From: Streptomyces sp. JB150
Lineage (GTDB): Bacteria > Actinomycetota > Actinomycetes > Streptomycetales > Streptomycetaceae
Direction of reading: 5' to 3'
Length of the DNA: 64,000 nucleotides
Assembly: GCF_011193355.1 (NCBI RefSeq)
Contig: NZ_CP049780.1
Location: 5,848,445-5,912,444, forward strand
Each line of letters opens with the position of its first letter. Within the stretch, counting starts at the first letter, position 1. Below, one piece after another: positions 1 to 64,000 of this stretch. The notes under the pieces were generated by a model. That model did not search any database and was not told the origin of the DNA. It was given only the letters and a program-made list of their open reading frames with translations. A program made the position numbers and the translations under genes.

Positions 1-1321
1 CCGCGGTGGTGGCGAGCCCGGTGAGCAGACCGAGCCAGACGCCGAGGGTGTCCAGGCCCGCCGCGAAGCCCAGCAGCGCGGCGGCGGGCAGCCCGACCAG
101 CCAGTAGCCGACCAGGGTGACCCGGAAGCCGCCCTTGGTGTCGTCCAGGCCGCGCAGCAGCCCCACCCCGATGTTCTGCGCGCAGTCGAAGAACTGGAGC
201 ACCGCCGCCACCAGCAGCAGCTGCGTCGCGATGTCCACCGCCCGCACCTCGCCGGACTCGAAGAACGGGGCCAGCACCAGCTTCGGCACGGTCAGGTAGA
301 CGAGTCCGACCACCGCCATCACCCCCGCCGCGCACGCCAGCGCGGTGTGCTGGAGCCGCCGCGCCGCCGCCGTGTTGCCGAGGGCCAGTTCGCGGCTGAC
401 GCCGATCGACGCCGCGTGCGAGAGGCCGACGGCGATCTGGAACACGATGTAGACCAGCTGGTTGACGGCCGTGTGGGCGGCCAGCGCGGCCGGCCCGAAG
501 CTGCCCACCAGCAGCGCGACGACGGAGAAGAACCCCGCCTCCGAGCCGTACGTCGCGGCGATCGGCGTACCGAGCGCGGTCAGCCGGCGCAGCGTCGCCG
601 GGCGGGTCTTCCAGATGCTCAGCGACAGCACCGGCGCGAGCTGCGGATCGCGCCGGGCCGACAGGTAGAGGGCCAGGAACGACAGGGCGTACACCGAGGT
701 CGTGGCCAGGCCGATGCCGGGCAGGCCGAGCTTCGGGAAGAACCAGGTGCCGTGGATGAACACCCAGTTCAGACCCGCGTTGACGGCGATCGAGGCGATC
801 GTGATGCGCAGCAGCGCCTGCGGGCGGCGCATGCCGACGGTGAACTGCCGGATCGCCTGGAACCACAGGCAGGGCAGCAGCCCCGGCGCCATCGCGTAGA
901 GCACCGGCTTCGCCGCGTCGACCACGTCCGGGTCCTGACCGAGCCAGACCACGGCGTGCCCGATCAGGATCATCAGGACGGCACCGGCGAGCCCGGCCAG
1001 GGTGGACAGCAGCAGGCTCGCCCGGACCAGGTCGCGGACGTCCTCCCGCGCCGCCTCGGAGCCGTCCTGCTCGCCGCGCGCGTCCGCCGCGGCGACCTGG
1101 TTGCCGACGGCGGTCACCAGACCGACGCCCATGGTGCGCAGCTGATTGAAGATCACCATCGCCAGACCGCCGGCCGCCAGGGCCTCGGTGCCGATCAGGC
1201 CCATCATGACGGTGTCGGTGGTGGTCAGCGCGACCTGCGCGAGCTGGGTCAGCGCGAGCGGCACCGCCAGCGTGGCGAGGGCGCGGCTGTCGGTGAGCAG
1301 ACGGGTCAGGGCGGGAGGCAT
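1..1321 (-). CDS. MATE family efflux transporter (3' end outside the window)
   Basis: Multidrug-and-toxin-extrusion family exporter; it would move a small molecule outwards across the membrane using a Na+ or H+ gradient. About 440 residues are visible and the C-terminus runs off the left edge. The product is hydrophobic throughout, with two MatE-type halves; the N-terminal half opens with the family-like run LALTQLAQVALTTTDTVMMG, and the second half carries the equivalent GFFSVVALLVGSFGPAALAAHT region. The ATG is chosen because GGAG sits about 5 nt upstream. The gene is the last visible member of the leftward operon, 77 bp after the SbnA-like gene, so export of the compound made by that operon is the natural inference. 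It could instead be a general drug exporter. Confidence 0.9.
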   Translation of the reverse strand, partial: MPPALTRLLTDSRALATLAVPLALTQLAQVALTTTDTVMMGLIGTEALAAGGLAMVIFNQLRTMGVGLVTAVGNQVAAADARGEQDGSEAAREDVRDLVRASLLLSTLAGLAGAVLMILIGHAVVWLGQDPDVVDAAKPVLYAMAPGLLPCLWFQAIRQFTVGMRRPQALLRITIASIAVNAGLNWVFIHGTWFFPKLGLPGIGLATTSVYALSFLALYLSARRDPQLAPVLSLSIWKTRPATLRRLTALGTPIAATYGSEAGFFSVVALLVGSFGPAALAAHTAVNQLVYIVFQIAVGLSHAASIGVSRELALGNTAAARRLQHTALACAAGVMAVVGLVYLTVPKLVLAPFFESGEVRAVDIATQLLLVAAVLQFFDCAQNIGVGLLRGLDDTKGGFRVTLVGYWLVGLPAAALLGFAAGLDTLGVWLGLLTGLATTA

Positions 1322-1398
1322 CGGATCTCCGCGAACTTCCTCTGGTCGTGGGGGAGTCGAGTGTGGCGGCGTCGGGCGTGGCGGCGGGCGTGGGCGGG

Positions 1399-2511
1399 TC
1401 AGGCGTGGCGGAGTTTGGTCAGCAGCGCGTCGACCTCGCGCTCCACATCGCGGTCGACGAGGTCGCGCGCGGCCATCCAGTCGTCGTCGAACACCGTGTC
1501 CAGGTACTTCTCCCCGCCGTCGTTGACGAGCGCGACCATAGTCGTTCCCGGCGGCTGTGAGGAGAGCCGGGCCAGCGCCTCGTACACCACCCCGCCCGCC
1601 GAGCCGCCGATCAGCAGCCCGGTGCGGCGGGCGACGACCCGGCAGGTGGCGAACGCCTCCACGTCACCGACCTTGACCCCCTCGTCGAGCAGGTCGTAGT
1701 CGACCATCGCGCCGATGGCGGCGCCCTCGGGGGTGCCGGTGCCGGACTGGTAGTAGTCGTGCGCCGGCGGCCCGAACGCGATCGACCCCTTCGGCTCGAC
1801 CCCGACGATCCGCACCCCGGGCACCGTCCTGCGCAGCTCGCCGCCGGTCCCGAACAGGCCGCCGCCGGTGCCGACGGCGCCGATCAGGACGTCGATACGG
1901 CCGTCCAGGGCGGCGTGCAGCTCATGGGCGACGGGCCGGTAACCGTCGCCGTTGGCCGGGTTGTTGTGCTGCTCGGTGAAGTAGGCGCCCGGCGACTCGG
2001 CGGCCAGCCTCTCGGCGAACTCCTCCCGGGCGGCGGTGGCCAGCTCCTCGTCGCCCTCGTCGGCGACGTAGACGAGTTCGGCGCCCAGCGCCTTCATCGC
2101 GCGCAGCTTGTCGGCGGCGGCGTGGTGGTCGACGACGGCGGTGAAGGTGTAGCCGCGCTCGGCGGCGACCACGGCGAGGCCCAGCCCGGTGTTCCCGGAG
2201 GTCGACTCGACGATCCGGCCGCCGGGGGGCAGCAGCCCGCGCTCCTCCGCGTCGAGGACCATCTGCCGGGCCATGCGTATCTTCGCGGTGCCGGTGGGAT
2301 TGAACTGCTCCAGTTTCAGCAGCAGCCGGCTGCCGTCCTGGGTGCGGCACAGCTCGAACAGGGGCGTGGCGCCGATGAGTTCGGTGACCCGGCGGACGAT
2401 CGGCGGACGGTGGAGGGCGTAGCCGGGGGTATGGACGGGGGCGGCGGCGGGCGTGGACTCCGGGGCGCGGTCCAGGGCATGGCCGGGGGCGCGGTCCAGG
2501 GTGTGGTCCAT
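1399..2511 (-). CDS. SbnA-like PLP-dependent synthase (cysteine synthase fold; diaminopropionate-type chemistry)
   Basis: 370 aa, PLP fold type II. Visible motifs are the Schiff-base lysine K77 in NPTGTAKIRM, the substrate loop STSGNTG at about 103-109, the phosphate-binding GTGGG at 214-218, and a C-terminal NDGGEKYLDTVFDDDWM that parallels the end of staphylococcal SbnA. SbnA joins O-phospho-L-serine to L-glutamate in 2,3-diaminopropionate synthesis; here the amine donor is unknown. The residue after the PLP lysine is Ile where the family usually has Asp (KDR). The first ~35 residues are a low-complexity extension with a duplicated LDRAP, encoded by a direct DNA repeat; no later start was found. 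It lies 12 nt behind the decarboxylase gene, so it belongs to the same operon. A plain cysteine synthase is less likely given its neighbours. Confidence 0.85.
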   Translation of the reverse strand: MDHTLDRAPGHALDRAPESTPAAAPVHTPGYALHRPPIVRRVTELIGATPLFELCRTQDGSRLLLKLEQFNPTGTAKIRMARQMVLDAEERGLLPPGGRIVESTSGNTGLGLAVVAAERGYTFTAVVDHHAAADKLRAMKALGAELVYVADEGDEELATAAREEFAERLAAESPGAYFTEQHNNPANGDGYRPVAHELHAALDGRIDVLIGAVGTGGGLFGTGGELRRTVPGVRIVGVEPKGSIAFGPPAHDYYQSGTGTPEGAAIGAMVDYDLLDEGVKVGDVEAFATCRVVARRTGLLIGGSAGGVVYEALARLSSQPPGTTMVALVNDGGEKYLDTVFDDDWMAARDLVDRDVEREVDALLTKLRHA

Positions 2512-2523
2512 GGTGGGAACTCC

Positions 2524-3897
2524 CTACGGGTGGCGGTCGAGACGCCAGCGGGGACGGGCGGCGGGATCGGCGGAGCCGGGGGCGGGTTCGACGACGACCT
2601 TCGGCGGCAGCGGCAGCTCGTGGAAGGGCGACTCGTTGGAGTCCATCTGGTAGCCCGCCGTGTTGAGGTAGACCAGCAGGTCGCCCACGGCCGGCCGGTG
2701 CGGGAACGGCACCCGCCGCCAGGTGAGCATGTCGGACTCCAGGCAGGTCGCGGCGCCGACGCAGGCCTCGTGGGTGCCCTCGGGGGACGGCACGCGCGGC
2801 ACCAGCACCGGGTCCGGCAGGAACTCGCTCTCGAACCACTGCTCGGACAGGCTGAGGCTGCTGCCGTCCACGGTGAGGATCGCGTACCCGTCGCGCTCCT
2901 TGACGCCCTGGATCCGGAAGACCGTGCACCCGGCCTGGTCCAGCAGTGCCCGGCCCGGCTCCACCAGCAGCGTCACCCCGGCCGCGCGCAGCAGCGCGGC
3001 CAGCGGGTCGGCCTCACCGGCGGGCACCGCCGCGAGGATCGCGCGCAGCGCGCCGGCCCCGGCGACGGGGGAGTGGTACGGGTAGAAGCCACCGGAGAAG
3101 GTCTTGCGCGCGTGGTAGTGCTCGGGCCGCTGCTCCTCGGTGAACCGGCGCCAGTCGTCGCCGTCGGCGTAGTCGACCGGGAAGCCGCCGCCGATGCTGA
3201 TCCGGTCGGCGCGCAGCCCCAGGGTGCGGGCGTGCCGGCACAGCCGCACCAGTTCCCCGGCGAGGTCGGCGCGCGCCGGGAGGTCGTAGCCGGACAGATG
3301 GAAGCTGAAGCCCTCCAGTACCAGCGGCGCGTCGGCGCAGCGGCGCAGCGCGGCCTCCAGTTCCTCCGCGTCCATGCCGAACCGGCTGTGCGGCTGGGCG
3401 GGCGGCAGCCGCCGCAGCAACACCCGCGCGGTGCGGCCCAGTCCGGCCGCCGCGTGGGCGATCCGGTCCAGCTCGTCGAGGGCGTCGACGGCGACGAGCG
3501 CGCCCTGGAGCACGGCGACCCGCAGCAGGTCGTCCGCCTTGGCGGGCCCGGTCACCACCACGTCGGGCGCGGGCACCCCGCAGGCCAGGGTCTCGCGCAG
3601 CTCCCCGAGGCTGGCCACGTCGACGCCGAGGCCCAGCACGGCGGCCCGCTCGGTGTACAGAGCGGCCTTGTTGGCCTTCTTGGCGTAGTAGACCCGCCCG
3701 GCGACGCCCGCCTCGGCGAACGCGTCCCGGAAGGCGGCCGCGTTGGCGTCGAAGGGGCCGGGGAACAGCACGTGGTACGGCCCGCCGAGGCCATGGCTCA
3801 GCTCGTGCAGCAGCGGCCCGGCGGCGAGCAGTGCCCGCGTCTCGGGTGCCTGCCGGGCGGGCAGCGAGGGCACGGCGGGAGCGGTCACTGCGGTCAC
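2524..3897 (-). CDS. PLP fold-III amino acid decarboxylase (Orn/DAP/Arg decarboxylase 2 family, SbnH-like)
   Basis: 457 aa. The alanine-racemase-like barrel carries the PLP lysine in VYYAKKANKA (residue ~74), a Gly-rich IGGGFPVDY phosphate loop, EPGR, and the C-terminal active-site cysteine in GAATCLESDML. The family removes alpha-carboxylates from diamino acids or their conjugates. In staphyloferrin B synthesis SbnH decarboxylates a diaminopropionate conjugate to leave an ethylenediamine unit, and the same role is plausible here beside SbnA- and SbnB-like genes. The GTG start is chosen because it gives a GTGA overlap with the stop of the upstream dehydrogenase gene; another GTG lies 6 nt further out. 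Diaminopimelate decarboxylase (lysA) is unlikely in this context. Confidence 0.85.
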   Translation of the reverse strand: MTAVTAPAVPSLPARQAPETRALLAAGPLLHELSHGLGGPYHVLFPGPFDANAAAFRDAFAEAGVAGRVYYAKKANKAALYTERAAVLGLGVDVASLGELRETLACGVPAPDVVVTGPAKADDLLRVAVLQGALVAVDALDELDRIAHAAAGLGRTARVLLRRLPPAQPHSRFGMDAEELEAALRRCADAPLVLEGFSFHLSGYDLPARADLAGELVRLCRHARTLGLRADRISIGGGFPVDYADGDDWRRFTEEQRPEHYHARKTFSGGFYPYHSPVAGAGALRAILAAVPAGEADPLAALLRAAGVTLLVEPGRALLDQAGCTVFRIQGVKERDGYAILTVDGSSLSLSEQWFESEFLPDPVLVPRVPSPEGTHEACVGAATCLESDMLTWRRVPFPHRPAVGDLLVYLNTAGYQMDSNESPFHELPLPPKVVVEPAPGSADPAARPRWRLDRHP

Positions 3898-4892
3898 TGC
3901 CACAGCGGCACCACCGTGCCGAGCCCCTGGGCGAGGGCGAGTTCGGCGAAGCGGTGGCCGAGCGCGATGTCGGTGACGACCAGCCCGCTGTTGTAGGCGA
4001 AGATCCGCTGCCCGGGATCGGTGCGCCCGGCCGCCCGGCCGGCGAGCACGTCGGGGAACTCGGCATCCACGTCGCGCAGTTCGCCGCTGTCGTCGGCCAT
4101 GTCGGTGCCGGTGACCCGCATCTGGGCGGCGCTGGTGGCGATCACCCGGTCGGCGCGGTGCAGGGTGGACGGTGCGATGCCGTAGCCGACGAGCACGGAC
4201 AGCGCGGCGGGCTTGAGCCAGTCGGCGTCGACGGAGGCGGGCGTGTGGGGTCCGGCGGTGGCCAGGACGATGTCGGCGTCCTCGGCGGCGGCGCGCAGAT
4301 CGGTGACGATCTCCGGCTCGCGTCCGGGGAAGTGGGCGTGCAGCTGCTCGCGCACCGCGCGTATGCCGTCCGGGTGGGTGCCGAAGACCATCAGCCGCTC
4401 CAGCCGCGGCATGGTCGTCAGCAGGAAGGGCAGGGCGAGCCGGCCCTGGGTGCCGGTGCCGATGACGAGCGCGCTGCGGGCGCCGGGCGCGGCCAGTTCG
4501 CGGGCGAGGAGCGCGGAGACCGCGGGGGTGCGCAGGGCGCCGACGCGGCCGCAGTCCATCATCGCGACCGGCAGTCCGGTGGCGTCGTCGTAGAGGGTGA
4601 GGGTCGTGTAGTAGTGCTGCTTGTCGCGGTCCTCGTGCAGGCCGTACTTGTACGACGTCTTGACGGCGACGACCCCGCGCTCCCCGTCCCGGCCGAGCAT
4701 CGCGTACGCCACCGAGTGGCCGTCCTCTGGTTTCACGGTGAGCTTGCGCGGATTGTCGGAGCGGCCCGCGGCCAGGGTGCCGTAGGCCTGCTCCACCACG
4801 GCGACGACATCGGCGAGGGTGATCTCGATGCCGGCGACGTCACTGGTGCTGAGGATGCGCAGGGTGGTGTCCGAAGCGTGGGTGGCGGTCAT
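3894..4892 (-). CDS. SbnB-like NAD(P)-dependent dehydrogenase (ornithine cyclodeaminase / mu-crystallin family)
   Basis: 332 aa. A Rossmann nucleotide-binding loop GTGTQGR is at about 145-151, preceded by the family-typical GALRTPAVSALLAREL helix and the VAVKTSYKYG substrate region. SbnB oxidatively splits the SbnA product into diaminopropionate and 2-oxoglutarate; other relatives are opine-type reductases or ornithine cyclodeaminases. Because an SbnA-like gene lies two genes away, I infer the SbnB-type reaction, or a reductive opine-forming variant. It overlaps both neighbours by 4 bp (ATGA with the dioxygenase, GTGA with the decarboxylase), so translation is coupled. The substrate cannot be read from sequence alone. 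Confidence 0.85.
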   Translation of the reverse strand: MTATHASDTTLRILSTSDVAGIEITLADVVAVVEQAYGTLAAGRSDNPRKLTVKPEDGHSVAYAMLGRDGERGVVAVKTSYKYGLHEDRDKQHYYTTLTLYDDATGLPVAMMDCGRVGALRTPAVSALLARELAAPGARSALVIGTGTQGRLALPFLLTTMPRLERLMVFGTHPDGIRAVREQLHAHFPGREPEIVTDLRAAAEDADIVLATAGPHTPASVDADWLKPAALSVLVGYGIAPSTLHRADRVIATSAAQMRVTGTDMADDSGELRDVDAEFPDVLAGRAAGRTDPGQRIFAYNSGLVVTDIALGHRFAELALAQGLGTVVPLWQ

Positions 4893-5881
4893 GCGTCGTA
4901 AGCCTCCAGAACCTTCTGTCCGTAGCCGTGTTCGAAGCGTTCCGCCGGGGGGCGGGTACGACGCCCCGGAACGCGCACGGAGGAACGTTTCAGCCAGCGG
5001 TCCGTGCCGTCGTAGCGGGCCGTGAAGGGGACCCGGCCGTGCACCACGAGGTCGTTGTCCACGACCAGGACCTGGCCGGGCTCCAGGCTGACCGCGGTGG
5101 CGACCCGGGACAGCTCGTCCGTCAGCCGCTCGTAGGCGGCGCGGTGCGCGGTGCCGGCCCGCTCCAGCGGGGTGTAGGCGGGGTCGAAGCGCAGGGTGAG
5201 GCCGTCCGGCGACTGCCACAGCGTCGGCACGGGCTGCGGGTCACCGGCGTGGCCGCGCGCCTCGGCGTAGGCGTCGTCGGGCAGGATCGGCAGCTCCGGG
5301 CGGGACAGCAGCCCTAAGTCGTCACCGGACAGCCGGACCCGGCGCACGCTCGCGGCCGTGGTGGCCACCGCGTCCGGGTTGCGCAGGCAGGACAGCAGCA
5401 GCAGATGGGCGCGGCCGGGGTGGAAGGCGTCCTCGGTGTGCGGGCTGAGCAGCACGGTGCTGCTGGCGCCGGTCTGCTCCTCCTCGTGGCCGGGCGAGGG
5501 CACGATGTCGTGCACGAACCGGCCCTCCTGCTGGCCCTCCCAGGCGAGGGGGACGCCCATCACCGCGGAGAGCAGCAGCAGTTCGACGTCGTGCACCACG
5601 CCCGCGCCGCCGGCGCTCGACCAGTGGGCGGGCGTCGGGCCGAGCGCGCGGTCGTCGACCTCCAGGCCGGCCAGGACGAACAGTCCGTCGGGGGTGCCGG
5701 CGGGGCGGCAGGCGTCCCGGATGCCGTCGCTCAACGCGGCTGTCGCGTAGGGGAGTTCGGCGAGCAGGTCGAGGTCGGCGGAGGTGCCGGAGAAGTGGTG
5801 CAGCAGGGTCTCGGCGGCGGTGCGCAGTTCCGCCGCCTGGTCGGGTGTGAGGGTTCGTACGGGCAAGGCTCCCGTGGGCAT
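4889..5881 (-). CDS. Fe(II)/2-oxoglutarate dioxygenase, arginine/asparagine beta-hydroxylase type (VioC/AsnO-like)
   Basis: 330 aa of the clavaminate synthase-like TauD superfamily. The metal triad reads as H148 and E150 in SPHTEDAFHP (HxE rather than HxD, as in VioC) with distal H281 in VVHGRVPF, and an Arg in WLKRSSVR for 2-oxoglutarate. Family members beta-hydroxylate free Arg, Asn or similar amino acids for peptide natural products. It is the first gene of the leftward operon; its ATG is about 135 nt downstream of a -10 TATGTT whose -35 overlaps an iron box. The ribosome site is weak. With the SbnA/SbnB/decarboxylase set it suggests a hydroxyamino acid, perhaps hydroxyarginine, built into a metal chelator. 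An Fe(II)-dependent enzyme inside an iron-starvation operon is noteworthy. Confidence 0.85.
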   Translation of the reverse strand: MPTGALPVRTLTPDQAAELRTAAETLLHHFSGTSADLDLLAELPYATAALSDGIRDACRPAGTPDGLFVLAGLEVDDRALGPTPAHWSSAGGAGVVHDVELLLLSAVMGVPLAWEGQQEGRFVHDIVPSPGHEEEQTGASSTVLLSPHTEDAFHPGRAHLLLLSCLRNPDAVATTAASVRRVRLSGDDLGLLSRPELPILPDDAYAEARGHAGDPQPVPTLWQSPDGLTLRFDPAYTPLERAGTAHRAAYERLTDELSRVATAVSLEPGQVLVVDNDLVVHGRVPFTARYDGTDRWLKRSSVRVPGRRTRPPAERFEHGYGQKVLEAYDA

Positions 5882-6016
5882 GGTGAGTTGTCCGTTCCGG
5901 AGGCTGAGGGCGTTTCCGTGGCGCTGTTTCGGACAGCGCTTTCCGATGGCGAACGGGCTCTTGCGGTGGCCTTCCAGGGCTTGTCACGGTCCGTAGCCGC
6001 TTGGTGGCCGTCGAGA

Positions 6017-6045
6017 AACATAGCCAACACATAAGGTGTAGGCAA
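6017..6045 (-). promoter_or_regulatory. Promoter of the leftward metallophore operon
   Basis: On the minus strand TTGCCT (6045-6040) is followed after 17 bp by TATGTT (6022-6017). The -35 lies inside the first iron box, so a bound repressor would exclude RNA polymerase. Read by eye only; no start site is known. Confidence 0.5.
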
Positions 6046-6056
6046 GGCTTACCTAA
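6038..6056. promoter_or_regulatory. Iron box 1 (DmdR1/IdeR-type operator)
   Basis: GTAGGCAAGGCTTACCTAA matches 15 of 19 positions of the DtxR/IdeR consensus TTAGGTTAGSCTAACCTAA. It overlaps the leftward -35 and lies between the two divergent arms. DmdR1 is the Streptomyces DtxR-family iron repressor. Confidence 0.75.
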
Positions 6057-6101
6057 GCTTGTTCAATGTCACGCCGTGCGCCCTTGTGCGCCCCCCGCAG
6101 G

Positions 6102-6120
6102 GCAGGGTAGGCAAACCTCA
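6102..6120. promoter_or_regulatory. Iron box 2 (DmdR1/IdeR-type operator)
   Basis: GCAGGGTAGGCAAACCTCA matches about 14 of 19 positions of the same consensus and lies 35-53 bp before the binding-protein start. It probably controls the rightward ABC importer operon. A second box in one 273-bp divergent spacer strengthens the iron-control reading. Confidence 0.6.
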
Positions 6121-6154
6121 GCAAGTGGCCCACCGGGTGAAATCGAGGACGAAC

Positions 6155-7708
6155 GTGGATCTGACGAGACGTCAACTGTTGTGCACGGGCGGCGCCTTGA
6201 CCGCCACCGCGCTGCTCGGCGGCTGCGGGGACGGCAGTGACGACGACACCGCCGGGTCCCCCGGCGCCGGAACGAAGCCCCGCCGCGGCGGCACCCTGCG
6301 GGTCGGCGCCCTCGGCCGCGCGGGCGCCATCACCCGCGACCCGCACGGCACCCAGGCCAACGAGAGCGACTACCTGATCCTCAGCCTCGTATACGACACC
6401 CTCACCGTGCCCGGCACCAAGCCGAACACCGTGCCCCGGCTCGCCGCCGCATGGCAGCCCTCCGACGATCTGAAGACCTGGCGATTCACACTCGCCAAGG
6501 GTGCCGCCTTCCACGACGGCACCCCCGTCACCGCCGCCGACGTCGTGTTCTCGCTGCGCCGGCTGCGCGCCACCCCCTCCGGTGCCTCCCGGCTCCCCGG
6601 CATCCAGGCGAAGAACATCACCGCCGACGGCGACGGCACCGTCGTCCTCGTCTCCGACTACCCCAACGCCGAACTGCCCCAGCTCACCCGGCTCACCACC
6701 TTCGTCATACCCGAGGGCACCACCGACAAGGACATAGCCAAGGCTCCCGGAACCGGCCCCTTCACGCTCGACTGGTTCCGCGGCGGCAACGCCCGCCTCG
6801 TCCGCAACGACACCTGGTACGGCGGCGACGTCCACCTCGACGCCATCGAGGTGAAGATCTTCGAATCCCCCCAGGCGATGGCGAACGCCCTGCTCTCCGG
6901 GCAGATCGACCTCGCCTCCAACGTCGGCGCCGTCGCCGCCCGCACCGCCGCGAACCGGGGGGACATCCGGACCGTCCGCCGGCCCAACGACATGGCCATG
7001 CCCCTCGTGATGCGCACCGCCGACGGCCCCTTCGCCGACCCGAGGGTCCGCGAGGCCCTGCGGCTCGCCGTCGACCGCGAGGCCATGGTCAAGCAGGTCC
7101 TCTCCGGCTACGGCAGCGTCGCCAACGACATCCTCGGCACCGGCGACCCCGCCTACGCCAAGGACATCCCCCAGCGCACCCGCGACCTGGCCCGGGCCAA
7201 GCGGCTGCTGAAGGAAGCCGGCTTCGACACCTCCAGGACCTACGAACTGCTCACCACCGAGGACATCTCCGGACTCGCCGAATCCGCCACCCTCTTCGCC
7301 TCCCAGGTCCGCGAGGCAGGCGTCAGGATCAAGGTGGTCAAGCAGGAGTCCGCCGTCTTCTGGGACAAGACCTGGCTCAAGGGCGACCTCTACACCACCT
7401 ACTGGGGCACCAACGACTCCGTCGTGTTCTTCGCCAGCAAGACCATGGTCTCCGACAGCGGCCAGAACGAGGCCGGCTGGCAGGACGAGGAGTTCGACAC
7501 CGCCTACGAGAAGGCGATGGCCACCGCCGACGCCACCGCCCGCGCCCGGCAGCTGCGCGAACTCCAGCAGATCCAGCACGAACGCTCCGGCTACCTGCTG
7601 TGGGGCATGGCCGACGGCATCGACCTCGCCGCACCCGCCGTCCAGGGGCTGCCCAAGCTGCCCGGCTACGGACGCGTCCAGCTCGAGCGGGCATGGCTGG
7701 CCCGTTGA
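6155..7708 (+). CDS. ABC importer solute-binding lipoprotein, peptide/nickel (SBP_bac_5) type
   Basis: 517 aa. The N-terminus DLTRRQLLCTGGAL has a twin-arginine RRQLL and a lipobox ending LLGGC, so export through Tat and lipid anchoring is likely. The body follows cluster-C binding proteins (GGTLRVG, then FTLAKGAAFHDGTPVTAADVV, and later FADPRVREALRLAVDREAM). These bind oligopeptides, nickel or opine-type metallophores. GTG at 6155 is chosen over an in-frame start at 6059 because GAGG stands 6 nt before it and the signal peptide begins there. It heads the rightward operon behind two iron boxes, so I infer uptake of the ferric or other metal chelate made by the divergent operon. Confidence 0.88.
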   Translation: MDLTRRQLLCTGGALTATALLGGCGDGSDDDTAGSPGAGTKPRRGGTLRVGALGRAGAITRDPHGTQANESDYLILSLVYDTLTVPGTKPNTVPRLAAAWQPSDDLKTWRFTLAKGAAFHDGTPVTAADVVFSLRRLRATPSGASRLPGIQAKNITADGDGTVVLVSDYPNAELPQLTRLTTFVIPEGTTDKDIAKAPGTGPFTLDWFRGGNARLVRNDTWYGGDVHLDAIEVKIFESPQAMANALLSGQIDLASNVGAVAARTAANRGDIRTVRRPNDMAMPLVMRTADGPFADPRVREALRLAVDREAMVKQVLSGYGSVANDILGTGDPAYAKDIPQRTRDLARAKRLLKEAGFDTSRTYELLTTEDISGLAESATLFASQVREAGVRIKVVKQESAVFWDKTWLKGDLYTTYWGTNDSVVFFASKTMVSDSGQNEAGWQDEEFDTAYEKAMATADATARARQLRELQQIQHERSGYLLWGMADGIDLAAPAVQGLPKLPGYGRVQLERAWLAR

Positions 7709-8700
7709 CGACCGACACCGCCGCGCCGCCCCGCACGACCGGGCCGGCGCGGCACCCCGCCGTATCCGCGCTCCTCGCCACCGGGGCCCTGCTGCTCAAA
7801 CGCGCCGCGCTGCTCGCCCTGCTGCTCGCCCTCGTCTTCTGCGCCGTCGAGCTGCTGCCCGGCGACGCCGCCAACGCCACCTCCGAGCGCGGCGAGAGCG
7901 CCGCCGACATCGACCGCCGCCGCGCACTGCTCGGCCTCGACCGGCCGGTCCTCGAACGCTTCTGGGACTGGATGTCGGGCCTGCCCACCGGCGACCTCGG
8001 CACCTCCGCCCGCGGCGAGCCGGTCACCGACCTGCTCTCCACCGCGTTCCCCAACACCCTGCTCCTCGGCGGCATCGCCCTGCTGCTCACCGCCACCCTC
8101 TCGCTCACCCTCGGCTGCTGGGCCGCGCTCCGGCCCGGCGGACGCACCGACCGCGCCGTGTCCGGCACCGCCACCGCCGTCCTCGCCCTGCCCGAGTTCG
8201 TGGTGGCCGTGGCCCTCGTCCTGGTGCTCTCGCTGTGGACCGGCTGGCTTCCCGCCGTCACCCTCACCGACGTCGACGGAACCCCCGACTCCTGGACCAT
8301 GCTCGTCCTGCCCGCCCTCGCCCTGACCATCCCGCAGACCGGCTGGAACGTCCGCATCGTGCGGGCCGCGCTCGCCGACGAGGCCCGCGCCCCGCACGTG
8401 GAGACCGCCGTCCTCGACGGCCTCCCGCCGCACCGCGTCCTCACCCACCACGTCCTGCCCGGCGCCCTGCCCACCATCGCGGCCGGCCTCGCCACCTCCA
8501 CCGGCATGCTGCTCGGCGGCGCCGTCGTCGTCGAGACCATCTTCAACTACCCCGGCATCGGCTCCGTCCTGGCCTCCGCCGTCACCGACCGCGACAGCCC
8601 CGTCATCGCCGGGGTCACCGCCCTCGCCGGCGCGGTCATCACCGTCGTACTCCTCCTGGCCGACCTGGTACGGGACCTGATGGCGGGAGGCCGCCGATGA
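7693..8700 (+). CDS. ABC importer permease, DppB/OppB/NikB type
   Basis: 335 aa with an N-terminal membrane helix, the conserved periplasmic ELLPGDAANA segment followed by LLGLDRPVLERFWDWMSGL, then five further helices and the EAA loop ETAVLDGLPPHRVLTHHVLPGA that docks on the ATPase. This is the architecture of the first permease of peptide/nickel importers. The ATG overlaps the end of the binding-protein gene by 16 bp; a TTG at 7705 giving a 4-bp overlap is an alternative start. It is coupled downstream by an ATGA overlap. Role: one half of the membrane channel for the substrate of the preceding binding protein. Confidence 0.88.
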   Translation: MAGPLTTDTAAPPRTTGPARHPAVSALLATGALLLKRAALLALLLALVFCAVELLPGDAANATSERGESAADIDRRRALLGLDRPVLERFWDWMSGLPTGDLGTSARGEPVTDLLSTAFPNTLLLGGIALLLTATLSLTLGCWAALRPGGRTDRAVSGTATAVLALPEFVVAVALVLVLSLWTGWLPAVTLTDVDGTPDSWTMLVLPALALTIPQTGWNVRIVRAALADEARAPHVETAVLDGLPPHRVLTHHVLPGALPTIAAGLATSTGMLLGGAVVVETIFNYPGIGSVLASAVTDRDSPVIAGVTALAGAVITVVLLLADLVRDLMAGGRR

Positions 8701-9509
8701 CCACGACCCGCGGCTTTCCGCTCCGCGTCCTGCCCGCGCTGCTCCTCGTCACGCTCGCCCTGTGCGGCCCCTGGATCGCCCCGCACGCCATCGACACCCC
8801 CGTCACCGCGCCGTACGCCGAACCGGGAGCCGACGCCGTGCTCGGCGGCGACCAGCTCGGCCGGGACGTGCTCAGCAGGCTCCTCGCCGGAGGACGCGAA
8901 CTCGTCGTCTCCTCGCTGCTCGTGGCCGTCCTCGTCACCGCCGTCGCCGCCGTCCTCAGCGCCGTCGGCGCCCTCCGGCCCGCCGTCGGACGGATCGTGG
9001 AACGCGCCGCCGACGTGCTGATGCTGCTGCCCGCCGTGCTCGGCATCCTCCTGGTCACCCTCTCCTGGCCGGGCGGCGGCCGGCTCGCCGTCGTCGCCGC
9101 CGCCGTCGCCCTCGGCGTGCCCTACGCCGTGCGGCTCGTCGCGGGCGCCGCCGCGCCCGTCGCCGCCACCGGATACGTCGAGGCCGCCGCGGCGGGCGGC
9201 GAACGCCTCTGGCACCTGGTGTGGCGGGAGATCCTGCCCAACCTGCGCGCCACCCTCCTCGCCCTGTTCGGACTGCGCTTCGTCGCCGCCGTCTACCTCG
9301 TCGCCACCGCCGGGTTCCTCCAGGTCGGCCCGCAACCCCCGGCCGCCGACTGGGCGCTGATGATCCGCGAGAACTCCGCCGGCATCCTCCTCAACCCCTG
9401 GGCCGTGGTCGCCCCCAGCGCCGCCATCGGCCTGCTCGCCCTGAGCGTCAACCTCGCCGCGGCGGCCCTCGCCCCGCAGACCGGCCGGAAGGCGGTACCC
9501 GTCCTGTGA
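8697..9509 (+). CDS. ABC importer permease, DppC/OppC/NikC type
   Basis: 270 aa, the second permease of the same importer. It has an N-terminal helix, the typical HAIDTPV...LGGDQLGRDVLSRLLAGGR segment (compare GTDxxGRDxxSR in DppC), and the EAA loop YVEAAAAGGERLWHLVWREILPN. The start is fixed by the ATGA overlap with the upstream permease, and it overlaps the ATPase gene by GTGA. The last helix ends close to a short cytoplasmic tail. No residues are unusual for the family. Confidence 0.88.
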   Translation: MTTTRGFPLRVLPALLLVTLALCGPWIAPHAIDTPVTAPYAEPGADAVLGGDQLGRDVLSRLLAGGRELVVSSLLVAVLVTAVAAVLSAVGALRPAVGRIVERAADVLMLLPAVLGILLVTLSWPGGGRLAVVAAAVALGVPYAVRLVAGAAAPVAATGYVEAAAAGGERLWHLVWREILPNLRATLLALFGLRFVAAVYLVATAGFLQVGPQPPAADWALMIRENSAGILLNPWAVVAPSAAIGLLALSVNLAAAALAPQTGRKAVPVL

Positions 9510-11095
9510 GCCACGACCCCGACCGGTACCCGAAGCCCGCCGGACCGCCGGCCGACACCCCCGTCGTCCGGGTCAGAGGCCTCACCGTCACCGCTCCCGG
9601 AGGCCGCCTCCTGCTGCAGGACGCCGCCCTCGCCCTGCGCCCCGGCCGGGTCACCGCCCTCACCGGCCCGTCCGGCTCCGGCAAGACCACCCTGCTGCGC
9701 GCGGTCACCGGACTGCTCCCGCCCGGCACCCGGCGCACCGCCGGCCACGTCGACGTCCTCGGCCACGACGTGTTCGCCGTCTCCGACAAGGACCTGCGCG
9801 CCCTGCGCAGCCGCCGCCTCGCCTATGTCGGCCAGGACCCCGGATCCGGCCTCAACCCGCGGATGCGGGTACGCACCCTCGTCCGCGAACTCGCCGCCGA
9901 CCGCGCCGCCGACACGGTGACCGCCCTGCTCGCCGAGGTCCGCCTGCCCGACGACGGCGGGCTCGCCGCCCGCCGCCCGGCCGCCCTCTCCGGCGGCCAG
10001 CAGCGCCGCGTCGCCCTCGCCCGCGCCCTGGCCCGCCGCCCCGACGTCCTGCTCCTGGACGAGCCCACCGCCGGACTCCACCCCGAACTCCGCGAGGAAA
10101 TCGGCGACCTGCTGCGCCACCTCGCCGCCGAACACCGGCTGGCGATCTGCCTGTCCTGCCACGACCCGGAACTGGTCGACCGGATCGCCGACGACGTCGT
10201 GGAACTCGGCGGCCGGCTGCCCGCACCCCGGCCCGCCCTGGCGCCGCCCACCCCGCGGGACGGCGCGGACGAGCCCGGTGCGTCCGGCGTGCTCGCAGTG
10301 CCCGGCGTGCCGGTCCTGGAGGTCCGCGACCTCCGCGTCGTCTTCGGCCCCCGCCGGCGCGGCACCGCTCCCGCCCTCGACGGCGTCGGCCTGACCGTCG
10401 CCCCCGGCGGCGCCACCGGCATCGTCGGCGCGTCCGGCTCGGGCAAGACCACCCTCGTACGGGCGATCGTCGGACTCCAGCCGGTCACCTCCGGCACCCT
10501 CCGCCTCGACGGGCAGCCGCTCAGCACCGGACTGCGCGCCCGCGCCCGCGCCCAGCGCCGCCGCATCCAGCTGGTCACCCAGAACCCGCTCGGCGCGCTC
10601 AACCCCAGCCGCACCATCGGCGCCGCGATCGGCCGCCCGCTGCGCCTGCACCGCCGCTGCCCGCCCGCGGAGGCACCCGGACGCGTGGCCGGCCTGCTCG
10701 AACGGGTCGGCCTGCCGCCCGCCTTCGCCGACCGCTACCCGCACGAACTCTCCGGAGGCCAGCGCCAGCGCGTCGCCATCGCCCGCGCCCTCGCCGCCGA
10801 CCCGGACGTCCTGATCTGCGACGAGGTCACCTCCGCGCTGGACTCCGGCACGGCCGAGGCGATCATGGACCTGCTGGCCCGGCTGCGCGAGGAGCGCGGC
10901 ACCGCCCTCGTCCTCATCAGCCACGACCTCCCGCTCGTCGCCGAGCGCACGGACACCGTGACGGTGCTCGACGCGGGCCGGGTCGTCGAGTCGGGCCCGA
11001 CGGCCGAGGTGTTCGCGGCGCCGTCGCATCCGGCGACGCGGGCCCTGCTCACCGTGGACCCGGCCGCGCGGCGGACGGCGGGCCGCCTCCGCTGA
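9506..11095 (+). CDS. Fused double ABC ATPase of the Opp/Nik-type importer
   Basis: 529 aa with two complete nucleotide-binding domains in one chain. Domain 1 (about 20-235) has Walker A GPSGSGKTT, signature LSGGQQRR and Walker B VLLLDEPT. Domain 2 (about 270-525) has GASGSGKTT, LSGGQRQR and VLICDEVTS. In most Dpp/Nik systems these are two proteins (DppD and DppF), so this is a fusion replacing both. The linker is Pro/Ala rich. In domain 1 the switch His is in SCHDPELV; in domain 2 it is in SHDLPLV. It is the last gene of the rightward operon and is followed by a strong hairpin. Confidence 0.9.
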   Translation: MSHDPDRYPKPAGPPADTPVVRVRGLTVTAPGGRLLLQDAALALRPGRVTALTGPSGSGKTTLLRAVTGLLPPGTRRTAGHVDVLGHDVFAVSDKDLRALRSRRLAYVGQDPGSGLNPRMRVRTLVRELAADRAADTVTALLAEVRLPDDGGLAARRPAALSGGQQRRVALARALARRPDVLLLDEPTAGLHPELREEIGDLLRHLAAEHRLAICLSCHDPELVDRIADDVVELGGRLPAPRPALAPPTPRDGADEPGASGVLAVPGVPVLEVRDLRVVFGPRRRGTAPALDGVGLTVAPGGATGIVGASGSGKTTLVRAIVGLQPVTSGTLRLDGQPLSTGLRARARAQRRRIQLVTQNPLGALNPSRTIGAAIGRPLRLHRRCPPAEAPGRVAGLLERVGLPPAFADRYPHELSGGQRQRVAIARALAADPDVLICDEVTSALDSGTAEAIMDLLARLREERGTALVLISHDLPLVAERTDTVTVLDAGRVVESGPTAEVFAAPSHPATRALLTVDPAARRTAGRLR

Positions 11096-11109
11096 CGACG
11101 ACGGCGTAC

Positions 11110-11144
11110 GGCCCCGCGCCCGCCCCGGAGGGCGGTGCGGGGCC
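11110..11144. terminator. Hairpin terminator between convergent ATPase and amidase genes
   Basis: GGCCCCGC...GCGGGGCC arms extended by an inner GCC/GGC stem, roughly 14 bp with a small loop and no U-tract. It lies just after the importer operon and before the amidase stop from the other side, so it can serve both. Confidence 0.65.
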
Positions 11145-11186
11145 GCTGGACCGCGGGGCCGCCCGGGGACGCGGTGGGCGCGAGGG

Positions 11187-12449
11187 TTACCGCGTCGCGT
11201 ACGGCGAGGCGGCGGCCTGGGTGCGGATGTCCGGCAGACGGTCGTAGAGGGTCTGCCCCGGGCAGAGGGTGGCGTAGCCGTCCCGGTGGCCCGAGATGGT
11301 GTACAGGGTGGCCTTCTCCCCGGGCTCGTAGACGCCGGTGTCCCCGGCGGCGGTCAGCGTGACCCGGCCCTGCGGGTCGACGCCGTCCAGGCCCAGCTTC
11401 CAGGCGGCGATGTCGGCGAGGGCGGACAGCGCGGCGGGGGTGGGCGTGCCGCCGTCCTCGTAGTTGCCGAGCAGGGAGACGCCGGACGAGACCCCGTTGA
11501 AGCCGTAGGTGTGGGCGCCGCGGACCCGCTGGTCGACCCCGCCCGCGCGGCCCTCGAAGAGGGTGCCGCACTTGTCGACGAAGAAGTTGTAGCCCACGTC
11601 GTTCCAGCCGTTCGACTGCACGTGGTAGACGAAGATGGCCCGGATCATGGCGGCGGAGTCGGCGCAGGTGTAGTCGTTCGTGCCCGCGGTGTGGTGGACG
11701 AACACGGCCTCCACCTTGGGGATGTACTCCGCGGGGTCCTTCACCAGCGACTCGTCGGCACCCCAGCCGGCCCGGCTGACGATGGGGGGACGGGCGGGGG
11801 CGGTGGTCTCGGCCCGGCCCTGAGACGTGGCCGTGGACGGGGCCGTCGCCGTGGCCTCCGCCGTGGCGGTGCCGGGGTCGATCAGGTCCAGGCGCAGACC
11901 GCCGGGTACGGCGCGCTGCCGGCCGTCGGCGACAACGCGCGCCTCGACCGCGTCGGACGGCCCCGTCCACAGTGGTTCGGAGGCACCGCGGGTGTCCGCG
12001 GCGGCCGCCTCGTCCGTCTCCGGCGCCACGATGTCGAAGTCCAGGTCCCGCCAGCCGGACCACCGGCCCGTCTCGGCGCTGCGCGTGCGGACCTGTGCGG
12101 TGCCGTCGAAGCGCCGGGTGTGGTCCGCCCAGGAGACGCCGATCAGCGAGAACTCCTCGGTCCCGGTGCGCGGCACGGTGCGCTCGGACGTGCCGGTCCC
12201 GCCGAACGCCAGGGTCCGGGCCCTCGCCGGGCCGCCGGCGTCCGCCGCACCGGACGGCTCGGCCGCGGCGGACGGCTCCGCACCGAATCGTTCCGCCGCG
12301 ACGGAACGTTCCGCCGGGGCCGCGACCGCCGGGGCACCGGCCGCGACCGTCACCGGCCCGGCACCGCCGAGCACCGCCGCGCCGACGGCCAGCCAGGTCA
12401 TACGCGCACGGCCGAGCACACGGCGCGCACGGGCTCCTCTGGGGCTCAT
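11187..12449 (-). CDS. Secreted N-acetylmuramoyl-L-alanine amidase with PGRP/amidase_2 domain
   Basis: 420 aa. After the basic SPRGARARR start there is a hydrophobic signal segment, then an Ala/Ser/Glu-rich stretch and a region with WSGWRDLDFD. The C-terminal half is a peptidoglycan-recognition/amidase domain beginning RAGWGADES. Zinc ligands are the His of FVHHTAG, the His of GAHTYGFN and the Cys of DGYATLCPG, all present, so catalysis is expected. It would cleave between MurNAc and L-Ala outside the cell. The ATG is chosen because AAGGAGGG precedes it by about 2-5 nt and the signal peptide starts there. It lies downstream of the MurA-like gene on the same strand, but a hairpin and 317 bp separate them. 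Confidence 0.88.
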   Translation of the reverse strand: MSPRGARARRVLGRARMTWLAVGAAVLGGAGPVTVAAGAPAVAAPAERSVAAERFGAEPSAAAEPSGAADAGGPARARTLAFGGTGTSERTVPRTGTEEFSLIGVSWADHTRRFDGTAQVRTRSAETGRWSGWRDLDFDIVAPETDEAAAADTRGASEPLWTGPSDAVEARVVADGRQRAVPGGLRLDLIDPGTATAEATATAPSTATSQGRAETTAPARPPIVSRAGWGADESLVKDPAEYIPKVEAVFVHHTAGTNDYTCADSAAMIRAIFVYHVQSNGWNDVGYNFFVDKCGTLFEGRAGGVDQRVRGAHTYGFNGVSSGVSLLGNYEDGGTPTPAALSALADIAAWKLGLDGVDPQGRVTLTAAGDTGVYEPGEKATLYTISGHRDGYATLCPGQTLYDRLPDIRTQAAASPYATR

Positions 12450-12766
12450 GGCCCTCCTTCTTCTGTCGCTGTGACATCCCGCGACGCTTCCCCGGATATC
12501 GCGCTGCCGGCAGGCACTGGTTCCCCTCGGCAGGTGAGTCACCGGTGCACTCGGCTCGCGGACACCGAGTTCCGCGCGTTCATATCCCACGACGTCGGCC
12601 GTCTTCCAGCGACCGGAGATACGGGAGACCAGCTGACGCCCGTATGACCCTTTCGCAGGTGCCGGTCAGTCAACTGACAATAAATTCGCGTCAGTCGACG
12701 CTCACCGAAGCTGCCGCCGCACCTCTCGGCCCCGGAGAACCGGAGACCGGCTAATGGGCTGAACAG
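12450..12766. other. Intergenic region upstream of the amidase gene
   Basis: No convincing gene on either strand. It must hold the amidase promoter. A short inverted repeat GTCAG-N4-CTGAC (12665-12678) next to an AT-rich AATAAATT is the only structure seen; no clear -35/-10 pair could be assigned. Confidence 0.5.
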
Positions 12767-12791
12767 GTGGCCGGCGGCAGCGGCCGGCCAC
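12767..12791 (-). terminator. Terminator of the murA-like gene
   Basis: GTGGCCGG and CCGGCCAC form a perfect 8-bp stem around a 9-nt loop, 26 nt beyond the stop codon of the upstream minus-strand gene. Confidence 0.6.
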
Positions 12792-12816
12792 ACGGCGGCG
12801 CTCCGGACCGGGGCGC

Positions 12817-14346
12817 TCAGATGTCCCGGAACGTCTCGATCTGCGCCCCCACCGAGTTCAGCCGCTCCGCCAGGTCCTCGTACCCCCGGTTGATGACGTA
12901 CACGTTGCGCAGCACCGACGTGCCCTCCGCCGCCATCATCGCGAGCAGGACGACCACCGCGGGGCGCAGGGCCGGCGGGCACATCATCTCGGCGGCGCGC
13001 CAGCGGGTGGGGCCCTCGACGAGGACGCGGTGCGGGTCGAGCAACTGCAGGCGTCCGCCGAGGCGGTTGAGGTCGGTCAGGTAGATGGCGCGGTTGTCGT
13101 AGACCCAGTCGTGGATCAGCGTCTTGCCCTGCGCGGACGCCGCGATGGCCGCGAAGAACGGGACGTTGTCGATGTTCAGGCCGGGGAACGGCATGGGGTG
13201 GATCTTGTCGATGGGCGCCTCCAGCTTGGAGGGGCGCACGGTCAGGTCCACCAGGCGGGTGCGGCCGTTGTCGGCGACGTACTCGGGCGTGCGGTCGTGG
13301 TCGAGGCCCATCTCCTCCAGGACCGCCAGCTCGATCTCCAGGAACTCGATGGGCACCCGGCGCACGGTCAGCTCGGACTCCGTGACGACCGCGGCGGCGA
13401 GCAGGCTCATCGCCTCGACCGGGTCCTCGGAGGGGGAGTAGTCGACGTCGACGTCGATCCGCGGCATGCCGTGCACGGTGAGCGTGGTGGTGCCGATGCC
13501 CTCGACCTTGACGCCGAGCGCCTCCAGGAAGAAGCACAGGTCCTGGACCATGTAGTTGGAGGAGGCGTTGCGGATGACGGTGACGCCGTCGTGCCGGGCG
13601 GCGGCGAGCAGCGCGTTCTCGGTGACGGTGTCGCCGCGTTCGGTCAGCACGATCGGGCGGTCGGGGCGCACGCCCGGGTCCACCACCGCGTGGTACTGGC
13701 CCTCGGTCGCGGCGATGTCGAGGCCGAACCGGCGCAGCGCGATCATGTGCGGCTCGATGGTCCGGGTGCCGAGGTCGCAGCCGCCGGCGTAGGGCAGCTT
13801 GAAGCGGTCCATGCGGTGCAGCAGCGGGCCGAGGAACATGATGATCGAGCGGGTGCGGCGGGCCGCCTCCGCGTCGATGGACTCCAGGTCGAGGTCGGCC
13901 GGCGGCACGATCTCCAGGTCGACGCCGTTGTTGATCCAGCGGGTGCGCACGCCGATGGAGTTCAGCACCTCCAGCAGGCGGTACACCTCCTCGATCCGGG
14001 CCACCCGGCGCAGCACCGTGCGCCCCTGGTTGAGCAGCGAGGCGCACAGCAGGGCGACGCACGCGTTCTTGCTGGTCTTCACATCGATGGCACCGGACAG
14101 CCGGCGGCCGCCCACCACCCTCAGATGCATCGGGCCCGCGTAGCCCAGCGAGACGATTTCGCTGTCCAGGGCCTCGCCGATGCGGGCGATCATCTCAAGG
14201 CTGATGTTCTGGTTGCCCCGCTCGATGCGATTCACGGCGCTCTGCGAGGTGCCGAGCGCCTCGGCAAGCTGCGATTGCGTCCAGCCACGGTGCTGCCGGG
14301 CGTCACGGATGAGCTTGCCGATGCGTACGAGGTAGTCGTCTGCCAT
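12817..14346 (-). CDS. murA: XRE-type HTH fused to UDP-N-acetylglucosamine 1-carboxyvinyltransferase (MurA)
   Basis: 509 aa. Residues 5-65 form a lambda-repressor-like HTH (IRDARQHRGWTQSQLAEALG...SQSAVNRIERG). From about 72 to the end is an EPSP-synthase-fold MurA domain with K93-N94 (SKNA), the catalytic Cys190 in AGGCDLGTR (Cys115 in E. coli), and conserved blocks NIDNVPFFAA and ALRPAVVVL. MurA transfers enolpyruvate from PEP to UDP-GlcNAc, the first committed step of peptidoglycan synthesis, and the Cys is the fosfomycin target. Ordinary MurA is about 420 aa with no DNA-binding domain. I believe the S. coelicolor counterpart is SCO5998, next to aconitase as here. Whether the enzyme is active, regulatory, or both cannot be told. 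Confidence 0.88.
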   Translation of the reverse strand: MADDYLVRIGKLIRDARQHRGWTQSQLAEALGTSQSAVNRIERGNQNISLEMIARIGEALDSEIVSLGYAGPMHLRVVGGRRLSGAIDVKTSKNACVALLCASLLNQGRTVLRRVARIEEVYRLLEVLNSIGVRTRWINNGVDLEIVPPADLDLESIDAEAARRTRSIIMFLGPLLHRMDRFKLPYAGGCDLGTRTIEPHMIALRRFGLDIAATEGQYHAVVDPGVRPDRPIVLTERGDTVTENALLAAARHDGVTVIRNASSNYMVQDLCFFLEALGVKVEGIGTTTLTVHGMPRIDVDVDYSPSEDPVEAMSLLAAAVVTESELTVRRVPIEFLEIELAVLEEMGLDHDRTPEYVADNGRTRLVDLTVRPSKLEAPIDKIHPMPFPGLNIDNVPFFAAIAASAQGKTLIHDWVYDNRAIYLTDLNRLGGRLQLLDPHRVLVEGPTRWRAAEMMCPPALRPAVVVLLAMMAAEGTSVLRNVYVINRGYEDLAERLNSVGAQIETFRDI

Positions 14347-14358
14347 GGGGTTGAGGCT

Positions 14359-14374
14359 ATCTCAGATATGAGAT
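14359..14374. promoter_or_regulatory. Candidate operator in front of the HTH-MurA gene
   Basis: ATCTCAGATATGAGAT has perfect 6-bp arms around GATA and sits 12 bp before the start codon. XRE-family regulators bind sites of this kind, so autoregulation by the fused HTH is possible. No binding is known. Confidence 0.4.
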
Positions 14375-14411
14375 GGCACCTCCCCGGGGGGTCCGTTCGG
14401 GTGATGGACCG

Positions 14412-14609
14412 TCAACGACGCTTGGTGGTGCGGGTGCGACGCCACCCGAAAGGTCCGGGCAAATCCACCGATGTCGTACGACGTCCGGTGCTGCTGTGCG
14501 TATGGCGCGGGCCGTGGGCGCCGCCGGTCGTGATGGACCAGGAGCGCCGGTTGATGTTCAGCCGTACGCCGGGCAGGATCCGAAAACTCTTGCGAAACGT
14601 CAGGGGCAT
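14412..14609 (-). CDS. Small DUF4236 family protein
   Basis: 65 aa, basic. The N-terminus MPLTFRKSFRILPGVRLNIN matches the DUF4236 signature (F-RKSFK-PGVRLN) followed by the family's Ser/Gly-rich strand region (SWSITTGG, then GRRTTSVDLPG). The family has no known function; it is often found in phage- or membrane-associated contexts. The ATG is supported by GGAGG 5 nt upstream. It lies 65 bp ahead of the HTH-MurA gene on the same strand and may be cotranscribed with it. The tail is Arg-rich (GWRRTRTTKRR). Confidence 0.7.
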   Translation of the reverse strand: MPLTFRKSFRILPGVRLNINRRSWSITTGGAHGPRHTHSSTGRRTTSVDLPGPFGWRRTRTTKRR

Positions 14610-14768
14610 GGGTTCCTCCCGTGCGAGCGCTGATGTCTGCCTTTCGGTTACCCCGGTTCGGCCGGTCGATGGCCGCGCGTCGCGGTGTCGGGGCGTACGG
14701 CGGCGGGGCAACGGTGAGGGATCGGGCCGCGCGAGTCCGGTGCCGTCGCCGGGTGGCGGGCGAGCGGT

Positions 14769-16019
14769 TCAGGCCGCGGGTGCCTTTCCGGCGGCTCGAA
14801 GCTGCACCTGCCGCGCGTCCTGGTGGGTTTGCGCCCAGCGGACGGCGCGTGGTGCCGCCAGGCCGGTCAGCGCGAACATGGCGCCCACGACATACCACCC
14901 GGGGCGGCCCCAGCTGATGCAGAGCCAGATGAGCAGTCCTGGTCCGAGGGCCTCGGCCAGTCCGGCGCCGAGGCCGAACACGCCCAGGTACTGCCCCGTC
15001 GCGTGTCGTGGAGCGAGGGCGAAGGACACCTCGAAGCCGGCGGCGGAGTGCCACAGCTCGCCGACCGTGTGGATCACCACCGCGGTGATGAGCAGCGTCG
15101 CGGCGGCCCAGGCCGGCACCCCCGCGGACAGGGAGATCAGCGCGCACGCGATGAGGAACGCGACGCCTGCCCGGCGGTAGGCGTCTCCGCCGGCTGCGGG
15201 GGAATCGACGTGGCGACTGGCGCGTACCTGGAACGCGACGACGATGACGGTGCCGGTGAGCATGGTGCCGGAGATGAGCCAGTGCGGAGCCGCGGTGGCA
15301 CCGACGATCCAGAGCGGGATGGCGACGGTGAGCACCTTGAACTGGATGGCCATGATGCCGTCGAGAGTGGTGAGCAGCAGGTAGGGCCGGTCTCGCAGGG
15401 CGATCCAGCGAGGGCCGCCGGTGGCGGGGAGGGGCGTGACCGGCGGGAGGAGGACCAGGAGCGCCGAGGAGACCGCGAAGGCGATCGCGTTGCCGATGAT
15501 CATGAGCTGGTAGGCGGTGAGGGTGCCCACCTGAACGACCCATCCCGCTCCCAGGGCGCCGAGGGATATGCCGACGTTGGTCACCGCGCGGAGATGGGCC
15601 CGGAACTCCTGTGGCCGGTCCCCTCCGTAGTGCCTGATGAGCGGGGAGCGGGCGGCTGTTCCGGCTGCCTTCGCCCCGGCGGCCGCGCTGACCATGAGGA
15701 CGAACGGCCAGAAGCTCTCCACCAGCAGGAAGCCGGCCGTGGCCAGGGCCTGGACGACAAGGGTGGCCGCATGGACGCCACGGGCTCCGTGCCTGTCCGC
15801 GAGGTGGCCGACGGCGATCCTCAGGGCCAGCGAGAAGAATCCGGCGATGCCGAGTCCGAGGCCCACCTGGCCGGCGGGCAGGTGGGCCGCCTGGGTGAAG
15901 TAGAGGACGCCTGCGGTCAGGTAGAGGCCGCTGCCGATGGTGTAGACGAAGTTCGACGCGGCCAGGATGCGTTGCGGTCCGGTATCCGGCAGCAATTGGG
16001 GCACGGCTGGGCTCCGCAT
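14769..16019 (-). CDS. MFS transporter, unknown substrate
   Basis: 416 aa with about 12 hydrophobic segments. The loop 2-3 motif is GHLADRHGARG (a form of GxLaDrxGrk), which supports MFS drug/metabolite exporters. Nothing points to a substrate. The ribosome site before the ATG is weak. Upstream (16052-16069) is an AT-rich inverted pattern TTGCTTATTACTTGCAA overlapping the perfect palindrome CTTGCAAG, which could be an operator, but no regulator gene adjoins. From memory, murA-like and aconitase genes are neighbours in S. coelicolor, so this gene and the DUF4236 gene may be an insertion between them. Confidence 0.8.
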   Translation of the reverse strand: MRSPAVPQLLPDTGPQRILAASNFVYTIGSGLYLTAGVLYFTQAAHLPAGQVGLGLGIAGFFSLALRIAVGHLADRHGARGVHAATLVVQALATAGFLLVESFWPFVLMVSAAAGAKAAGTAARSPLIRHYGGDRPQEFRAHLRAVTNVGISLGALGAGWVVQVGTLTAYQLMIIGNAIAFAVSSALLVLLPPVTPLPATGGPRWIALRDRPYLLLTTLDGIMAIQFKVLTVAIPLWIVGATAAPHWLISGTMLTGTVIVVAFQVRASRHVDSPAAGGDAYRRAGVAFLIACALISLSAGVPAWAAATLLITAVVIHTVGELWHSAAGFEVSFALAPRHATGQYLGVFGLGAGLAEALGPGLLIWLCISWGRPGWYVVGAMFALTGLAAPRAVRWAQTHQDARQVQLRAAGKAPAA

Positions 16020-16226
16020 CCAGGGCAGGCGGTAAGGACCCGTCCAGCTTGTTGCTTATTACTTGCAAGAGCAAGAGGTCTGCAGGCTTCTGATGGATCT
16101 GTCTGTCTGCCGCACCCAGTGGTCTGCTTATCCAGCCGCCGATGCCCCGCAAAGGCTGAACCGCCCCGGTTTGCAGGCAGGGCAAGCGGGGCGGGGCATG
16201 ACCATCCCGCGCCCATGTACTAGAGT

Positions 16227-16244
16227 TATCTCGACATCGAGATA
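16227..16244. promoter_or_regulatory. Perfect palindrome upstream of aconitase (TamR-type MarR operator)
   Basis: TATCTCGACATCGAGATA has perfect 8-bp arms around CA. In S. coelicolor the MarR-family regulator TamR, which responds to trans-aconitate and related acids, is reported to bind the aconitase promoter; this site has the right form and place. The TamR assignment is from memory of that work. Confidence 0.55.
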
Positions 16245-16286
16245 TCTGCCGAGGCGCACCGCAGCCACCACAGCAGTAAGGTAGAC

Positions 16287-16305
16287 CTAACTTAGCCTTA
16301 CCTTA
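16287..16305. promoter_or_regulatory. Iron-box-like site upstream of aconitase
   Basis: CTAACTTAGCCTTACCTTA matches about 14 of 19 positions of the IdeR consensus when read with the S-centred palindrome, and a second weaker box overlaps it on the left (TAAGGTAGACCTAAC). It stands 68-86 bp before the start codon. Confidence 0.5.
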
Positions 16306-16372
16306 GCGGATCGGCCAAGCTCGCGTGGCGGCAGGATGCGGTGGTACGCGCACATCAATGAAGGAGACTGTC

Positions 16373-19171
<2,799 letters not shown>

Positions 19172-19215
19172 TCCGCGGATAATCCGCGAGCAAGCGGAAC
19201 GGCAGGACCACACAA

Positions 19216-19245
19216 GGGCCGCACCCCGGCGACGGGGTGCGGCCC
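19216..19245 (+). terminator. Aconitase terminator
   Basis: GGGCCGCACCCC and GGGGTGCGGCCC form a perfect 12-bp stem around GGCGAC, 44 nt after the stop codon. Confidence 0.8.
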
Positions 19246-19322
19246 TCCGTCATGCGGCACCGGTGGCGGAACGGGCCGGATCCACACCGCCTGTGACCCG
19301 GTGCGCGCACCGCCCTCGCCGG

Positions 19323-19757
19323 TCAGGACGCCACGGCCCGGGCCGCCCGCCGGTCGTACTCGGCGCGCGCGGCGGCGATCTCGTTCTGGTGCTCCTCGGT
19401 CCAGGTCACCAGGGTGCGGATGGTCTCGTGCAGCGTCGCGCCCAGCGGGGTCAACTCGTAGTCCACGCGCGGCGGTACGACCGGGTGCACGGTGCGCTTG
19501 ACCAGGCCGTCCCGCTCCAGCTGGCGCAGGGTGACGGTGAGCATGCGCTGGCTCACCCCGTCGATCTGACGGCGCAGTTCGGAGAAGCGGAGGCTGCGGC
19601 GCTCCAGCAGCGCGATCACCAGCAGGGACCACTTGTCCGCCACGCGGTCCAGGATCTGCCGTACCTCACACCCCTGCCGGACGTCCCACTGCAGGACCTC
19701 GTACTCGTCTTCGGTACCCGCGCAGTGAGTCGGTGACTTCGAAGTGCCTTCTTCCAT
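19323..19757 (-). CDS. HxlR family transcriptional regulator
   Basis: 144 aa winged-helix protein. The HxlR core reads CEVRQILDRVADKWSLLVIA, then RRSLRFSELRRQIDGVSQRML and LTLRQLERDGLVKRTVHP. The Cys just before the first helix is conserved in redox- or electrophile-sensing members such as HypR and YodB, though in many relatives its role is untested. The gene is divergent from an MFS exporter, which is the likely target. In the 150-bp spacer the arms GGTTAC (19787-19792) and GTAACC (19840-19845) are inverted, but too far apart for a single classical operator. The ATG has only a weak ribosome site. Confidence 0.9.
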   Translation of the reverse strand: MEEGTSKSPTHCAGTEDEYEVLQWDVRQGCEVRQILDRVADKWSLLVIALLERRSLRFSELRRQIDGVSQRMLTVTLRQLERDGLVKRTVHPVVPPRVDYELTPLGATLHETIRTLVTWTEEHQNEIAAARAEYDRRAARAVAS

Positions 19758-19907
19758 AGCCGCCGAGCCTGCCCGAGGATTCCTGTGGTTACAAGAGGGA
19801 ACCGCCCCGGCTCCGGTCCACGCGATGCTTTCGAGCCAGGTAACCGGCGGTCGCCCCGCTCTGCTCCCGTTCCGTTCCCGCGTCGCTTCCGACAAGGAGT
19901 CCTTTCC

Positions 19908-21377
19908 GTGACCGCACTGCATTCCCCTCCGGGCGGCGGCACCGACCGCATGAGTGGGCGCGCCTGGGGCGTGCTGTTCGTGCTCTGTGGCGCGATCTTC
20001 CTGGAGGGCGTCGACGTGGCCATGCTCAACGTGGCCCTGCCGTCCATCCGGGCCGACCTCGGCCTGTCCACCGGCATGCTCCAGTGGGTCATGAGCGCCT
20101 ACGTCCTCGGATACGGCGGATTCATGCTGCTCGGCGGGCGCGCCGCCGACCTGTTCGGACGGCGCCGGATGTTCCTGTTCTGGCTGACCGTCTTCCTGCT
20201 CTTCTCCGGCCTGGGCGGTCTGGCCACCGAGGGGTGGATGCTGATCGTCGCCCGGTTCGTCACCGGTGTGGCGGCGGCCTTCATGACCCCGGCCGGCCTG
20301 TCGATCATCACCACCGGCTTCGCGGAGGGCCCGCAGCGCAACAAGGCCCTGCTGGTCTACTCGGGCACCGCGGCCGGCGGTTTCTCCATCGGCCTGGTGG
20401 TCGGTGGTCTGCTCGCCTCGGCCGACTGGCGCTGGGTGTTCTTCGCCCCGGTGATCCTGTCGTCCCTCATCCTGGTCGCCGGTGCGGTCCTCATCCCCGA
20501 GCCGGCCCGGCCCGAGCGCGCGGGCCGCAGCGTGGACGCGGCCGGCGCCGTCAGCGTCACGGCGGCCATCCTGCTCCTGGTCTTCGCCATCGAGCGGGCC
20601 GGCCACGAACCGGCGGGCACCACCGCGCTCACCGTGGCCGCCGCCCTGGCGCTGTTCGCGGTGTTCGTGCTGATCGAGCGGAAGGCGGCCGCGCCGCTGG
20701 TCCGGCTCTCCATCTTCCGCAACGGCGGCCTGGTGCGCGCCAACATCGCCGGACTGCTGTTCGCCGCCGGGTTCTTCGGCTTCCAGTTCATCGTCGTGCT
20801 CCACCTGCAGGAGCTGCGCGGCTGGTCCACGCTGGAGACCAGCTTCGCGATGATCGTGATCGGCGTCGACGCGATCCTGTCGCCGACGCTCACTCCGAAG
20901 CTGGTGCAGCGGTTCGGCAACGCCCGGGTCATCTTCGGCGGTCTGCTGCTGGCGACGCTGTCCTACGCGCTGATGCTGCCGCTGGGCCCGGACTGGACCT
21001 ACCCGATGATGTTCCCGAGCCTGATCATCCTGGGCCTCGCCTTCTCGCTGGCCTACGGTCCGCTGACCATCGTCGCCACCGAGGGCGTCGAGGAGGACGA
21101 GCAGGGCGTCGCCGGCGGTCTGCTGTACACCTCCTTCCAGTTCGGCGCGGCGCTCGGTCTCTCGTCCGCCACCACCGTGCTCACCGCGGCGACCGACGGC
21201 ACCGGCGACGCGGCCGTCCTCGACGGTCACCGCGCGGCGCTGTTCGTCCCGCTGGTGGCCGCCGCGCTCGCCGCCCTGGTCAGCGCCTTCGGCCTGCGCG
21301 CCAAGCCCGCCGCGGCACCCGCCGAGGCGGCCACCGCCACCGCCCCGGTCCCCGAACCGCTCGACACGGCCCGCTGA
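19908..21377 (+). CDS. MFS drug exporter, DHA2 (14-TMS, EmrB/QacA) type
   Basis: 489 aa with about 14 membrane segments. It shows the DHA2 opening LEGVDVAMLNVALPSIRADL, motif A in LLGGRAADLFGRRRMF, and motif C-like ...TGVAAAFMTPAGLSII. Members export dyes, antibiotics and toxic metabolites by proton antiport. GTG at 19908 is chosen because AAGGAG lies 8 nt upstream; an in-frame start further out would add 41 uncharacteristic residues. It is divergent from the HxlR regulator, which probably represses it until an inducer or reactive compound is present. A strong hairpin follows. Confidence 0.92.
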   Translation: MTALHSPPGGGTDRMSGRAWGVLFVLCGAIFLEGVDVAMLNVALPSIRADLGLSTGMLQWVMSAYVLGYGGFMLLGGRAADLFGRRRMFLFWLTVFLLFSGLGGLATEGWMLIVARFVTGVAAAFMTPAGLSIITTGFAEGPQRNKALLVYSGTAAGGFSIGLVVGGLLASADWRWVFFAPVILSSLILVAGAVLIPEPARPERAGRSVDAAGAVSVTAAILLLVFAIERAGHEPAGTTALTVAAALALFAVFVLIERKAAAPLVRLSIFRNGGLVRANIAGLLFAAGFFGFQFIVVLHLQELRGWSTLETSFAMIVIGVDAILSPTLTPKLVQRFGNARVIFGGLLLATLSYALMLPLGPDWTYPMMFPSLIILGLAFSLAYGPLTIVATEGVEEDEQGVAGGLLYTSFQFGAALGLSSATTVLTAATDGTGDAAVLDGHRAALFVPLVAAALAALVSAFGLRAKPAAAPAEAATATAPVPEPLDTAR

Positions 21378-21408
21378 CCCCGAGGCGGCGTAGCCGTCCA
21401 CGCCGCGT

Positions 21409-21444
21409 CACCCAGGCCCCGGGCGCTCGCCCGGGACCTGGGTG
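21409..21444. terminator. Bidirectional terminator between MFS and GH92 genes
   Basis: CACCCAGG/CCTGGGTG outer arms enclose CCCGGGCG/CGCCCGGG around a tetraloop-like turn. The very stable hairpin lies between two convergent stop codons. Confidence 0.8.
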
Positions 21445-21454
21445 GGTGCGCGCC

Positions 21455-24400
21455 TCAGCCCAGCAGCTCCACCTCCGCCAGCACCGCTTCCTCGCCCAGC
21501 ACCAGCCGGTAGTGCGCGTACCGGCCCGGCGACGCCACGGAGAACGCGCGGGTCTGGCGGTCCCAGCGGAAGGACTCGTCCGTGCGTTCGTCCAGCGTCC
21601 GCCAGGTCGTGCCGTCGGCCGACCCCTGGAGGGTCCAGGAGGATGGGGCGCGGGTGTGGTCGGCGGGGGAGGTCAGGGTGTACTGCACGGCCTTGGTGCG
21701 GCCCGCGACGGGGAGGCCGACCGTCGTGACGGCCGCCTCGGTCGCCGAGGTGTCGTCGAAGAGCGGCCCGTCACCCCGCACAGCGTCCGCGCGCGGCACC
21801 GGCACCTCGTCGTCCGTCGTGATCGACACGGGCGCGGCGTGCCTGCCCGTGCCCCAGTCCGACGGCCTCGGCCCCATGTCGAACTCGATGACGCCGCCGC
21901 GGGCGAGCATCCGGTGGGGCAGTGCCGTGGAGTGCCAGGGACGGCCGTCGACCCGCACCGCCTGCACATAGACGTTCCGCGCGCTGTTGCGCGGCGCCCT
22001 GACCACCAGGTCCGCGCCGTTCTCCAGGTGCACCGTGGCCTTGGTGAACAGCGGTGAGCCGATGGCGTACTCGCCGCTGCCCATCACCAGCGGGTAGAAG
22101 CCGAGGGCGGAGAACAGGTACCAGGCCGACTGCTCGCCGTTGTCCTCGTCGCCGTGGTACCCCTGCCCGATCTCGCTGCCGACGTAGAGCCGGGACAGCA
22201 CCTCCCGCACCTTCTGCTGCGTCTTCCACGGCTGCCCCGCCGCGTCGTACATGTAGATCGCGTGATGGGCCACCTGGTTGGAGTGGCCGTACATGCCCAT
22301 CCGGACGTCCCGCGCCTCCGTCATCTCGTGGATGACCCCGCCGTACGAGCCCGCGAACTCGGGGGACGCGGTCTCCTGGGTGGCGAAGTACTCGTCCAGC
22401 TTCTCGGCCAGGCCCGCCCGGCCGCCGTACAGATTGGCCAGGCCCCGGCTGTCCTGCGGGGCGGTGAAGGCGTAGCCCCAGCCGTTGGTCTCGGTGTAGT
22501 CGTGGCCCCACACGCGCGGGTCGTACGACTCCGAGGGCACCCGCCAGTCGCCCTTCGCGTCCCGGCCCTGGAAGAAGCCGGCCTTCGCGTCGAAGAGGTT
22601 GACGTAGTCGCGGGCGCGGTCGAGGAAGTAGGCGGCCTCCTCCCGGTAGCGGCGCTCGCCGGTCTCCCGGTACAGCGCCTGGCCCATCCTCGCGATGCCG
22701 TAGTCGTTGAGGAAGCCCTCCAGCGCCCACGACAGGCCCTCGTGGGTGTCGGTGGACGTGTAGCCGAGGAACGGCGAGGTGGCCATGCCCTTGCGGCCGA
22801 CGCCCGAGGACGGCGGCACCACCGTGGCGTTCTTCACGGCCGCCTCGTACGCCGCCTCCGCGTCGAAGTCCACGCCCTTGACGTACGCGTCGGCGAAGGC
22901 CACGTCCGAGGAGGTGCCGGTCATCAGGTCGGCGTAGCCGGGGGAGGACCAGCGGGAGGTCCAGCCGCCGTCCTTGTAGTGCTGCACGAACCCGTCGGCC
23001 AGCTCGCCCGCCCGGGACGGGGTCAGCAGGGAGTACGCCGGCCAGGTGGTCCGGTAGGTGTCCCAGAAGCCGTTGTTGACGTACACCTTCCCCTCGACGA
23101 TCTTCGCGCCGGTGTGGGTGGGCGTGTCGGGTCCCGGCATGGGGGAGAAGGGCGAGGCGTATTTGTACGTCGAACCCACCTTCTCGTGGCCGGAGTTGGG
23201 GTACAGGTACAGGCGGTACAGGCTGGAGTACAGCGTGGTCAGCTGGTCCGGCGTCGCGCCCTCCACCTCGACCTTCCCGAGCAGCCGGTCCCACTGGCGC
23301 TGGGCGCGCGCCTTCACCGTCTCGAAGGACGTGCCGTCCGGGATCTCCTGGCGCAGGTTGTCCTTCGCCTGGTCGACGCTGATGAGCGAGGTGGCCAGCC
23401 GCAGGGTCACCGTGCGGTCGGCGCCCGCGGCGAAGCGCAGATAGCCCTTCACCCCCTGGGCCGCCCCGTCCGTGACCGGCTTGTCGAAGACGCCGTACAC
23501 GAAGAGGCGGGTGGCGCCGGTGGACAGACCCGACTTCACGTCCGAGTAGCCCGTGACCGTCCCGGCGGCCGGGTCGAGCGTGAGGCCCGCCTGGTCCGTC
23601 ACGTTGTCGAACACCACGCTCGCGTCGTCGCCGGGATACGTGAAGCGCAGCATCGCCGCGTGGTCGGTCGGGGTCATCTCGGCCCGCAGACCGTTCTCGA
23701 ACCGGACGCCGTAGTAGTGCGGCCGGGCGGTCTCGTTGGCGTGCCGGAAGGGCAGCGCGCGGGCCGCGCGGCCGGTGTCGGGGATGCCGGCGGCCGCCGA
23801 CGGCATCACCTGGAAGGTCTGCCGGTCGCCCATCCACGGGCTCGGCTCGTGGCTCGCGCTGAACGCCTGCAGGGTGGGCAGGTTGTCCGCGTTGTTCGCC
23901 CGCGCGTAGTCGTACAGCCAGCTCAGCGAACCCGCGTTGGTGACCGGTGTCCAGAAGTTGAAGCCGTGCGGCACGGCGGTCGCCGGGAAGTTGTTGCCGC
24001 GCGAGAAGCCGCCGCTGGAGTTGGCGCCGCGGGTGGTCACCGTGTAGTCGGACAGGTGCGCCCGGGGCGGCTCGGGGGGCGCGACGTCCAGGGTCACGTC
24101 GTCCACCCAGCCGCGGAACCGCGCCGGGCCCTTCGGCGCGTCGTACGCCACCAGGATCCGGTCGACGGTCTTCCCCGCGGCCACCGGGCCGATCCGCGCC
24201 ACCACGTTGTTCCACTGGTTGACGTAGAGCACCTTGGCCGCGCCCTGCCCCTGCGGGGAGAGCCGGAAGCCGTGCTGGTCGGTGGCGGCCAGGTCGCTGA
24301 GGTAGGTGCCGTCCGTGAAGGCCAGGTCGACGGCGACATGGGTGGCCGCCCAGTCGAGGTCGCCGTCGGCCATCTGCGGGAAGACCCGGTAGGCGAGCCG

Positions 24401-25279
24401 GGTGTCGCGGGTGACGGCCACGTCGACGTCGAAGACCTTGTTGTACGCGTGACCCCGCCCGTCCGCGGTGTGCCGGCCGGCGTAGCGCAGGGCGCGCCGG
24501 CCGGTGAAACCGGCGCCGGCCTTCGCGGTGGGGGAGCCGGCGGGGCCGCGGTCGACCAGGGTGAGCATGTCCTCGGGGACCGGCCCGGCGGCGTCGCCGG
24601 TGGAGAACCGCACGTCGGCGAGCTGGAGCAGTCCGGCGCCGTGGTTCTTGGTGATGTCCAGCCGGAAATGCCGGAACTCGGCCGGCTCGGCCAGGTCGTA
24701 CGTCTTCGTCTGGAACCGCTCGGAGAAGGACTCGCCGGTGCGGGTGTCGAGGGTCTTCCAGTCCTTGCCGTCCGCCGAGCCCTGCAGCGTCCAGTCGGCC
24801 GGGTCGCGGCCGGCGGCGTCGTTCGCGGAGGTGAGCGCGTACGTCACCAGCCGCACCGGCGCGTCCAGGTCGAACTCGGCCCAGCCGGTGGGCTCGAAAA
24901 CCAGCCACTTGGTGCTCGGCTCCCCGTCGGCCAGGTTCTCCTTCACCTCGCCGGCGCCCGCGTTCTCCCCGCTGGCCCGCACCTCGGTGACGCGCTCGGT
25001 GACATCGCCCGGGACGCCGGTGCGGTAGCCGCCGTCGACGCCCGAGACGCGCCGGGTGCCGTCCGGGGCGGTCTCCGCGGTGCTCACCCAGTCGGGTGCC
25101 GCATCCTCCGCCTCGAAGGAGGAGGCGAACTCCCGGGCGGCCGGCTCCGGCGCGGCGGGCAGGGCGACCGCCGCGCCCGGCGAGCCCGCGGCCAAAGCGA
25201 AGGCGGCCGCCGAGACGACCGCCGTACTCCATCCGTGCCGACATCCACGCCGGCCTCTGTGCCGATATCCGTATCGCAT
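21455..25279 (-). CDS. Secreted GH92 alpha-mannosidase with N- and C-terminal discoidin-like (F5/8 type C) modules
   Basis: 1274 aa. A signal peptide (basic start, long hydrophobic Ala-rich core) is followed by a discoidin-like module at about 85-235 (containing SADGKDWKTLDTRTGESF), a sandwich region, and the GH92 catalytic part from about 430. GH92 marks include FPATAVPHGFNFWTPVTNAG, YGHSNQVAHH and GDEDNGEQSAWY with acidic residues near the active site. The last ~90 residues repeat the discoidin motif (SADGTTWRTLDERTDESF). The family hydrolyses alpha-mannosides, often alpha-1,2, in a Ca2+-dependent way. ATG 25279 is preceded by GGGAGGG. It is divergent from ngcE and has its own upstream palindrome. 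Likely role: trimming of fungal or yeast mannans or glycoproteins outside the cell. Confidence 0.92.
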   Translation of the reverse strand: MRYGYRHRGRRGCRHGWSTAVVSAAAFALAAGSPGAAVALPAAPEPAAREFASSFEAEDAAPDWVSTAETAPDGTRRVSGVDGGYRTGVPGDVTERVTEVRASGENAGAGEVKENLADGEPSTKWLVFEPTGWAEFDLDAPVRLVTYALTSANDAAGRDPADWTLQGSADGKDWKTLDTRTGESFSERFQTKTYDLAEPAEFRHFRLDITKNHGAGLLQLADVRFSTGDAAGPVPEDMLTLVDRGPAGSPTAKAGAGFTGRRALRYAGRHTADGRGHAYNKVFDVDVAVTRDTRLAYRVFPQMADGDLDWAATHVAVDLAFTDGTYLSDLAATDQHGFRLSPQGQGAAKVLYVNQWNNVVARIGPVAAGKTVDRILVAYDAPKGPARFRGWVDDVTLDVAPPEPPRAHLSDYTVTTRGANSSGGFSRGNNFPATAVPHGFNFWTPVTNAGSLSWLYDYARANNADNLPTLQAFSASHEPSPWMGDRQTFQVMPSAAAGIPDTGRAARALPFRHANETARPHYYGVRFENGLRAEMTPTDHAAMLRFTYPGDDASVVFDNVTDQAGLTLDPAAGTVTGYSDVKSGLSTGATRLFVYGVFDKPVTDGAAQGVKGYLRFAAGADRTVTLRLATSLISVDQAKDNLRQEIPDGTSFETVKARAQRQWDRLLGKVEVEGATPDQLTTLYSSLYRLYLYPNSGHEKVGSTYKYASPFSPMPGPDTPTHTGAKIVEGKVYVNNGFWDTYRTTWPAYSLLTPSRAGELADGFVQHYKDGGWTSRWSSPGYADLMTGTSSDVAFADAYVKGVDFDAEAAYEAAVKNATVVPPSSGVGRKGMATSPFLGYTSTDTHEGLSWALEGFLNDYGIARMGQALYRETGERRYREEAAYFLDRARDYVNLFDAKAGFFQGRDAKGDWRVPSESYDPRVWGHDYTETNGWGYAFTAPQDSRGLANLYGGRAGLAEKLDEYFATQETASPEFAGSYGGVIHEMTEARDVRMGMYGHSNQVAHHAIYMYDAAGQPWKTQQKVREVLSRLYVGSEIGQGYHGDEDNGEQSAWYLFSALGFYPLVMGSGEYAIGSPLFTKATVHLENGADLVVRAPRNSARNVYVQAVRVDGRPWHSTALPHRMLARGGVIEFDMGPRPSDWGTGRHAAPVSITTDDEVPVPRADAVRGDGPLFDDTSATEAAVTTVGLPVAGRTKAVQYTLTSPADHTRAPSSWTLQGSADGTTWRTLDERTDESFRWDRQTRAFSVASPGRYAHYRLVLGEEAVLAEVELLG

Positions 25280-25303
25280 ACCCGAGCACCCTCCCTGCGC
25301 CGG

Positions 25304-25315
25304 GACAACGTTGTC
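25304..25315. promoter_or_regulatory. Perfect palindrome upstream of the GH92 gene (candidate LacI-family operator)
   Basis: GACAACGTTGTC is a perfect 12-bp palindrome with a central CG, the form bound by LacI/GalR regulators. It lies 24 bp before the GH92 start. No regulator gene is adjacent; the nearest LacI gene in the window is about 22 kb away. Confidence 0.5.
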
Positions 25316-25505
25316 ACCTTCGCGGCGCAAGGATCAGTTGTGACTCAAGTGGCGAAGGCTGTCAAGGGTGTTGGCTGCGCCATTCGAGCGCCCGGACCCG
25401 GATTTTCGCGGCGCCCGGAACGCCGCCGTCCCATATTTCCGCGAGGTCTCAACTCGGAAAAGACAAACGGCGAACCTTGCATTCGATCTTGCTCCCCTGG
25501 CGGGA

Positions 25506-25521
25506 AGTGGACTATACCTGT
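25506..25521. promoter_or_regulatory. DasR-responsive element (dre) upstream of ngcE
   Basis: AGTGGACTATACCTGT matches about 13 of 16 positions of the dre consensus A(C/G)TGGTCTAGACCA(C/G)T. DasR is the GlcN-6-P-responsive GntR regulator of chitin and GlcNAc use in Streptomyces. Placement 110 bp before ngcE fits that regulon. Confidence 0.7.
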
Positions 25522-25630
25522 CGGCGATTCACACGAACCGCCATCCTGTACGACCCTGCTTGACCCCACCGCGGTGCCGGGGAGGATCCGGTTCACCGCC
25601 TGAGTCCTGGAAGAAGGCGAGGACTTGAGC

Positions 25631-27127
25631 ATGGGATCCACTTCCGCCGGCGACGGCGCCCGGAACGGTGTCACGAACGGCGGCGCCGGGAACACGGCCG
25701 CGCACCACGGCACCGACGGCGTCGGCCGCCGCTCGCTGATCAAGCGGTCCGCCGCGCTCGGGCTGGTCTCCGTACCCGCCATGGGCTTCCTGTCCGCCTG
25801 TGCCAGCGGCGGCGGAGGCGGGGAATCGAACGACGACACCCAGGGCGAGACGTCCAAGGACAACCCCTTCGGCGTGAAGAAGGGCAGCAAGCTCGACGTC
25901 GTCATCTTCAAGGGCGGCTACGGCGACGACTACGCCAAGGCCTGGGAGGCGTCCTTCCGGAAGAAGTGGGGGGTGACCTCCACCCACACCGGCACCCAGG
26001 AGATCACCGGCAAGCTCCAGCCGCGCTTCAACGCCGGCAACCCGCCGGACATCGTGGACAACTCCGGCGCCCAGAAGATCAAGATCGACGTCCTGTACAA
26101 GAACGGCCAGCTCCTCGACCTCGCCGAGGTCCTGGACGCGCCGAGCGTCGACGACCCCTCGAAGAAGGTCCGCGACACCGTCATCCCGGGCACCCTCGAC
26201 CCGGGCCTGCAGGAGGGCAAGGTCGTCGCCCTCAACTACATCTACACGGTGTGGGGCCTGTGGTACTCCGGCAAGCTCTTCCAGGACAAGGGCTGGGAGG
26301 CACCCAGGACCTGGGACGACTTCCTCGCCATCTGCAAGGACGCCAAGTCCCAGGGCATCGGCGGCCTCGCCCACCAGGGCAAGTACCCGTACTACATCAA
26401 CGTCGCCATCATGGACCTGATCGCCAAGAAGGGCGGCCTGGACGCCATGAAGGCGATCGACAACCTCGACCCCAAGGCGTTCGTCGGCTCCGACGCCGCG
26501 CAGGCCGCCGTCGAGGCGGTCTACGAGGTCGTCGAGAAGGGCTATCTGATGCCCGGCACGAACGGCCTGGACCACACCGAGTCCCAGACCCGCTGGAACC
26601 AGTACAAGGCCGCCTTCATCACCTCCGGCTCCTGGCTGGAGAACGAGCAGCTGAAGCAGACGCCGCCGGACTTCGACATGAAGTTCCTGCCGATGCCGCC
26701 GCTGGAGGGCAGCGTGATGCCGTTCGAGGCGATCCGGGCCGGCTCCGGAGAGCCCTTCATCATCCCGGCCAAGGCCAAGAACCTGCCCGCGGCCAAGGAG
26801 TTCATGCGGATGATGCTCTCCCGCGAGTGGTCCACGCTGTTCGCCAAGGAGGCGAACTCGCTGACCATCCTCAAGGACGGCGTCGACCCGAGCGTGCGGC
26901 TGCGGCCGGGCACCCAGTCCACCGTCGAGGCGTCCAAGGCGGCCGGTGACAACACCTTCCGCTACCTGTACACCGAGTGGTACAGCGAGATGGACACCGC
27001 CATCCAGAACGCGTCCAACGAGCTGATGGCGCGGCGGATTCAGCCGAAGGAGTGGCTGAAGCGGGCCCAGGCGGCGGTGGACAAGGCCGCGAAGGACCCG
27101 GCGTCCAAGAAGAATCGGCGGGAATAG
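25631..27127 (+). CDS. ngcE: N-acetylglucosamine/diacetylchitobiose-type ABC importer, solute-binding lipoprotein NgcE
   Basis: 498 aa. The N-terminus has a twin-arginine GRRSLIKRSA and a lipobox ending FLSAC, followed by a Gly-rich spacer, so it is a Tat-exported lipoprotein. The body is an extracellular solute-binding family 1 protein with LQPRFNAGNPPDIVDNSG and VWGLWYSGKLF typical of the NgcE group. NgcEFG of S. olivaceoviridis imports GlcNAc and chitobiose, and the S. coelicolor SCO6005 product is reported to bind chitobiose. ATG 25631 is preferred to TTG 25625 because GAGG is 8 nt upstream. The DasR site in front supports the sugar assignment. No ATPase gene is present; such importers usually share MsiK. 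Confidence 0.9.
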   Translation: MGSTSAGDGARNGVTNGGAGNTAAHHGTDGVGRRSLIKRSAALGLVSVPAMGFLSACASGGGGGESNDDTQGETSKDNPFGVKKGSKLDVVIFKGGYGDDYAKAWEASFRKKWGVTSTHTGTQEITGKLQPRFNAGNPPDIVDNSGAQKIKIDVLYKNGQLLDLAEVLDAPSVDDPSKKVRDTVIPGTLDPGLQEGKVVALNYIYTVWGLWYSGKLFQDKGWEAPRTWDDFLAICKDAKSQGIGGLAHQGKYPYYINVAIMDLIAKKGGLDAMKAIDNLDPKAFVGSDAAQAAVEAVYEVVEKGYLMPGTNGLDHTESQTRWNQYKAAFITSGSWLENEQLKQTPPDFDMKFLPMPPLEGSVMPFEAIRAGSGEPFIIPAKAKNLPAAKEFMRMMLSREWSTLFAKEANSLTILKDGVDPSVRLRPGTQSTVEASKAAGDNTFRYLYTEWYSEMDTAIQNASNELMARRIQPKEWLKRAQAAVDKAAKDPASKKNRRE

Positions 27128-27183
27128 GTCTTTTCCGGATGCGCCGTAGGGGTGCGGTGGTCTGCGGTCCGCCGGTCGGTCGT

Positions 27184-27215
27184 GACTGGTCGCGCAGTTC
27201 CCCGCGCCCCTTTAG
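27184..27215 (+). repeat. Dispersed intergenic repeat, copy 1
   Basis: A roughly 28-bp unit (key core TCGCGCAGTTCCCCGCGCCC) in the 112-bp ngcE-ngcF gap. The inverted copy at 54571-54598 agrees at about 27 of 28 positions. I recall the same unit as very common between Streptomyces genes. Confidence 0.7.
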
Positions 27216-27238
27216 GTGGGGACAGTGGGGCAGGTTTC

Positions 27239-28168
27239 ATGCGTAAGGGGCAATACCGGTTCGTCGCGGGGTTTCTCCTCGTTCCCGTGGCGCTTTATGT
27301 GATCTTTGTGATCTGGCCGTACATCCAGACGTTCGGCTATTCGCTGACCGACTGGAAGGGCCAGTCACAGACCTTCGGCTTTGTCGGGCTGGACAACTAC
27401 AAGGCGCTGTTCCAGGACGACATCTTCATGGGCGCCATCTGGCACAACATCCTGTTCCTGGTCTTCATCCCGGTGATCACCATCCTGCTCGCGCTGTTCT
27501 TCGCGTTCATGCTGAACGCGGGCGGCCGCGGCCGGGCCGGCGGGGTGGCCGGAGTGGCCGGGGCCCGGTTCTACAAGGTCGTCTACTTCTTCCCGCAGGT
27601 GCTGTCGCTGGCGATCCTCGCCGTGCTGTTCCGCGCGGTCTACCGCAGCGACAGCGGCGGCATGCTCAACGGCGCGCTGGTCACGCTCGGCCTGGTGGAC
27701 GCGGACCGGCCGGTGGAGTGGCTGAACGAACCGGACTTCGTCCTCTGGGCGCTGATCGTGGTGGTCGTCTGGCACGGCGTCGGCTTCTACCTGGTGCTGT
27801 TCTCGGCCGCCATGCAGTCCATCCCGAGGGACATCTACGAGGCCGCGCTCATCGACGGCGCCGGCCGCGCCCAGTCCTTCTTCCGCATCACCCTGCCGCT
27901 GCTGTGGGACTCCGTGCAGACGGCCTGGGTCTATCTCGGCATCGCGGCGATGGACATGTTCATCCTCGTCTCGACCATGACCTCCGGTGAGTTCGGCGGC
28001 GGCCCCGACCACCACAGCGAGGTCATGGCGACCGTGATGATGCGGAACTTCCTCTACTTCGGCAAGAGCGGCTACGCCTGCGCCATGGGCGTGGTCATGC
28101 TGCTGCTGACCCTGATCGTGTCCGTGGTCATGCTGCGCGCCACCCGCCGCGAGCGCATCGAGTTCTGA
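27239..28168 (+). CDS. ngcF: Sugar ABC importer permease NgcF
   Basis: 309 aa, six predicted membrane segments, MalF-like. The EAA loop reads YEAALIDGAGRAQSFFRITLPLLW. It forms the channel with NgcG for sugars delivered by NgcE. The start is chosen for the membrane protein opening RKGQYRFVAGFLLVPVAL and a GGGGCAGG ribosome site; longer in-frame starts would translate the dispersed repeat. It is separated from ngcE by 111 bp that contains the repeat, so the operon may be partly attenuated there, giving more binding protein than permease. Confidence 0.9.
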   Translation: MRKGQYRFVAGFLLVPVALYVIFVIWPYIQTFGYSLTDWKGQSQTFGFVGLDNYKALFQDDIFMGAIWHNILFLVFIPVITILLALFFAFMLNAGGRGRAGGVAGVAGARFYKVVYFFPQVLSLAILAVLFRAVYRSDSGGMLNGALVTLGLVDADRPVEWLNEPDFVLWALIVVVVWHGVGFYLVLFSAAMQSIPRDIYEAALIDGAGRAQSFFRITLPLLWDSVQTAWVYLGIAAMDMFILVSTMTSGEFGGGPDHHSEVMATVMMRNFLYFGKSGYACAMGVVMLLLTLIVSVVMLRATRRERIEF

Positions 28169-28182
28169 GCGGGAGAGATGAC

Positions 28183-29109
28183 ATGAGCGCACCCCTGAAG
28201 GAAACCGTCCCGGCCCCCGCCGCCGAGCCGTCCGTGGCGAAGGTCCCGCCGCGGGCGGGCGAGCGGCGCGGCGAGGGCGTCACCCTGAACGCCTTCTCGC
28301 ACGGCTTCCTCGCCCTGTGGGCCCTGATGATCGTCCTGCCGCTGCTGTGGCTGGTCCTCAGCTCTTTCAAGACCGACGCCCAGATCGCCGGGTCGGCCTT
28401 CGGCTGGCCGCAGAACTGGACGTTCGACGTCTTCACCCGGGCCTGGGACAAGGGCATCGGCGACTACTTCCTCAACACCGTCATCGTGCTCGCCTTCTCG
28501 GTGCCGCTGACGATGCTGTTCGGCTCGATGGCCGCGTACGTCCTGGCCCGCTACCCGTTCCCGGGCAACCGGTTCCTGTACTACTTCTTCGTCGCGGGCG
28601 CGATGTTCCCGGTCTTCCTGGCCCTGGTCCCGCTGTTCTTCATGGTCAAACGGCTGGACATGCTCAACACCTACCAGGGCCTGGTCCTGGTGTACGTCGC
28701 CTACTCCATGCCGTTCACGGTCTTCTTCATGCACGCCTTCTTCCGGACCCTGCCGACGGCGGTGTTCGAGGCGGCGATCCTGGACGGGGCCTCGCACACC
28801 CGGACGTTCTTCCAGGTCATGCTGCCGATGGCCAAGCCCGGCCTGATCAGCGTGGGCATCTTCAATACGCTGGGCCAGTGGAACCAGTTCATCCTGCCGA
28901 CGGTGCTGATGCAGCCGCAGAGCGGCGACGACCCCGAGCGCTACGTGCTCACCCAGGGACTGATCCAGCTCCAGCAGCAGCAGGGGTACGCCTCCGACCT
29001 GCCCGTGCTCTTCGCGGGCGTCACCATCGCCATGATCCCGATGCTGGTGGTCTACCTGTCCTTCCAGCGCCAGGTGCAGGCGGGCCTGACCTCGGCGACC
29101 CTGAAGTGA
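28183..29109 (+). CDS. ngcG: Sugar ABC importer permease NgcG
   Basis: 308 aa, MalG-like, with a ~35-residue cytoplasmic N-terminus and six membrane segments. The EAA loop reads FEAAILDGASHTRTFFQVMLPMAKPG. It begins 14 nt after ngcF with GGGAGAG before the ATG, so it is in the same transcript. No ATP-binding gene follows, in keeping with use of a shared MsiK-type ATPase encoded elsewhere. The operon ends at a strong hairpin. Confidence 0.9.
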   Translation: MSAPLKETVPAPAAEPSVAKVPPRAGERRGEGVTLNAFSHGFLALWALMIVLPLLWLVLSSFKTDAQIAGSAFGWPQNWTFDVFTRAWDKGIGDYFLNTVIVLAFSVPLTMLFGSMAAYVLARYPFPGNRFLYYFFVAGAMFPVFLALVPLFFMVKRLDMLNTYQGLVLVYVAYSMPFTVFFMHAFFRTLPTAVFEAAILDGASHTRTFFQVMLPMAKPGLISVGIFNTLGQWNQFILPTVLMQPQSGDDPERYVLTQGLIQLQQQQGYASDLPVLFAGVTIAMIPMLVVYLSFQRQVQAGLTSATLK

Positions 29110-29116
29110 CCCGAGT

Positions 29117-29158
29117 GGTGCCGGGTCCCGCCCCCCTCCGAGGGCCGGACCCGGCACC
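29117..29158. terminator. Bidirectional terminator after ngcG
   Basis: GGTGCCGGGTCC and GGACCCGGCACC make a perfect 12-bp stem with an 18-nt loop between convergent genes. Confidence 0.8.
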
Positions 29159-29166
29159 GCGCCCGT

Positions 29167-30216
29167 TCAGGCCAGCGCCGGCATGATCCGCTCGCCGATG
29201 AGCCGCAGCTGCTCGTCCACGCCCGCCACGCCGTCCAGCTCCCGGCCGGTGAAGGTCCGCACCAGCCGGCGGTCGGTGACGGCGCAGATGAGGTGGTTCA
29301 CGCCGGTGGGGGCGATCTGGGTGCGGATCTTCTCCAGGCACTCTCCCGGCGTGCCCGCGATGGACAGGCGCTCGGCGACCTCGGGCGGGGTGAGGTCGAT
29401 GCCCCGCGCGAGGTCGCCCGCGCCGATCGCCTCGATGACCGGCTTCAGCTCGGCCGGGTCGACACCGTTGCGGCGCAGTTGCTCCTCCGGCATGGAGGAG
29501 GCGTAGATGCCCACCATGCTGCGGGCCGCCTCCTTCGCCGGCCCGGACTCGGGTCCGGTGGCGAACACCACCCAGGCGCCGATGTCCAGGGAGCGCCAGT
29601 CCTTGCCCGCCCGCTCGGCCCCCGCCCTGATGTGGCGGACCGCGTACGCGTACGCCTCCGCGGTGTAGCTGAGCGCGTGATGGCACCCGTCGGACAGCTC
29701 ACCGGCCGCCTCGAAGGACCGGGGGCCGCGCATGGCGCCGAGCTTCAGGGGCACGCGCCGCTGGACGGGGCGGGCGAAGGTGAACAGCCCGTCGTACCGG
29801 TAGAACTCGCCGCGGTGGGTGATGGTGCCCTCGTCCAGCAGCGTCCGCACCACGTGCAGGGCCTCCTTGACGCGGGACAGGGGCCGGGTGCGGGTCCAGT
29901 CGATGCCGTACTGGGCGAGGAGGCCGAAGTTCCCGCTGGACAGCACCGCCTCGGCGCGGCCGCCGGAGAGTTCGTCGAGGGTGGCCAGGGACTGCGCGAT
30001 CAGGGTCGGCTCCCGCAGGGTGACCGGGGAGACGCTCGGTCCGAGGCGGATGTGCCGGGTCTGGCCGGCCGCCACGGCGAACAGCAGCCACATGTCCTTG
30101 TGCCAGGTCTCGTCCGCGGCGTAGCAGGCGTGGAAGCCCAGCTCGTCGGCGAGCCTGATGGAGGCCAGCGACTCCTGGAGCGGGTAGTCGGGTAACAGCG
30201 CGTAACTGAACCTCAT
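29167..30216 (-). CDS. LLM-class flavin/F420-dependent oxidoreductase
   Basis: 349 aa luciferase-like monooxygenase fold. It shows FHACYAADETWHKDMWLLFAVAAGQTRHIRLGP-type barrel strands (positions about 30-65), TLDELSGGRAEAVLSSGN, and GTPGECLEKIR near the C-terminus, all typical of methylene-H4MPT-reductase-like enzymes. In actinobacteria such proteins commonly use coenzyme F420; the substrate is unknown. The ATG is supported by GAGAGGA about 8 nt upstream, whereas extending further would add 53 low-complexity residues. It is divergent from rok7B7 but no functional link is evident. Confidence 0.85.
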   Translation of the reverse strand: MRFSYALLPDYPLQESLASIRLADELGFHACYAADETWHKDMWLLFAVAAGQTRHIRLGPSVSPVTLREPTLIAQSLATLDELSGGRAEAVLSSGNFGLLAQYGIDWTRTRPLSRVKEALHVVRTLLDEGTITHRGEFYRYDGLFTFARPVQRRVPLKLGAMRGPRSFEAAGELSDGCHHALSYTAEAYAYAVRHIRAGAERAGKDWRSLDIGAWVVFATGPESGPAKEAARSMVGIYASSMPEEQLRRNGVDPAELKPVIEAIGAGDLARGIDLTPPEVAERLSIAGTPGECLEKIRTQIAPTGVNHLICAVTDRRLVRTFTGRELDGVAGVDEQLRLIGERIMPALA

Positions 30217-30473
30217 GGGCGGGTCCTCTCCGTCCTCGTCATGCGGTCGTGCGCCGTCCCAGTGTCCGGTCCGGTGTGCGGGGCGACCAGTAGGCGTCGC
30301 GTCGCGTAAGTGCGGGAGGGACGGGAGACGGCCCCGGCGCGCGCGGGTGTGTGCCTGCTCCCGGAAACTGTTCAACCTCTTGACGGGAGGTGCCCCGGAC
30401 GGCTCAGCTTAGAGTTCACTAGTTGGACATAGACGGGGCCTCATCGCTGCGGTCCCGCGCGCAGGAGGTCGTC

Positions 30474-31685
30474 GTGGAGACTCCGGGGTCGCAGTCGTCG
30501 CTGCACCGAGCCAACCTGGAGCGGGTCGTACGAGCCGTGCGGCTGGCGGGATCCCTCACCCAGGCGGAGATCGCGAGGACGACGGGCCTGTCCGCGGCGA
30601 CCGTCTCGAACATCGTGCGGGAGTTGAAGGACGGCGGAACCGTCGAGGTCACGCCCACCTCCGCGGGCGGCCGGCGGGCGCGCAGCGTCAGTCTGAGCGG
30701 GGACGCCGGCATCGTGATCGGCGTCGATTTCGGCCACACCCACCTCCGGGTGGCGGTGGGCAACCTCGCCCATCAGGTGCTGGCCGAGGAGTCCGAGCCG
30801 CTGGACGTCGACGCCTCCGCCGCACAGGGCTTCGACCGGGCGGAAGAGCTGGTCAACCGACTGATCGCGGCCACGGGAGTGGACCGTACGAAGATCGCCG
30901 GGGTGGGTCTCGGCGTGCCCGGCCCGATCGACGTGGAGTCCGGCCAGCTCGGCTCGACCGCCATCCTGCCGGGCTGGACCGGCGCCCGGCCCGCCGAGGA
31001 GCTGCGGGGGCGGCTCGGCGTGCCGGTGCACGTGGACAACGACGCCAACCTGGGCGCGCTGGGCGAACTGGTGTGGGGCAGCGGCAAGGGCGTGCGGGAC
31101 CTGGCGTACATCAAGGTCTCCAGCGGTGTCGGCGCGGGCCTGGTGATCGACGGGAAGATCTACCGGGGACCCGGCGGCACAGCGGGAGAAATCGGGCATA
31201 TTACCCTTGATGAATCCGGCCCCGTCTGCCGCTGCGGAAACCGCGGCTGTCTGGAGACCTTCGCGGCCGCGCGCTATGTGCTGCCGCTGCTCCAGTCCAG
31301 TCACGGCACGGATCTGACCATGGAGGGTGTCGTCCGGCTGGCGCGGGACGGAGACCCGGGCTGCCGTCGGGTGATCGCCGACGTCGGCCGCCACATCGGC
31401 AGTGGAGTCGCCAACCTCTGCAACCTTCTGAACCCGAGCCGGGTCGTCCTCGGTGGCGATCTCGCCGAGGCCGGAGAGCTGGTTCTCGGGCCCATCAGGG
31501 AGTCCGTCGGCCGCTACGCGATCCCCAGCGCGGCGCGCCAACTGTCCGTCCTTCCCGGGGCACTTGGGGGCCGCGCGGAGGTGCTCGGGGCGCTCGCTCT
31601 CGCCCTCAGCGAGATGGGTGACTCGACCCTTTTGGACGGAAGCGCGTCGGGGGCGCTTCCCGCCACCAGCCCTGCCTTCACTTAG
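30474..31685 (+). CDS. rok7B7: ROK-family transcriptional regulator Rok7B7
   Basis: 403 aa. An N-terminal winged helix (about 10-65: AEIARTTGLSAATVSNIVRELKDGG) precedes a ROK sugar-kinase-like domain (VIGVDFGHTHLRVAVG), with the ROK zinc site H242, C252, C254, C259 (CRCGNRGC). GTG 30474 is chosen because GGAGG lies 5 nt upstream and the METPGSQSS-like start agrees with my memory of the S. coelicolor protein (SCO6008). A TAGAGT -10-like hexamer at 30410 suggests a ~52-nt leader. Rok7B7 is known to control the adjacent xylose importer, carbon repression and antibiotic timing. The gene directly precedes xylF in the same direction. Confidence 0.93.
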   Translation: METPGSQSSLHRANLERVVRAVRLAGSLTQAEIARTTGLSAATVSNIVRELKDGGTVEVTPTSAGGRRARSVSLSGDAGIVIGVDFGHTHLRVAVGNLAHQVLAEESEPLDVDASAAQGFDRAEELVNRLIAATGVDRTKIAGVGLGVPGPIDVESGQLGSTAILPGWTGARPAEELRGRLGVPVHVDNDANLGALGELVWGSGKGVRDLAYIKVSSGVGAGLVIDGKIYRGPGGTAGEIGHITLDESGPVCRCGNRGCLETFAAARYVLPLLQSSHGTDLTMEGVVRLARDGDPGCRRVIADVGRHIGSGVANLCNLLNPSRVVLGGDLAEAGELVLGPIRESVGRYAIPSAARQLSVLPGALGGRAEVLGALALALSEMGDSTLLDGSASGALPATSPAFT

Positions 31686-31806
31686 AGAACGGATGGCACC
31701 GTTGCCAACCCGTTAAGGATTTACTTCTTGACGTCGCACGTGTGGCCGAGTTGACTTCCAGCCACCTCGGCCGCAACGACGCGGCCTCGTCAGGGAGGTT
31801 TCTGAA

Positions 31807-32919
31807 GTGAACACGCGTATGCGTCGTGCCGCCGTAGCCATCGCCTCGGGCGCGATGGCGATCTCTCTCGCCGCCTGTGGCAGCGCTGAGGAGGCCGGCG
31901 GCGGCAACGACTCCACCGGCTCCGCCCCCGCCAAGGGCGACGACATCAAGATCGGTCTGCTCCTGCCGGAGAACAAGACCGCCCGGTACGAGAAGTTCGA
32001 CCGGCCCCTGATCGAGAAGAAGATCAAGGAGCTGACGGACAACAAGGCGACCGTCGAGTACAACAACGCCCGGCAGGACGCCAACCTCCAGGCCCAGCAG
32101 GTCGACACGATGATCACCAACAAGGTGGACGTGCTGATCCTGGACGCCGTGGACGCCAAGGCGATCAAGAACTCCGTCCAGAAGGCCGTCGACGCCGGCA
32201 TCAAGGTCGTGGCGTACGACCGCCTCGCCGAGGGTCCGATCAGCGCCTACACCTCCTTCGACAACGTCCAGGTCGGCAAGACCCAGGGCGAGGCCCTGCT
32301 GGAGGAGCTCGGCGACAAGGCCAAGGACGGCCAGATCGTCATGATGAACGGCTCCGTCACCGACCCGAACGCCGCCCAGTTCAAGGAGGGCGCGCACTCC
32401 GTCCTCGACGGCAAGGTGAAGATCGGCAAGGAGTACGACACCAAGGAGTGGTCGCCGGACAACGCCAACGCCAACATGGAGGCGGCGATCTCGGCGCTCG
32501 GCAAGAAGAACATCGTCGGTGTCTACTCCGCCAACGACGGCATGGCCGGCGGCATCATCACCGCCCTGAAGGCCGCCGGCATCAAGGCCCCGGTCACCGG
32601 CCAGGACGCCGAGCTGGCCGCCGTGCAGCGCATCGTCGCCGGTGAGCAGTTCATGAGCGTCTACAAGCCGTACGCGCCGGAGGCCGAGGCCGCCGCCGAG
32701 ATGGCCGTCGCGCTCGCCAAGGGCGAGGACCTCAACTCCATCGCCAAGGACAAGGTCTCCAGCGACAGCGCCAAGGACGTCCCGGCCGTGCTGGTCGACG
32801 TCACCTCGCTGACCCAGGAGAACATCAAGGACACCGTCATCAAGGACGGCGTCTACACGGTCGACGAGATCTGCACCGCCAAGTACAAGGCGGCCTGCGA
32901 GAAGATCGGCCTGAACTAA
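31807..32919 (+). CDS. xylF: D-xylose ABC importer, substrate-binding lipoprotein XylF
   Basis: 370 aa. A signal peptide ends in lipobox SLAAC; the mature protein is a periplasmic-binding family 4 protein (IKIGLLLPENKTARYEKFDRP, DVLILDAVDAKAIKNSV, VVAYDRLAEGP) typical of XylF. It captures xylose outside the membrane. GTG 31807 has GGGAGG 8 nt upstream. The 121-bp gap after rok7B7 must hold its promoter and Rok7B7 control. It is followed by a 212-bp spacer with two hairpins before xylG, which would favour accumulation of the binding-protein message. Confidence 0.93.
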   Translation: MNTRMRRAAVAIASGAMAISLAACGSAEEAGGGNDSTGSAPAKGDDIKIGLLLPENKTARYEKFDRPLIEKKIKELTDNKATVEYNNARQDANLQAQQVDTMITNKVDVLILDAVDAKAIKNSVQKAVDAGIKVVAYDRLAEGPISAYTSFDNVQVGKTQGEALLEELGDKAKDGQIVMMNGSVTDPNAAQFKEGAHSVLDGKVKIGKEYDTKEWSPDNANANMEAAISALGKKNIVGVYSANDGMAGGIITALKAAGIKAPVTGQDAELAAVQRIVAGEQFMSVYKPYAPEAEAAAEMAVALAKGEDLNSIAKDKVSSDSAKDVPAVLVDVTSLTQENIKDTVIKDGVYTVDEICTAKYKAACEKIGLN

Positions 32920-33009
32920 GCGGAACCGGTCCCGCGGGAGTGCGCAGCGGCGACCTCCCGCCGGACGGCCGCGTCACCCAAGGCTCCGCCGGCGCCCCGC
33001 GTCATCAAA

Positions 33010-33031
33010 GCCCCGCAAGCTCGTGCGGGGC
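33010..33031 (+). terminator. Intra-operon hairpin between xylF and xylG
   Basis: GCCCCGCA and TGCGGGGC form a perfect 8-bp stem around AGCTCG; a second imperfect GGCCGG/CCGGCC hairpin follows near 33050-33073. Probably a partial terminator or mRNA-stabilising structure rather than a full stop. Confidence 0.55.
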
Positions 33032-33131
33032 GCCGGTCGGAACATCCGGGGCCGGAGAGCGTTCTCCCGGCCCACCCCCCAAACTTCTGCACAACCTCCC
33101 GCCGGGTCAGGCGGCGAAGGAGATGGTTCAC

Positions 33132-33914
33132 GTGTCCGCTACGCCCGTGCTGGCGTTGCGCGGGGTCTCCAAGCGGTTCGGTGCCGTCCAGGCGCTCACC
33201 GACGTAGAGCTCGAGATCCACGCCGGTGAGGTGGTCGCCCTGGTCGGCGACAACGGCGCCGGAAAGTCCACGCTGGTCAAGACGATCGCCGGCGTGCACC
33301 CCATCGATGAGGGCGTCATCGAATGGGAAGGCAAGCCCGTCACGATCAACAAGCCGCACGACGCCCAGGCCCTGGGCATCGCGACCGTCTACCAGGACCT
33401 CGCGCTGTGCGACAACATCGACGTGGTCGGCAACCTCTTCCTCGGCCGTGAGCTGAGGAAGTGGGGCGTCCTCGACGAGGTCGAGATGGAGCGCCGCTCC
33501 CGCGAACTGCTGAAGACCCTGTCGATCCGCATCCCCAGTGTCCGGATCCCGATCGCCTCGCTCTCCGGCGGCCAGCGCCAGACCGTGGCCATCGCCCGTT
33601 CGATGCTCGGCGAGCCCAAGCTGGTCATCCTCGACGAGCCCACCGCCGCCCTCGGCGTGGAGCAGACCGCCCAGGTGCTCGACCTGGTCGAGCGGCTCCG
33701 CGAGCGCGGCCACGCCGTCATCCTGATCAGCCACAACATGGCCGACGTCAAGGCCGTCGCCGACAAGGTGGCGGTCCTGCGACTCGGCCGCAACAACGGC
33801 GTCTTCGAGGTCAAGACGACCTCGCAGGAGGAGATCATCTCCGCCATCACCGGCGCCACCGACAACGCCGTGACCCGCCGTGCGGCACGCACCAACGGGG
33901 AGGTTTCCAAGTGA
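33132..33914 (+). CDS. xylG: D-xylose ABC importer ATPase XylG (single domain)
   Basis: 260 aa with Walker A GDNGAGKST, signature LSGGQRQT, Walker B LVILDEPT and switch His in SHNMADV. It powers xylose uptake with XylF and XylH. E. coli XylG has two ATPase domains (~510 aa); this one has a single domain, so it would work as a homodimer. GTG 33132 is preferred to ATG 33123 because AAGGAG ends right at that ATG, giving the GTG a 9-nt spacing. It overlaps xylH by GTGA. Confidence 0.92.
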   Translation: MSATPVLALRGVSKRFGAVQALTDVELEIHAGEVVALVGDNGAGKSTLVKTIAGVHPIDEGVIEWEGKPVTINKPHDAQALGIATVYQDLALCDNIDVVGNLFLGRELRKWGVLDEVEMERRSRELLKTLSIRIPSVRIPIASLSGGQRQTVAIARSMLGEPKLVILDEPTAALGVEQTAQVLDLVERLRERGHAVILISHNMADVKAVADKVAVLRLGRNNGVFEVKTTSQEEIISAITGATDNAVTRRAARTNGEVSK

Positions 33915-35209
33915 GCACCGACAAGACCTCCACCACGGCCACGAAGGACGAGCACATCGTGGAGAACCCCGAGGCGGCCGCCGACGCGGTCACCGCGGTC
34001 GACCCCCGCCTCCTCGTCCGCGAGGAGGGCCTGCTCGGCTACTGGACCGAGTTCAAGCGCAAGATGCGCGCCGGCGAGCTGGGCTCGATCCCGGTCATCC
34101 TCGGCCTGGTCATCATCTGCGTCATCTTCCAGAGCCTGAACGACGCGTTCCTGTCGGCGCAGAACATCAGTGACATCACCGTCACGATGGTCGGCACCGG
34201 CATGATCTCCGTCGGCATCGTCTTCGTGCTGCTGCTCGGCGAGATCGACCTGTCCGTCGGCTCGGTCAGCGGCGCCGCCAGCGCCATCGCGGCCGTCCTC
34301 GCGGTCAACCAGGGCTGGCCGGAGTGGATCGCCGTCCTGTTCGCCGTCGCCGCGGGCGCGGCCATCGGCGCGGCACACGGCTTCTTCTTCGCCGTGCTCG
34401 GCGCGCCCGCCTTCGCGGTCACCCTGGCCGGTCTGCTCTTCTGGCTGGGCTTCATGCTCCAGACGCTGGGCGAGAACGGCACGATCAACCTCGACAGCGA
34501 CGGCTTCATCGGCAAGCTGACCACGTACTTCTTCACCGACATCGCCGCCGCGTACGGTCTGGCGGCCGTGGTGACCGTGGTCTTCTTCATCACCTCGTTC
34601 CTGAGCAACCGGCGCCGCGAGGCCGCGGGCATCCCGTCCCGGCCGCTCAACGAGACGATCCTGCGGACCGCGCTGCTCGCGGTGATCTCCTTCGCCGCGG
34701 CCTTCATGTACAACCAGTACAAGGGCCTGCCGCTGGCCACGGTGATCTTCCTGGTGTTCCTGGTGGCGACGGACTTCGTGCTGCGCCGCACCACCTACGG
34801 CCGCAAGGTGTTCGCCCTCGGCGGCAGCGTCGAGGCCTCCCGGCGCGCCGGCATCAACGTCACCGCGGTCCGGATCTCGGTGTTCGCGATCTCCGGCGGC
34901 TTCGCCGCGATCGGCGGTCTCTTCCTGGCCTCCAAGATCGCCTCGGCGAACCAGAGCGCCGGCACCGGCGACCTGCTGATGAACGCGATCGCCGCGGCCG
35001 TGATCGGCGGCACGTCGCTGTTCGGCGGCCGGGGCCGCACCTGGAACGCCCTGCTGGGTGTCCTGGTGATCGTCTCCATCCAGTACGGCCTCCAGCTGGA
35101 GTCCATCGCCGAGCCGGTGAAGTACATGATCACCGCGGGTGTGCTGCTCACCACGGTGGTGATCGACTCGATCACCCGCAAGACGCAGAAGACGGCGGGC
35201 CGCGCGTAG
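33911..35209 (+). CDS. xylH: D-xylose ABC importer permease XylH
   Basis: 432 aa, BPD_transp_2 (RbsC/XylH) family with about ten membrane segments. Family motifs include GIVFVLLLGEIDLSVGSVSG and later SAGTGDLLMNAIAAAVIGGTSLFGGRG. The start is the GTG that overlaps the xylG stop, with GGGGAGG upstream. The N-terminal ~50 residues are hydrophilic and cytoplasmic. It ends the rok7B7-xylFGH cluster ahead of two hairpins. Confidence 0.93.
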   Translation: MSTDKTSTTATKDEHIVENPEAAADAVTAVDPRLLVREEGLLGYWTEFKRKMRAGELGSIPVILGLVIICVIFQSLNDAFLSAQNISDITVTMVGTGMISVGIVFVLLLGEIDLSVGSVSGAASAIAAVLAVNQGWPEWIAVLFAVAAGAAIGAAHGFFFAVLGAPAFAVTLAGLLFWLGFMLQTLGENGTINLDSDGFIGKLTTYFFTDIAAAYGLAAVVTVVFFITSFLSNRRREAAGIPSRPLNETILRTALLAVISFAAAFMYNQYKGLPLATVIFLVFLVATDFVLRRTTYGRKVFALGGSVEASRRAGINVTAVRISVFAISGGFAAIGGLFLASKIASANQSAGTGDLLMNAIAAAVIGGTSLFGGRGRTWNALLGVLVIVSIQYGLQLESIAEPVKYMITAGVLLTTVVIDSITRKTQKTAGRA

Positions 35210-35219
35210 CGCTCCGCCC

Positions 35220-35234
35220 GGGGCGTCACGCCCC
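35220..35234 (+). terminator. First hairpin after xylH
   Basis: GGGGCGTCACGCCCC, a perfect 6-bp stem with a 3-nt loop, 11 nt beyond the stop. Confidence 0.55.
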
Positions 35235-35265
35235 TGAGGGACGATGCCCGTCTCTCACGTGAACC

Positions 35266-35297
35266 TGTGCCCGGCGCCAAAGGCGGTGCCGGGCACA
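35266..35297 (+). terminator. Second hairpin after xylH
   Basis: TGTGCCCGGC and GCCGGGCACA form a perfect 10-bp stem with a 12-nt loop, between xylH and dxs. Confidence 0.7.
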
Positions 35298-35369
35298 GCC
35301 GTGCCGGGGAGAACATTAGACTCGACGAGCCCGGCAACAGCTCAACAGCTCTACTGCAAGGAGGCACGG

Positions 35370-37292
35370 GTGCCGCTGCTGACCCGCATCAGGGGACCGC
35401 GCGATCTGGACCGGCTCAGCCTGGAGGAGCTGGACCAGCTGGCCGGGGAGATCCGGACCTTCCTCGTCGACGCGGTCTCCAAGACCGGCGGCCACCTCGG
35501 CCCGAACCTCGGCGTGGTGGAGCTGACCATCGCCCTGCACCGCGTCTTCGACTCGCCGAAGGACAAGGTGCTGTGGGACACCGGCCACCAGTCCTACGTG
35601 CACAAGCTGCTCACCGGGCGGCAGGACTTCTCGAAGCTGAAGATGAAGGGCGGCCTGTCCGGCTACCCCTCGCAGGCCGAGTCCGAGCACGACGTCATCG
35701 AGAACAGCCACGCCTCCACGGTGCTCGGCTGGGCCGACGGCCTCGCCAAGGCCAACGAGCTGCTCAAACGCGACAGCCACGTCGTCGCCGTGATCGGTGA
35801 CGGCGCGCTGACCGGCGGCATGGCCTGGGAGGCGCTGAACAACATCGCCGACGCCAAGGACCGCCCGCTCGTCATCGTCGTCAACGACAACGAGCGCTCC
35901 TACGCCCCGACCATCGGCGGCCTCGCCAACCACCTCGCGACCCTGCGCACCACCGACGGCTACGAGCGCTTCCTGGCCCGCACCAAGGAGGTGCTGGAGC
36001 GCACCCCGGTCGTCGGCAAGCCGCTCTACGACACCCTGCACGGCGCCAAGAAGGGCCTGAAGGACTTCATCGCCCCGCAGGGCCTCTTCGAGGACCTGGG
36101 CCTGAAGTACGTCGGCCCGATCGACGGCCACGACATCGAGGCCCTGGAGTCCGCGCTGGCCCGCGCCAAGCGGTTCGGCGGCCCGGTCATCGTGCACTGC
36201 CTCACCGAGAAGGGCCGCGGCTACCAGCCCGCCCTCCAGGACGAGGCCGACCGCTTCCACGCCGTCGGCAAGATCCACCCCGACACGGGCCTGCCCATCG
36301 CCACCGCAGGCGCCGACTGGACCTCCGTCTTCGGCGACGAGATGGTCAAGCTGGGCGAGGAGCGCGAGGACATCGTCGCCATCACCGCCGCCATGCTCCA
36401 GCCGGTCGGCCTCGACAAGTTCGCCAAGCGCTTCCCGGAGCGGGTCTACGACGTCGGCATCGCCGAGCAGCACGGCGCCGTCTCCGCCGCCGGCCTGGCC
36501 ACCGGCGGACTGCACCCGGTCTTCGCCGTCTACGCCACCTTCCTCAACCGCGCCTTCGACCAGGTGCTGATGGACGTGGCCCTGCACAAGTGCGGCGTCA
36601 CCTTCGTGCTGGACCGCGCGGGCATCACCGGCACCGACGGCGCCTCCCACAACGGCATGTGGGACATGTCGATCCTCCAGGTCGTCCCGGGCCTCAGGCT
36701 CGCCGCGCCGCGCGACGCCGACCAGGTCCGCGCCCAGCTCCGCGAGGCCGTCGAGGTCACGGACGCGCCGACCGTGGTCCGCTTCTCCAAGGGCGCCGTC
36801 GGCCCCGCCGTACCGGCCGTCGGCAAGGTCGGCGGCATGGACGTGCTGCGCGAGCCCGGCACCGACCGCCCGGACGTGCTCCTGGTCTCCGTCGGCGCGC
36901 TCGCGCCGATGTGCCTGGAGGTCGCGAGCCTGCTCGACCGGCAGGGCATCTCCACCACCGTCGTCGACCCGCGCTGGGTCAAGCCGGTCGACGAGGCCCT
37001 GGCCCCGCTCGCCGATCGGCACCGGGTCGTCGTCACCGTCGAGGACAACTCCCGCGTCGGCGGCGTCGGCTCCGCGATCGCCCAGGCGCTGCGCGACGCG
37101 GGCGTCGACGTCCCGCTGCGCGACTTCGGCATCCCGCCGCGCTTCCTCGACCACGCCTCGCGCGCCGAGGTGATGGCGGAGATCGGCCTGACCGCCCCGG
37201 ACATCGCCCGCCAGGTCACCGGTCTGGTGTCCAAGCTGGACGGCAGGTACGAGCGGGCCGCGGCCGACGAGATCGAGGCCGCCCGCGACTGA
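35370..37292 (+). CDS. dxs: 1-deoxy-D-xylulose-5-phosphate synthase
   Basis: 640 aa. It condenses pyruvate with glyceraldehyde 3-phosphate, the first step of the MEP isoprenoid route and a source for thiamine and pyridoxal. The thiamine-diphosphate motif runs from G143-D144-G145 to N172-D173-N174, and the catalytic Glu is E366 in GIAEQHG. GTG 35370 is chosen because AAGGAGG stands 5 nt before it; earlier in-frame starts would read through the xylH terminator. Its position after the xyl genes is conserved in S. coelicolor (SCO6013, from memory) but it has its own transcription unit. Confidence 0.97.
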
Positions 37293-37310
37293 CACCGCAC
37301 CGCGCACCGC

Positions 37311-37360
37311 CGAACGGGCCGATTCCGCCACTGCCAAGAGTGGTGAAACCGGCCCGTTCG
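37311..37360 (+). terminator. dxs terminator
   Basis: CGAACGGGCC and GGCCCGTTCG form a 10-bp outer stem, with an inner CCACT/AGTGG stem in the loop. Confidence 0.8.
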
Positions 37361-37441
37361 CGTGATACTGCACGCGTCGGGACATACGTACCACGCCCCC
37401 TCTCGATCATGTCGAGGACGACAAGCGTGGGAGGTACCCCC

Positions 37442-38965
37442 GTGAGCAGCACCCTCTTCCGGACGAAGAAGGTCGAACAGTCCATCCTCGACACCGAGGA
37501 GCCGGAGCACGCACTCAAGAAATCCCTGTCGGCCCTGGACCTGACGGTCTTCGGTGTCGGTGTCATCATCGGTACCGGCATCTTCGTGCTGACCGGCACG
37601 GTCGCCAAGAACAACGCCGGCCCCGCCGTGGCCCTGGCGTTCGTCGCGGCCGGCGTCGCCTGCGCGCTCGCCGCGCTCTGCTACGCCGAGTTCGCCTCCA
37701 CGGTCCCGGTCGCCGGGTCCGCCTACACCTTCTCGTACGCCTCCCTCGGCGAGCTGCCCGCCTGGATCATCGGCTGGGACCTCGTCCTGGAGTTCGCGCT
37801 CGGCACGGCGGTGGTGGCCGTCGGCTGGTCCGGCTACATGCAGTCGCTGATGGCGAACGCCGGCTGGGAGATGCCCGCGGCGCTCGGCAGCCGGGAGGGC
37901 GCCGACGGCTTCGGCTTCGACATCCTCGCCGCGGTGCTGGTGCTGCTGCTCACCGCCATCCTCGTGGTCGGCGTCAAGCTGTCGGCGCGGGTCACCTCGA
38001 TCGTCGTCGCCATCAAGGTGACCGTCGTCCTCGTCGTGATCATCGCGGGCGCCTTCTTCATCAAGGGCTCCAACTACGACCCGTTCGTCCCGGAGGCGCA
38101 GCCGGTGCCCGCCGGGGACAGCCTGCAGTCGCCGCTGATCCAGCTCATGTTCGGCTGGGCGCCCTCCAACTTCGGCGTGATGGGCATCTTCACCGCCGCC
38201 TCCGTCGTGTTCTTCGCCTTCATCGGCTTCGACGTGGTGGCGACCGCCGCCGAGGAGACCCGCAACCCGCAGCGCGACATGCCGCGCGGCATCCTCGGCT
38301 CCCTGGCCATCTGCACCGCGCTGTACGTCGCCGTGTCCATCGTCGTCACCGGTATGCAGCACTACAGCCGGCTGTCCGTGGACGCCCCGCTCGCCGACGC
38401 CTTCAAGGCCACCGGGCACCCCTGGTACGCGGGCTTCATCAGCTTCGGCGCGGCCGTCGGCCTGACCACGGTCTGCATGATCCTGCTGCTCGGCCAGACC
38501 CGCGTGTTCTTCGCGATGAGCCGGGACGGACTGCTGCCCCGCTTCTTCTCCCGCGTCCACCCCAAGTTCCGCACCCCGCACCGCCCGACCATCCTGCTCG
38601 GCGTGGTCATCGCGATCCTCGCCGGCTTCACCCCGCTCACCGAACTGGCGGCCCTGGTCAACATCGGCACCCTGTTCGCCTTCGTGGTGGTGGCCATCGG
38701 CGTGATCATCCTCCGCCGCACCCGGCCCGACCTGCACCGCTCCTTCCGCACCCCGTGGGTACCGGTGGTCCCGATCCTGTCCGTGGGCGCCTCGCTGTGG
38801 CTGATGCTGAACCTGCCCGCCGAGACCTGGGTGCGCTTCGGCATCTGGATGGCGGCCGGCTTCGTCCTGTACTTCCTCTACGGCCGCACCCACAGCCGGC
38901 TCGGCCGGCACCAGGAGACCACGGTGCAGGACGTCACCGAGGGCCACCCCCGCGAGGACCGCTAG
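37442..38965 (+). CDS. APC-superfamily amino acid permease (cationic amino acid transporter-like)
   Basis: 507 aa, about 12 membrane segments. The N-terminal GVGVIIGTGIFVLTG is the APC substrate-binding helix; FAFIGFDVVATAAEETRNPQRDMP is the conserved helix 6 and following loop of the CAT/YfnA group. It would import amino acids by proton symport; the specific substrate is not readable. GTG 37442 is preceded by GGGAGG. It is monocistronic, flanked by hairpins on both sides. Confidence 0.92.
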   Translation: MSSTLFRTKKVEQSILDTEEPEHALKKSLSALDLTVFGVGVIIGTGIFVLTGTVAKNNAGPAVALAFVAAGVACALAALCYAEFASTVPVAGSAYTFSYASLGELPAWIIGWDLVLEFALGTAVVAVGWSGYMQSLMANAGWEMPAALGSREGADGFGFDILAAVLVLLLTAILVVGVKLSARVTSIVVAIKVTVVLVVIIAGAFFIKGSNYDPFVPEAQPVPAGDSLQSPLIQLMFGWAPSNFGVMGIFTAASVVFFAFIGFDVVATAAEETRNPQRDMPRGILGSLAICTALYVAVSIVVTGMQHYSRLSVDAPLADAFKATGHPWYAGFISFGAAVGLTTVCMILLLGQTRVFFAMSRDGLLPRFFSRVHPKFRTPHRPTILLGVVIAILAGFTPLTELAALVNIGTLFAFVVVAIGVIILRRTRPDLHRSFRTPWVPVVPILSVGASLWLMLNLPAETWVRFGIWMAAGFVLYFLYGRTHSRLGRHQETTVQDVTEGHPREDR

Positions 38966-39006
38966 CCGGACTCCCGTCACGGCGCGTCACCGAGCCGCTG
39001 GCCCTT

Positions 39007-39046
39007 CGGCCCCGTATGTCCCGCTTCGGCGGGAAGTGCGGGGCCG
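39007..39046 (+). terminator. Terminator after the amino acid permease
   Basis: CGGCCCCG and CGGGGCCG outer arms enclose a CCCGC-TTCG-GCGGG inner stem-loop. Confidence 0.7.
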
Positions 39047-39048
39047 GA

Positions 39049-39054
39049 TAGCGT
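39049..39054 (+). promoter_or_regulatory. -10 element of a probable leaderless transcript
   Basis: TAGCGT ends 7 nt before the ATG at 39062, the spacing expected when transcription begins at the start codon. No ribosome site precedes that ATG. Confidence 0.5.
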
Positions 39055-39061
39055 ACGGCGC

Positions 39062-40504
39062 ATGCCCGCCCAGGTCCTCGCCCCCGCCCCCGCCGTCACC
39101 CCGCCGCGCGCGGGCCGCGGCTACTGGCGGCGGCTGCTGCCCGCGCTCGCGGTGCTCGCCTGCCTCACCCGCGTGCCCTCCTTCACCCGGCCGCTGTGGA
39201 ACCCCGACGAGGGCTATCTCGCGGTCCAGGCGCGGATACTCGCCCACGGCGGACAGCTGTACGAAACGGTCGTCGACCGCAAGCCCCCGCTCGTGCCCTG
39301 GCTGTACGAGGCGGCCTTCGCGGTGACCGGCTCCGGATCGCTCACCTCTGTCCGGGTGCTCGCGGTCCTCGCCCAGCTCCTCACCGCCGCCCTGCTGGCC
39401 GCACTGGCCCGCCGCCGCTGGGGCGACCGCGCCGGCCGCACCGCCGGAGTGCTCTACCTGCTGGTGTCCGTCGGACTCAACCCCGAGGACGCGCAGGCCG
39501 CCGGCTTCGAGGTGTTCATACTGCCGGGCACCGCCGCCGCCATGTGGTGCGCCGACCGGCGCCGCTGGACGGCGGCCGGCGTGGCCGTCGGCTGCGCCGT
39601 CCTCGCGAAGCAGACCGGCGGCGCGGTGCTGCTCCCCGTCCTCTGGCTGTGCGTCACCTCGGGCGCCGCCCGCACCGCGGCACCCCGCCTGGCCGCCGGT
39701 GCGGCCCTGCCCGTCCTCGGCGCCGCCCTGCTCACCGACCCGGCCGGATTCCTCTTCTGGACGGTCACCGGCTCCACCGCCTATGCCGCCTTCTCCGGCT
39801 CCCCGCTGCACGCCCTGACCCGCGCCCTCGGCAACGCGGGCCTCCTCGCGGCGGCCTGTGCGGGCCTGCTCGCCGCCGTCGCGCGGGCCCCGCGCGCCGC
39901 CTCCGCCGACCTGTGGCTGTGGCTGGCCGCGTCGGCCGGCGCGGTGCTGACCGGCTTCCACTTCTTCGGCCACTACTACCTGCAACTCCTGCCCCCGCTC
40001 GCCCTGCTGGCCACCGCGGCGCTGCACACCGAGCCCTGGGCACGCCACCGGACCGCCGTCCTCGTCTCCGCCTGCGCCTGCGCCGTCTTCCTCACCTGGG
40101 GCCTGACCGCACCGCGCGCCGAACTCACCCACGCCCAGCGGGTCGCCGAGGCCGCCGCCCGCCGCACCGGCCCCCGCGACCCCGTGCTGATCTGGGGCAT
40201 GCACCCGGAGACGTACTGGCTCGCCCGACGCGCCCCCGCCAGCCGCTATCTCACCGCCGGACTGCTCACCAACTACAGCGGCGGACGCGACGGCGCCCGC
40301 GTCGGCGAGCGGTACGCCGTCGACGGGGCCTGGCCGGTGTTCCGCCGCGAGATGACGGCCCGCGCGCCCGCCCTGATCGTCGACGACTCCCGCGGCAAGC
40401 CTTACGCCCCCGCACATGTGCCCACCCTGCGCAGGCTGCTGACGGACCGGTACCGGGTGGTGGGCACGGTGGACGGGGCGGTGCTGTACGCACGGGTGTC
40501 CTGA
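39062..40504 (+). CDS. Membrane GT-C glycosyltransferase (GT39/ArnT-like)
   Basis: 480 aa with a dozen hydrophobic segments. The first extracytoplasmic loop has RPLWNPDEGYLAVQARIL, whose DE pair is the usual catalytic/metal position in GT-C enzymes, followed by VVDRKPPLVPWLYEAAF as in ArnT/PMT-like proteins. These transfer a sugar from a polyprenyl phosphate to a lipid, glycan or protein outside the membrane. The C-terminal ~120 residues are soluble. Acceptor and sugar are unknown. It is probably translated from a leaderless message. Confidence 0.8.
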   Translation: MPAQVLAPAPAVTPPRAGRGYWRRLLPALAVLACLTRVPSFTRPLWNPDEGYLAVQARILAHGGQLYETVVDRKPPLVPWLYEAAFAVTGSGSLTSVRVLAVLAQLLTAALLAALARRRWGDRAGRTAGVLYLLVSVGLNPEDAQAAGFEVFILPGTAAAMWCADRRRWTAAGVAVGCAVLAKQTGGAVLLPVLWLCVTSGAARTAAPRLAAGAALPVLGAALLTDPAGFLFWTVTGSTAYAAFSGSPLHALTRALGNAGLLAAACAGLLAAVARAPRAASADLWLWLAASAGAVLTGFHFFGHYYLQLLPPLALLATAALHTEPWARHRTAVLVSACACAVFLTWGLTAPRAELTHAQRVAEAAARRTGPRDPVLIWGMHPETYWLARRAPASRYLTAGLLTNYSGGRDGARVGERYAVDGAWPVFRREMTARAPALIVDDSRGKPYAPAHVPTLRRLLTDRYRVVGTVDGAVLYARVS

Positions 40505-40756
40505 GCGCCGGGACTGCCGTACCGGCCGGTCGGGACCCACCGGGGCCGGGCTCGCTGCGCCGGGTGCAGCCACAGCGGGACCGCCGCGCGCCCGCGTCAA
40601 CGGCGACGGGTCCGGGGCATCCCATAGGAGGAGCCGATCAACCGCCTTGCGGATATTTCACCTCGACGAAGCCCATCCCGGTGATCCCCTGCGTCGTTAC
40701 GTCAGGTGACCGGACCAGACGGCCGGAAGTGCTCCAGCGAAAGGAAACCAAGAGAG

Positions 40757-41134
40757 ATGTACGGCGCACGGCGTATCGCGGTGGTGGCTTCGATGGTGGG
40801 CCTGCTGATGGCGGTCCCCGCCGGACTGGCCACGGCCCATGCCGGTGACGGTGACGGAGGGGCCGGCGGTGTGCTGTCCAACCTGTCGGGCCGCAACTCG
40901 TCCGGCCACGCCAACCTCTGCGGCACGGGCAAGCTGGCGCTGCTGAAGGAGCGCACCTGCGTGGCCGAGGACAACGGCACGGGCGGCGGCGACCAGGTGG
41001 GCCCCAGCGGCGGCATCCTGTCCAACCTCCTGTTCGCCCGCAACGCCTCGGGCCACAGCAACAACTGCGGCAACGAAACGGTCGCGGTGCTCACCCGCAC
41101 CACCTGCGTCACCGTGGACAACTCCGGCCGCTGA
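40757..41134 (+). CDS. Small secreted protein with two Cys-containing repeats
   Basis: 125 aa. The signal peptide runs to about residue 26 (ending LATAHA). The mature part holds two similar units of about 37 residues: GGVLSNLSGRNSSGHANLCG...C and GGILSNLLFARNASGHSNNCG...C, each with C-x12-C and ending VA/VT-x-DN. The NxCGN-like segment followed by alternating hydrophobics recalls chaplins, but the chaplin consensus is not met and there is no sorting signal or hydrophobic tail. I do not recognise a named family. Four Cys suggest one disulfide per repeat. The ATG has a purine-rich AAGAGAG upstream. A hairpin and a MITE-like element follow. Confidence 0.75.
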   Translation: MYGARRIAVVASMVGLLMAVPAGLATAHAGDGDGGAGGVLSNLSGRNSSGHANLCGTGKLALLKERTCVAEDNGTGGGDQVGPSGGILSNLLFARNASGHSNNCGNETVAVLTRTTCVTVDNSGR

Positions 41135-41168
41135 CGACCGCACCACGCCAACCCCCGACGCCGCGGCC

Positions 41169-41192
41169 CCGCGGGCAGGACGCCGCCCGCGG
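41169..41192 (+). terminator. Hairpin after the two-repeat secreted protein gene
   Basis: CCGCGGGC and GCCCGCGG, 8-bp perfect stem, 8-nt loop. Confidence 0.6.
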
Positions 41193-41219
41193 TGCCGCGG
41201 CCCCGCCGGTTCGCACCCC

Positions 41220-41400
41220 CTAGGCGGTGTCCGCAAAGTCGCGTCTGTCTCGCGACGCCTGGCACGCCCTCTCGCCGCACCGGGCGAACACCCGAGTACG
41301 ACCAGTACGCGGGCGTCCGCCCGGCACGCCGAGAGCACGCACCAGACGCCGCGAGACCCGCCCTCAGGGCGGACGACGCGACTTTGCGGACACCCCCTAG
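41220..41400. mobile_element. 181-bp palindromic MITE-like element
   Basis: The two ends are 26-bp inverted repeats (41220-41245 and 41375-41400) that differ at one position; both begin with CTAG and share the core GTGTCCGCAAAGTCGCGTC. Inside, the arms continue to pair imperfectly (for example CTCGCG...CTGG and CGGGCG...CCCG...GTAC) with a ~17-nt extra stretch on the right arm, so almost the whole element can fold as one long hairpin. It has no coding capacity. I recall similar sequences repeated in Streptomyces genomes. Its right CTAG supplies the stop codon of the NYN gene. Confidence 0.8.
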
Positions 41401-41762
41401 CCGCGCACCGTGCGCGGCCCGGTGACCTCCGCCCCCAGGTCCGTCACCCGGCGGCGCAGTTCGCGGTCGGCCGTGACGACCAGGCAGGGGCGGTCGCCCG
41501 CCTCGGCGACCAGCTCCACCATGCGGTCGTCGCCGCTGCCGGGCGCCGCCTCGACGCGGACACCGGGCACCGATTCCACGCCGCGCGCCGCGCCCTCCAC
41601 CACCAGCACGATCTCGGTGGGCTCCGGACGGCCCGGGATGCCGTCCGCCGCCAGCCGGTCCCGCAGCCGCCGTGCCGCCCCGAGCCGGTCCCGCCACCAC
41701 CCGTCGGGCACCGACCCGACGACGTTCGCGGCGTCCACGATGACCAACAGCGGGGTACTCAT
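41397..41762 (-). CDS. NYN-domain (PIN-like, YacP-type) putative nuclease
   Basis: 121 aa. The acidic pattern fits NYN/PIN-like folds: D10 and N13 in VIVDAANVVGS, D78-D79 in GSGDDRMVELV, and D99 in VVTADRELRRRV. Relatives such as YacP/Rae1 are ribonucleases; some databases label this group 'NTP pyrophosphohydrolase', for which I see no support. The TAG stop is formed by the edge of the palindromic element at 41220-41400, so the original C-terminus may have been altered by the insertion. The domain itself appears complete. Confidence 0.75.
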   Translation of the reverse strand: MSTPLLVIVDAANVVGSVPDGWWRDRLGAARRLRDRLAADGIPGRPEPTEIVLVVEGAARGVESVPGVRVEAAPGSGDDRMVELVAEAGDRPCLVVTADRELRRRVTDLGAEVTGPRTVRG

Positions 41763-41829
41763 GCCCCCAGGGTCGCACGGGCCCTCCCACGGGCCCAGCC
41801 CGGCCGGAAGTCGGCACCGGGCACCCGAT

Positions 41830-41835
41830 TAGAGT
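41830..41835 (+). promoter_or_regulatory. -10 element of a probable leaderless transcript
   Basis: TAGAGT ends 6 nt before the GTG at 41842; no ribosome site is present. Confidence 0.5.
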
Positions 41836-41841
41836 GGGGCC

Positions 41842-42873
41842 GTGTCAACGGTCCGTACAGTGAACGGCGACTGGCTCATACGCGGCCGCGACGGCCGGCT
41901 CGGCGTCTACACCACGCGCGACGACTCCGTGTGGTGCCGGGCGGAGCGCCACCCGGGCGGCGACTGGCTGCCGTGGCGCAAGGTGGGCGGCGACCAGCGC
42001 CTGCATCCCGTCCTCGCCGTCGGCCGGGGCGCCGACCGCTACGCGCACCTGGTGGCCTGGCGGCCCACCACCGGCGACGAGGCCGGCCTGGTGCACTCCA
42101 CCCACTTCCGCGCGCACCTCGCCGCCCTCGACTGGCTCCCCATCGGCCACCCGGACAAGAAGGGACCGCGCACCGGCCGGCCCGCGGTCGCCGTCGACGC
42201 CGACGGACGGGCGTACGTCTTCGTCGGCAACCGCGGCAAGGGCGTCCACACCGTCAACCAGAAGGTCCGCGGCGGCTGGAACGCGTGGCACGACCTGAAG
42301 GGCTCCAAGGTGCACGAGGAACTCGTCGCCGTCACCGGGGAGTCGGGTTTCGTCGAGCTGTACGGCACGAGCCCCGCCGGCATCGTGCGCTGGCTCCAGG
42401 AGGAGCCGGGCGCCCGTCCGGTGATGGCCGACCCGGTGCCGGTGCGCGTCGAGCCCGGCACCCTGGCCGCCCTGCCCACCTCCAAGGAACACACCACCCT
42501 CTTCTACGCCGACCCCGAGGGCATGCTGTACGCCTGGCGCCCGGACGGCGACCCGGCCGCCCTGCTCGCCGCCGCGGGGCCCGGCCCGGTGTCGGCCGTG
42601 CGGTGCGTCCTCGACGGGCACGACTGCACCCTCCTCGCCCAGCGCTCCGCCTCCGGCCGGGTGGCCTTCGCCGCCTACCCGACCGAGCGGGAGTCCGCGG
42701 GCCTGTGGTGGACCGAGTCCGGCCCGCGGCTGCCCGCCGGCTCCCGCGTCGCGGTCACGGAGGACGCCGAGGGCCGCGTGGTGGCCGCGACACTCACCCC
42801 CGACGGCGAACTGCGCGTCGCCCGCCAGAAGGACGAGCCGGGTCTGGCCCTGTCGGCCTGGCAGACGGTGTGA
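41842..42873 (+). CDS. Hypothetical protein, probably beta-propeller-like
   Basis: 343 aa, no signal peptide or membrane segment. Spaced repeats of strand-rich, Trp-containing blocks (GRDGRLGVYTTRDDSVWCR, WLPWRKVGG, GGWNAWHDLKG, GMLYAWRPDG, GELRVARQ) suggest a 5-7 bladed propeller of the tachylectin/PLL-like type, possibly sugar binding. No catalytic motif is visible. I do not recognise a named family member. Translation probably starts directly at the transcript's 5' end. The gene is divergent from the NYN gene and convergent with the methyltransferase gene. Confidence 0.75.
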   Translation: MSTVRTVNGDWLIRGRDGRLGVYTTRDDSVWCRAERHPGGDWLPWRKVGGDQRLHPVLAVGRGADRYAHLVAWRPTTGDEAGLVHSTHFRAHLAALDWLPIGHPDKKGPRTGRPAVAVDADGRAYVFVGNRGKGVHTVNQKVRGGWNAWHDLKGSKVHEELVAVTGESGFVELYGTSPAGIVRWLQEEPGARPVMADPVPVRVEPGTLAALPTSKEHTTLFYADPEGMLYAWRPDGDPAALLAAAGPGPVSAVRCVLDGHDCTLLAQRSASGRVAFAAYPTERESAGLWWTESGPRLPAGSRVAVTEDAEGRVVAATLTPDGELRVARQKDEPGLALSAWQTV

Positions 42874-42876
42874 CCC

Positions 42877-42896
42877 GCGCGGATTCGAGTCCGCGC
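42877..42896. terminator. Hairpin between propeller and methyltransferase genes
   Basis: GCGCGGA and TCCGCGC pair around TTCGAG, 4 nt after the stop of the upstream gene. Confidence 0.55.
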
Positions 42897-42939
42897 AGGT
42901 CCGCGCGGTCCGCCTGCGTCCTTGCCGGCCCGCCGGGCG

Positions 42940-44064
42940 TCAGGCCGGTGTCAGCCGCCACAGCGAGGTGATCTCCGCGCTCCGCGCGGCGTGCAGGGGA
43001 TCGGTGGTGTCCCCGGCCCGGGGATGCCGTGGCCGGGTGTCCAGCCGGCCGGCGACACGCAGCCCCGACGACGCGATGAGGCGCGCGAGTTCGCCGGGCG
43101 GTCGCAGGCCGAGGCGCTCGGCGAGGTCCGAGAGAATCAACCAGCCCTCGCCGCCCGGCTCCAGACGGTCCGTCAGCTCGGCGAGGAAGCCGCGCAGCAT
43201 GGCGCTGTCCGGATCGTACACGCCCTGCTCCAGGGCGGAGGACGGGCGGGCGGGGATCCAGGGCGGATTGCAGACGACGAGGCTCGCCCGGCCCCGCGGA
43301 TACAGACAGGGGCCGGTGATCCGCACCCGCCCGTCCAGGCCCAGCCGGCGGACGTTGTCGCGGGCGCAGGCCAGGGCGCGCGGGCCGGCGTCGGTGGCCA
43401 CCACGCGGCCGACGCCCCGGCGGGCCAGCAGCGCCGCGAGCACTCCGGTGCCCGTGCCGAGGTCGAACGCGGTGCGGCGGTGCGCCGACGGGGGCAGCGG
43501 GGCGCGCGCGACGAGATCGACGTACTCGCCTCTGACCGGCGAGAACACGCCGTAGTGCGGGTGGATCCGGGCGCCGAGCGCCGGTACGTCGACGCCCTTC
43601 TCCCGCCACTGCCACGCGCCGACGACGCCCAGCAGCTCGGTCAGGGAGACCACCAGGGGGCCGCGCGGCGGGCCGTACGCCTCGGCGCAGGCCCGGCGGA
43701 CGTCGGGGGCCCGGCGCAGCCGCAGCGTGTAGTCGTCCTCCAGTCGCACCAGCAGCCTGCCGAGCACGCGCGCCCGGTGGCCGCGGGCCCTGCGGAGCAG
43801 GTGGAAGGTCTCGGCCGGGCTGTTCCCGGGGCGGGGCGGCTTGCGGTCGACCCGGCGGCCCATCGCGGTCAGCAGCCGGCGCGCGTGCGGGTAGTCGCCC
43901 CGCCACAGCAGCGCCGTGCCCTCGCAGGCCAGGCGGTGGGCGGTGGCGGCGCTCATCCGGTCGTCGGCGACGACGACCCGGCCGGGCGGGGGAGCGGCGC
44001 TCTCGGAGTGCCAGCGGGCACGGTGATCGGTGTGGGACTCGGTCCAGTGGATCGTGGCGGACAC
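42940..44064 (-). CDS. Class I SAM-dependent methyltransferase (HemK/RlmG-like NPPW type)
   Basis: 374 aa. An alpha-helical N-terminal part is followed by the SAM-binding motif AFDLGTGTGVLAALLARRGVG and the motif IV VVCNPPWIP, typical of N-methylases acting on a planar amide or base nitrogen (protein glutamine, rRNA or DNA). The upstream KGVDVPALGARIHPHYGVFSPVRGEYVDL resembles the substrate-proximal region of small-rRNA and HemK-like enzymes. Of two tandem GTG codons the second (44064) has the better 6-nt spacing from GAGGAG. Substrate unknown. Confidence 0.8.
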   Translation of the reverse strand: MSATIHWTESHTDHRARWHSESAAPPPGRVVVADDRMSAATAHRLACEGTALLWRGDYPHARRLLTAMGRRVDRKPPRPGNSPAETFHLLRRARGHRARVLGRLLVRLEDDYTLRLRRAPDVRRACAEAYGPPRGPLVVSLTELLGVVGAWQWREKGVDVPALGARIHPHYGVFSPVRGEYVDLVARAPLPPSAHRRTAFDLGTGTGVLAALLARRGVGRVVATDAGPRALACARDNVRRLGLDGRVRITGPCLYPRGRASLVVCNPPWIPARPSSALEQGVYDPDSAMLRGFLAELTDRLEPGGEGWLILSDLAERLGLRPPGELARLIASSGLRVAGRLDTRPRHPRAGDTTDPLHAARSAEITSLWRLTPA

Positions 44065-44295
44065 CACGTACTCCTCGTGTGCGAACGTGCGGGGGCACGG
44101 AGAGCACTTCGACGAGGAGCGGGAGACGGAGCGTGAAGGAGACGGCCCGGGCTATCGCTCCCGCGTCGAAGCGCGCGAGGAGACGTCACCGAGCACCATG
44201 CCGAGCATCATGCCGCGCGCCATGACCGGCCCTTTCCACGAGGAGCCACCACAAGGTACGGCCAAAGGCTCGCACAGCCGCCGCGGCCACGGCAA

Positions 44296-44335
44296 ACCGG
44301 TGCCCCGCACACCAAGTGGCGTGCGGGGCACCGGT
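44296..44335 (-). terminator. Terminator of the fadA-fadB operon
   Basis: ACCGGTGCCCCGCAC and GTGCGGGGCACCGGT form a perfect 15-bp stem with a 10-nt loop, 19 nt beyond the fadB stop. The rest of 44080-44295 holds no gene I can support. Confidence 0.8.
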
Positions 44336-44354
44336 GATGAGGCGCGCGAAGGGG

Positions 44355-46484
44355 TTACGCCGGGACGCTCGCCACGCCCTGCGGGAGGAACCGCTTGCCG
44401 TTCACCCGCTCGGACACGCCCTCACGGTCCAGGTACGGCGTGATGCCGCCCAGGTGGAAGGGCCAGCCGGCGCCCGTGATCAGGCACAGGTCGATGTCCT
44501 GGGCCTCGGCCACGACGCCCTCGTCGAGCATGAGCCCGATCTCCTGGGCCACCGCCTCCAGGACGCGCTCGCGGACCTGCTCCTCGGTGAGGACGGTGTC
44601 GCCCTGCTTCAGCAGCGCGGCGACCTCCGGGTCCAGCTCGGGCTTGCCGCTGTCGTAGACGTAGAAGCCGCGCTTGCCGGCCTCGACGACCGCCTTCAGG
44701 TTCGGGGAGACCGTGAAGCGGTCCGGGAACGCCTTGTTGAGCGTCTCGGAGACGTGCAGGCCGATCGCCGGGCCGACCAGCTCCAGCAGGACCAGCGGGG
44801 ACATGGGCAGGCCCAGCGGCTCGACCGCCTTCTCCGCGACGTCGACCGGGGTGCCCTCGTCGATGACGTTCTGGATCTCGCCCATGAAGCGGGTCAGGAT
44901 GCGGTTGACGACGAACGCCGGGGCGTCCTTCACCAGCACCGCGGTCTTCTTCAGCTTCTTGGCGACGGCGAACGCGGTCGCGAGCGAGGCGTCGTCCGTC
45001 TGCTCGCCGCGGACGATCTCCAGCAGCGGCAGCACGGCGACCGGGTTGAAGAAGTGGAAGCCGACGACCCGCTCGGGGTGCTTCAGCTTCGACGCCATCT
45101 CCGACACCGACAGCGAGGAGGTGTTGGTGGCCAGGATCGCGTGCGCCGGGGCGACCGCCTCGACCTCCGCGAACACCTTCTGCTTGACGCCCATCTCCTC
45201 GAACACGGCCTCGATGACGAAGTCCGCGTCCGCGAAGCCCTCGGCCTTGTCCAGGACACCGGTGACCAGCGCCTTGAGGCGGTTGGCCTTGTCCTGGTTG
45301 ATCCGGCCCTTGCCGAGCAGCTTGTCGATCTCGGCGTGGACGTAGCCCACGCCCTTGTCGACGCGCTCCTGGTCGATGTCGGTCAGGACGACCGGGACCT
45401 CCAGGCGGCGCAGGAAGAGCAGGGCGAGCTGCGAGGCCATCAGGCCCGCGCCCACGACGCCCACCTTCGTCACCGGGCGCGCCAGGTTCTTGTCGGGCGC
45501 TCCGGCCGGACGCTTGCCGCGCTTCTGCACCAGGTTGAAGGCGTAGATGCCGGCGCGCAGCTCCCCGCCCATGATCAGGTCGGCGAGCGCCTTGTCCTCG
45601 GCGTCGTAGCCCTGCTGCAGGTCGCCGTTCTTGGCGGCGGCGATGATGTCCAGGGCGCGGTAGGCGGCCGGGGCGGCGCCGTGCACCTTGGAGTCCGCGA
45701 TGAAGCGGCCCTTGGCGACGGCCTGGTCCCAGGCCTCGCCGCGGTCGATCACCGGGCGGTCGACGACGATCTCGCCCTTGAGGACGGACGCCGTCCAGAT
45801 GAGGGACTGCTCCAGGAAGTCCGCGCCCTCGAAGAGCGCGTCGGCGATGCCCAGCTCGTAGACCTGCCGGCCCTTGAGCTGCCGGTTCTGGTTGAGGCTG
45901 TTCTCGATGATCACCGAGACGGCCTTCTCCGCGCCGATCAGGTTCGGCAGCAGGGTGCAGCCGCCCCAGCCGGGGACCAGGCCGAGGAAGACCTCGGGGA
46001 GGGAGAACGCGGGAACGGCCGCGGACACCGTGCGGTAGGTGCAGTGCAGGCCGACCTCGACGCCGCCGCCCATCGCGGCGCCGTTGTAGTAGGCGAACGT
46101 CGGCACGGCGAGGCCGGACAGGCGCTTGAAGACGTCGTGGCCGCCCTTGCCGATGGCGTAGGCGTGGTCCCACTCCTTCAGCAGCTCGACGCCCTTGAGG
46201 TCGGCGCCGACGGCGAAGATGAACGGCTTGCCGGTGATGCCGACACCGACGATCTCGCCGTCCGCGGCCTCCTTCTCGACCTGGTCGATGGCGGCGTTCA
46301 GGTTCGCCAGCGACTGGGGGCCGAAGGTGGTCGGCTTGGTGTGGTCGTGCCCGTTGTCGAGGGTGATCAGGGCGAACCGCCCGACGCCCAGGGGCAGGTC
46401 GAAGTGGCGTACGTGCGCCTGCGTGACGACCTCGTCCGGGAACAGCTCGGCCGCACCCTTCAGCAGCTCAGCGGTGGTGCTCAC
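44355..46484 (-). CDS. fadB: Fatty acid oxidation complex alpha subunit (enoyl-CoA hydratase / 3-hydroxyacyl-CoA dehydrogenase)
   Basis: 709 aa. The N-terminal hydratase (about 1-200) has the two acidic positions in GAAMGGGVEVGLH and SLPEVFLGLVPGWGG. The dehydrogenase begins at about 340 with VGVVGAGLMASQLALLFL and continues through GFHFFNPVAVLPLLEIVRG. It hydrates trans-2-enoyl-CoA and oxidises the 3-hydroxyacyl-CoA with NAD+. The start is fixed by the GTGA overlap with the fadA stop. It pairs with the thiolase to complete beta-oxidation. S. coelicolor counterpart SCO6026, from memory. Confidence 0.95.
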   Translation of the reverse strand: MSTTAELLKGAAELFPDEVVTQAHVRHFDLPLGVGRFALITLDNGHDHTKPTTFGPQSLANLNAAIDQVEKEAADGEIVGVGITGKPFIFAVGADLKGVELLKEWDHAYAIGKGGHDVFKRLSGLAVPTFAYYNGAAMGGGVEVGLHCTYRTVSAAVPAFSLPEVFLGLVPGWGGCTLLPNLIGAEKAVSVIIENSLNQNRQLKGRQVYELGIADALFEGADFLEQSLIWTASVLKGEIVVDRPVIDRGEAWDQAVAKGRFIADSKVHGAAPAAYRALDIIAAAKNGDLQQGYDAEDKALADLIMGGELRAGIYAFNLVQKRGKRPAGAPDKNLARPVTKVGVVGAGLMASQLALLFLRRLEVPVVLTDIDQERVDKGVGYVHAEIDKLLGKGRINQDKANRLKALVTGVLDKAEGFADADFVIEAVFEEMGVKQKVFAEVEAVAPAHAILATNTSSLSVSEMASKLKHPERVVGFHFFNPVAVLPLLEIVRGEQTDDASLATAFAVAKKLKKTAVLVKDAPAFVVNRILTRFMGEIQNVIDEGTPVDVAEKAVEPLGLPMSPLVLLELVGPAIGLHVSETLNKAFPDRFTVSPNLKAVVEAGKRGFYVYDSGKPELDPEVAALLKQGDTVLTEEQVRERVLEAVAQEIGLMLDEGVVAEAQDIDLCLITGAGWPFHLGGITPYLDREGVSERVNGKRFLPQGVASVPA

Positions 46485-47698
46485 TTGTCCCCCTCGAAGT
46501 GCGGGTTCTCCCAGATGACCGTCGCGCCCATGCCGAAGCCGACGCACATGGTGGTCAGGCCGTAGCGGACGTGCGGCTGCTCCTCGAACTGGCGGGCCAG
46601 CTGCGTCATCAGGCGGACGCCGGAGGAGGCCAGCGGGTGGCCGAAGGCGATGGCGCCGCCGTACTGGTTGACGCGCGCGTCGTCGTCGGCGATGCCGTAG
46701 TGCTCCAGGAAGGCCAGGACCTGGACGGCGAAGGCCTCGTTGATCTCGAACAGGCCGATGTCGGAGATCGACAGGCCCGCCTTGGCGAGGGCCTTCTCGG
46801 TGGCCGGGATCGGGCCGTAGCCCATGACCTCCGGCTCCACGCCCGCGAAGGCGTAGGAGACCAGGCGCATCTTGACCGGCAGGCCGTTCTCGCGCGCGAA
46901 GTCCTCGGAGGCGATGATCGAGGCGGTGGCGCCGTCGTTCAGACCGGCCGCGTTGCCCGCGGTGACCCGGCCGTGCACACGGAACGGCGTCTTCAGGCCC
47001 TGGAGGTTCTCCAGCGTGGTGCCCGGGCGCATCGGCTCGTCGGCGGTGACCAGACCCCAGCCGGTCTCGCCGCCCTCGGGGTTGGTGCGGCGCACCGAGA
47101 TCGGGACCAGGTCGGCCTGGATCTTGCCGTTGGCGTACGCCTTGGCGGCCTTCTCCTGGGAGCGGACCGCGTACTCGTCGGCGCGCAGCTTGGTGATCTG
47201 CGGGTAGCGGTCGTGCAGGTTCTCGGCCGTCATGCCCATGAACAGGGCGGACTCGTCGACCAGCTTCTCGGAGACGAACCGCGGGTTCGGGTCGACGCCC
47301 TCGCCCATCGGGTGGCGGCCCATGTGCTCGACACCGCCCGCGATGACGGCGTCGTAGGCGCCGAAGGCGATGGAGCCGGCGGTCGTCGTCACGGCCGTCA
47401 GGGCGCCCGCGCACATCCGGTCGATGGAGTAGCCGGGGACCGACTGCGGCAGACCGGCGAGGATGCCGGCCGTGCGGCCGAGGGTCAGGCCCTGGTCACC
47501 GATCTGCGTGGTCGCGGCGATGGCGACCTCGTCGATCTTCTTCGGGTCCAGGCCGGGGTTGCGGCGCAGCAGCTCCCGGATCGCCTTCACGACAAGGTCG
47601 TCGGCGCGGGTCTCGTGGTAGATGCCCTTCGGGCCCGCCTTGCCGAACGGGGTGCGGACGCCGTCGACGAAGACGACGTCCCTGACGGTACGAGGCAC
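46481..47698 (-). CDS. fadA: Acetyl-CoA acyltransferase (thiolase)
   Basis: 405 aa. The nucleophilic Cys is C96 in SIDRMCAGAL; the catalytic His is in GGAIAFGHPLASSG and the second Cys in TTMCVGFGMG. It cleaves 3-ketoacyl-CoA with CoA to give acetyl-CoA and a shortened acyl-CoA. GTG 47698 is chosen because GGAGGA lies about 8 nt upstream. It is the first gene of the fadAB operon; a perfect 18-bp palindrome overlaps the transcription start region 51 bp upstream, pointing to repressor control released by an acyl-CoA. Confidence 0.95.
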   Translation of the reverse strand: MPRTVRDVVFVDGVRTPFGKAGPKGIYHETRADDLVVKAIRELLRRNPGLDPKKIDEVAIAATTQIGDQGLTLGRTAGILAGLPQSVPGYSIDRMCAGALTAVTTTAGSIAFGAYDAVIAGGVEHMGRHPMGEGVDPNPRFVSEKLVDESALFMGMTAENLHDRYPQITKLRADEYAVRSQEKAAKAYANGKIQADLVPISVRRTNPEGGETGWGLVTADEPMRPGTTLENLQGLKTPFRVHGRVTAGNAAGLNDGATASIIASEDFARENGLPVKMRLVSYAFAGVEPEVMGYGPIPATEKALAKAGLSISDIGLFEINEAFAVQVLAFLEHYGIADDDARVNQYGGAIAFGHPLASSGVRLMTQLARQFEEQPHVRYGLTTMCVGFGMGATVIWENPHFEGDK

Positions 47699-47748
47699 GA
47701 TGGCTCTCCTCCAGGGTGTGCGGGGTGGCACTGCTGCGGCACGCATGC

Positions 47749-47766
47749 ACTGAGCGCGCGCTCAGT
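47749..47766. promoter_or_regulatory. Perfect 18-bp palindrome at the fadAB promoter
   Basis: ACTGAGCGCGCGCTCAGT reads the same on both strands. It lies directly downstream of a TAGCAT -10 for fadAB, the usual position of a TetR-family operator. The regulator gene is not in the window. Confidence 0.65.
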
Positions 47767-47769
47767 CCC

Positions 47770-47775
47770 ATGCTA
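47770..47775 (-). promoter_or_regulatory. -10 element of the fadAB promoter
   Basis: TAGCAT on the minus strand immediately before the 18-bp palindrome; a -35 is not obvious. Confidence 0.45.
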
Positions 47776-47855
47776 CTTGTGGGTAACGTAGCTGCACAGT
47801 CCCCCCACCCGGAGCGGTGAAGGTCACACCCGGAAGGCCGCCGGAACGCCGCCGC

Positions 47856-48893
47856 TCACCGGGCCGGCGGCGCCGTCGACCCGCGCGGCGTCAGGACGGG
47901 CGTCGGCACCGGATGCGACCCCGGACCGTCCCCGGTGATCACCCCGAACAGCGTCCGCGCCACCTCCGCGCCGAACCCGTGCACATCGTGACTCATCGCG
48001 GACAGCGTCGGATGCGTCAGCCGGCACAGCTGCGAGTCGTCCCACGCCAGCAGCGACACGTCCTCCGGCACCCGCAGACCCATCTCCGCCGCCACCGACA
48101 GCCCGGCCACCGCCATGATGTCGTTGTCGTACACGATCGCCGTCGGCCGGTCCGGCGGGGCGGCGGTCAGCAGCGACCGCGTCGCCCGCGCCCCCGCCTC
48201 GCCCGAGAAGTCGGTCGCCACCTGCCACGCCCCGGCCAGCCCCAGCTCCCGCGCCACCGAGTCGAAGGCGGCCGTGCGCAGCGCCGTGTGCCCGAGCGCC
48301 GCCGCGCCGCCGACCCGGGCGATCCGCCGGTGCCCGAGCGCGGCGAGATACCGCACCGCCTCACCCACGGCGGTCGTGTCGTCCGTCCACACCGAGGTCA
48401 GCGAACCGGTCAGCGACGGATGCCCGACGGCGACCACCGGCAGCCCGAGCCGTTCGGCGACCGGCACCCGCGGATCCTCCGCGCGGAAGTCCACCAGGAT
48501 CGAACCGCCGATCTGCCGCCCCTTCCACCAGGACTCCAGCAGCCCGGCCTCCTCCTCCACGCTCTTCACCAGGCGCAGCAGCAGGGAGCAGGAGTGCTCG
48601 GTCAGCACGCTCTCCACGCCGGAGACGAACTCCATGTAGAACGGCTCCAGGCCCAGCAACCGCGCCGGCCGGCAGATCGCCAGCCCCACCACGTCCACCC
48701 GTGACCCGGCCAGCGACCGCGCGGTCAGGTTCGGCTCCCAGCCCAGCTCCCGGGCGGCCCGGAAGATCCGCTCCCGGGTGGCCTGCGACAGGCCCGGTTT
48801 GTGGTTGAAGGCCAGCGACACGGCACCCTTGGAGACACCGGCGCGCGCGGCGACGTCCTTGATGGTGACGCGAGGACCAGGAACGGCGGTCAT
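47856..48893 (-). CDS. LacI-family transcriptional regulator of mannoside use
   Basis: 345 aa. The HTH is at the N-terminus (VTIKDVAARAGVSKGAVSLAF), followed by the hinge and a periplasmic-binding-like effector domain (VDVVGLAICRPARLLG...). It overlaps the end of the beta-mannosidase gene by ATGA, so the regulator is made from the operon it presumably controls. Likely effector: mannose, mannobiose or a related sugar. LacI-like palindromes in the divergent promoter region (51279-51368) are the expected targets. Confidence 0.92.
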   Translation of the reverse strand: MTAVPGPRVTIKDVAARAGVSKGAVSLAFNHKPGLSQATRERIFRAARELGWEPNLTARSLAGSRVDVVGLAICRPARLLGLEPFYMEFVSGVESVLTEHSCSLLLRLVKSVEEEAGLLESWWKGRQIGGSILVDFRAEDPRVPVAERLGLPVVAVGHPSLTGSLTSVWTDDTTAVGEAVRYLAALGHRRIARVGGAAALGHTALRTAAFDSVARELGLAGAWQVATDFSGEAGARATRSLLTAAPPDRPTAIVYDNDIMAVAGLSVAAEMGLRVPEDVSLLAWDDSQLCRLTHPTLSAMSHDVHGFGAEVARTLFGVITGDGPGSHPVPTPVLTPRGSTAPPAR

Positions 48894-51268
48894 CGAGAGG
48901 GCTCCATGCAGTACAGGGCGGCCCGGGCGGCGGCCGCGTCGGGATTCTCCCAGCCCCGCACGCCGATGGTCACCCGCTCCCCGGGAAGCAGGGTCACGAG
49001 CCCCCGGTCGGCGCGCGCCGCCGGGTGCAGCCGGTCGGCCTGGAGCAGCAGGTCCCGCACCAGCGTCCGGGCCGTCACCTCGATGCCGCCCGGCACCAGC
49101 GCCACCTCGAACCGAGGCCGCGGGTAGGGGATCTCCCGGTCCGGCGCGGGAAAGCGCAGCGAGCGTGAGGCACCGTCCGCCTCCGCCACCAGGAACTCCT
49201 TCGGCCCGCCCGGCTCCAGCTCGCGCGGCACCGGCACCGCCTCGACCGCGCGCCGCCCCGCCGTGAAGCCCACCTCCGCCGCGCCCAGCACCTCTCCCTC
49301 GACGTTCATCCGGCGCAGCCGCAGCGCACCCGGCCACACCTCGCCGGACTGGTTGACGACGGCGACCACGAGCCCGCCGTCCCGCTCCTCCCGCACGGTC
49401 AGCAGCCGGTCGGCGTAGACCCGCCTCAGCTCGTGGTAGAGGGGTTTCTCGCGGCCGTCGCCGTCGATGGCGGCCCAGGAGGTGACGGGCCAGCAGTCGT
49501 TGAGCTGCCAGACGACGGTGCCCGCGCACACGGGCCAGTGCGAGCGCCAGTGCTCGATGCCGGCGGCGACCGCGCGGGCCTGGTTGACCTGGGTCAGGTA
49601 GTGCCAGCGGTCGAAGTCGCCCTCCGGGACAGCGAAATGGTGCTCCAGGCCGCGGTTCAGCTTGCCGTTGCCGTCCTCGGCCTTCTGGTGGTGCAGCATC
49701 CCCGGCGAGTCGGGGGCGAGTTCCTCGCCGGGCAGCGCGCGGCGCAGCGTGGCGTGGGCGGGGGGTGCCTGCCAGCCGAACTCGGCGACGAACCGGGGCA
49801 CGCTCGCCCGGTACCCGGCGTAGTCCTGCCGGTTCCACACCTCCCAGGAGTGGTGGGTGCCGTGCGCCGGGTCGTTGGGGTGATGGTCCCAGGAGCCGGA
49901 CCAGGGACTGCCCGCGGTGTACGGCCGGGTGGGGTCCAGCTCGGCGACGATCCGCGGCAGCAGGCCGAGGTAGTAGCCCTCCCCCCAGGAGTCCCCGGCG
50001 AGCGGGCCCTCCCAGTCCCAGTCCCTAAACCCCCACAGGTTCTCGTTGTTGCCGTTCCACAGCACCAGCGACGGATGCGGCATCAACCGGACGACGTTCT
50101 CCCGCGCATCCGCCTCCACCTCGCCCCGCAGCGGCTGCTCCTCCGGGTAGGCGGCACACGCGAAGAGGAAGTCCTGCCAGACCATGAGCCCGAGTTCGTC
50201 GCAGACGTCGTAGAAGGCGTCGTCCTCGTAGATCCCGCCGCCCCACACCCGCACCAGGTCCACGCCCGCGTCCGCAGCCTGCCGCAGCCGCCGCTCGTAC
50301 CGCGCGCGCGTCACCCGGGACGGGAACACGTCGTCCGGGATCCAGTTCACGCCCCGCGCGAACAGGCGCTCGCCGTTGACGACGAGGGTGAACCCGGTGC
50401 CGTGCTCGTCGGCGGAGGTGTCCAGCTCCACGGTCCTGAAGCCCACCCGCCGCCGCCACACGTCCAGCCGGTCGGTGCCGTGCAGCAGCGTCAGCTCCAC
50501 GTCGTACAGCGGCTGTGCGCCGTAGCCGCGCGGCCACCACAGCGCCACGTCCGGCACCCGCAGCCGTACGACCCCTGTCGTGCCGTCGACCGCGGCGCGC
50601 GCCACCGTCCCGCCCACCCGGGCCTCCACGGTGAGGTCCGCCTCGACGCGGGTGCGTTCCACGTCGAGCCGCAGCTCGACCACGCCCGTGCCGTCCTCGA
50701 CGGTGACCAGCGGGCGGACGCGGGCGATCCGGGCCGTCGACCAGTGCTCCAGCCGCACCGGCCGCCAGATGCCCGCGGTCACCAGCGTGGGCCCCCAGTC
50801 CCAGCCGAACGAGCAGGCCATCTTGCGCACGTACTGGTACGGCTCGGTGTAGGCGCCGGGGCGCTCGCCCAGCTCGCCCCGGACGGCCTCGGCCTCGGTG
50901 TACGCGGAGGCGAACCGGACCGTGAGCCGCCCCGCCAGACCGGTGACGTCGAACCGGTACGAGCGGTGCATGTTCCGCACCCGGCCCAGGAGCCGGCCGT
51001 CGAGCCGGATCTCGGCGACCGTGTCCAGGCCGTCGAAGACGAGGTCGGTCTGCTCGTACGGGGCACCCGAGACGTCCAGGTCGCGCTCGTACGTCCACTC
51101 CCGGCGGCCCACCCAGGCGACCTCCGGCTCGTTCCGGCCGAGGAACGGGTCCGGGATCACTCCGGCGGCCAGCAGATCGGTGTGCACGCACCCCGGCACG
51201 GCGGCCGGGAGCGAGGCCCCCTCGTGGAGCAGGACCCAGCCCTCGTCGAGCGGTGTGGCCTCCACCAT
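48890..51268 (-). CDS. GH2 beta-mannosidase (intracellular)
   Basis: 792 aa without signal peptide. GH2 layout: N-terminal jelly roll (YERDLDVSGAPYEQTDLVFDGLDTVAEI), Ig-like sandwich, then the TIM barrel with acid/base E409 in WNGNNENLW and nucleophile E496 in FVAEFGWQ; the opening DEGWVLLHEG and the KMACSFGWDWGP block are typical of beta-mannosidases rather than beta-galactosidases. It would hydrolyse imported manno-oligosaccharides. The ATG has AAGGGAG 5 nt upstream. It forms an operon with the LacI regulator and is divergent from a sugar ABC importer. Confidence 0.92.
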   Translation of the reverse strand: MVEATPLDEGWVLLHEGASLPAAVPGCVHTDLLAAGVIPDPFLGRNEPEVAWVGRREWTYERDLDVSGAPYEQTDLVFDGLDTVAEIRLDGRLLGRVRNMHRSYRFDVTGLAGRLTVRFASAYTEAEAVRGELGERPGAYTEPYQYVRKMACSFGWDWGPTLVTAGIWRPVRLEHWSTARIARVRPLVTVEDGTGVVELRLDVERTRVEADLTVEARVGGTVARAAVDGTTGVVRLRVPDVALWWPRGYGAQPLYDVELTLLHGTDRLDVWRRRVGFRTVELDTSADEHGTGFTLVVNGERLFARGVNWIPDDVFPSRVTRARYERRLRQAADAGVDLVRVWGGGIYEDDAFYDVCDELGLMVWQDFLFACAAYPEEQPLRGEVEADARENVVRLMPHPSLVLWNGNNENLWGFRDWDWEGPLAGDSWGEGYYLGLLPRIVAELDPTRPYTAGSPWSGSWDHHPNDPAHGTHHSWEVWNRQDYAGYRASVPRFVAEFGWQAPPAHATLRRALPGEELAPDSPGMLHHQKAEDGNGKLNRGLEHHFAVPEGDFDRWHYLTQVNQARAVAAGIEHWRSHWPVCAGTVVWQLNDCWPVTSWAAIDGDGREKPLYHELRRVYADRLLTVREERDGGLVVAVVNQSGEVWPGALRLRRMNVEGEVLGAAEVGFTAGRRAVEAVPVPRELEPGGPKEFLVAEADGASRSLRFPAPDREIPYPRPRFEVALVPGGIEVTARTLVRDLLLQADRLHPAARADRGLVTLLPGERVTIGVRGWENPDAAAARAALYCMEPSR

Positions 51269-51278
51269 GCGCACTCCC

Positions 51279-51290
51279 TTAACCGGTCCA
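51279..51290. promoter_or_regulatory. ACCGGT-centred half-palindrome A in the mannoside promoter region
   Basis: TTAACCGGTCCA, close to the start of the beta-mannosidase gene; resembles site B 66 bp away. Confidence 0.4.
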
Positions 51291-51344
51291 AGACAACGGG
51301 AAATCTTTTCGCAAGCTCGCACGCAACCTTGGCGAGATAGAGAC

Positions 51345-51356
51345 TTTACCGGTTCA
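51345..51356. promoter_or_regulatory. ACCGGT-centred half-palindrome B in the mannoside promoter region
   Basis: TTTACCGGTTCA, sharing 9 of 12 bases with site A. Paired sites in a divergent spacer suit a looping LacI tetramer or dimer pair. Confidence 0.4.
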
Positions 51357-51368
51357 GAAAGCGCTGTC
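51357..51368. promoter_or_regulatory. LacI/GalR-like operator
   Basis: GAAAGCGCTGTC differs by one base from the palindrome GAAAGCGCTTTC, a common LacI-family operator form in Streptomyces; it abuts site B and lies 61 bp before the binding-protein start. Confidence 0.5.
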
Positions 51369-51429
51369 AGAGTGCCGAAACCAGCCAACCCGCACGTGCT
51401 CGTCCGTCCCGTGAACGGAGCTGACGCAC

Positions 51430-52776
51430 ATGAACCGCCGCACCGACCACCGCACCAACGGCCCGGCGACCCGCCGCGCCACCCTCGCCCTCGCCGCGGC
51501 CACCCTGCTCCTCGCCGCGTGCACCGGCACCGGAGGCAGCACCGAGGGCGCGGACGCCAAGGCCCCCGACGACCCGTCCCGGGTGAGCGGAACCATCACC
51601 GTCCTCACCGTCCGCACCGACCTCGTGCAGGACGGCACGATGGACCGCTACGCCGCCGCGTTCAACAAGACCTATCCCAAGGTCAAGGTCGAGTTCCAGG
51701 CCCTCACGAACTACGAGTCCGAGATCAAGATCCGGATGAACACGGAGAACTACGGCGACGTCCTGCTGATCCCCGCGGTGATCGAGAAGGACGACTACCC
51801 GAAGTTCTTCGCCTCGCTCGGCAGCCGGGAGGAACGCCGCGAGAAGTACCGCTTCACCGACTTCACCACGGTGGACGGCAAGGTCTACGGGCAGAGCCCG
51901 GTCGGCGTGGCCCCCGGCTTCGTCTACAACAAGCGGGTGTGGAAGGAGGCCGGGATCACCGAGTGGCCCACCACCCCGGACGAGTTCCTCGCCGCCCTGA
52001 AGGCCGTGAAGTCCCGGACCGACGCGATTCCCTACTACACCAACTTCGCCGCCCAGTGGCCGCTGACCTCCTGGACGTACGTCAACGGCTCCGTCAGCTG
52101 CGACACCGGCGCCACCACGAAGCTCGCCGAGGGCAACCCGTGGGCCGAGGGCGCCGACCTGCGCGTCGCGGACACCCTGCTGCACGACATCGTCGCGCAG
52201 GGCCTCGCCGAGAAGGACCCGACCACCACCAACTGGGAGGCCTCCAAGACCCGGCTGGCCAAGGGCGAGATCGCCACCCAGTGGCTCGGCACCTGGGCGG
52301 TCGTCCAGTTCCGGGACGCCGCCCGCAAGGCCGGCGTGAACCCCGACGACATCGGCTTCATGCCCTTCCCGGCCCAGGTGGACGGCACGTTCTGCGCGGT
52401 CGTCGCCCCCGACTACAACCAGGCCGTCAACATCCACTCCGACCACAAGGAGGCGGCCCGCGCCTGGATCGACTGGTTCACCGACAAGTCCGGCTACGTC
52501 GAGGACAACCTCGCCATCTCGCCCCTCCGGGACGCGCCGCTGCCCGAGGTGCTGAAGCCCTACGAGGAGGAGGGCGTCCAGCTCATCGAGGTCGACGACG
52601 CCCGGGGCGCCGAGGTCAAGCGGATCGACAACGAGTCCGAGGTCGGCATCTACAAGCCCGACTACCGCCAGGACCTCGTCGACCTGGCCCGCGGCGCCCG
52701 CGACGGCGATCTGGACGGCTTCCTCGACGACCTCGGCAGGCGCTGGACCGAGACCCAGAAGTCCCTGGGGTCCTGA
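51430..52776 (+). CDS. Sugar ABC importer, solute-binding lipoprotein (mannoside locus)
   Basis: 448 aa. A signal peptide ends in lipobox LLLAACT. The body is family 1 solute-binding (SGTITVLTVRTDLVQDG, ALTNYESEIKIRMNTENYGDVLLIP, LAKGEIATQWLGTWAVVQF). Together with the divergent beta-mannosidase and LacI regulator, manno-oligosaccharides are the inferred substrate. It is the first gene of a three-gene importer with no ATPase, so a shared MsiK-like ATPase is expected. The 161-bp spacer upstream carries the candidate LacI operators. Confidence 0.9.
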   Translation: MNRRTDHRTNGPATRRATLALAAATLLLAACTGTGGSTEGADAKAPDDPSRVSGTITVLTVRTDLVQDGTMDRYAAAFNKTYPKVKVEFQALTNYESEIKIRMNTENYGDVLLIPAVIEKDDYPKFFASLGSREERREKYRFTDFTTVDGKVYGQSPVGVAPGFVYNKRVWKEAGITEWPTTPDEFLAALKAVKSRTDAIPYYTNFAAQWPLTSWTYVNGSVSCDTGATTKLAEGNPWAEGADLRVADTLLHDIVAQGLAEKDPTTTNWEASKTRLAKGEIATQWLGTWAVVQFRDAARKAGVNPDDIGFMPFPAQVDGTFCAVVAPDYNQAVNIHSDHKEAARAWIDWFTDKSGYVEDNLAISPLRDAPLPEVLKPYEEEGVQLIEVDDARGAEVKRIDNESEVGIYKPDYRQDLVDLARGARDGDLDGFLDDLGRRWTETQKSLGS

Positions 52777-53723
52777 TGGCGCACCTCACCGAGAAGGCCC
52801 GGGGCACGGCACCGGCCGCACCCGCCCCGCCCCGGCCGGTTCCGGCACCCCGCCGGGCCCGCCTGCGGCGGGGCGTCACCCCCTGGCTGTTCCTGCTGGC
52901 CCCGCTCGCGCTGCTGGTCACCTTCACGTACGCGCCGATCGTCAACATGGTCGCGTACAGCTTCACCGACTGGGACGGGGTCAGCCCCGAGCTGCGCTTC
53001 ACGGGGCCCGGCAACTACACGGAGATCTTCACCCGCGAGGACCTGTTCCAGGTCTTCTTCGTCTCCGGCTATTACCTCGCCGCCTCCGCGGTGCAGATCG
53101 TCGCCGCGCTGTACTTCGCCACGGTCCTCAGCTTCAACGTCCGCTTCCGGAACTTCTTCAAGGGCGTGCTGTTCTTCCCGTACCTGATCAACGGGGTGGC
53201 GATCGGCTTCGTCTTCCTCTACTTCTTCCAGGACGGCGGCACCCTCGACTCGGTGCTCGGCCTGTTCGGCGCGGACCCCGACCACGCCTGGCTGGGCGAC
53301 CCCGTCTCGGCGAACACCTCCCTCGCGGGCGTGTCCGTCTGGCGCTACCTCGGCCTGAACTTCGTCCTGTTCCTCGGCGCGATCCAGTCCATCCCCGGCG
53401 AGCTGTACGAGGCGGCCGAGCTGGACGGGGCGAACCGCTGGCAGCAGTTCCGGCACATCATCGCGCCCGGCATCAAACCGGTGCTCACCCTGACCGTGAT
53501 CCTGTCGGTCTCCGGCTCGCTGTCCGCCTTCGAGATCCCGTACATCATGACCGGCGGCGCGACCGGCACCGAGACCTTCGTGATCCAGACCGTGAAGCTG
53601 GCGTTCCAGTTCAACAAGACGGGGCTCGCCTCGGCGGCGGCCGTCGTGCTGCTGCTGATCATCCTGCTGGTGACCTGGGTGCAGCGCCGCCTCGTCCCCG
53701 ACGAGAGGGTGGACCTCGTATGA
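52776..53723 (+). CDS. Sugar ABC importer permease (MalF type)
   Basis: 315 aa, with a Pro/Ala-rich cytoplasmic start and six membrane segments. The EAA loop reads YEAAELDGANRWQQFRHIIAPGIKP. The ATG shares one base with the TGA of the binding-protein gene (TGATG), so translation is coupled. It pairs with the following permease to form the channel. Confidence 0.92.
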   Translation: MAHLTEKARGTAPAAPAPPRPVPAPRRARLRRGVTPWLFLLAPLALLVTFTYAPIVNMVAYSFTDWDGVSPELRFTGPGNYTEIFTREDLFQVFFVSGYYLAASAVQIVAALYFATVLSFNVRFRNFFKGVLFFPYLINGVAIGFVFLYFFQDGGTLDSVLGLFGADPDHAWLGDPVSANTSLAGVSVWRYLGLNFVLFLGAIQSIPGELYEAAELDGANRWQQFRHIIAPGIKPVLTLTVILSVSGSLSAFEIPYIMTGGATGTETFVIQTVKLAFQFNKTGLASAAAVVLLLIILLVTWVQRRLVPDERVDLV

Positions 53724-54550
53724 CCCGCCGCGTCCTGGCCCGCACCCTGGTGTACCTGTCGCTGGCCCTGGCGACGGTGGTCGTGCTGCTCCCGCTGACG
53801 GTGGTCGTGCTGACCTCGCTCAAGACCGAGCGGGAGATGGCGGACGACGGCGGCGCGCTGTCCCTGCCGGAGAATCCGCTGAACTTCGCCAACTACGTGT
53901 CGGCGTTCCAGGACGGCCGGATGCTCTCCGCGTTCGGCAACACGGCCTTCGTCCTGCTCTTCGCGGTCGGCGGCACCGTGCTGATCGGTTCCATGACGGC
54001 GTACGCGATCGACCGGTTCCGCTTCCGCTTCCGCAAGCCGGTCCTGGCGGCCTTCCTGGTCGCCGCGCTGGTCCCCGGGGTCACCACCCAGGTCGCGACC
54101 TTCCAGATCGTCACGAGCCTCGGCATGTTCGACTCGCTGTGGGCGCCGATCGCTCTCTACATGGGCACCGACATCGTCTCGATCTACATCTTCCTGCAGT
54201 TCGTCCGGTCCATCCCGGTCTCCCTGGACGAGGCCGCCCGCCTCGACGGCGCCGGCGCCTTCACCATCTACCGCAAGATCATCTTCCCGCTGCTGAAGCC
54301 GGCGATCGCCACGGTCGTCATCGTGAAGGGGATCACCGTCTACAACGACTTCTACATCCCCTTCCTCTACATGCCCTCCGAAGACCTTGGCGTGATCTCG
54401 ACGTCCCTTTTCCGCTTCCGCGGCCCCTTCGGCGCCCACTGGGAGACCATCTCGGCAGGAGCCGTCCTGGTCATCCTGCCCACACTGATCGTCTTCCTGG
54501 CCCTCCAGAAGTTCATCTACAACGGCTTCACCAAGGGAGCGACCAGATGA
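53720..54550 (+). CDS. Sugar ABC importer permease (MalG type)
   Basis: 276 aa, six membrane segments, EAA loop LDEAARLDGAGAFTIYRKIIFPLLKP. It begins by ATGA overlap with the previous gene and ends the operon, with the dispersed repeat (54571-54598) just beyond acting as a weak hairpin region. No ATP-binding gene follows. Confidence 0.92.
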   Translation: MTRRVLARTLVYLSLALATVVVLLPLTVVVLTSLKTEREMADDGGALSLPENPLNFANYVSAFQDGRMLSAFGNTAFVLLFAVGGTVLIGSMTAYAIDRFRFRFRKPVLAAFLVAALVPGVTTQVATFQIVTSLGMFDSLWAPIALYMGTDIVSIYIFLQFVRSIPVSLDEAARLDGAGAFTIYRKIIFPLLKPAIATVVIVKGITVYNDFYIPFLYMPSEDLGVISTSLFRFRGPFGAHWETISAGAVLVILPTLIVFLALQKFIYNGFTKGATR

Positions 54551-54570
54551 CCCCCAGAGGCGCACCCCTC

Positions 54571-54598
54571 AGGGGCGCGGGGAACTGCGCGACCAGCC
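54571..54598 (-). repeat. Dispersed intergenic repeat, copy 2 (inverted)
   Basis: The same unit as at 27184-27215 in opposite orientation, about 27 of 28 bases identical, in the 82-bp gap between the permease and RNase D stop codons. Adjacent CACCCCT/AGGGGCG can pair as a terminator-like stem. Confidence 0.7.
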
Positions 54599-54632
54599 AC
54601 AACGCACCCGCACAGGCCCCCGGCCAAAACCC

Positions 54633-55922
54633 TTACGCCGGCTTCGCCGCCAACGCCTCCACCAACACCGGCGTCACCAACTCCACCTGCCACGCCCGAG
54701 CCCCGTACGCCCCCAACGCCTCCGCGACACCGACGGAGTCCCCCCGCTGCGGCGGCTCCCAGCACAGCCGCCGCACGGCATCCGGCGCGACCAGGTTCTC
54801 CTGCGGCAGATTCAGCTCCTCGGCCAGCGCGGTGACCCCCGCACGGGCCGCGGACAGCCGGGCGGCGGCGGCCGGATCCTTGTCGGCCCACGCCCGCGGC
54901 GGCGGCGGCCCGGCGACGGGCTGCCCCGGCTGCGGCAGCTGCGACTCGGGCAGCGCCTTCGCCCGGTCGACGGCCGCCTGCCACTGCTCCAGCTGCCGCC
55001 GCCCCATCCGGTGCCCGAAACCGTTCAGCGCGGACAGCGCGTGCACATTGCCCGGAAGGGCGAGCGCGGCCTCCACGATGGCCGCGTCCGACAGCACCTT
55101 GCCCGGCGACACATCGCGCCGCTGCGCGATGGCGTCCCGCGTCTGCCACAGCTCGCGCACCACGGCGAGCTGGCGCCGGCGCCGCACCTTGTGCATGCCG
55201 GACGTCCGCCGCCAGGGGTCCTTGCGGGGCTCCGGCGGCGGCGCCGACGCGATCGCGTCGAACTCCTGCCGGGCCCACTCCAGCTTGCCCTGCCGGTCCA
55301 GCTCCTTCTCCAGCGCGTCCCGCAGGTCGACCAGCAGCTCGACGTCGAGCGCGGCGTAGCGCAGCCAGGGCTCGGGCAGCGGGCGGGTGGACCAGTCGAC
55401 GGCGGAGTGGCCCTTCTCCAGGACGTAGCCGAGCACGTTCTCGACCATGGCGCCGAGGCCGACGCGCGGGAACCCGGCGAGCCGCCCGGCCAGCTCGGTG
55501 TCGAACAGCCGGGTGGGCACCATGCCTATCTCGCGCAGGCACGGCAGGTCCTGCGTGGCGGCGTGCAGCACCCACTCGGTGTCGGACAGCGCCTCGCCGA
55601 GGGCGGACAGGTCGGGGCAGGCGACCGGGTCGATCAGCGCGGTGCCCGCGCCCTCGCGGCGCAGCTGCACCAGGTAGGCGCGCTGGCCGTAGCGGTAGCC
55701 GGAGGCACGTTCGGCGTCGACGGCGACGGGGCCCGAGCCGTCGGCGAAGGCGGCGATCACCCGGGCGAGAGCGGCCTCGTCCGCGATCACGGGCGGGATG
55801 CCCTCACGCGGCTCCAGCAAGGGGATCGGCGCCTCCGTAGCAGAAGATCCGCCGTCGTCCGGAGGGGCGCCTCCGGTGGTTCGCAGTGAGCTGTCTGCTG
55901 CGGTGTCGTGGGCGTCGGTCAC
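54633..55922 (-). CDS. rnd: Ribonuclease D-like 3'-5' exonuclease with HRDC domain
   Basis: 429 aa. The DEDD exonuclease core shows D69 and E71 (VAVDAERASG), D in LFDTELAGRLAGF, and Y..D in RYAALDVELLVDL; an HRDC domain follows at about 235-300 (RQLAVVRELWQTRDAIAQRRDVSPGKVL). RNase D trims tRNA precursors and other RNA 3' ends. The first ~40 residues are a low-complexity acidic tail. GTG 55922 has no ribosome site but a TACCCT -10-like hexamer 6 nt upstream suggests a leaderless transcript. Confidence 0.92.
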   Translation of the reverse strand: MTDAHDTAADSSLRTTGGAPPDDGGSSATEAPIPLLEPREGIPPVIADEAALARVIAAFADGSGPVAVDAERASGYRYGQRAYLVQLRREGAGTALIDPVACPDLSALGEALSDTEWVLHAATQDLPCLREIGMVPTRLFDTELAGRLAGFPRVGLGAMVENVLGYVLEKGHSAVDWSTRPLPEPWLRYAALDVELLVDLRDALEKELDRQGKLEWARQEFDAIASAPPPEPRKDPWRRTSGMHKVRRRRQLAVVRELWQTRDAIAQRRDVSPGKVLSDAAIVEAALALPGNVHALSALNGFGHRMGRRQLEQWQAAVDRAKALPESQLPQPGQPVAGPPPPRAWADKDPAAAARLSAARAGVTALAEELNLPQENLVAPDAVRRLCWEPPQRGDSVGVAEALGAYGARAWQVELVTPVLVEALAAKPA

Positions 55923-55928
55923 CTGTCA

Positions 55929-55934
55929 AGGGTA
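55929..55934 (-). promoter_or_regulatory. -10 element of the probable leaderless rnd transcript
   Basis: TACCCT on the minus strand, 6 nt before the GTG start. The remainder of 55935-56174 shows no gene. Confidence 0.45.
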
Positions 55935-56174
55935 TCCGTACAGGCGAATGGCTGACCTGTCTCTCCGCACACGAGCGAGGCTGACCAGCGAAAACAAGCC
56001 TCGCCGCTGCGCGCCGCCACGCAGGCTTTCCCCGCCATGTGCCCTGGTTGCGCCCTCTTGCCCGCCCTCGGGGACGCCGAGCGAGGACGCCGGGCGCCCG
56101 CTTCTCGACGACGTGGGACGGCGAGGACGAGTGTGGAAGCGAGCGATATCTCTCCACGAGTCTGGTGATGCCTC

Positions 56175-56351
56175 ATGGAAGCCGCCCTCCGCAGACGCAC
56201 CGCCCTGGCTGCGTGCGGCTTCGCGCTCTGCGGCGCGCTCGCCGCACCGGCGGCCATGGAAGCCGCCTCGATCGTGACCGACAGCGGACAGACCCAGGTC
56301 GAGGCGGGGGACAAGGCAAAGAAGGGCAAGAAGGGAAAGAAAGCGAAGTAG
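56175..56351 (+). CDS. 58-aa secreted peptide with a Lys-rich tail
   Basis: 58 residues: basic start EAALRRR, a hydrophobic core LAACGFALCGALAAPAAM, then a short polar stretch and the tail KAKKGKKGKKAK. It looks like a signal peptide followed by a ~30-residue mature peptide ending in Lys/Gly. There is no recognisable family and the ribosome site is poor, so it could be spurious; the clean stop, the signal-like core and a strong terminator 20 nt later argue that it is real. It lies between rnd and whiI. Confidence 0.5.
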   Translation: MEAALRRRTALAACGFALCGALAAPAAMEAASIVTDSGQTQVEAGDKAKKGKKGKKAK

Positions 56352-56370
56352 GAGGCGAAGCCGCCATCGA

Positions 56371-56391
56371 GGGGCGCCCTGAAGGCGCCCC
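56371..56391 (+). terminator. Terminator after the 58-aa peptide gene
   Basis: GGGGCGCC-CTGAA-GGCGCCCC perfect 8-bp stem followed by ACCTTTAT, one of the few with a T-rich tail here. Confidence 0.75.
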
Positions 56392-56465
56392 ACCTTTATG
56401 CGCGCTCGGCGGCGTGGGCGGCTTTCTCCGGCAGCCGGACGGTTCCGAGCGAGGCCGCAGACGCG

Positions 56466-56503
56466 CGGTGCCCGTCGGCGGAACGTTCCGCCGACGGGCA
56501 CCG
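56466..56503. terminator. 38-bp perfect palindrome downstream of whiI
   Basis: CGGTGCCCGTCGGCGGAAC is followed directly by its reverse complement. It lies 60 bp beyond the whiI stop and can terminate either direction. Confidence 0.7.
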
Positions 56504-56562
56504 GAGGGTGGTGAACCGGTCAGTTACGGGGGATCACGGGGTGCGGGCAGGGGTCGGTTGAT

Positions 56563-57225
56563 TCAGTGGATGATGCCGGTGCGCAGGGCCACGGCGACCA
56601 TGCCGGCCCGGTCACCGGTGCCCAGCTTGCGGGCGATGCGGGCGAGGTGGCTCTTGACGGTCAGGGCGGACAGGCCCATCGAGACGCCGATGGCCTTGTT
56701 GGACTGGCCCTCGGCGACCAGCCGCAGCACCTCCACCTCGCGGCCGGACAGCTCGCGGTAGCCGCCCGGGTGGCTCGGGGCGCCCGGGGGGCGGCGGTGC
56801 AGGCGGGCGGCGGCGGCGCCGATGGGGGCGGCGCCGGGTCGGGTGGGGAGCCCGACGTTGGTGCGGGTGCCGGTGACGACGTAGCCCTTCACACCGCCCG
56901 CGAGGGCGTTGCGGACGGCGCCGATGTCGTCGGCGGCGGACAGGGCGAGCCCGTTGGGCCAGCCCGCGGCGCGCGTCTCCGCCAGGAGGGTCAGGCCGGA
57001 GCCGTCGGGCAGGTGGACGTCGGCGACGCAGATGTCGCGGGGGTTGCCGATGCGGGGACGAGCCTCGGCGATGGACGACGCCTCGATGACGTCACGCACA
57101 CCGAGCGCCCACAGATGGCGGGTGACGGTGGAGCGGACGCGCGGATCGGCGACGACGACCATGGCGGTGGGCTTGTTCGGGCGGTAGGCGACCAGGCTTG
57201 CGGGCTGCTCGAGGAGAACGGACAC
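56563..57225 (-). CDS. whiI: Atypical response regulator WhiI (sporulation)
   Basis: 220 aa. A receiver-like domain (about 20-125) keeps D27 and the phospho-acceptor-like D69 (CVADVHLPDGSG) but lacks the second acidic residue before D27 (VVVADP) and the conserved Lys (GYVVTG has Thr). A LuxR/NarL-type HTH is at about 158-220 (LSGREVEVLRLVAEGQSNKAIGVSMGLSALTVKSHL written in parts: SGREVEVLRLVAEG, then TVKSHLARIARKLG). Known biology: WhiI forms a heterodimer with BldM to switch on late aerial-hyphae genes, and its own gene is WhiG-dependent. There is no partner kinase gene. GTG start has AGGAGG 4 nt upstream. Confidence 0.95.
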   Translation of the reverse strand: MSVLLEQPASLVAYRPNKPTAMVVVADPRVRSTVTRHLWALGVRDVIEASSIAEARPRIGNPRDICVADVHLPDGSGLTLLAETRAAGWPNGLALSAADDIGAVRNALAGGVKGYVVTGTRTNVGLPTRPGAAPIGAAAARLHRRPPGAPSHPGGYRELSGREVEVLRLVAEGQSNKAIGVSMGLSALTVKSHLARIARKLGTGDRAGMVAVALRTGIIH

Positions 57226-57267
57226 CAGGCCTCCTGGGGTGCGGGACGGCTTTGAAGGTCACAGTCG

Positions 57268-57295
57268 TCTTCGGCAGCAAACCTGCGGGGCTTTA
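57268..57295 (-). promoter_or_regulatory. whiI: WhiG-type promoter of whiI
   Basis: On the minus strand TAAA (57295-57292), 16 bp, then GCCGAAGA (57275-57268), close to the WhiG/FliA consensus TAAA-N15/16-GCCGATAA. It would give a leader of about 35 nt before the whiI GTG. Confidence 0.7.
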
Positions 57296-57359
57296 GGGAA
57301 TGATCACGATCTAGTGAGTAGCAATCGGTGCAATTCGGACACCCTGTCGATCGTTCGGT

Positions 57360-57377
57360 GAACGAATCGGTTCGTTC
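57360..57377. promoter_or_regulatory. Inverted repeat upstream of whiI
   Basis: GAACGAATCGGTTCGTTC has perfect 7-bp arms around TCGG. It sits about 65 bp above the -35 of whiI, a possible regulator site. Confidence 0.4.
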
Positions 57378-57438
57378 GAGTGACTACTCCTGATTGAAAG
57401 TGGCCGTATCGACAAAACGACGGTCGGTCGGCCGCTGG

Positions 57439-58107
57439 TCAGCGCGACTGCGGCCCGCGCCGCTGCGGCAACGTCACCACCGAAGCGTCACCCGGACCGG
57501 CGGGCGGCAGCCCGGCCACCTGAGCCAGCAGATCGCACCAGGCCGCCAGGTGCCCCGCCGTGTCCGGCACCCCGCCCAGCCCTTCCCGCGGCGTCCACGA
57601 GGCACGGATCTCGATCTGCGAGGCCGCCGGGCGCGCCGACAGCCCGCCGAAGTAGTGGGAGCTGGCCCGGGTCACCGTGCCGCTCGGCTCGCCGTACGTC
57701 AGCCCGCGCGCCTGCAGCGCCCCGGTCAGCCACGACCAGCACACGTCCGGCAGCAGCGGATCGGCCGCCATCTCCGGCTCCAGCTCCGCGCGCACCAGCG
57801 TCACCAGCCGGAACGTGCCCCGCCAGGCCTCGTGCCCGGCCGGATCGTGCAGCAGCACCAGCCGGCCGTCGGCCAGGTCCTGCTCGCCGTCGACCACCGC
57901 CGCCTCCAGGGCGTACGCGTACGGCGCGAGCCGCTGCGGGGCCCGCGTGGCCTCGACCTCCAGCTGCGGGCGCAGCCGCGCCGACCTCAGGGCGTCGACG
58001 GCGGCCCGGAAGACCGGCGGAGCCGCCTCACCCGCATGCAGATCCCTCTCCTTCGGGTCGTCCATTCCGCCAGCGCCGTCCGACAGTCGTCCCTGAGCCG
58101 CAGCCAT
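57439..58107 (-). CDS. DUF3000 family protein
   Basis: 222 aa, no signal peptide or membrane segment. It matches the actinobacterial DUF3000 pattern ([20 protein letters not shown] near the start; [23 protein letters not shown] late; ending [14 protein letters not shown]). Function unknown; in many actinobacteria it neighbours hemE and a ribonuclease D gene, as here. It is divergent from hemE with 114 bp between. No ribosome site precedes the ATG, but TAATCT lies 7 nt upstream, suggesting a leaderless message. Confidence 0.85.
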
Positions 58108-58114
58108 GCGGGGA

Positions 58115-58120
58115 AGATTA
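58115..58120 (-). promoter_or_regulatory. -10 element of the probable leaderless DUF3000 transcript
   Basis: TAATCT on the minus strand, 7 nt before the ATG at 58107. Confidence 0.5.
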
Positions 58121-58221
58121 AGCGGAACGGGCGCCCGGCGCAGGGAGAGACACCCCGCCGGTCGCACCGGTGTGCGCAGGGCCCGGCCGGGGCCGTCGGC
58201 GTGCCGTGCGAAACTTGCCCC

Positions 58222-59277
58222 GTGAGTGCCAACCAGACGCAGCCTTCCGCGACGTACGACTCCGCCTTCCTCAAGGCGTGCAGGCGCGAACCCGTGCCGC
58301 ACACGCCCGTGTGGTTCATGCGGCAGGCCGGGCGCTCGCTGCCCGAGTACCGCAAGGTCCGCGAGGGCATCCCCATGCTGGAGTCCTGCATGCGGCCCGA
58401 GCTGGTCACCGAGATCACCCTCCAGCCGGTGCGCCGGCACGGCGTGGACGCGGCGATCTTCTTCAGTGACATCGTCGTCCCGCTCAAGGCCATCGGCGTC
58501 GACCTCGACATCAAGCCCGGCGTCGGCCCGGTCGTCGAGCGCCCGGTCCGCTCCCGCGCGGACCTCGACCGGCTGCGACACCTCACCCCCGAGGACGTCC
58601 CCTACGTCACCGAGGCCATCGGGATGCTCACCCGCGAGCTGGGCTCCACCCCGCTCATCGGCTTCGCCGGCGCCCCCTTCACCCTCGCGAGCTACCTCGT
58701 CGAGGGCGGCCCCTCGCGGACGTACGAGAACGCCAAGGCGATGATGTACGGCGACCCCGAGCTGTGGGCCGACCTGCTCGACCGCCTCGCGGACATCACG
58801 GCCGCGTTCCTGAAGGTCCAGATCGAGGCGGGCGTCTCGGCGGTCCAGCTGTTCGACTCCTGGGCCGGCGCGCTCGCCCCCGCCGACTACCGGCGCTCCG
58901 TCCTGCCCGCCTCGGCGAAGGTCTTCCAGGCCGTCGCCGGCTACGGCGTCCCGCGCATCCACTTCGGCGTCGGCACCGGCGAGCTGCTGGGCCTGATGGG
59001 CGAGGCCGGCGCGGACGTCGTCGGCGTCGACTGGCGCGTCCCGCTCGACGAGGCCGCCCGCCGGGTCGGCCCCGGCAAGGCGCTCCAGGGCAACCTCGAC
59101 CCGACCGTCCTGTTCGCCTCCACCGAGGCCGTCGAGGCCAAGACCCGCGAGGTGCTGGACGCGGCGGCCGGCCTGGAGGGCCACGTCTTCAACCTCGGCC
59201 ACGGCGTCATGCCGGCCACCGACCCGGACGCGCTGACCCGCCTGGTCGACTACGTCCACACGCGGACCGCCCGCTGA
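58222..59277 (+). CDS. hemE: Uroporphyrinogen decarboxylase
   Basis: 351 aa. It decarboxylates uroporphyrinogen III to coproporphyrinogen III in haem synthesis. Active-site features are R34 and R38 in [10 protein letters not shown] and D83 in [19 protein letters not shown] near the C-terminus is also conserved. The GTG start is set by homology; no ribosome site is visible and the mRNA may be leaderless (AAACT about 7 nt upstream). It is convergent with the rhomboid gene, with only 9 nt between stop codons. hemG lies 3.9 kb downstream, so this stretch is a loose haem neighbourhood. Confidence 0.96.
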
Positions 59278-59286
59278 GCAGAGGCC

Positions 59287-60111
59287 TCACCAGGTGTGCC
59301 GGGGCCGGGCCTGCCTGCCGAAGAGCAGGCCGCGCGGCTCCGGCGGCGGTGGCGTGCCCGGCTTGAGCGGCCAGGCCAGCAGCATCCCGGCGAGGAAGCC
59401 GACGATGTGCGCCGCGTACGCCACGGTGCCGGCGTCCGAGACGCCCTCGCCGGAGGAGTACACCGCCTGGAGCCCGAACCAGAAGCCCAGCACCAGCCAG
59501 GCCGGCAGCCTCAGCGGCAGGAAGATCAGGAACGGCACCAGCACCCACACCCGGGCCTTCGGATACAGCACCAGATAGGCGCCGAGGACCCCGGCGATCG
59601 CCCCGGACGCGCCGATCAGCGGCTCGCCCGAACCGGCGTTGAGGAGCGCGAAGCCGTACGTCGCCGCGTAGCCGCACGCCAGGTAGAACAGCGCGAAGCG
59701 GACGTGGCCCATGCGGTCCTCGATGTTGTTGCCGAAGATCAGCAGGAACAGCATGTTGCCGAGCAGGTGCAGCCAGCCGCCGTGCAGGAACATCGCGCTG
59801 AGCACGCTCAGCTCAGGTGACTTGCCGTAGTCCGGCGGCGCCACGACACAGCCCGGCCCCTGCGGCCCCACCGCGGTCTCGCCGGTCGGCACCAGCCGCG
59901 GCATCCGGTGGTGGATCAGCTCCTGCGGCACCGCCGCGTACTGGTCCAGGAACGCGTGCAGATGGCACTGCTGGGCGAGGGCCGTGTCCCCGGCCACGGT
60001 GCCGGCCAGGCCGGGCATGAACAGGAACGCCAGCACGTTGGCGGCGATGAGCGCGTACGTCACCCAGGGCGTACGGCGCGCCGGGTTCACGTCATGGACC
60101 GGGATGACCAC
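59287..60111 (-). CDS. Rhomboid family intramembrane serine protease
   Basis: 274 aa. The catalytic Ser is S169 in LIGASGAIAG and the His is H235 in AYAAHIVGFLAG; HGGWLHLLGNMLFLLIFG is the conserved helix with oxyanion residues. A ~70-residue extracytoplasmic loop with two Cys (QQCHLHAF and GPGCVVAP) precedes it. Rhomboids cleave membrane proteins within or near a helix; the substrate is unknown. Short C-terminal cytoplasmic tail. GTG start without clear ribosome site. An 11-bp inverted repeat lies in the divergent promoter region. Confidence 0.92.
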   Translation of the reverse strand: MVIPVHDVNPARRTPWVTYALIAANVLAFLFMPGLAGTVAGDTALAQQCHLHAFLDQYAAVPQELIHHRMPRLVPTGETAVGPQGPGCVVAPPDYGKSPELSVLSAMFLHGGWLHLLGNMLFLLIFGNNIEDRMGHVRFALFYLACGYAATYGFALLNAGSGEPLIGASGAIAGVLGAYLVLYPKARVWVLVPFLIFLPLRLPAWLVLGFWFGLQAVYSSGEGVSDAGTVAYAAHIVGFLAGMLLAWPLKPGTPPPPEPRGLLFGRQARPRHTW

Positions 60112-60143
60112 AAGGGAGTAGTGCCCGGGATGCGCGCGGCGAA

Positions 60144-60171
60144 TACGCCTGAACGGCGCGGTTCAGGCGTA
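60144..60171. promoter_or_regulatory. 11-bp perfect inverted repeat between divergent genes
   Basis: TACGCCTGAAC and GTTCAGGCGTA surround GGCGCG. Because both flanking genes start outwards from here, a terminator is unlikely and an operator is the better reading. Confidence 0.5.
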
Positions 60172-60219
60172 CGTATGTTCCGGCGACCGTCTCTGCCGCG
60201 ACGACGTGAGGAACAGCCG

Positions 60220-60498
60220 ATGAGCGACCGTGTGACCCCTGCGATGCACGCCCTGCCCGACGGCGAGGCGGAACTCGCCCTCGTCGTCCGGCTGCCCTGG
60301 GAGGACGTGGCCCGGCTGGGCCAGGAGGCCGGGCGGCTGGCCGCGCAGATGCAGCGGCCGGTGACGCTGGACGAGGCGGTGAGCCACCGGCTGCGCTCCG
60401 CGCGGGTCGCTGCGCATGCCAGGCCGGGGACGACTGAGGCGGCTGCTGCCTCCGGGGCGTCTGTGGCGTCCTTGCCGCGGGTCACCGGGACGGCCTAG
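60220..60498 (+). CDS. Small hypothetical protein
   Basis: 92 aa, soluble. The core LALVVRLPWEDVARLGQEAGRLAAQMQRPVTLDEAVSHRL (about 20-58) looks like one helix-rich unit, followed by an Ala/Ser-rich tail. GAGG is 8 nt before the ATG. No family recognised; it resembles short conserved Streptomyces proteins of unknown role. It is convergent with the flavoprotein gene. Confidence 0.6.
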   Translation: MSDRVTPAMHALPDGEAELALVVRLPWEDVARLGQEAGRLAAQMQRPVTLDEAVSHRLRSARVAAHARPGTTEAAAASGASVASLPRVTGTA

Positions 60499-60565
60499 GC
60501 GACACGCGGGCTGCGGGCCGGCGCAGGCCGTCCGCGCCCCGCGCCCGGCGACGTCACCGCAGTCT

Positions 60566-61972
60566 TCACGGCGCTTCCCGCACCGCCACCGCGGCCTTGC
60601 GCGCGGCGACCTGCACCGGGTCCCACACGGGGGAGAACGGCGGCGCGTACCCGAGGTCCAGGTGGGCCACCTGCTCCACGGTCAGCCCGGCGGTCAGCGC
60701 CACCGCGGCGATGTCGACCCGCTTGCCCGCCCCCTCCCGTCCGACGATCTGGACGCCGAGGAGGCGGCCGGTGTGGCGCTCGGCGAGCATCTTGACGGTC
60801 ATGGGGGAGGCGCCGGGGTAGTACCCCGCGCGGCTCGTGGACTCGATCGTGACCGCCACGTACTGCAGGCCCGCGCGGTGCGCGTCCTTCTCGCGCAGAC
60901 CGGTGCGGGCGATCTCCAGGTCGCACACCTTGCTGACCGCGGTGCCGACCACTCCGGGGAACGTGGCGTACCCGCCGCCGATGTTGGTGCCGATGACCTG
61001 GCCGTGCTTGTTGGCGTGGGTGCCCAGCGCGATGTGCCGCTCGCGGCCGAAGACCAGGTCCAGCACCTCCACGCAGTCGCCGCCGGCCCAGATGTTCTCG
61101 TGACCGCGCACCCGCATCGCGAGATCGGTCAGCAGACCGCCGTGCGCGCCGAGCGGCAGGCCCGCCGCGCCGGCCAGCGTGGTTTCCGGGCGCACCCCGA
61201 TCCCGAGGACGACCACGTCCGCCGGGTACTCGCCGTCCTCGGTGGCCACCGCGCGGACCCGCCCGTCGTCCCCGGTGAGCACCTTGGTGACCTCGGCGTC
61301 GTCCACCATGGTGATGCCCATCCCCGTCATCGCCTCGCGCACCAGCCGGCCCATGTCGGGATCGAGCGTGGACATCGGCTGGCTGCCCCGGTTGACGACC
61401 GTCACCTCGAAGCCGCGGCGCAGCAGCGCCTCGGCCATCTCCACGCCGATGTAGCCCGCCCCGACGACCACCGCGCGGCGGCCCTCCACGGTGGTGAGGG
61501 TGTCCAGCAGGGCCTGCCCGTCGTCGAGGGTCTGCACCCCGTGCACGCCGGGCGCGTCCACCCCGGGCAGGTCCGGCCGCACGGGCCGCGCCCCGGTGGC
61601 GATCACGAGGTGGTCGTACGGCGTCCACGACTCGGCACCGGTGGCGAGGTCCCGCGCGCGGACCCGCTGCCCGTCGACGTCGATCTCCGTGACCTCCGTG
61701 CGCAGCCGCAGGTCGATGCCGCGTTCCCGGTGCTCCTCGGGGGTGCGGGCGATCAGCCGGTCGCGGTCGTCGACGTCACCGCCCACCCAGTAGGGGATGC
61801 CGCACGCCGAGTACGAGGTGAAGTGGCCCCGCTCGAACGCCGTGATCTCCAGTTCGCCGGGGCCCTTCAGGCGGCGGGCCTGGGACGCCGCGGACATTCC
61901 CGCGGCGTCCCCGCCGATCACCACCAGACGCTGCCGGGCACCCTTCGGACGGTTCGTACGGCTCATGTTCAT
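60566..61972 (-). CDS. Pyridine nucleotide-disulfide oxidoreductase, CoA-disulfide reductase / NADH oxidase type
   Basis: 468 aa. FAD-binding VVIGGDAAGMSAASQARR at the N-terminus, a single redox Cys C57 in SYSACGIPYWVGG, an NAD(P) Rossmann motif VVVGAGYIGVEMAEAL, the second FAD motif ENIWAGGDCVEV, and a C-terminal dimerisation domain. The lone Cys (no CxxxxC pair) marks the CoA-disulfide reductase/NADH oxidase/polysulfide reductase class. Role: thiol redox balance or NADH oxidation. Two in-frame ATGs (61972, 61966) are possible; TAGCGT 6 nt before the first suggests a leaderless start. Confidence 0.9.
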   Translation of the reverse strand: MNMSRTNRPKGARQRLVVIGGDAAGMSAASQARRLKGPGELEITAFERGHFTSYSACGIPYWVGGDVDDRDRLIARTPEEHRERGIDLRLRTEVTEIDVDGQRVRARDLATGAESWTPYDHLVIATGARPVRPDLPGVDAPGVHGVQTLDDGQALLDTLTTVEGRRAVVVGAGYIGVEMAEALLRRGFEVTVVNRGSQPMSTLDPDMGRLVREAMTGMGITMVDDAEVTKVLTGDDGRVRAVATEDGEYPADVVVLGIGVRPETTLAGAAGLPLGAHGGLLTDLAMRVRGHENIWAGGDCVEVLDLVFGRERHIALGTHANKHGQVIGTNIGGGYATFPGVVGTAVSKVCDLEIARTGLREKDAHRAGLQYVAVTIESTSRAGYYPGASPMTVKMLAERHTGRLLGVQIVGREGAGKRVDIAAVALTAGLTVEQVAHLDLGYAPPFSPVWDPVQVAARKAAVAVREAP

Positions 61973-61978
61973 GCGAAC

Positions 61979-61984
61979 ACGCTA
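61979..61984 (-). promoter_or_regulatory. -10 element of the probable leaderless flavoprotein transcript
   Basis: TAGCGT on the minus strand, 6 nt before the ATG at 61972. Confidence 0.5.
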
Positions 61985-61999
61985 CGGGGGCCCGGGATT

Positions 62000-63031
62000 T
62001 CAGTCGCGCGGCCCTTCCTGTTCCGCGCGCCGCGTCTCCTCGCTGATCGCGGACGCAGGTGTCTCCTCCCCGGACCTGCCGGGCTCATCGGTCCAGCCGG
62101 GCCCGCGTCCGTGCGCGGGCAGCGGGCCGAGCGCCGTGACCGCGGCCGGCTCCGCCGCGCGGTGTGCCCGCCGGGGCCGGACGAGCCGCAGCCACGCCAG
62201 CACCAGCAGGGCCGCCAGCGCGGCGAAGGGCAGCACCGCGGCGAGCGCCACGACGATCCAGCGCAGCATTCCGAGGAACGCCGCCCAGCCGCCGCCGAGC
62301 GCGTCCGCGACGCCCGGGTCGTCGTCGGCGGCGTCCTGCACCGCCGGCGTCTCGTTCAGCGACACGGTGATCGTCGCCAGACTCGTCCGGTCCTTCAGCG
62401 ACGCCTGCCGGGCGAGCAGTGACTCCAGGTCGGCCTGCCGGCTGCTCAGCTCGCCCTCCAGGGTCACCACGTCGCCGAGCTTGGTCGCCTCCTCCATCAG
62501 CGCGCGGATCCGCTCCACGCTGGCCCGCTGGGTGCGGATCCGGCTCTCCACGTCGACGACCTGCTCGGTGACGTCCTGCGCCTTCGCGGTGCGCTCCAGC
62601 AGCCGGCCCGTGCCCTCCAGGTCCTCCAGCACCTCCTCGTACCGGTCGACCGGCACCCGCAGCACCAGCTCGGTGTACTCCTCGTCGTCGTTGCGGTGGG
62701 TGGTCTCCCGGCCGACGTGGCCGCCCGCGCCCTCGGCGATCGCGCGGGTCTCGGCGAGCGCCCGGGGCACGTCCTTCACCTGCACGGTCAGGGACGCGGT
62801 GCGGATGATGTGGCTCGCGGCGGGCTTCGGCGCCTTGTCCTGCGCGGTCCGGGACCGGCTGCCGGAGGAGCCCTCCGCGTAGCCCGCCCCCGCGTCGGCG
62901 GCCTTGGCCCCCTTGTCGGCGGCCCCGGACGCGTCGCCCTCGCCGCTGCATCCGGTGGCCGCGAGGGCGGTGGCCAGCAGCAGCCCGGCGAGATACCGGA
63001 CGGGTCGTCGGGCGGAGTGTCGAGTGCGCAT
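62000..63031 (-). CDS. DUF4349 membrane-anchored lipoprotein
   Basis: 343 aa. Signal peptide with lipobox ALAATGC, a low-complexity linker, the DUF4349 domain (IIRTASLTVQVKDVPRAL through VSLNE, about 90-240) that includes a coiled coil around QVVDVESRIRTQRASVERI, one C-terminal membrane helix (WIVVALAAVLPFAALAALLV) and a charged cytoplasmic tail. So it is held at both ends. Function unknown; the family is widespread at the cell envelope. ATG 63031 has a G-rich stretch about 9 nt upstream. Confidence 0.88.
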   Translation of the reverse strand: MRTRHSARRPVRYLAGLLLATALAATGCSGEGDASGAADKGAKAADAGAGYAEGSSGSRSRTAQDKAPKPAASHIIRTASLTVQVKDVPRALAETRAIAEGAGGHVGRETTHRNDDEEYTELVLRVPVDRYEEVLEDLEGTGRLLERTAKAQDVTEQVVDVESRIRTQRASVERIRALMEEATKLGDVVTLEGELSSRQADLESLLARQASLKDRTSLATITVSLNETPAVQDAADDDPGVADALGGGWAAFLGMLRWIVVALAAVLPFAALAALLVLAWLRLVRPRRAHRAAEPAAVTALGPLPAHGRGPGWTDEPGRSGEETPASAISEETRRAEQEGPRD

Positions 63032-63190
63032 ACGGGTGTACCCCCCGGGTGTCGGTGCGACGGACATTCCTGTGACGCGCGGGCACCGGCGAACGTTTGG
63101 CGCGCCAGGCCTCGAACCGGTCACGGTCGGGCCTCGGCCGGGACACGGCCCGCGAGCGGCACTGTCAGTGGTGTTTGAGAGGGTGAGGGC

Positions 63191-64000
63191 ATGAGCGGAG
63201 TACGGAACGGCGACGGCGGACGGGTCGTCGTCATCGGAGCGGGCATCGCCGGGCTGGCCGCCGCCCACCGGCTGCTGGAGCGCGGGGCGCGGGTGACCGT
63301 GCTGGAGGCGTCCGACCGGGTCGGCGGCAAGCTGCTGCCCGGCGAGATCGCGGGCGTACGGGTCGACCTCGGCGCCGAGTCCCTGCTGGCCCGCCGCCCC
63401 GAGGCGATCGGCCTCGCCCGCGAGGTGGGCCTCGCCGGCCGGCTCCAGCCGCCCGCCACCAGCACCGCCGCACTGTGGACCCGCGGAGTCCTGCGCCCCA
63501 TGCCCAAGGGCCACGTCATGGGCGTCCCCGGCACCGCCGAAGCCCTGTCCGGCGTCCTCTCCGAGGAGGGCGTGCGCCGCATCGAGCGGGACGCCGAACT
63601 GCCCCGCACCGAGGTCGGCGACGACATCGCGGTCGGGGAGTACGTGGCGGCCAGGCTGGGCCGCGAGGTCGTCGACCGCCTTGTCGAACCCCTGCTCGGC
63701 GGGGTCTACGCGGGCGACGCCTACCGGCTGTCCCTGCGCTCCGCCGTCCCCCAGCTCTTCGAGGCCGCCCGCACCCACACCTCGCTCACCGAGGCCGTCC
63801 GGGAAATCCAGGCCAAGGCGGCGGCGAACCCGCGGACCGGCCCCGTCTTCATGGGCCTGGAGGGCGGCGTCGGCACCCTGCCGCTCGCCGTCGCCGACTC
63901 GGTGCGCTCCCGCGGCGGCGAGATCCTGACCCGGACGCCGGCGACCGAGCTGCGCCGGGACACCGGCACGGGCTGGCGGATCACCGCGGGCGGCCGCACG
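63191..64000 (+). CDS. hemG: Protoporphyrinogen/coproporphyrinogen III oxidase (3' end outside the window)
   Basis: 270 residues visible. The FAD-binding VVVIGAGIAGLAAAHRLLERG is followed by VTVLEASDRVGGKL and the family segments AESLLARRPEAIGLAREVGL and EPLLGGVYAGDAYRLSLR. In actinobacteria this enzyme (HemY/CgoX) oxidises coproporphyrinogen III to coproporphyrin III in the coproporphyrin-dependent haem route. The ATG follows a GAGAGGGTGAGGG purine stretch. hemE is 3.9 kb upstream on the same strand. It is cut by the right edge, so its C-terminus and any following chdC (hemQ) gene cannot be seen. Confidence 0.93.
   Translation, partial: MSGVRNGDGGRVVVIGAGIAGLAAAHRLLERGARVTVLEASDRVGGKLLPGEIAGVRVDLGAESLLARRPEAIGLAREVGLAGRLQPPATSTAALWTRGVLRPMPKGHVMGVPGTAEALSGVLSEEGVRRIERDAELPRTEVGDDIAVGEYVAARLGREVVDRLVEPLLGGVYAGDAYRLSLRSAVPQLFEAARTHTSLTEAVREIQAKAAANPRTGPVFMGLEGGVGTLPLAVADSVRSRGGEILTRTPATELRRDTGTGWRITAGGRT

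Follow-up and report, generated by a model that had tools for sequence, protein, structure and literature searches.

Ethylenediaminesuccinic acid hydroxyarginine (EDHA), whose founding paper is said to be that of Spohn et al. from 2018, and [S,S]-EDDS are both ethylenediamine-based aminopolycarboxylates. Streptomyces sp. MA5143a serves as the EDHA reference strain in PMC10702961, which speaks of four genes, AesA-D, and describes the EDHA route as NRP-independent. The 11 kb EDHA cluster of S. scabiei 87.22 is placed at scab_5231-5311 in PMC8914351. MIBiG BGC0002567 is given as the EDHA entry in PMC11888242, whose survey counts 1,450 EDHA windows in 24 genera. EDDS is reported to be zinc-dependent (PMC10486106; title of a reference in PMC12161575).

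Here we analyze a 64,000-nucleotide stretch of DNA from Streptomyces sp. JB150 (the window). The nine genes at its left end very probably constitute an EDHA gene cluster, judging from their gene content, their synteny with the described loci, and their conserved iron boxes.

Gene content and organization

Two divergent operons flank two iron boxes (Table 1), and every part of this arrangement that an earlier note on the same DNA had described is present. The leftward operon encodes a homologue of arginine hydroxylases, an SbnB-like dehydrogenase, a PLP decarboxylase, an SbnA-like synthase, and a MATE exporter. The rightward operon encodes a Nik/Opp-class importer, which comprises a solute-binding protein, two permeases, and one ATPase gene with two ABC_tran stretches. 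The window edge truncates the MATE gene (full ORF, L009 9930-11321); therefore, the feature starts slightly left of position 1.

Table 1 Features of the locus, with protein identity to Streptomyces sp. MA5143a
Feature	Position	Strand	Basis	Identity
MATE-family exporter, 463 aa	1..1321, last 71 bases left of window	-	PF01554 132 bits	87%
SbnA-like PLP synthase	1399..2511	-	PF00291 216 bits	83%
PLP decarboxylase, diaminopimelate/ornithine decarboxylase-like	2524..3903	-	PF02784 86 bits	72%
Ornithine cyclodeaminase (OCD)/SbnB-like NAD(P)-dependent enzyme	3894..4892	-	PF02423 99 bits	88%
Fe(II)/2-oxoglutarate hydroxylase, L-arginine beta-hydroxylase (VioC/GntD) group	4889..5881	-	PF02668 40 bits	73%
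Iron box 1	6038..6056	.	15/19 positions match DmdR1/IdeR consensus	
Iron box 2	6102..6120	.	14/19 positions match DmdR1/IdeR consensus	
Family-5 solute-binding lipoprotein, NikA/CntA-like	6155..7708	+	PF00496 258 bits; TRRQLL start, LGGC lipobox	82%
ABC permease 1 (NikB/OppB type)	7693..8700	+	PF00528 119 bits	85%
ABC permease 2 (NikC/OppC type)	8697..9509	+	PF00528 64 bits	88%
Fused double ABC ATPase (NikD/E or DppD/F type)	9506..11095	+	two PF00005 stretches	68%

The hydroxylase matches the solved L-arginine beta-hydroxylase structure 4m23 (7.8e-53) and the GntD and VioC models at 242 and 198 bits, both below cut-off. Residues H148, E150, D151, D233, and H281 are at least 98% conserved among 80 relatives including MA5143a; D233 is presumably the residue that binds the guanidinium group. 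The gene is present in 82 of the 82 loci compared, in two of them by partial matches. Its stop codon overlaps the start codon of the OCD/SbnB-like gene, whose product scores 104 bits with the SbnB family model TIGR03944 (cut-off 327). The top solved match of the latter is the pyrroline-2-carboxylate reductase 6t3e (1.3e-16), followed by 4m54 (5.8e-15), which is listed as a putative ornithine cyclodeaminase and which we take to be SbnB.

The decarboxylase reaches 113 bits with the LysA model TIGR01048, under its cut-off of 298, and its EPGR and CxxxD motifs show conservation of at least 98% across 78 relatives. For the SbnA-like synthase, the top NCBIfam model is that of the SbnA family (TIGR03945, 232 bits, under its 350 cut-off). 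Among solved structures, it is closest to O-acetylserine sulfhydrylase and cystathionine beta-synthase, and the conservation of its K77 and SGNTG loop is at least 98% across 68 relatives. The MATE exporter scores 186 bits with the NCBIfam model TIGR00797, over its cut-off of 147. The solute-binding lipoprotein matches the NikA and CntA models below their cut-offs, at 119 and 84 bits, respectively.

Iron boxes

In a ranking of sites over the 64 kb, the box at 6038-6056 is the best, and that at 6102-6120 is joint second with a 14/19 site at 16287. When 500 copies of the intergenic stretch were generated with a first-order Markov model, two reached a score of 14 and none 15. The best site matches at least 13 of the 19 positions in all 77 related loci scored as divergent, 70 of which have a second such site. 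An aconitase iron box was also considered as a novelty and rejected, because a DmdR1 site predicted to lie between SCO5998 and SCO5999 has already been published (PMC12161575).

Collinearity with described EDHA loci

All nine genes have orthologues in the MA5143a locus (L039), with the same order and strands and protein identities of 68-88%. All nine are also collinear in S. scabiei 87.22 (identities of 73-88%), where the matches (L035, contig range 586966-605940) span ~11 kb. The metallophore is therefore not uncharacterised, as the earlier note had called it. Homology supports the class that the note had proposed, a small diamine- or hydroxyarginine-containing chelator, here of the EDHA kind, whose locus carries iron boxes together with a dedicated exporter and an importer of the Nik/Opp class; the five enzymes that it had singled out for comparison with EDHA clusters are matched collinearly in both strains.

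In a quick tree of three joined proteins, made without bootstrap, our locus, MA5143a, and S. scabiei 87.22 fall in one 14-row clade (SH-aLRT 99). Inside this clade, a three-strain subclade that holds our locus sits apart from MA5143a. The nearest named relatives of the locus are Streptomyces. The S. torulosus locus (L036) looked like a variant in which a different PALP gene occurs together with genes for an aminotransferase and a methyltransferase, a reading that we rejected. Its match to MA5143a (96.6%) ends at position 7123, within the decarboxylase, and the break may reflect a misjoined contig or recombination. We draw no conclusion from this locus, although it is kept in the tree and in the counts for collinearity, iron boxes, and residue conservation.

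Left flank

The earlier note saw no synthetase gene and offered two explanations, namely that it lies left of the window or that C-N bond formation alone builds the product. We scanned 11 ORFs of the 10 kb left of position 1, a selection from all possible ORFs there, and found among them no NRPS, NIS synthetase, or ATP-grasp gene and no sign of an assembly line. Eight of them match an amino-acid permease, enoyl-CoA hydratase, an FAD-monooxygenase/FMN-oxidoreductase fusion, a PaaX regulator, an AMP-binding ligase, acyl-CoA dehydrogenase, DUF6299, and, less exactly, an L-PSP endoribonuclease; the other three have no match. The AMP-binding enzyme is a stand-alone one and lies in an apparently catabolic group of genes. 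The first explanation thus finds no backing in these ORFs, and the second is the likeliest, with EDHA as the favoured product.

Proposed pathway

The gene set suggests the following route. Under iron limitation, a DmdR/IdeR-type repressor would leave both boxes, and both operons would be transcribed. The hydroxylase, by homology, would convert L-arginine to beta-hydroxyarginine. The SbnA-like synthase probably uses O-phosphoserine and an amino acid; it would link C3 of O-phosphoserine to the alpha-amine of either hydroxyarginine or aspartate. Next, the decarboxylase would remove the serine-derived carboxyl to give an N-(2-aminoethyl) amino acid, whose free amine the SbnB/OCD-like enzyme could couple reductively to a 2-oxo acid such as oxaloacetate to give EDHA. 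By our count, the donor groups of the product would be two amines, three carboxylates, and one hydroxyl. The MATE protein would export EDHA, and the Nik/Opp-class importer would take up the metal complex. We infer the order of the enzymes, their substrates, the product, and the direction of transport.

Alternative products

The product could be a close EDHA variant with another hydroxylated amino acid, stereoisomer, or oxo acid. The position of the three-strain subclade apart from MA5143a is consistent with such a variant, and the SbnA, SbnB, VioC, and GntD models are all matched below their curated cut-offs. The hydroxylase and the decarboxylase differ from the MA5143a proteins at 27-28% of positions; therefore, a changed product is possible. 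However, the metal-ligand motif and D233 of the hydroxylase are conserved across relatives that include MA5143a, and the gene order is identical to that of MA5143a. We consider a variant product decidedly unlikely.

EDDS, whose cluster is the aes cluster of Amycolatopsis japonica and which we compared by description only, is also ethylenediamine-based, so one would expect it to have core enzymes in common with this locus. Nevertheless, the locus carries an arginine-hydroxylase-type gene, its boxes resemble iron boxes whereas EDDS is reportedly zinc-dependent and its cluster would be under zinc (Zur) control, and the closest loci for which a product has been reported are those of EDHA; an EDDS cluster is extremely unlikely. 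The SbnA/SbnB-like enzymes and the CntA-related binding protein (84 bits) would also fit a metallophore of the staphyloferrin B/diaminopropionate or opine (staphylopine) type. The sbn cluster has the NIS synthetases SbnC/E/F, and a staphylopine-type opine metallophore involves a nicotianamine-synthase-like gene and an opine dehydrogenase, but none of these families is among the matches of either the nine genes or the 11 left-flank ORFs that were scanned. In addition, the SbnB model is matched at a third of its cut-off. The chance of this product type is minimal. EDHA is accordingly preferred to the EDDS, staphyloferrin B, and opine-type readings.

Comparison with known systems

The locus shares the SbnA/SbnB enzyme families with staphyloferrin B biosynthesis, but the scores are under both cut-offs and NIS synthetases are not seen. 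The OCD-decarboxylase-SbnA-MATE core recurs in the same order, at 41-57% identity, on the three alphaproteobacterial plasmids examined, which belong to Rhizobium sp. CCGE532, Aureimonas sp. AU20, and Agrobacterium vitis. Their importers are annotated as iron-type ABC systems, and A. vitis has an Opp-like one in addition. In these three Rhizobiales plasmids, a ParB-domain gene takes the place of the hydroxylase before the core; in the two tested, it is weakly similar to the serine kinase SerK, which fits O-phosphoserine as a substrate. The comparison suggests a gene for the hydroxyarginine part and four genes that form a shared core. It is unlikely, though conceivable, that the core is a fixed unit used in interchangeable aminopolycarboxylate versions and that our locus, with its own subclade, makes an undescribed EDHA variant; an exchangeable first gene, an arginine hydroxylase here and a serine-kinase-like gene in Rhizobiales, belongs to the same improbable reading.

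The EDHA-type gene set is already described, and the complete copy with iron boxes identified here in a single-contig genome is a Streptomyces-type, intact, and ordinary one. It resembles the S. scabiei 87.22 cluster in its nine collinear genes, ~11 kb extent, and two iron-box-like sites. With the MA5143a locus it likewise shares all nine genes in the same order, the divergent arrangement, and a pair of iron-box-like sites; as far as compared, the two differ in sequence divergence only.

Orthology with described EDHA loci

The window (C1:5848445-5912444 of a single-contig genome of 7.32 Mb) carries two divergent operons, as the earlier note correctly described; an intergenic stretch of ~270 bases separates them (Table). 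Neighbours among the first four leftward genes either overlap or are separated by 12 bases, and a 77-base gap precedes the MATE gene.

Table. Features of the window and of the compared loci
Feature	Position	Direction	Identity to MA5143a
MATE exporter	1321 to 71 bases past window edge	leftward	87%
SbnA-like PLP enzyme	1399-2511	leftward	83%
PLP decarboxylase	2524-3903	leftward	72%
OCD/SbnB-like protein	3894-4892	leftward	88%
Fe(II)/2-oxoglutarate hydroxylase	4889-5881	leftward	73%
Intergenic stretch	5882-6154
Iron-box site 1	6038-6056
Iron-box site 2	6102-6120
Family-5 binding lipoprotein (SBP)	6155-7708	rightward	82%
Permeases (two genes)	7693-8700; 8697-9509	rightward	85% and 88%
Single gene, two ABC ATPase domains	9506-11095	rightward	68%
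Iron-box-like sites near aconitase	16277-16305
Aconitase gene	16325-19171
Left-flank gene group	L009 1476-8915 (window -8524 to -1085)
Rhizobiales plasmid locus (core with ParB-domain gene)	L109 5057-10467
Rhizobiales plasmid locus (core with ParB-domain gene)	L110 5083-10432
Rhizobiales plasmid locus (core with ParB-domain gene)	L111 4952-10461

Named genomes were scanned with an OCD alignment; of the 242 stretches recovered, 220 are OCD-protein relatives. The best 80 of these 220 were kept, and include both Streptomyces sp. MA5143a (L039), the reference strain for ethylenediaminesuccinic acid hydroxyarginine (EDHA) in PMC10702961, and S. scabiei 87.22 (L035), whose 11-kb EDHA cluster is given as scab_5231-5311 in PMC8914351 (nine tags, if the step is ten as elsewhere in that paper). 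All nine window genes are present in both strains, in unchanged order and orientation. A quick maximum-likelihood tree, built without bootstrap from three joined proteins in 77 rows, groups the window with Streptomyces sp. TSRI0107 and S. glaucescens, and the trio is nested in a 14-row clade (SH-aLRT 99) that includes MA5143a and S. scabiei. The window locus is an orthologue of already described EDHA loci, and little about it is new. The compound class had been well guessed; the label "uncharacterised" falls, the locus being orthologous to described ones.

The earlier note, seeing no NIS synthetase, NRPS or ATP-grasp gene, had proposed either that one lies left of the window or that the product is made by C-N bond formation alone; a check of that flank found no missing assembly line among the 11 ORFs scanned. 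The flanking stretch holds a gene group (enoyl-CoA hydratase, FAD-monooxygenase/FMN-oxidoreductase fusion, PaaX regulator, AMP-binding ligase, acyl-CoA dehydrogenase) that resembles one for 2-aminobenzoate (anthranilate) degradation.

Candidate iron boxes

Scored against the DmdR1/IdeR consensus, site 1 fits at 15 of 19 positions and site 2 at 14, ranking best and joint second-best across the 64 kb. Of 500 sequences simulated from the intergenic stretch with a first-order Markov model, two scored as high as 14 and none as high as 15. Sites could be scored in 81 of the 82 loci compared (the 80 from the OCD scan, best of 220 relatives, plus two plasmid loci), 77 treated as divergent and four others. 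The best site scores at least 13/19 in all 77 divergent loci (at least 14 in 76) and the second at least 13 in 70 (at least 14 in 65); beyond these stretches, 14 was reached at 10 of 1,422,398 positions. A 14-16 site lies upstream of the hydroxylase in three of the four other loci. No site was found upstream of the S. chattanoogensis (L069) hydroxylase (best 10/19), whose start is extrapolated from a partial match.

Separately, iron-box-like sites (14/19 and 13/19) lie upstream of an aconitase gene, whose family has one other match in the genome, within a 509-codon frame. This is no novelty: published work already predicts a DmdR1 site between SCO5998 and SCO5999.

Proposed assembly and transport

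For an ethylenediamine bridge, the SbnA-like enzyme, decarboxylase and OCD enzyme would draw on O-phosphoserine together with a single amino acid and a single 2-oxo acid. The OCD step would be reductive; we infer this direction, and likewise which acid enters first. Among solved structures, the SbnA-like enzyme lies closest to O-acetylserine sulfhydrylase and cystathionine beta-synthase, a relationship that leaves its substrate undefined.

The hydroxylase best matches the structure of the L-arginine beta-hydroxylase OrfP (4m23, 7.8e-53); further arginine hydroxylases, CmnC, an asparagine oxygenase and lysine hydroxylases rank behind it. Across 80 relatives, conservation is at least 98% for the HxED motif, distal His, RWLKR stretch and RxDP Asp of the hydroxylase. 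This match and these motifs make beta-hydroxyarginine its likely product.

The binding protein fits the NikA model (119 bits) better than the CntA model (84 bits); both scores fall far short of cut-off. Its best solved match is 5u4o, another family-5 binding protein (5e-32); NikA structures follow (9e-21), including 1zlq, which is NikA with Fe-EDTA, itself an aminopolycarboxylate. The importer may carry Fe-EDHA.

Distribution and incomplete clusters

All nine genes are present in 65 of the 82 loci (E 1e-8), and the hydroxylase in all 82, twice by partial matches. Several of the other 17, but not all, are fragments that are short or reach the end of a contig. Within the stretch examined, Nocardia farcinica (L011), S. 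chattanoogensis and S. buecherae (L078) have none of the four importer genes, and S. lavendulae (L077) lacks three, the fourth being a 71-residue match only; these four loci retain the hydroxylase and core, and a scan of five ORFs next to them revealed no substitute importer. The ATPase is absent from Streptomyces sp. uw30 (L071), and MATE from two Streptosporangium loci and from S. torulosus (L036), which has a distant SbnA-like gene. L036 matches MA5143a at 96.6% up to 7123, mid-decarboxylase, beyond which other genes stand instead (PALP-rhodanese, aminotransferase, methyltransferase); the break may reflect misassembly or recombination.

Among 150 Streptomycetaceae genomes, 13 have an OCD match at 1e-20, ten (own genome counted) at 72% identity or more and three at 28-31%. 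PMC11888242 reports 1,450 EDHA windows across 24 genera. Three strains, SAJ15 (L041/L067), DSM 15324 (L031/L097) and S. cinnamoneus (L055/L090), each carry a pair of such clusters, and the members of each pair sit in different parts of the tree.

Rhizobiales plasmid variant

An SbnA match occurs in 557 records, from which three plasmid loci were examined, those of Rhizobium sp. CCGE532, Aureimonas sp. AU20 and Agrobacterium vitis (L109-L111); a literature search on these variants found no paper. Their cores adjoin ABC importers annotated as iron-type, and A. vitis also has an Opp-like one. The Rhizobium ParB-domain protein weakly matches free serine kinase structures (7e-6 to 1e-5); with the SerK model, it and its A. 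vitis counterpart give 3e-9 and 5e-10 (37-39 bits, cut-off 380). This weak likeness, beside the core, would fit O-phosphoserine as one substrate of the core. As in the window, the loci keep the OCD-decarboxylase-SbnA-MATE core, at 41-57% identity; where the window has the hydroxylase, they instead have a small ParB-domain gene, presumably SbnI-like, preceding the core.
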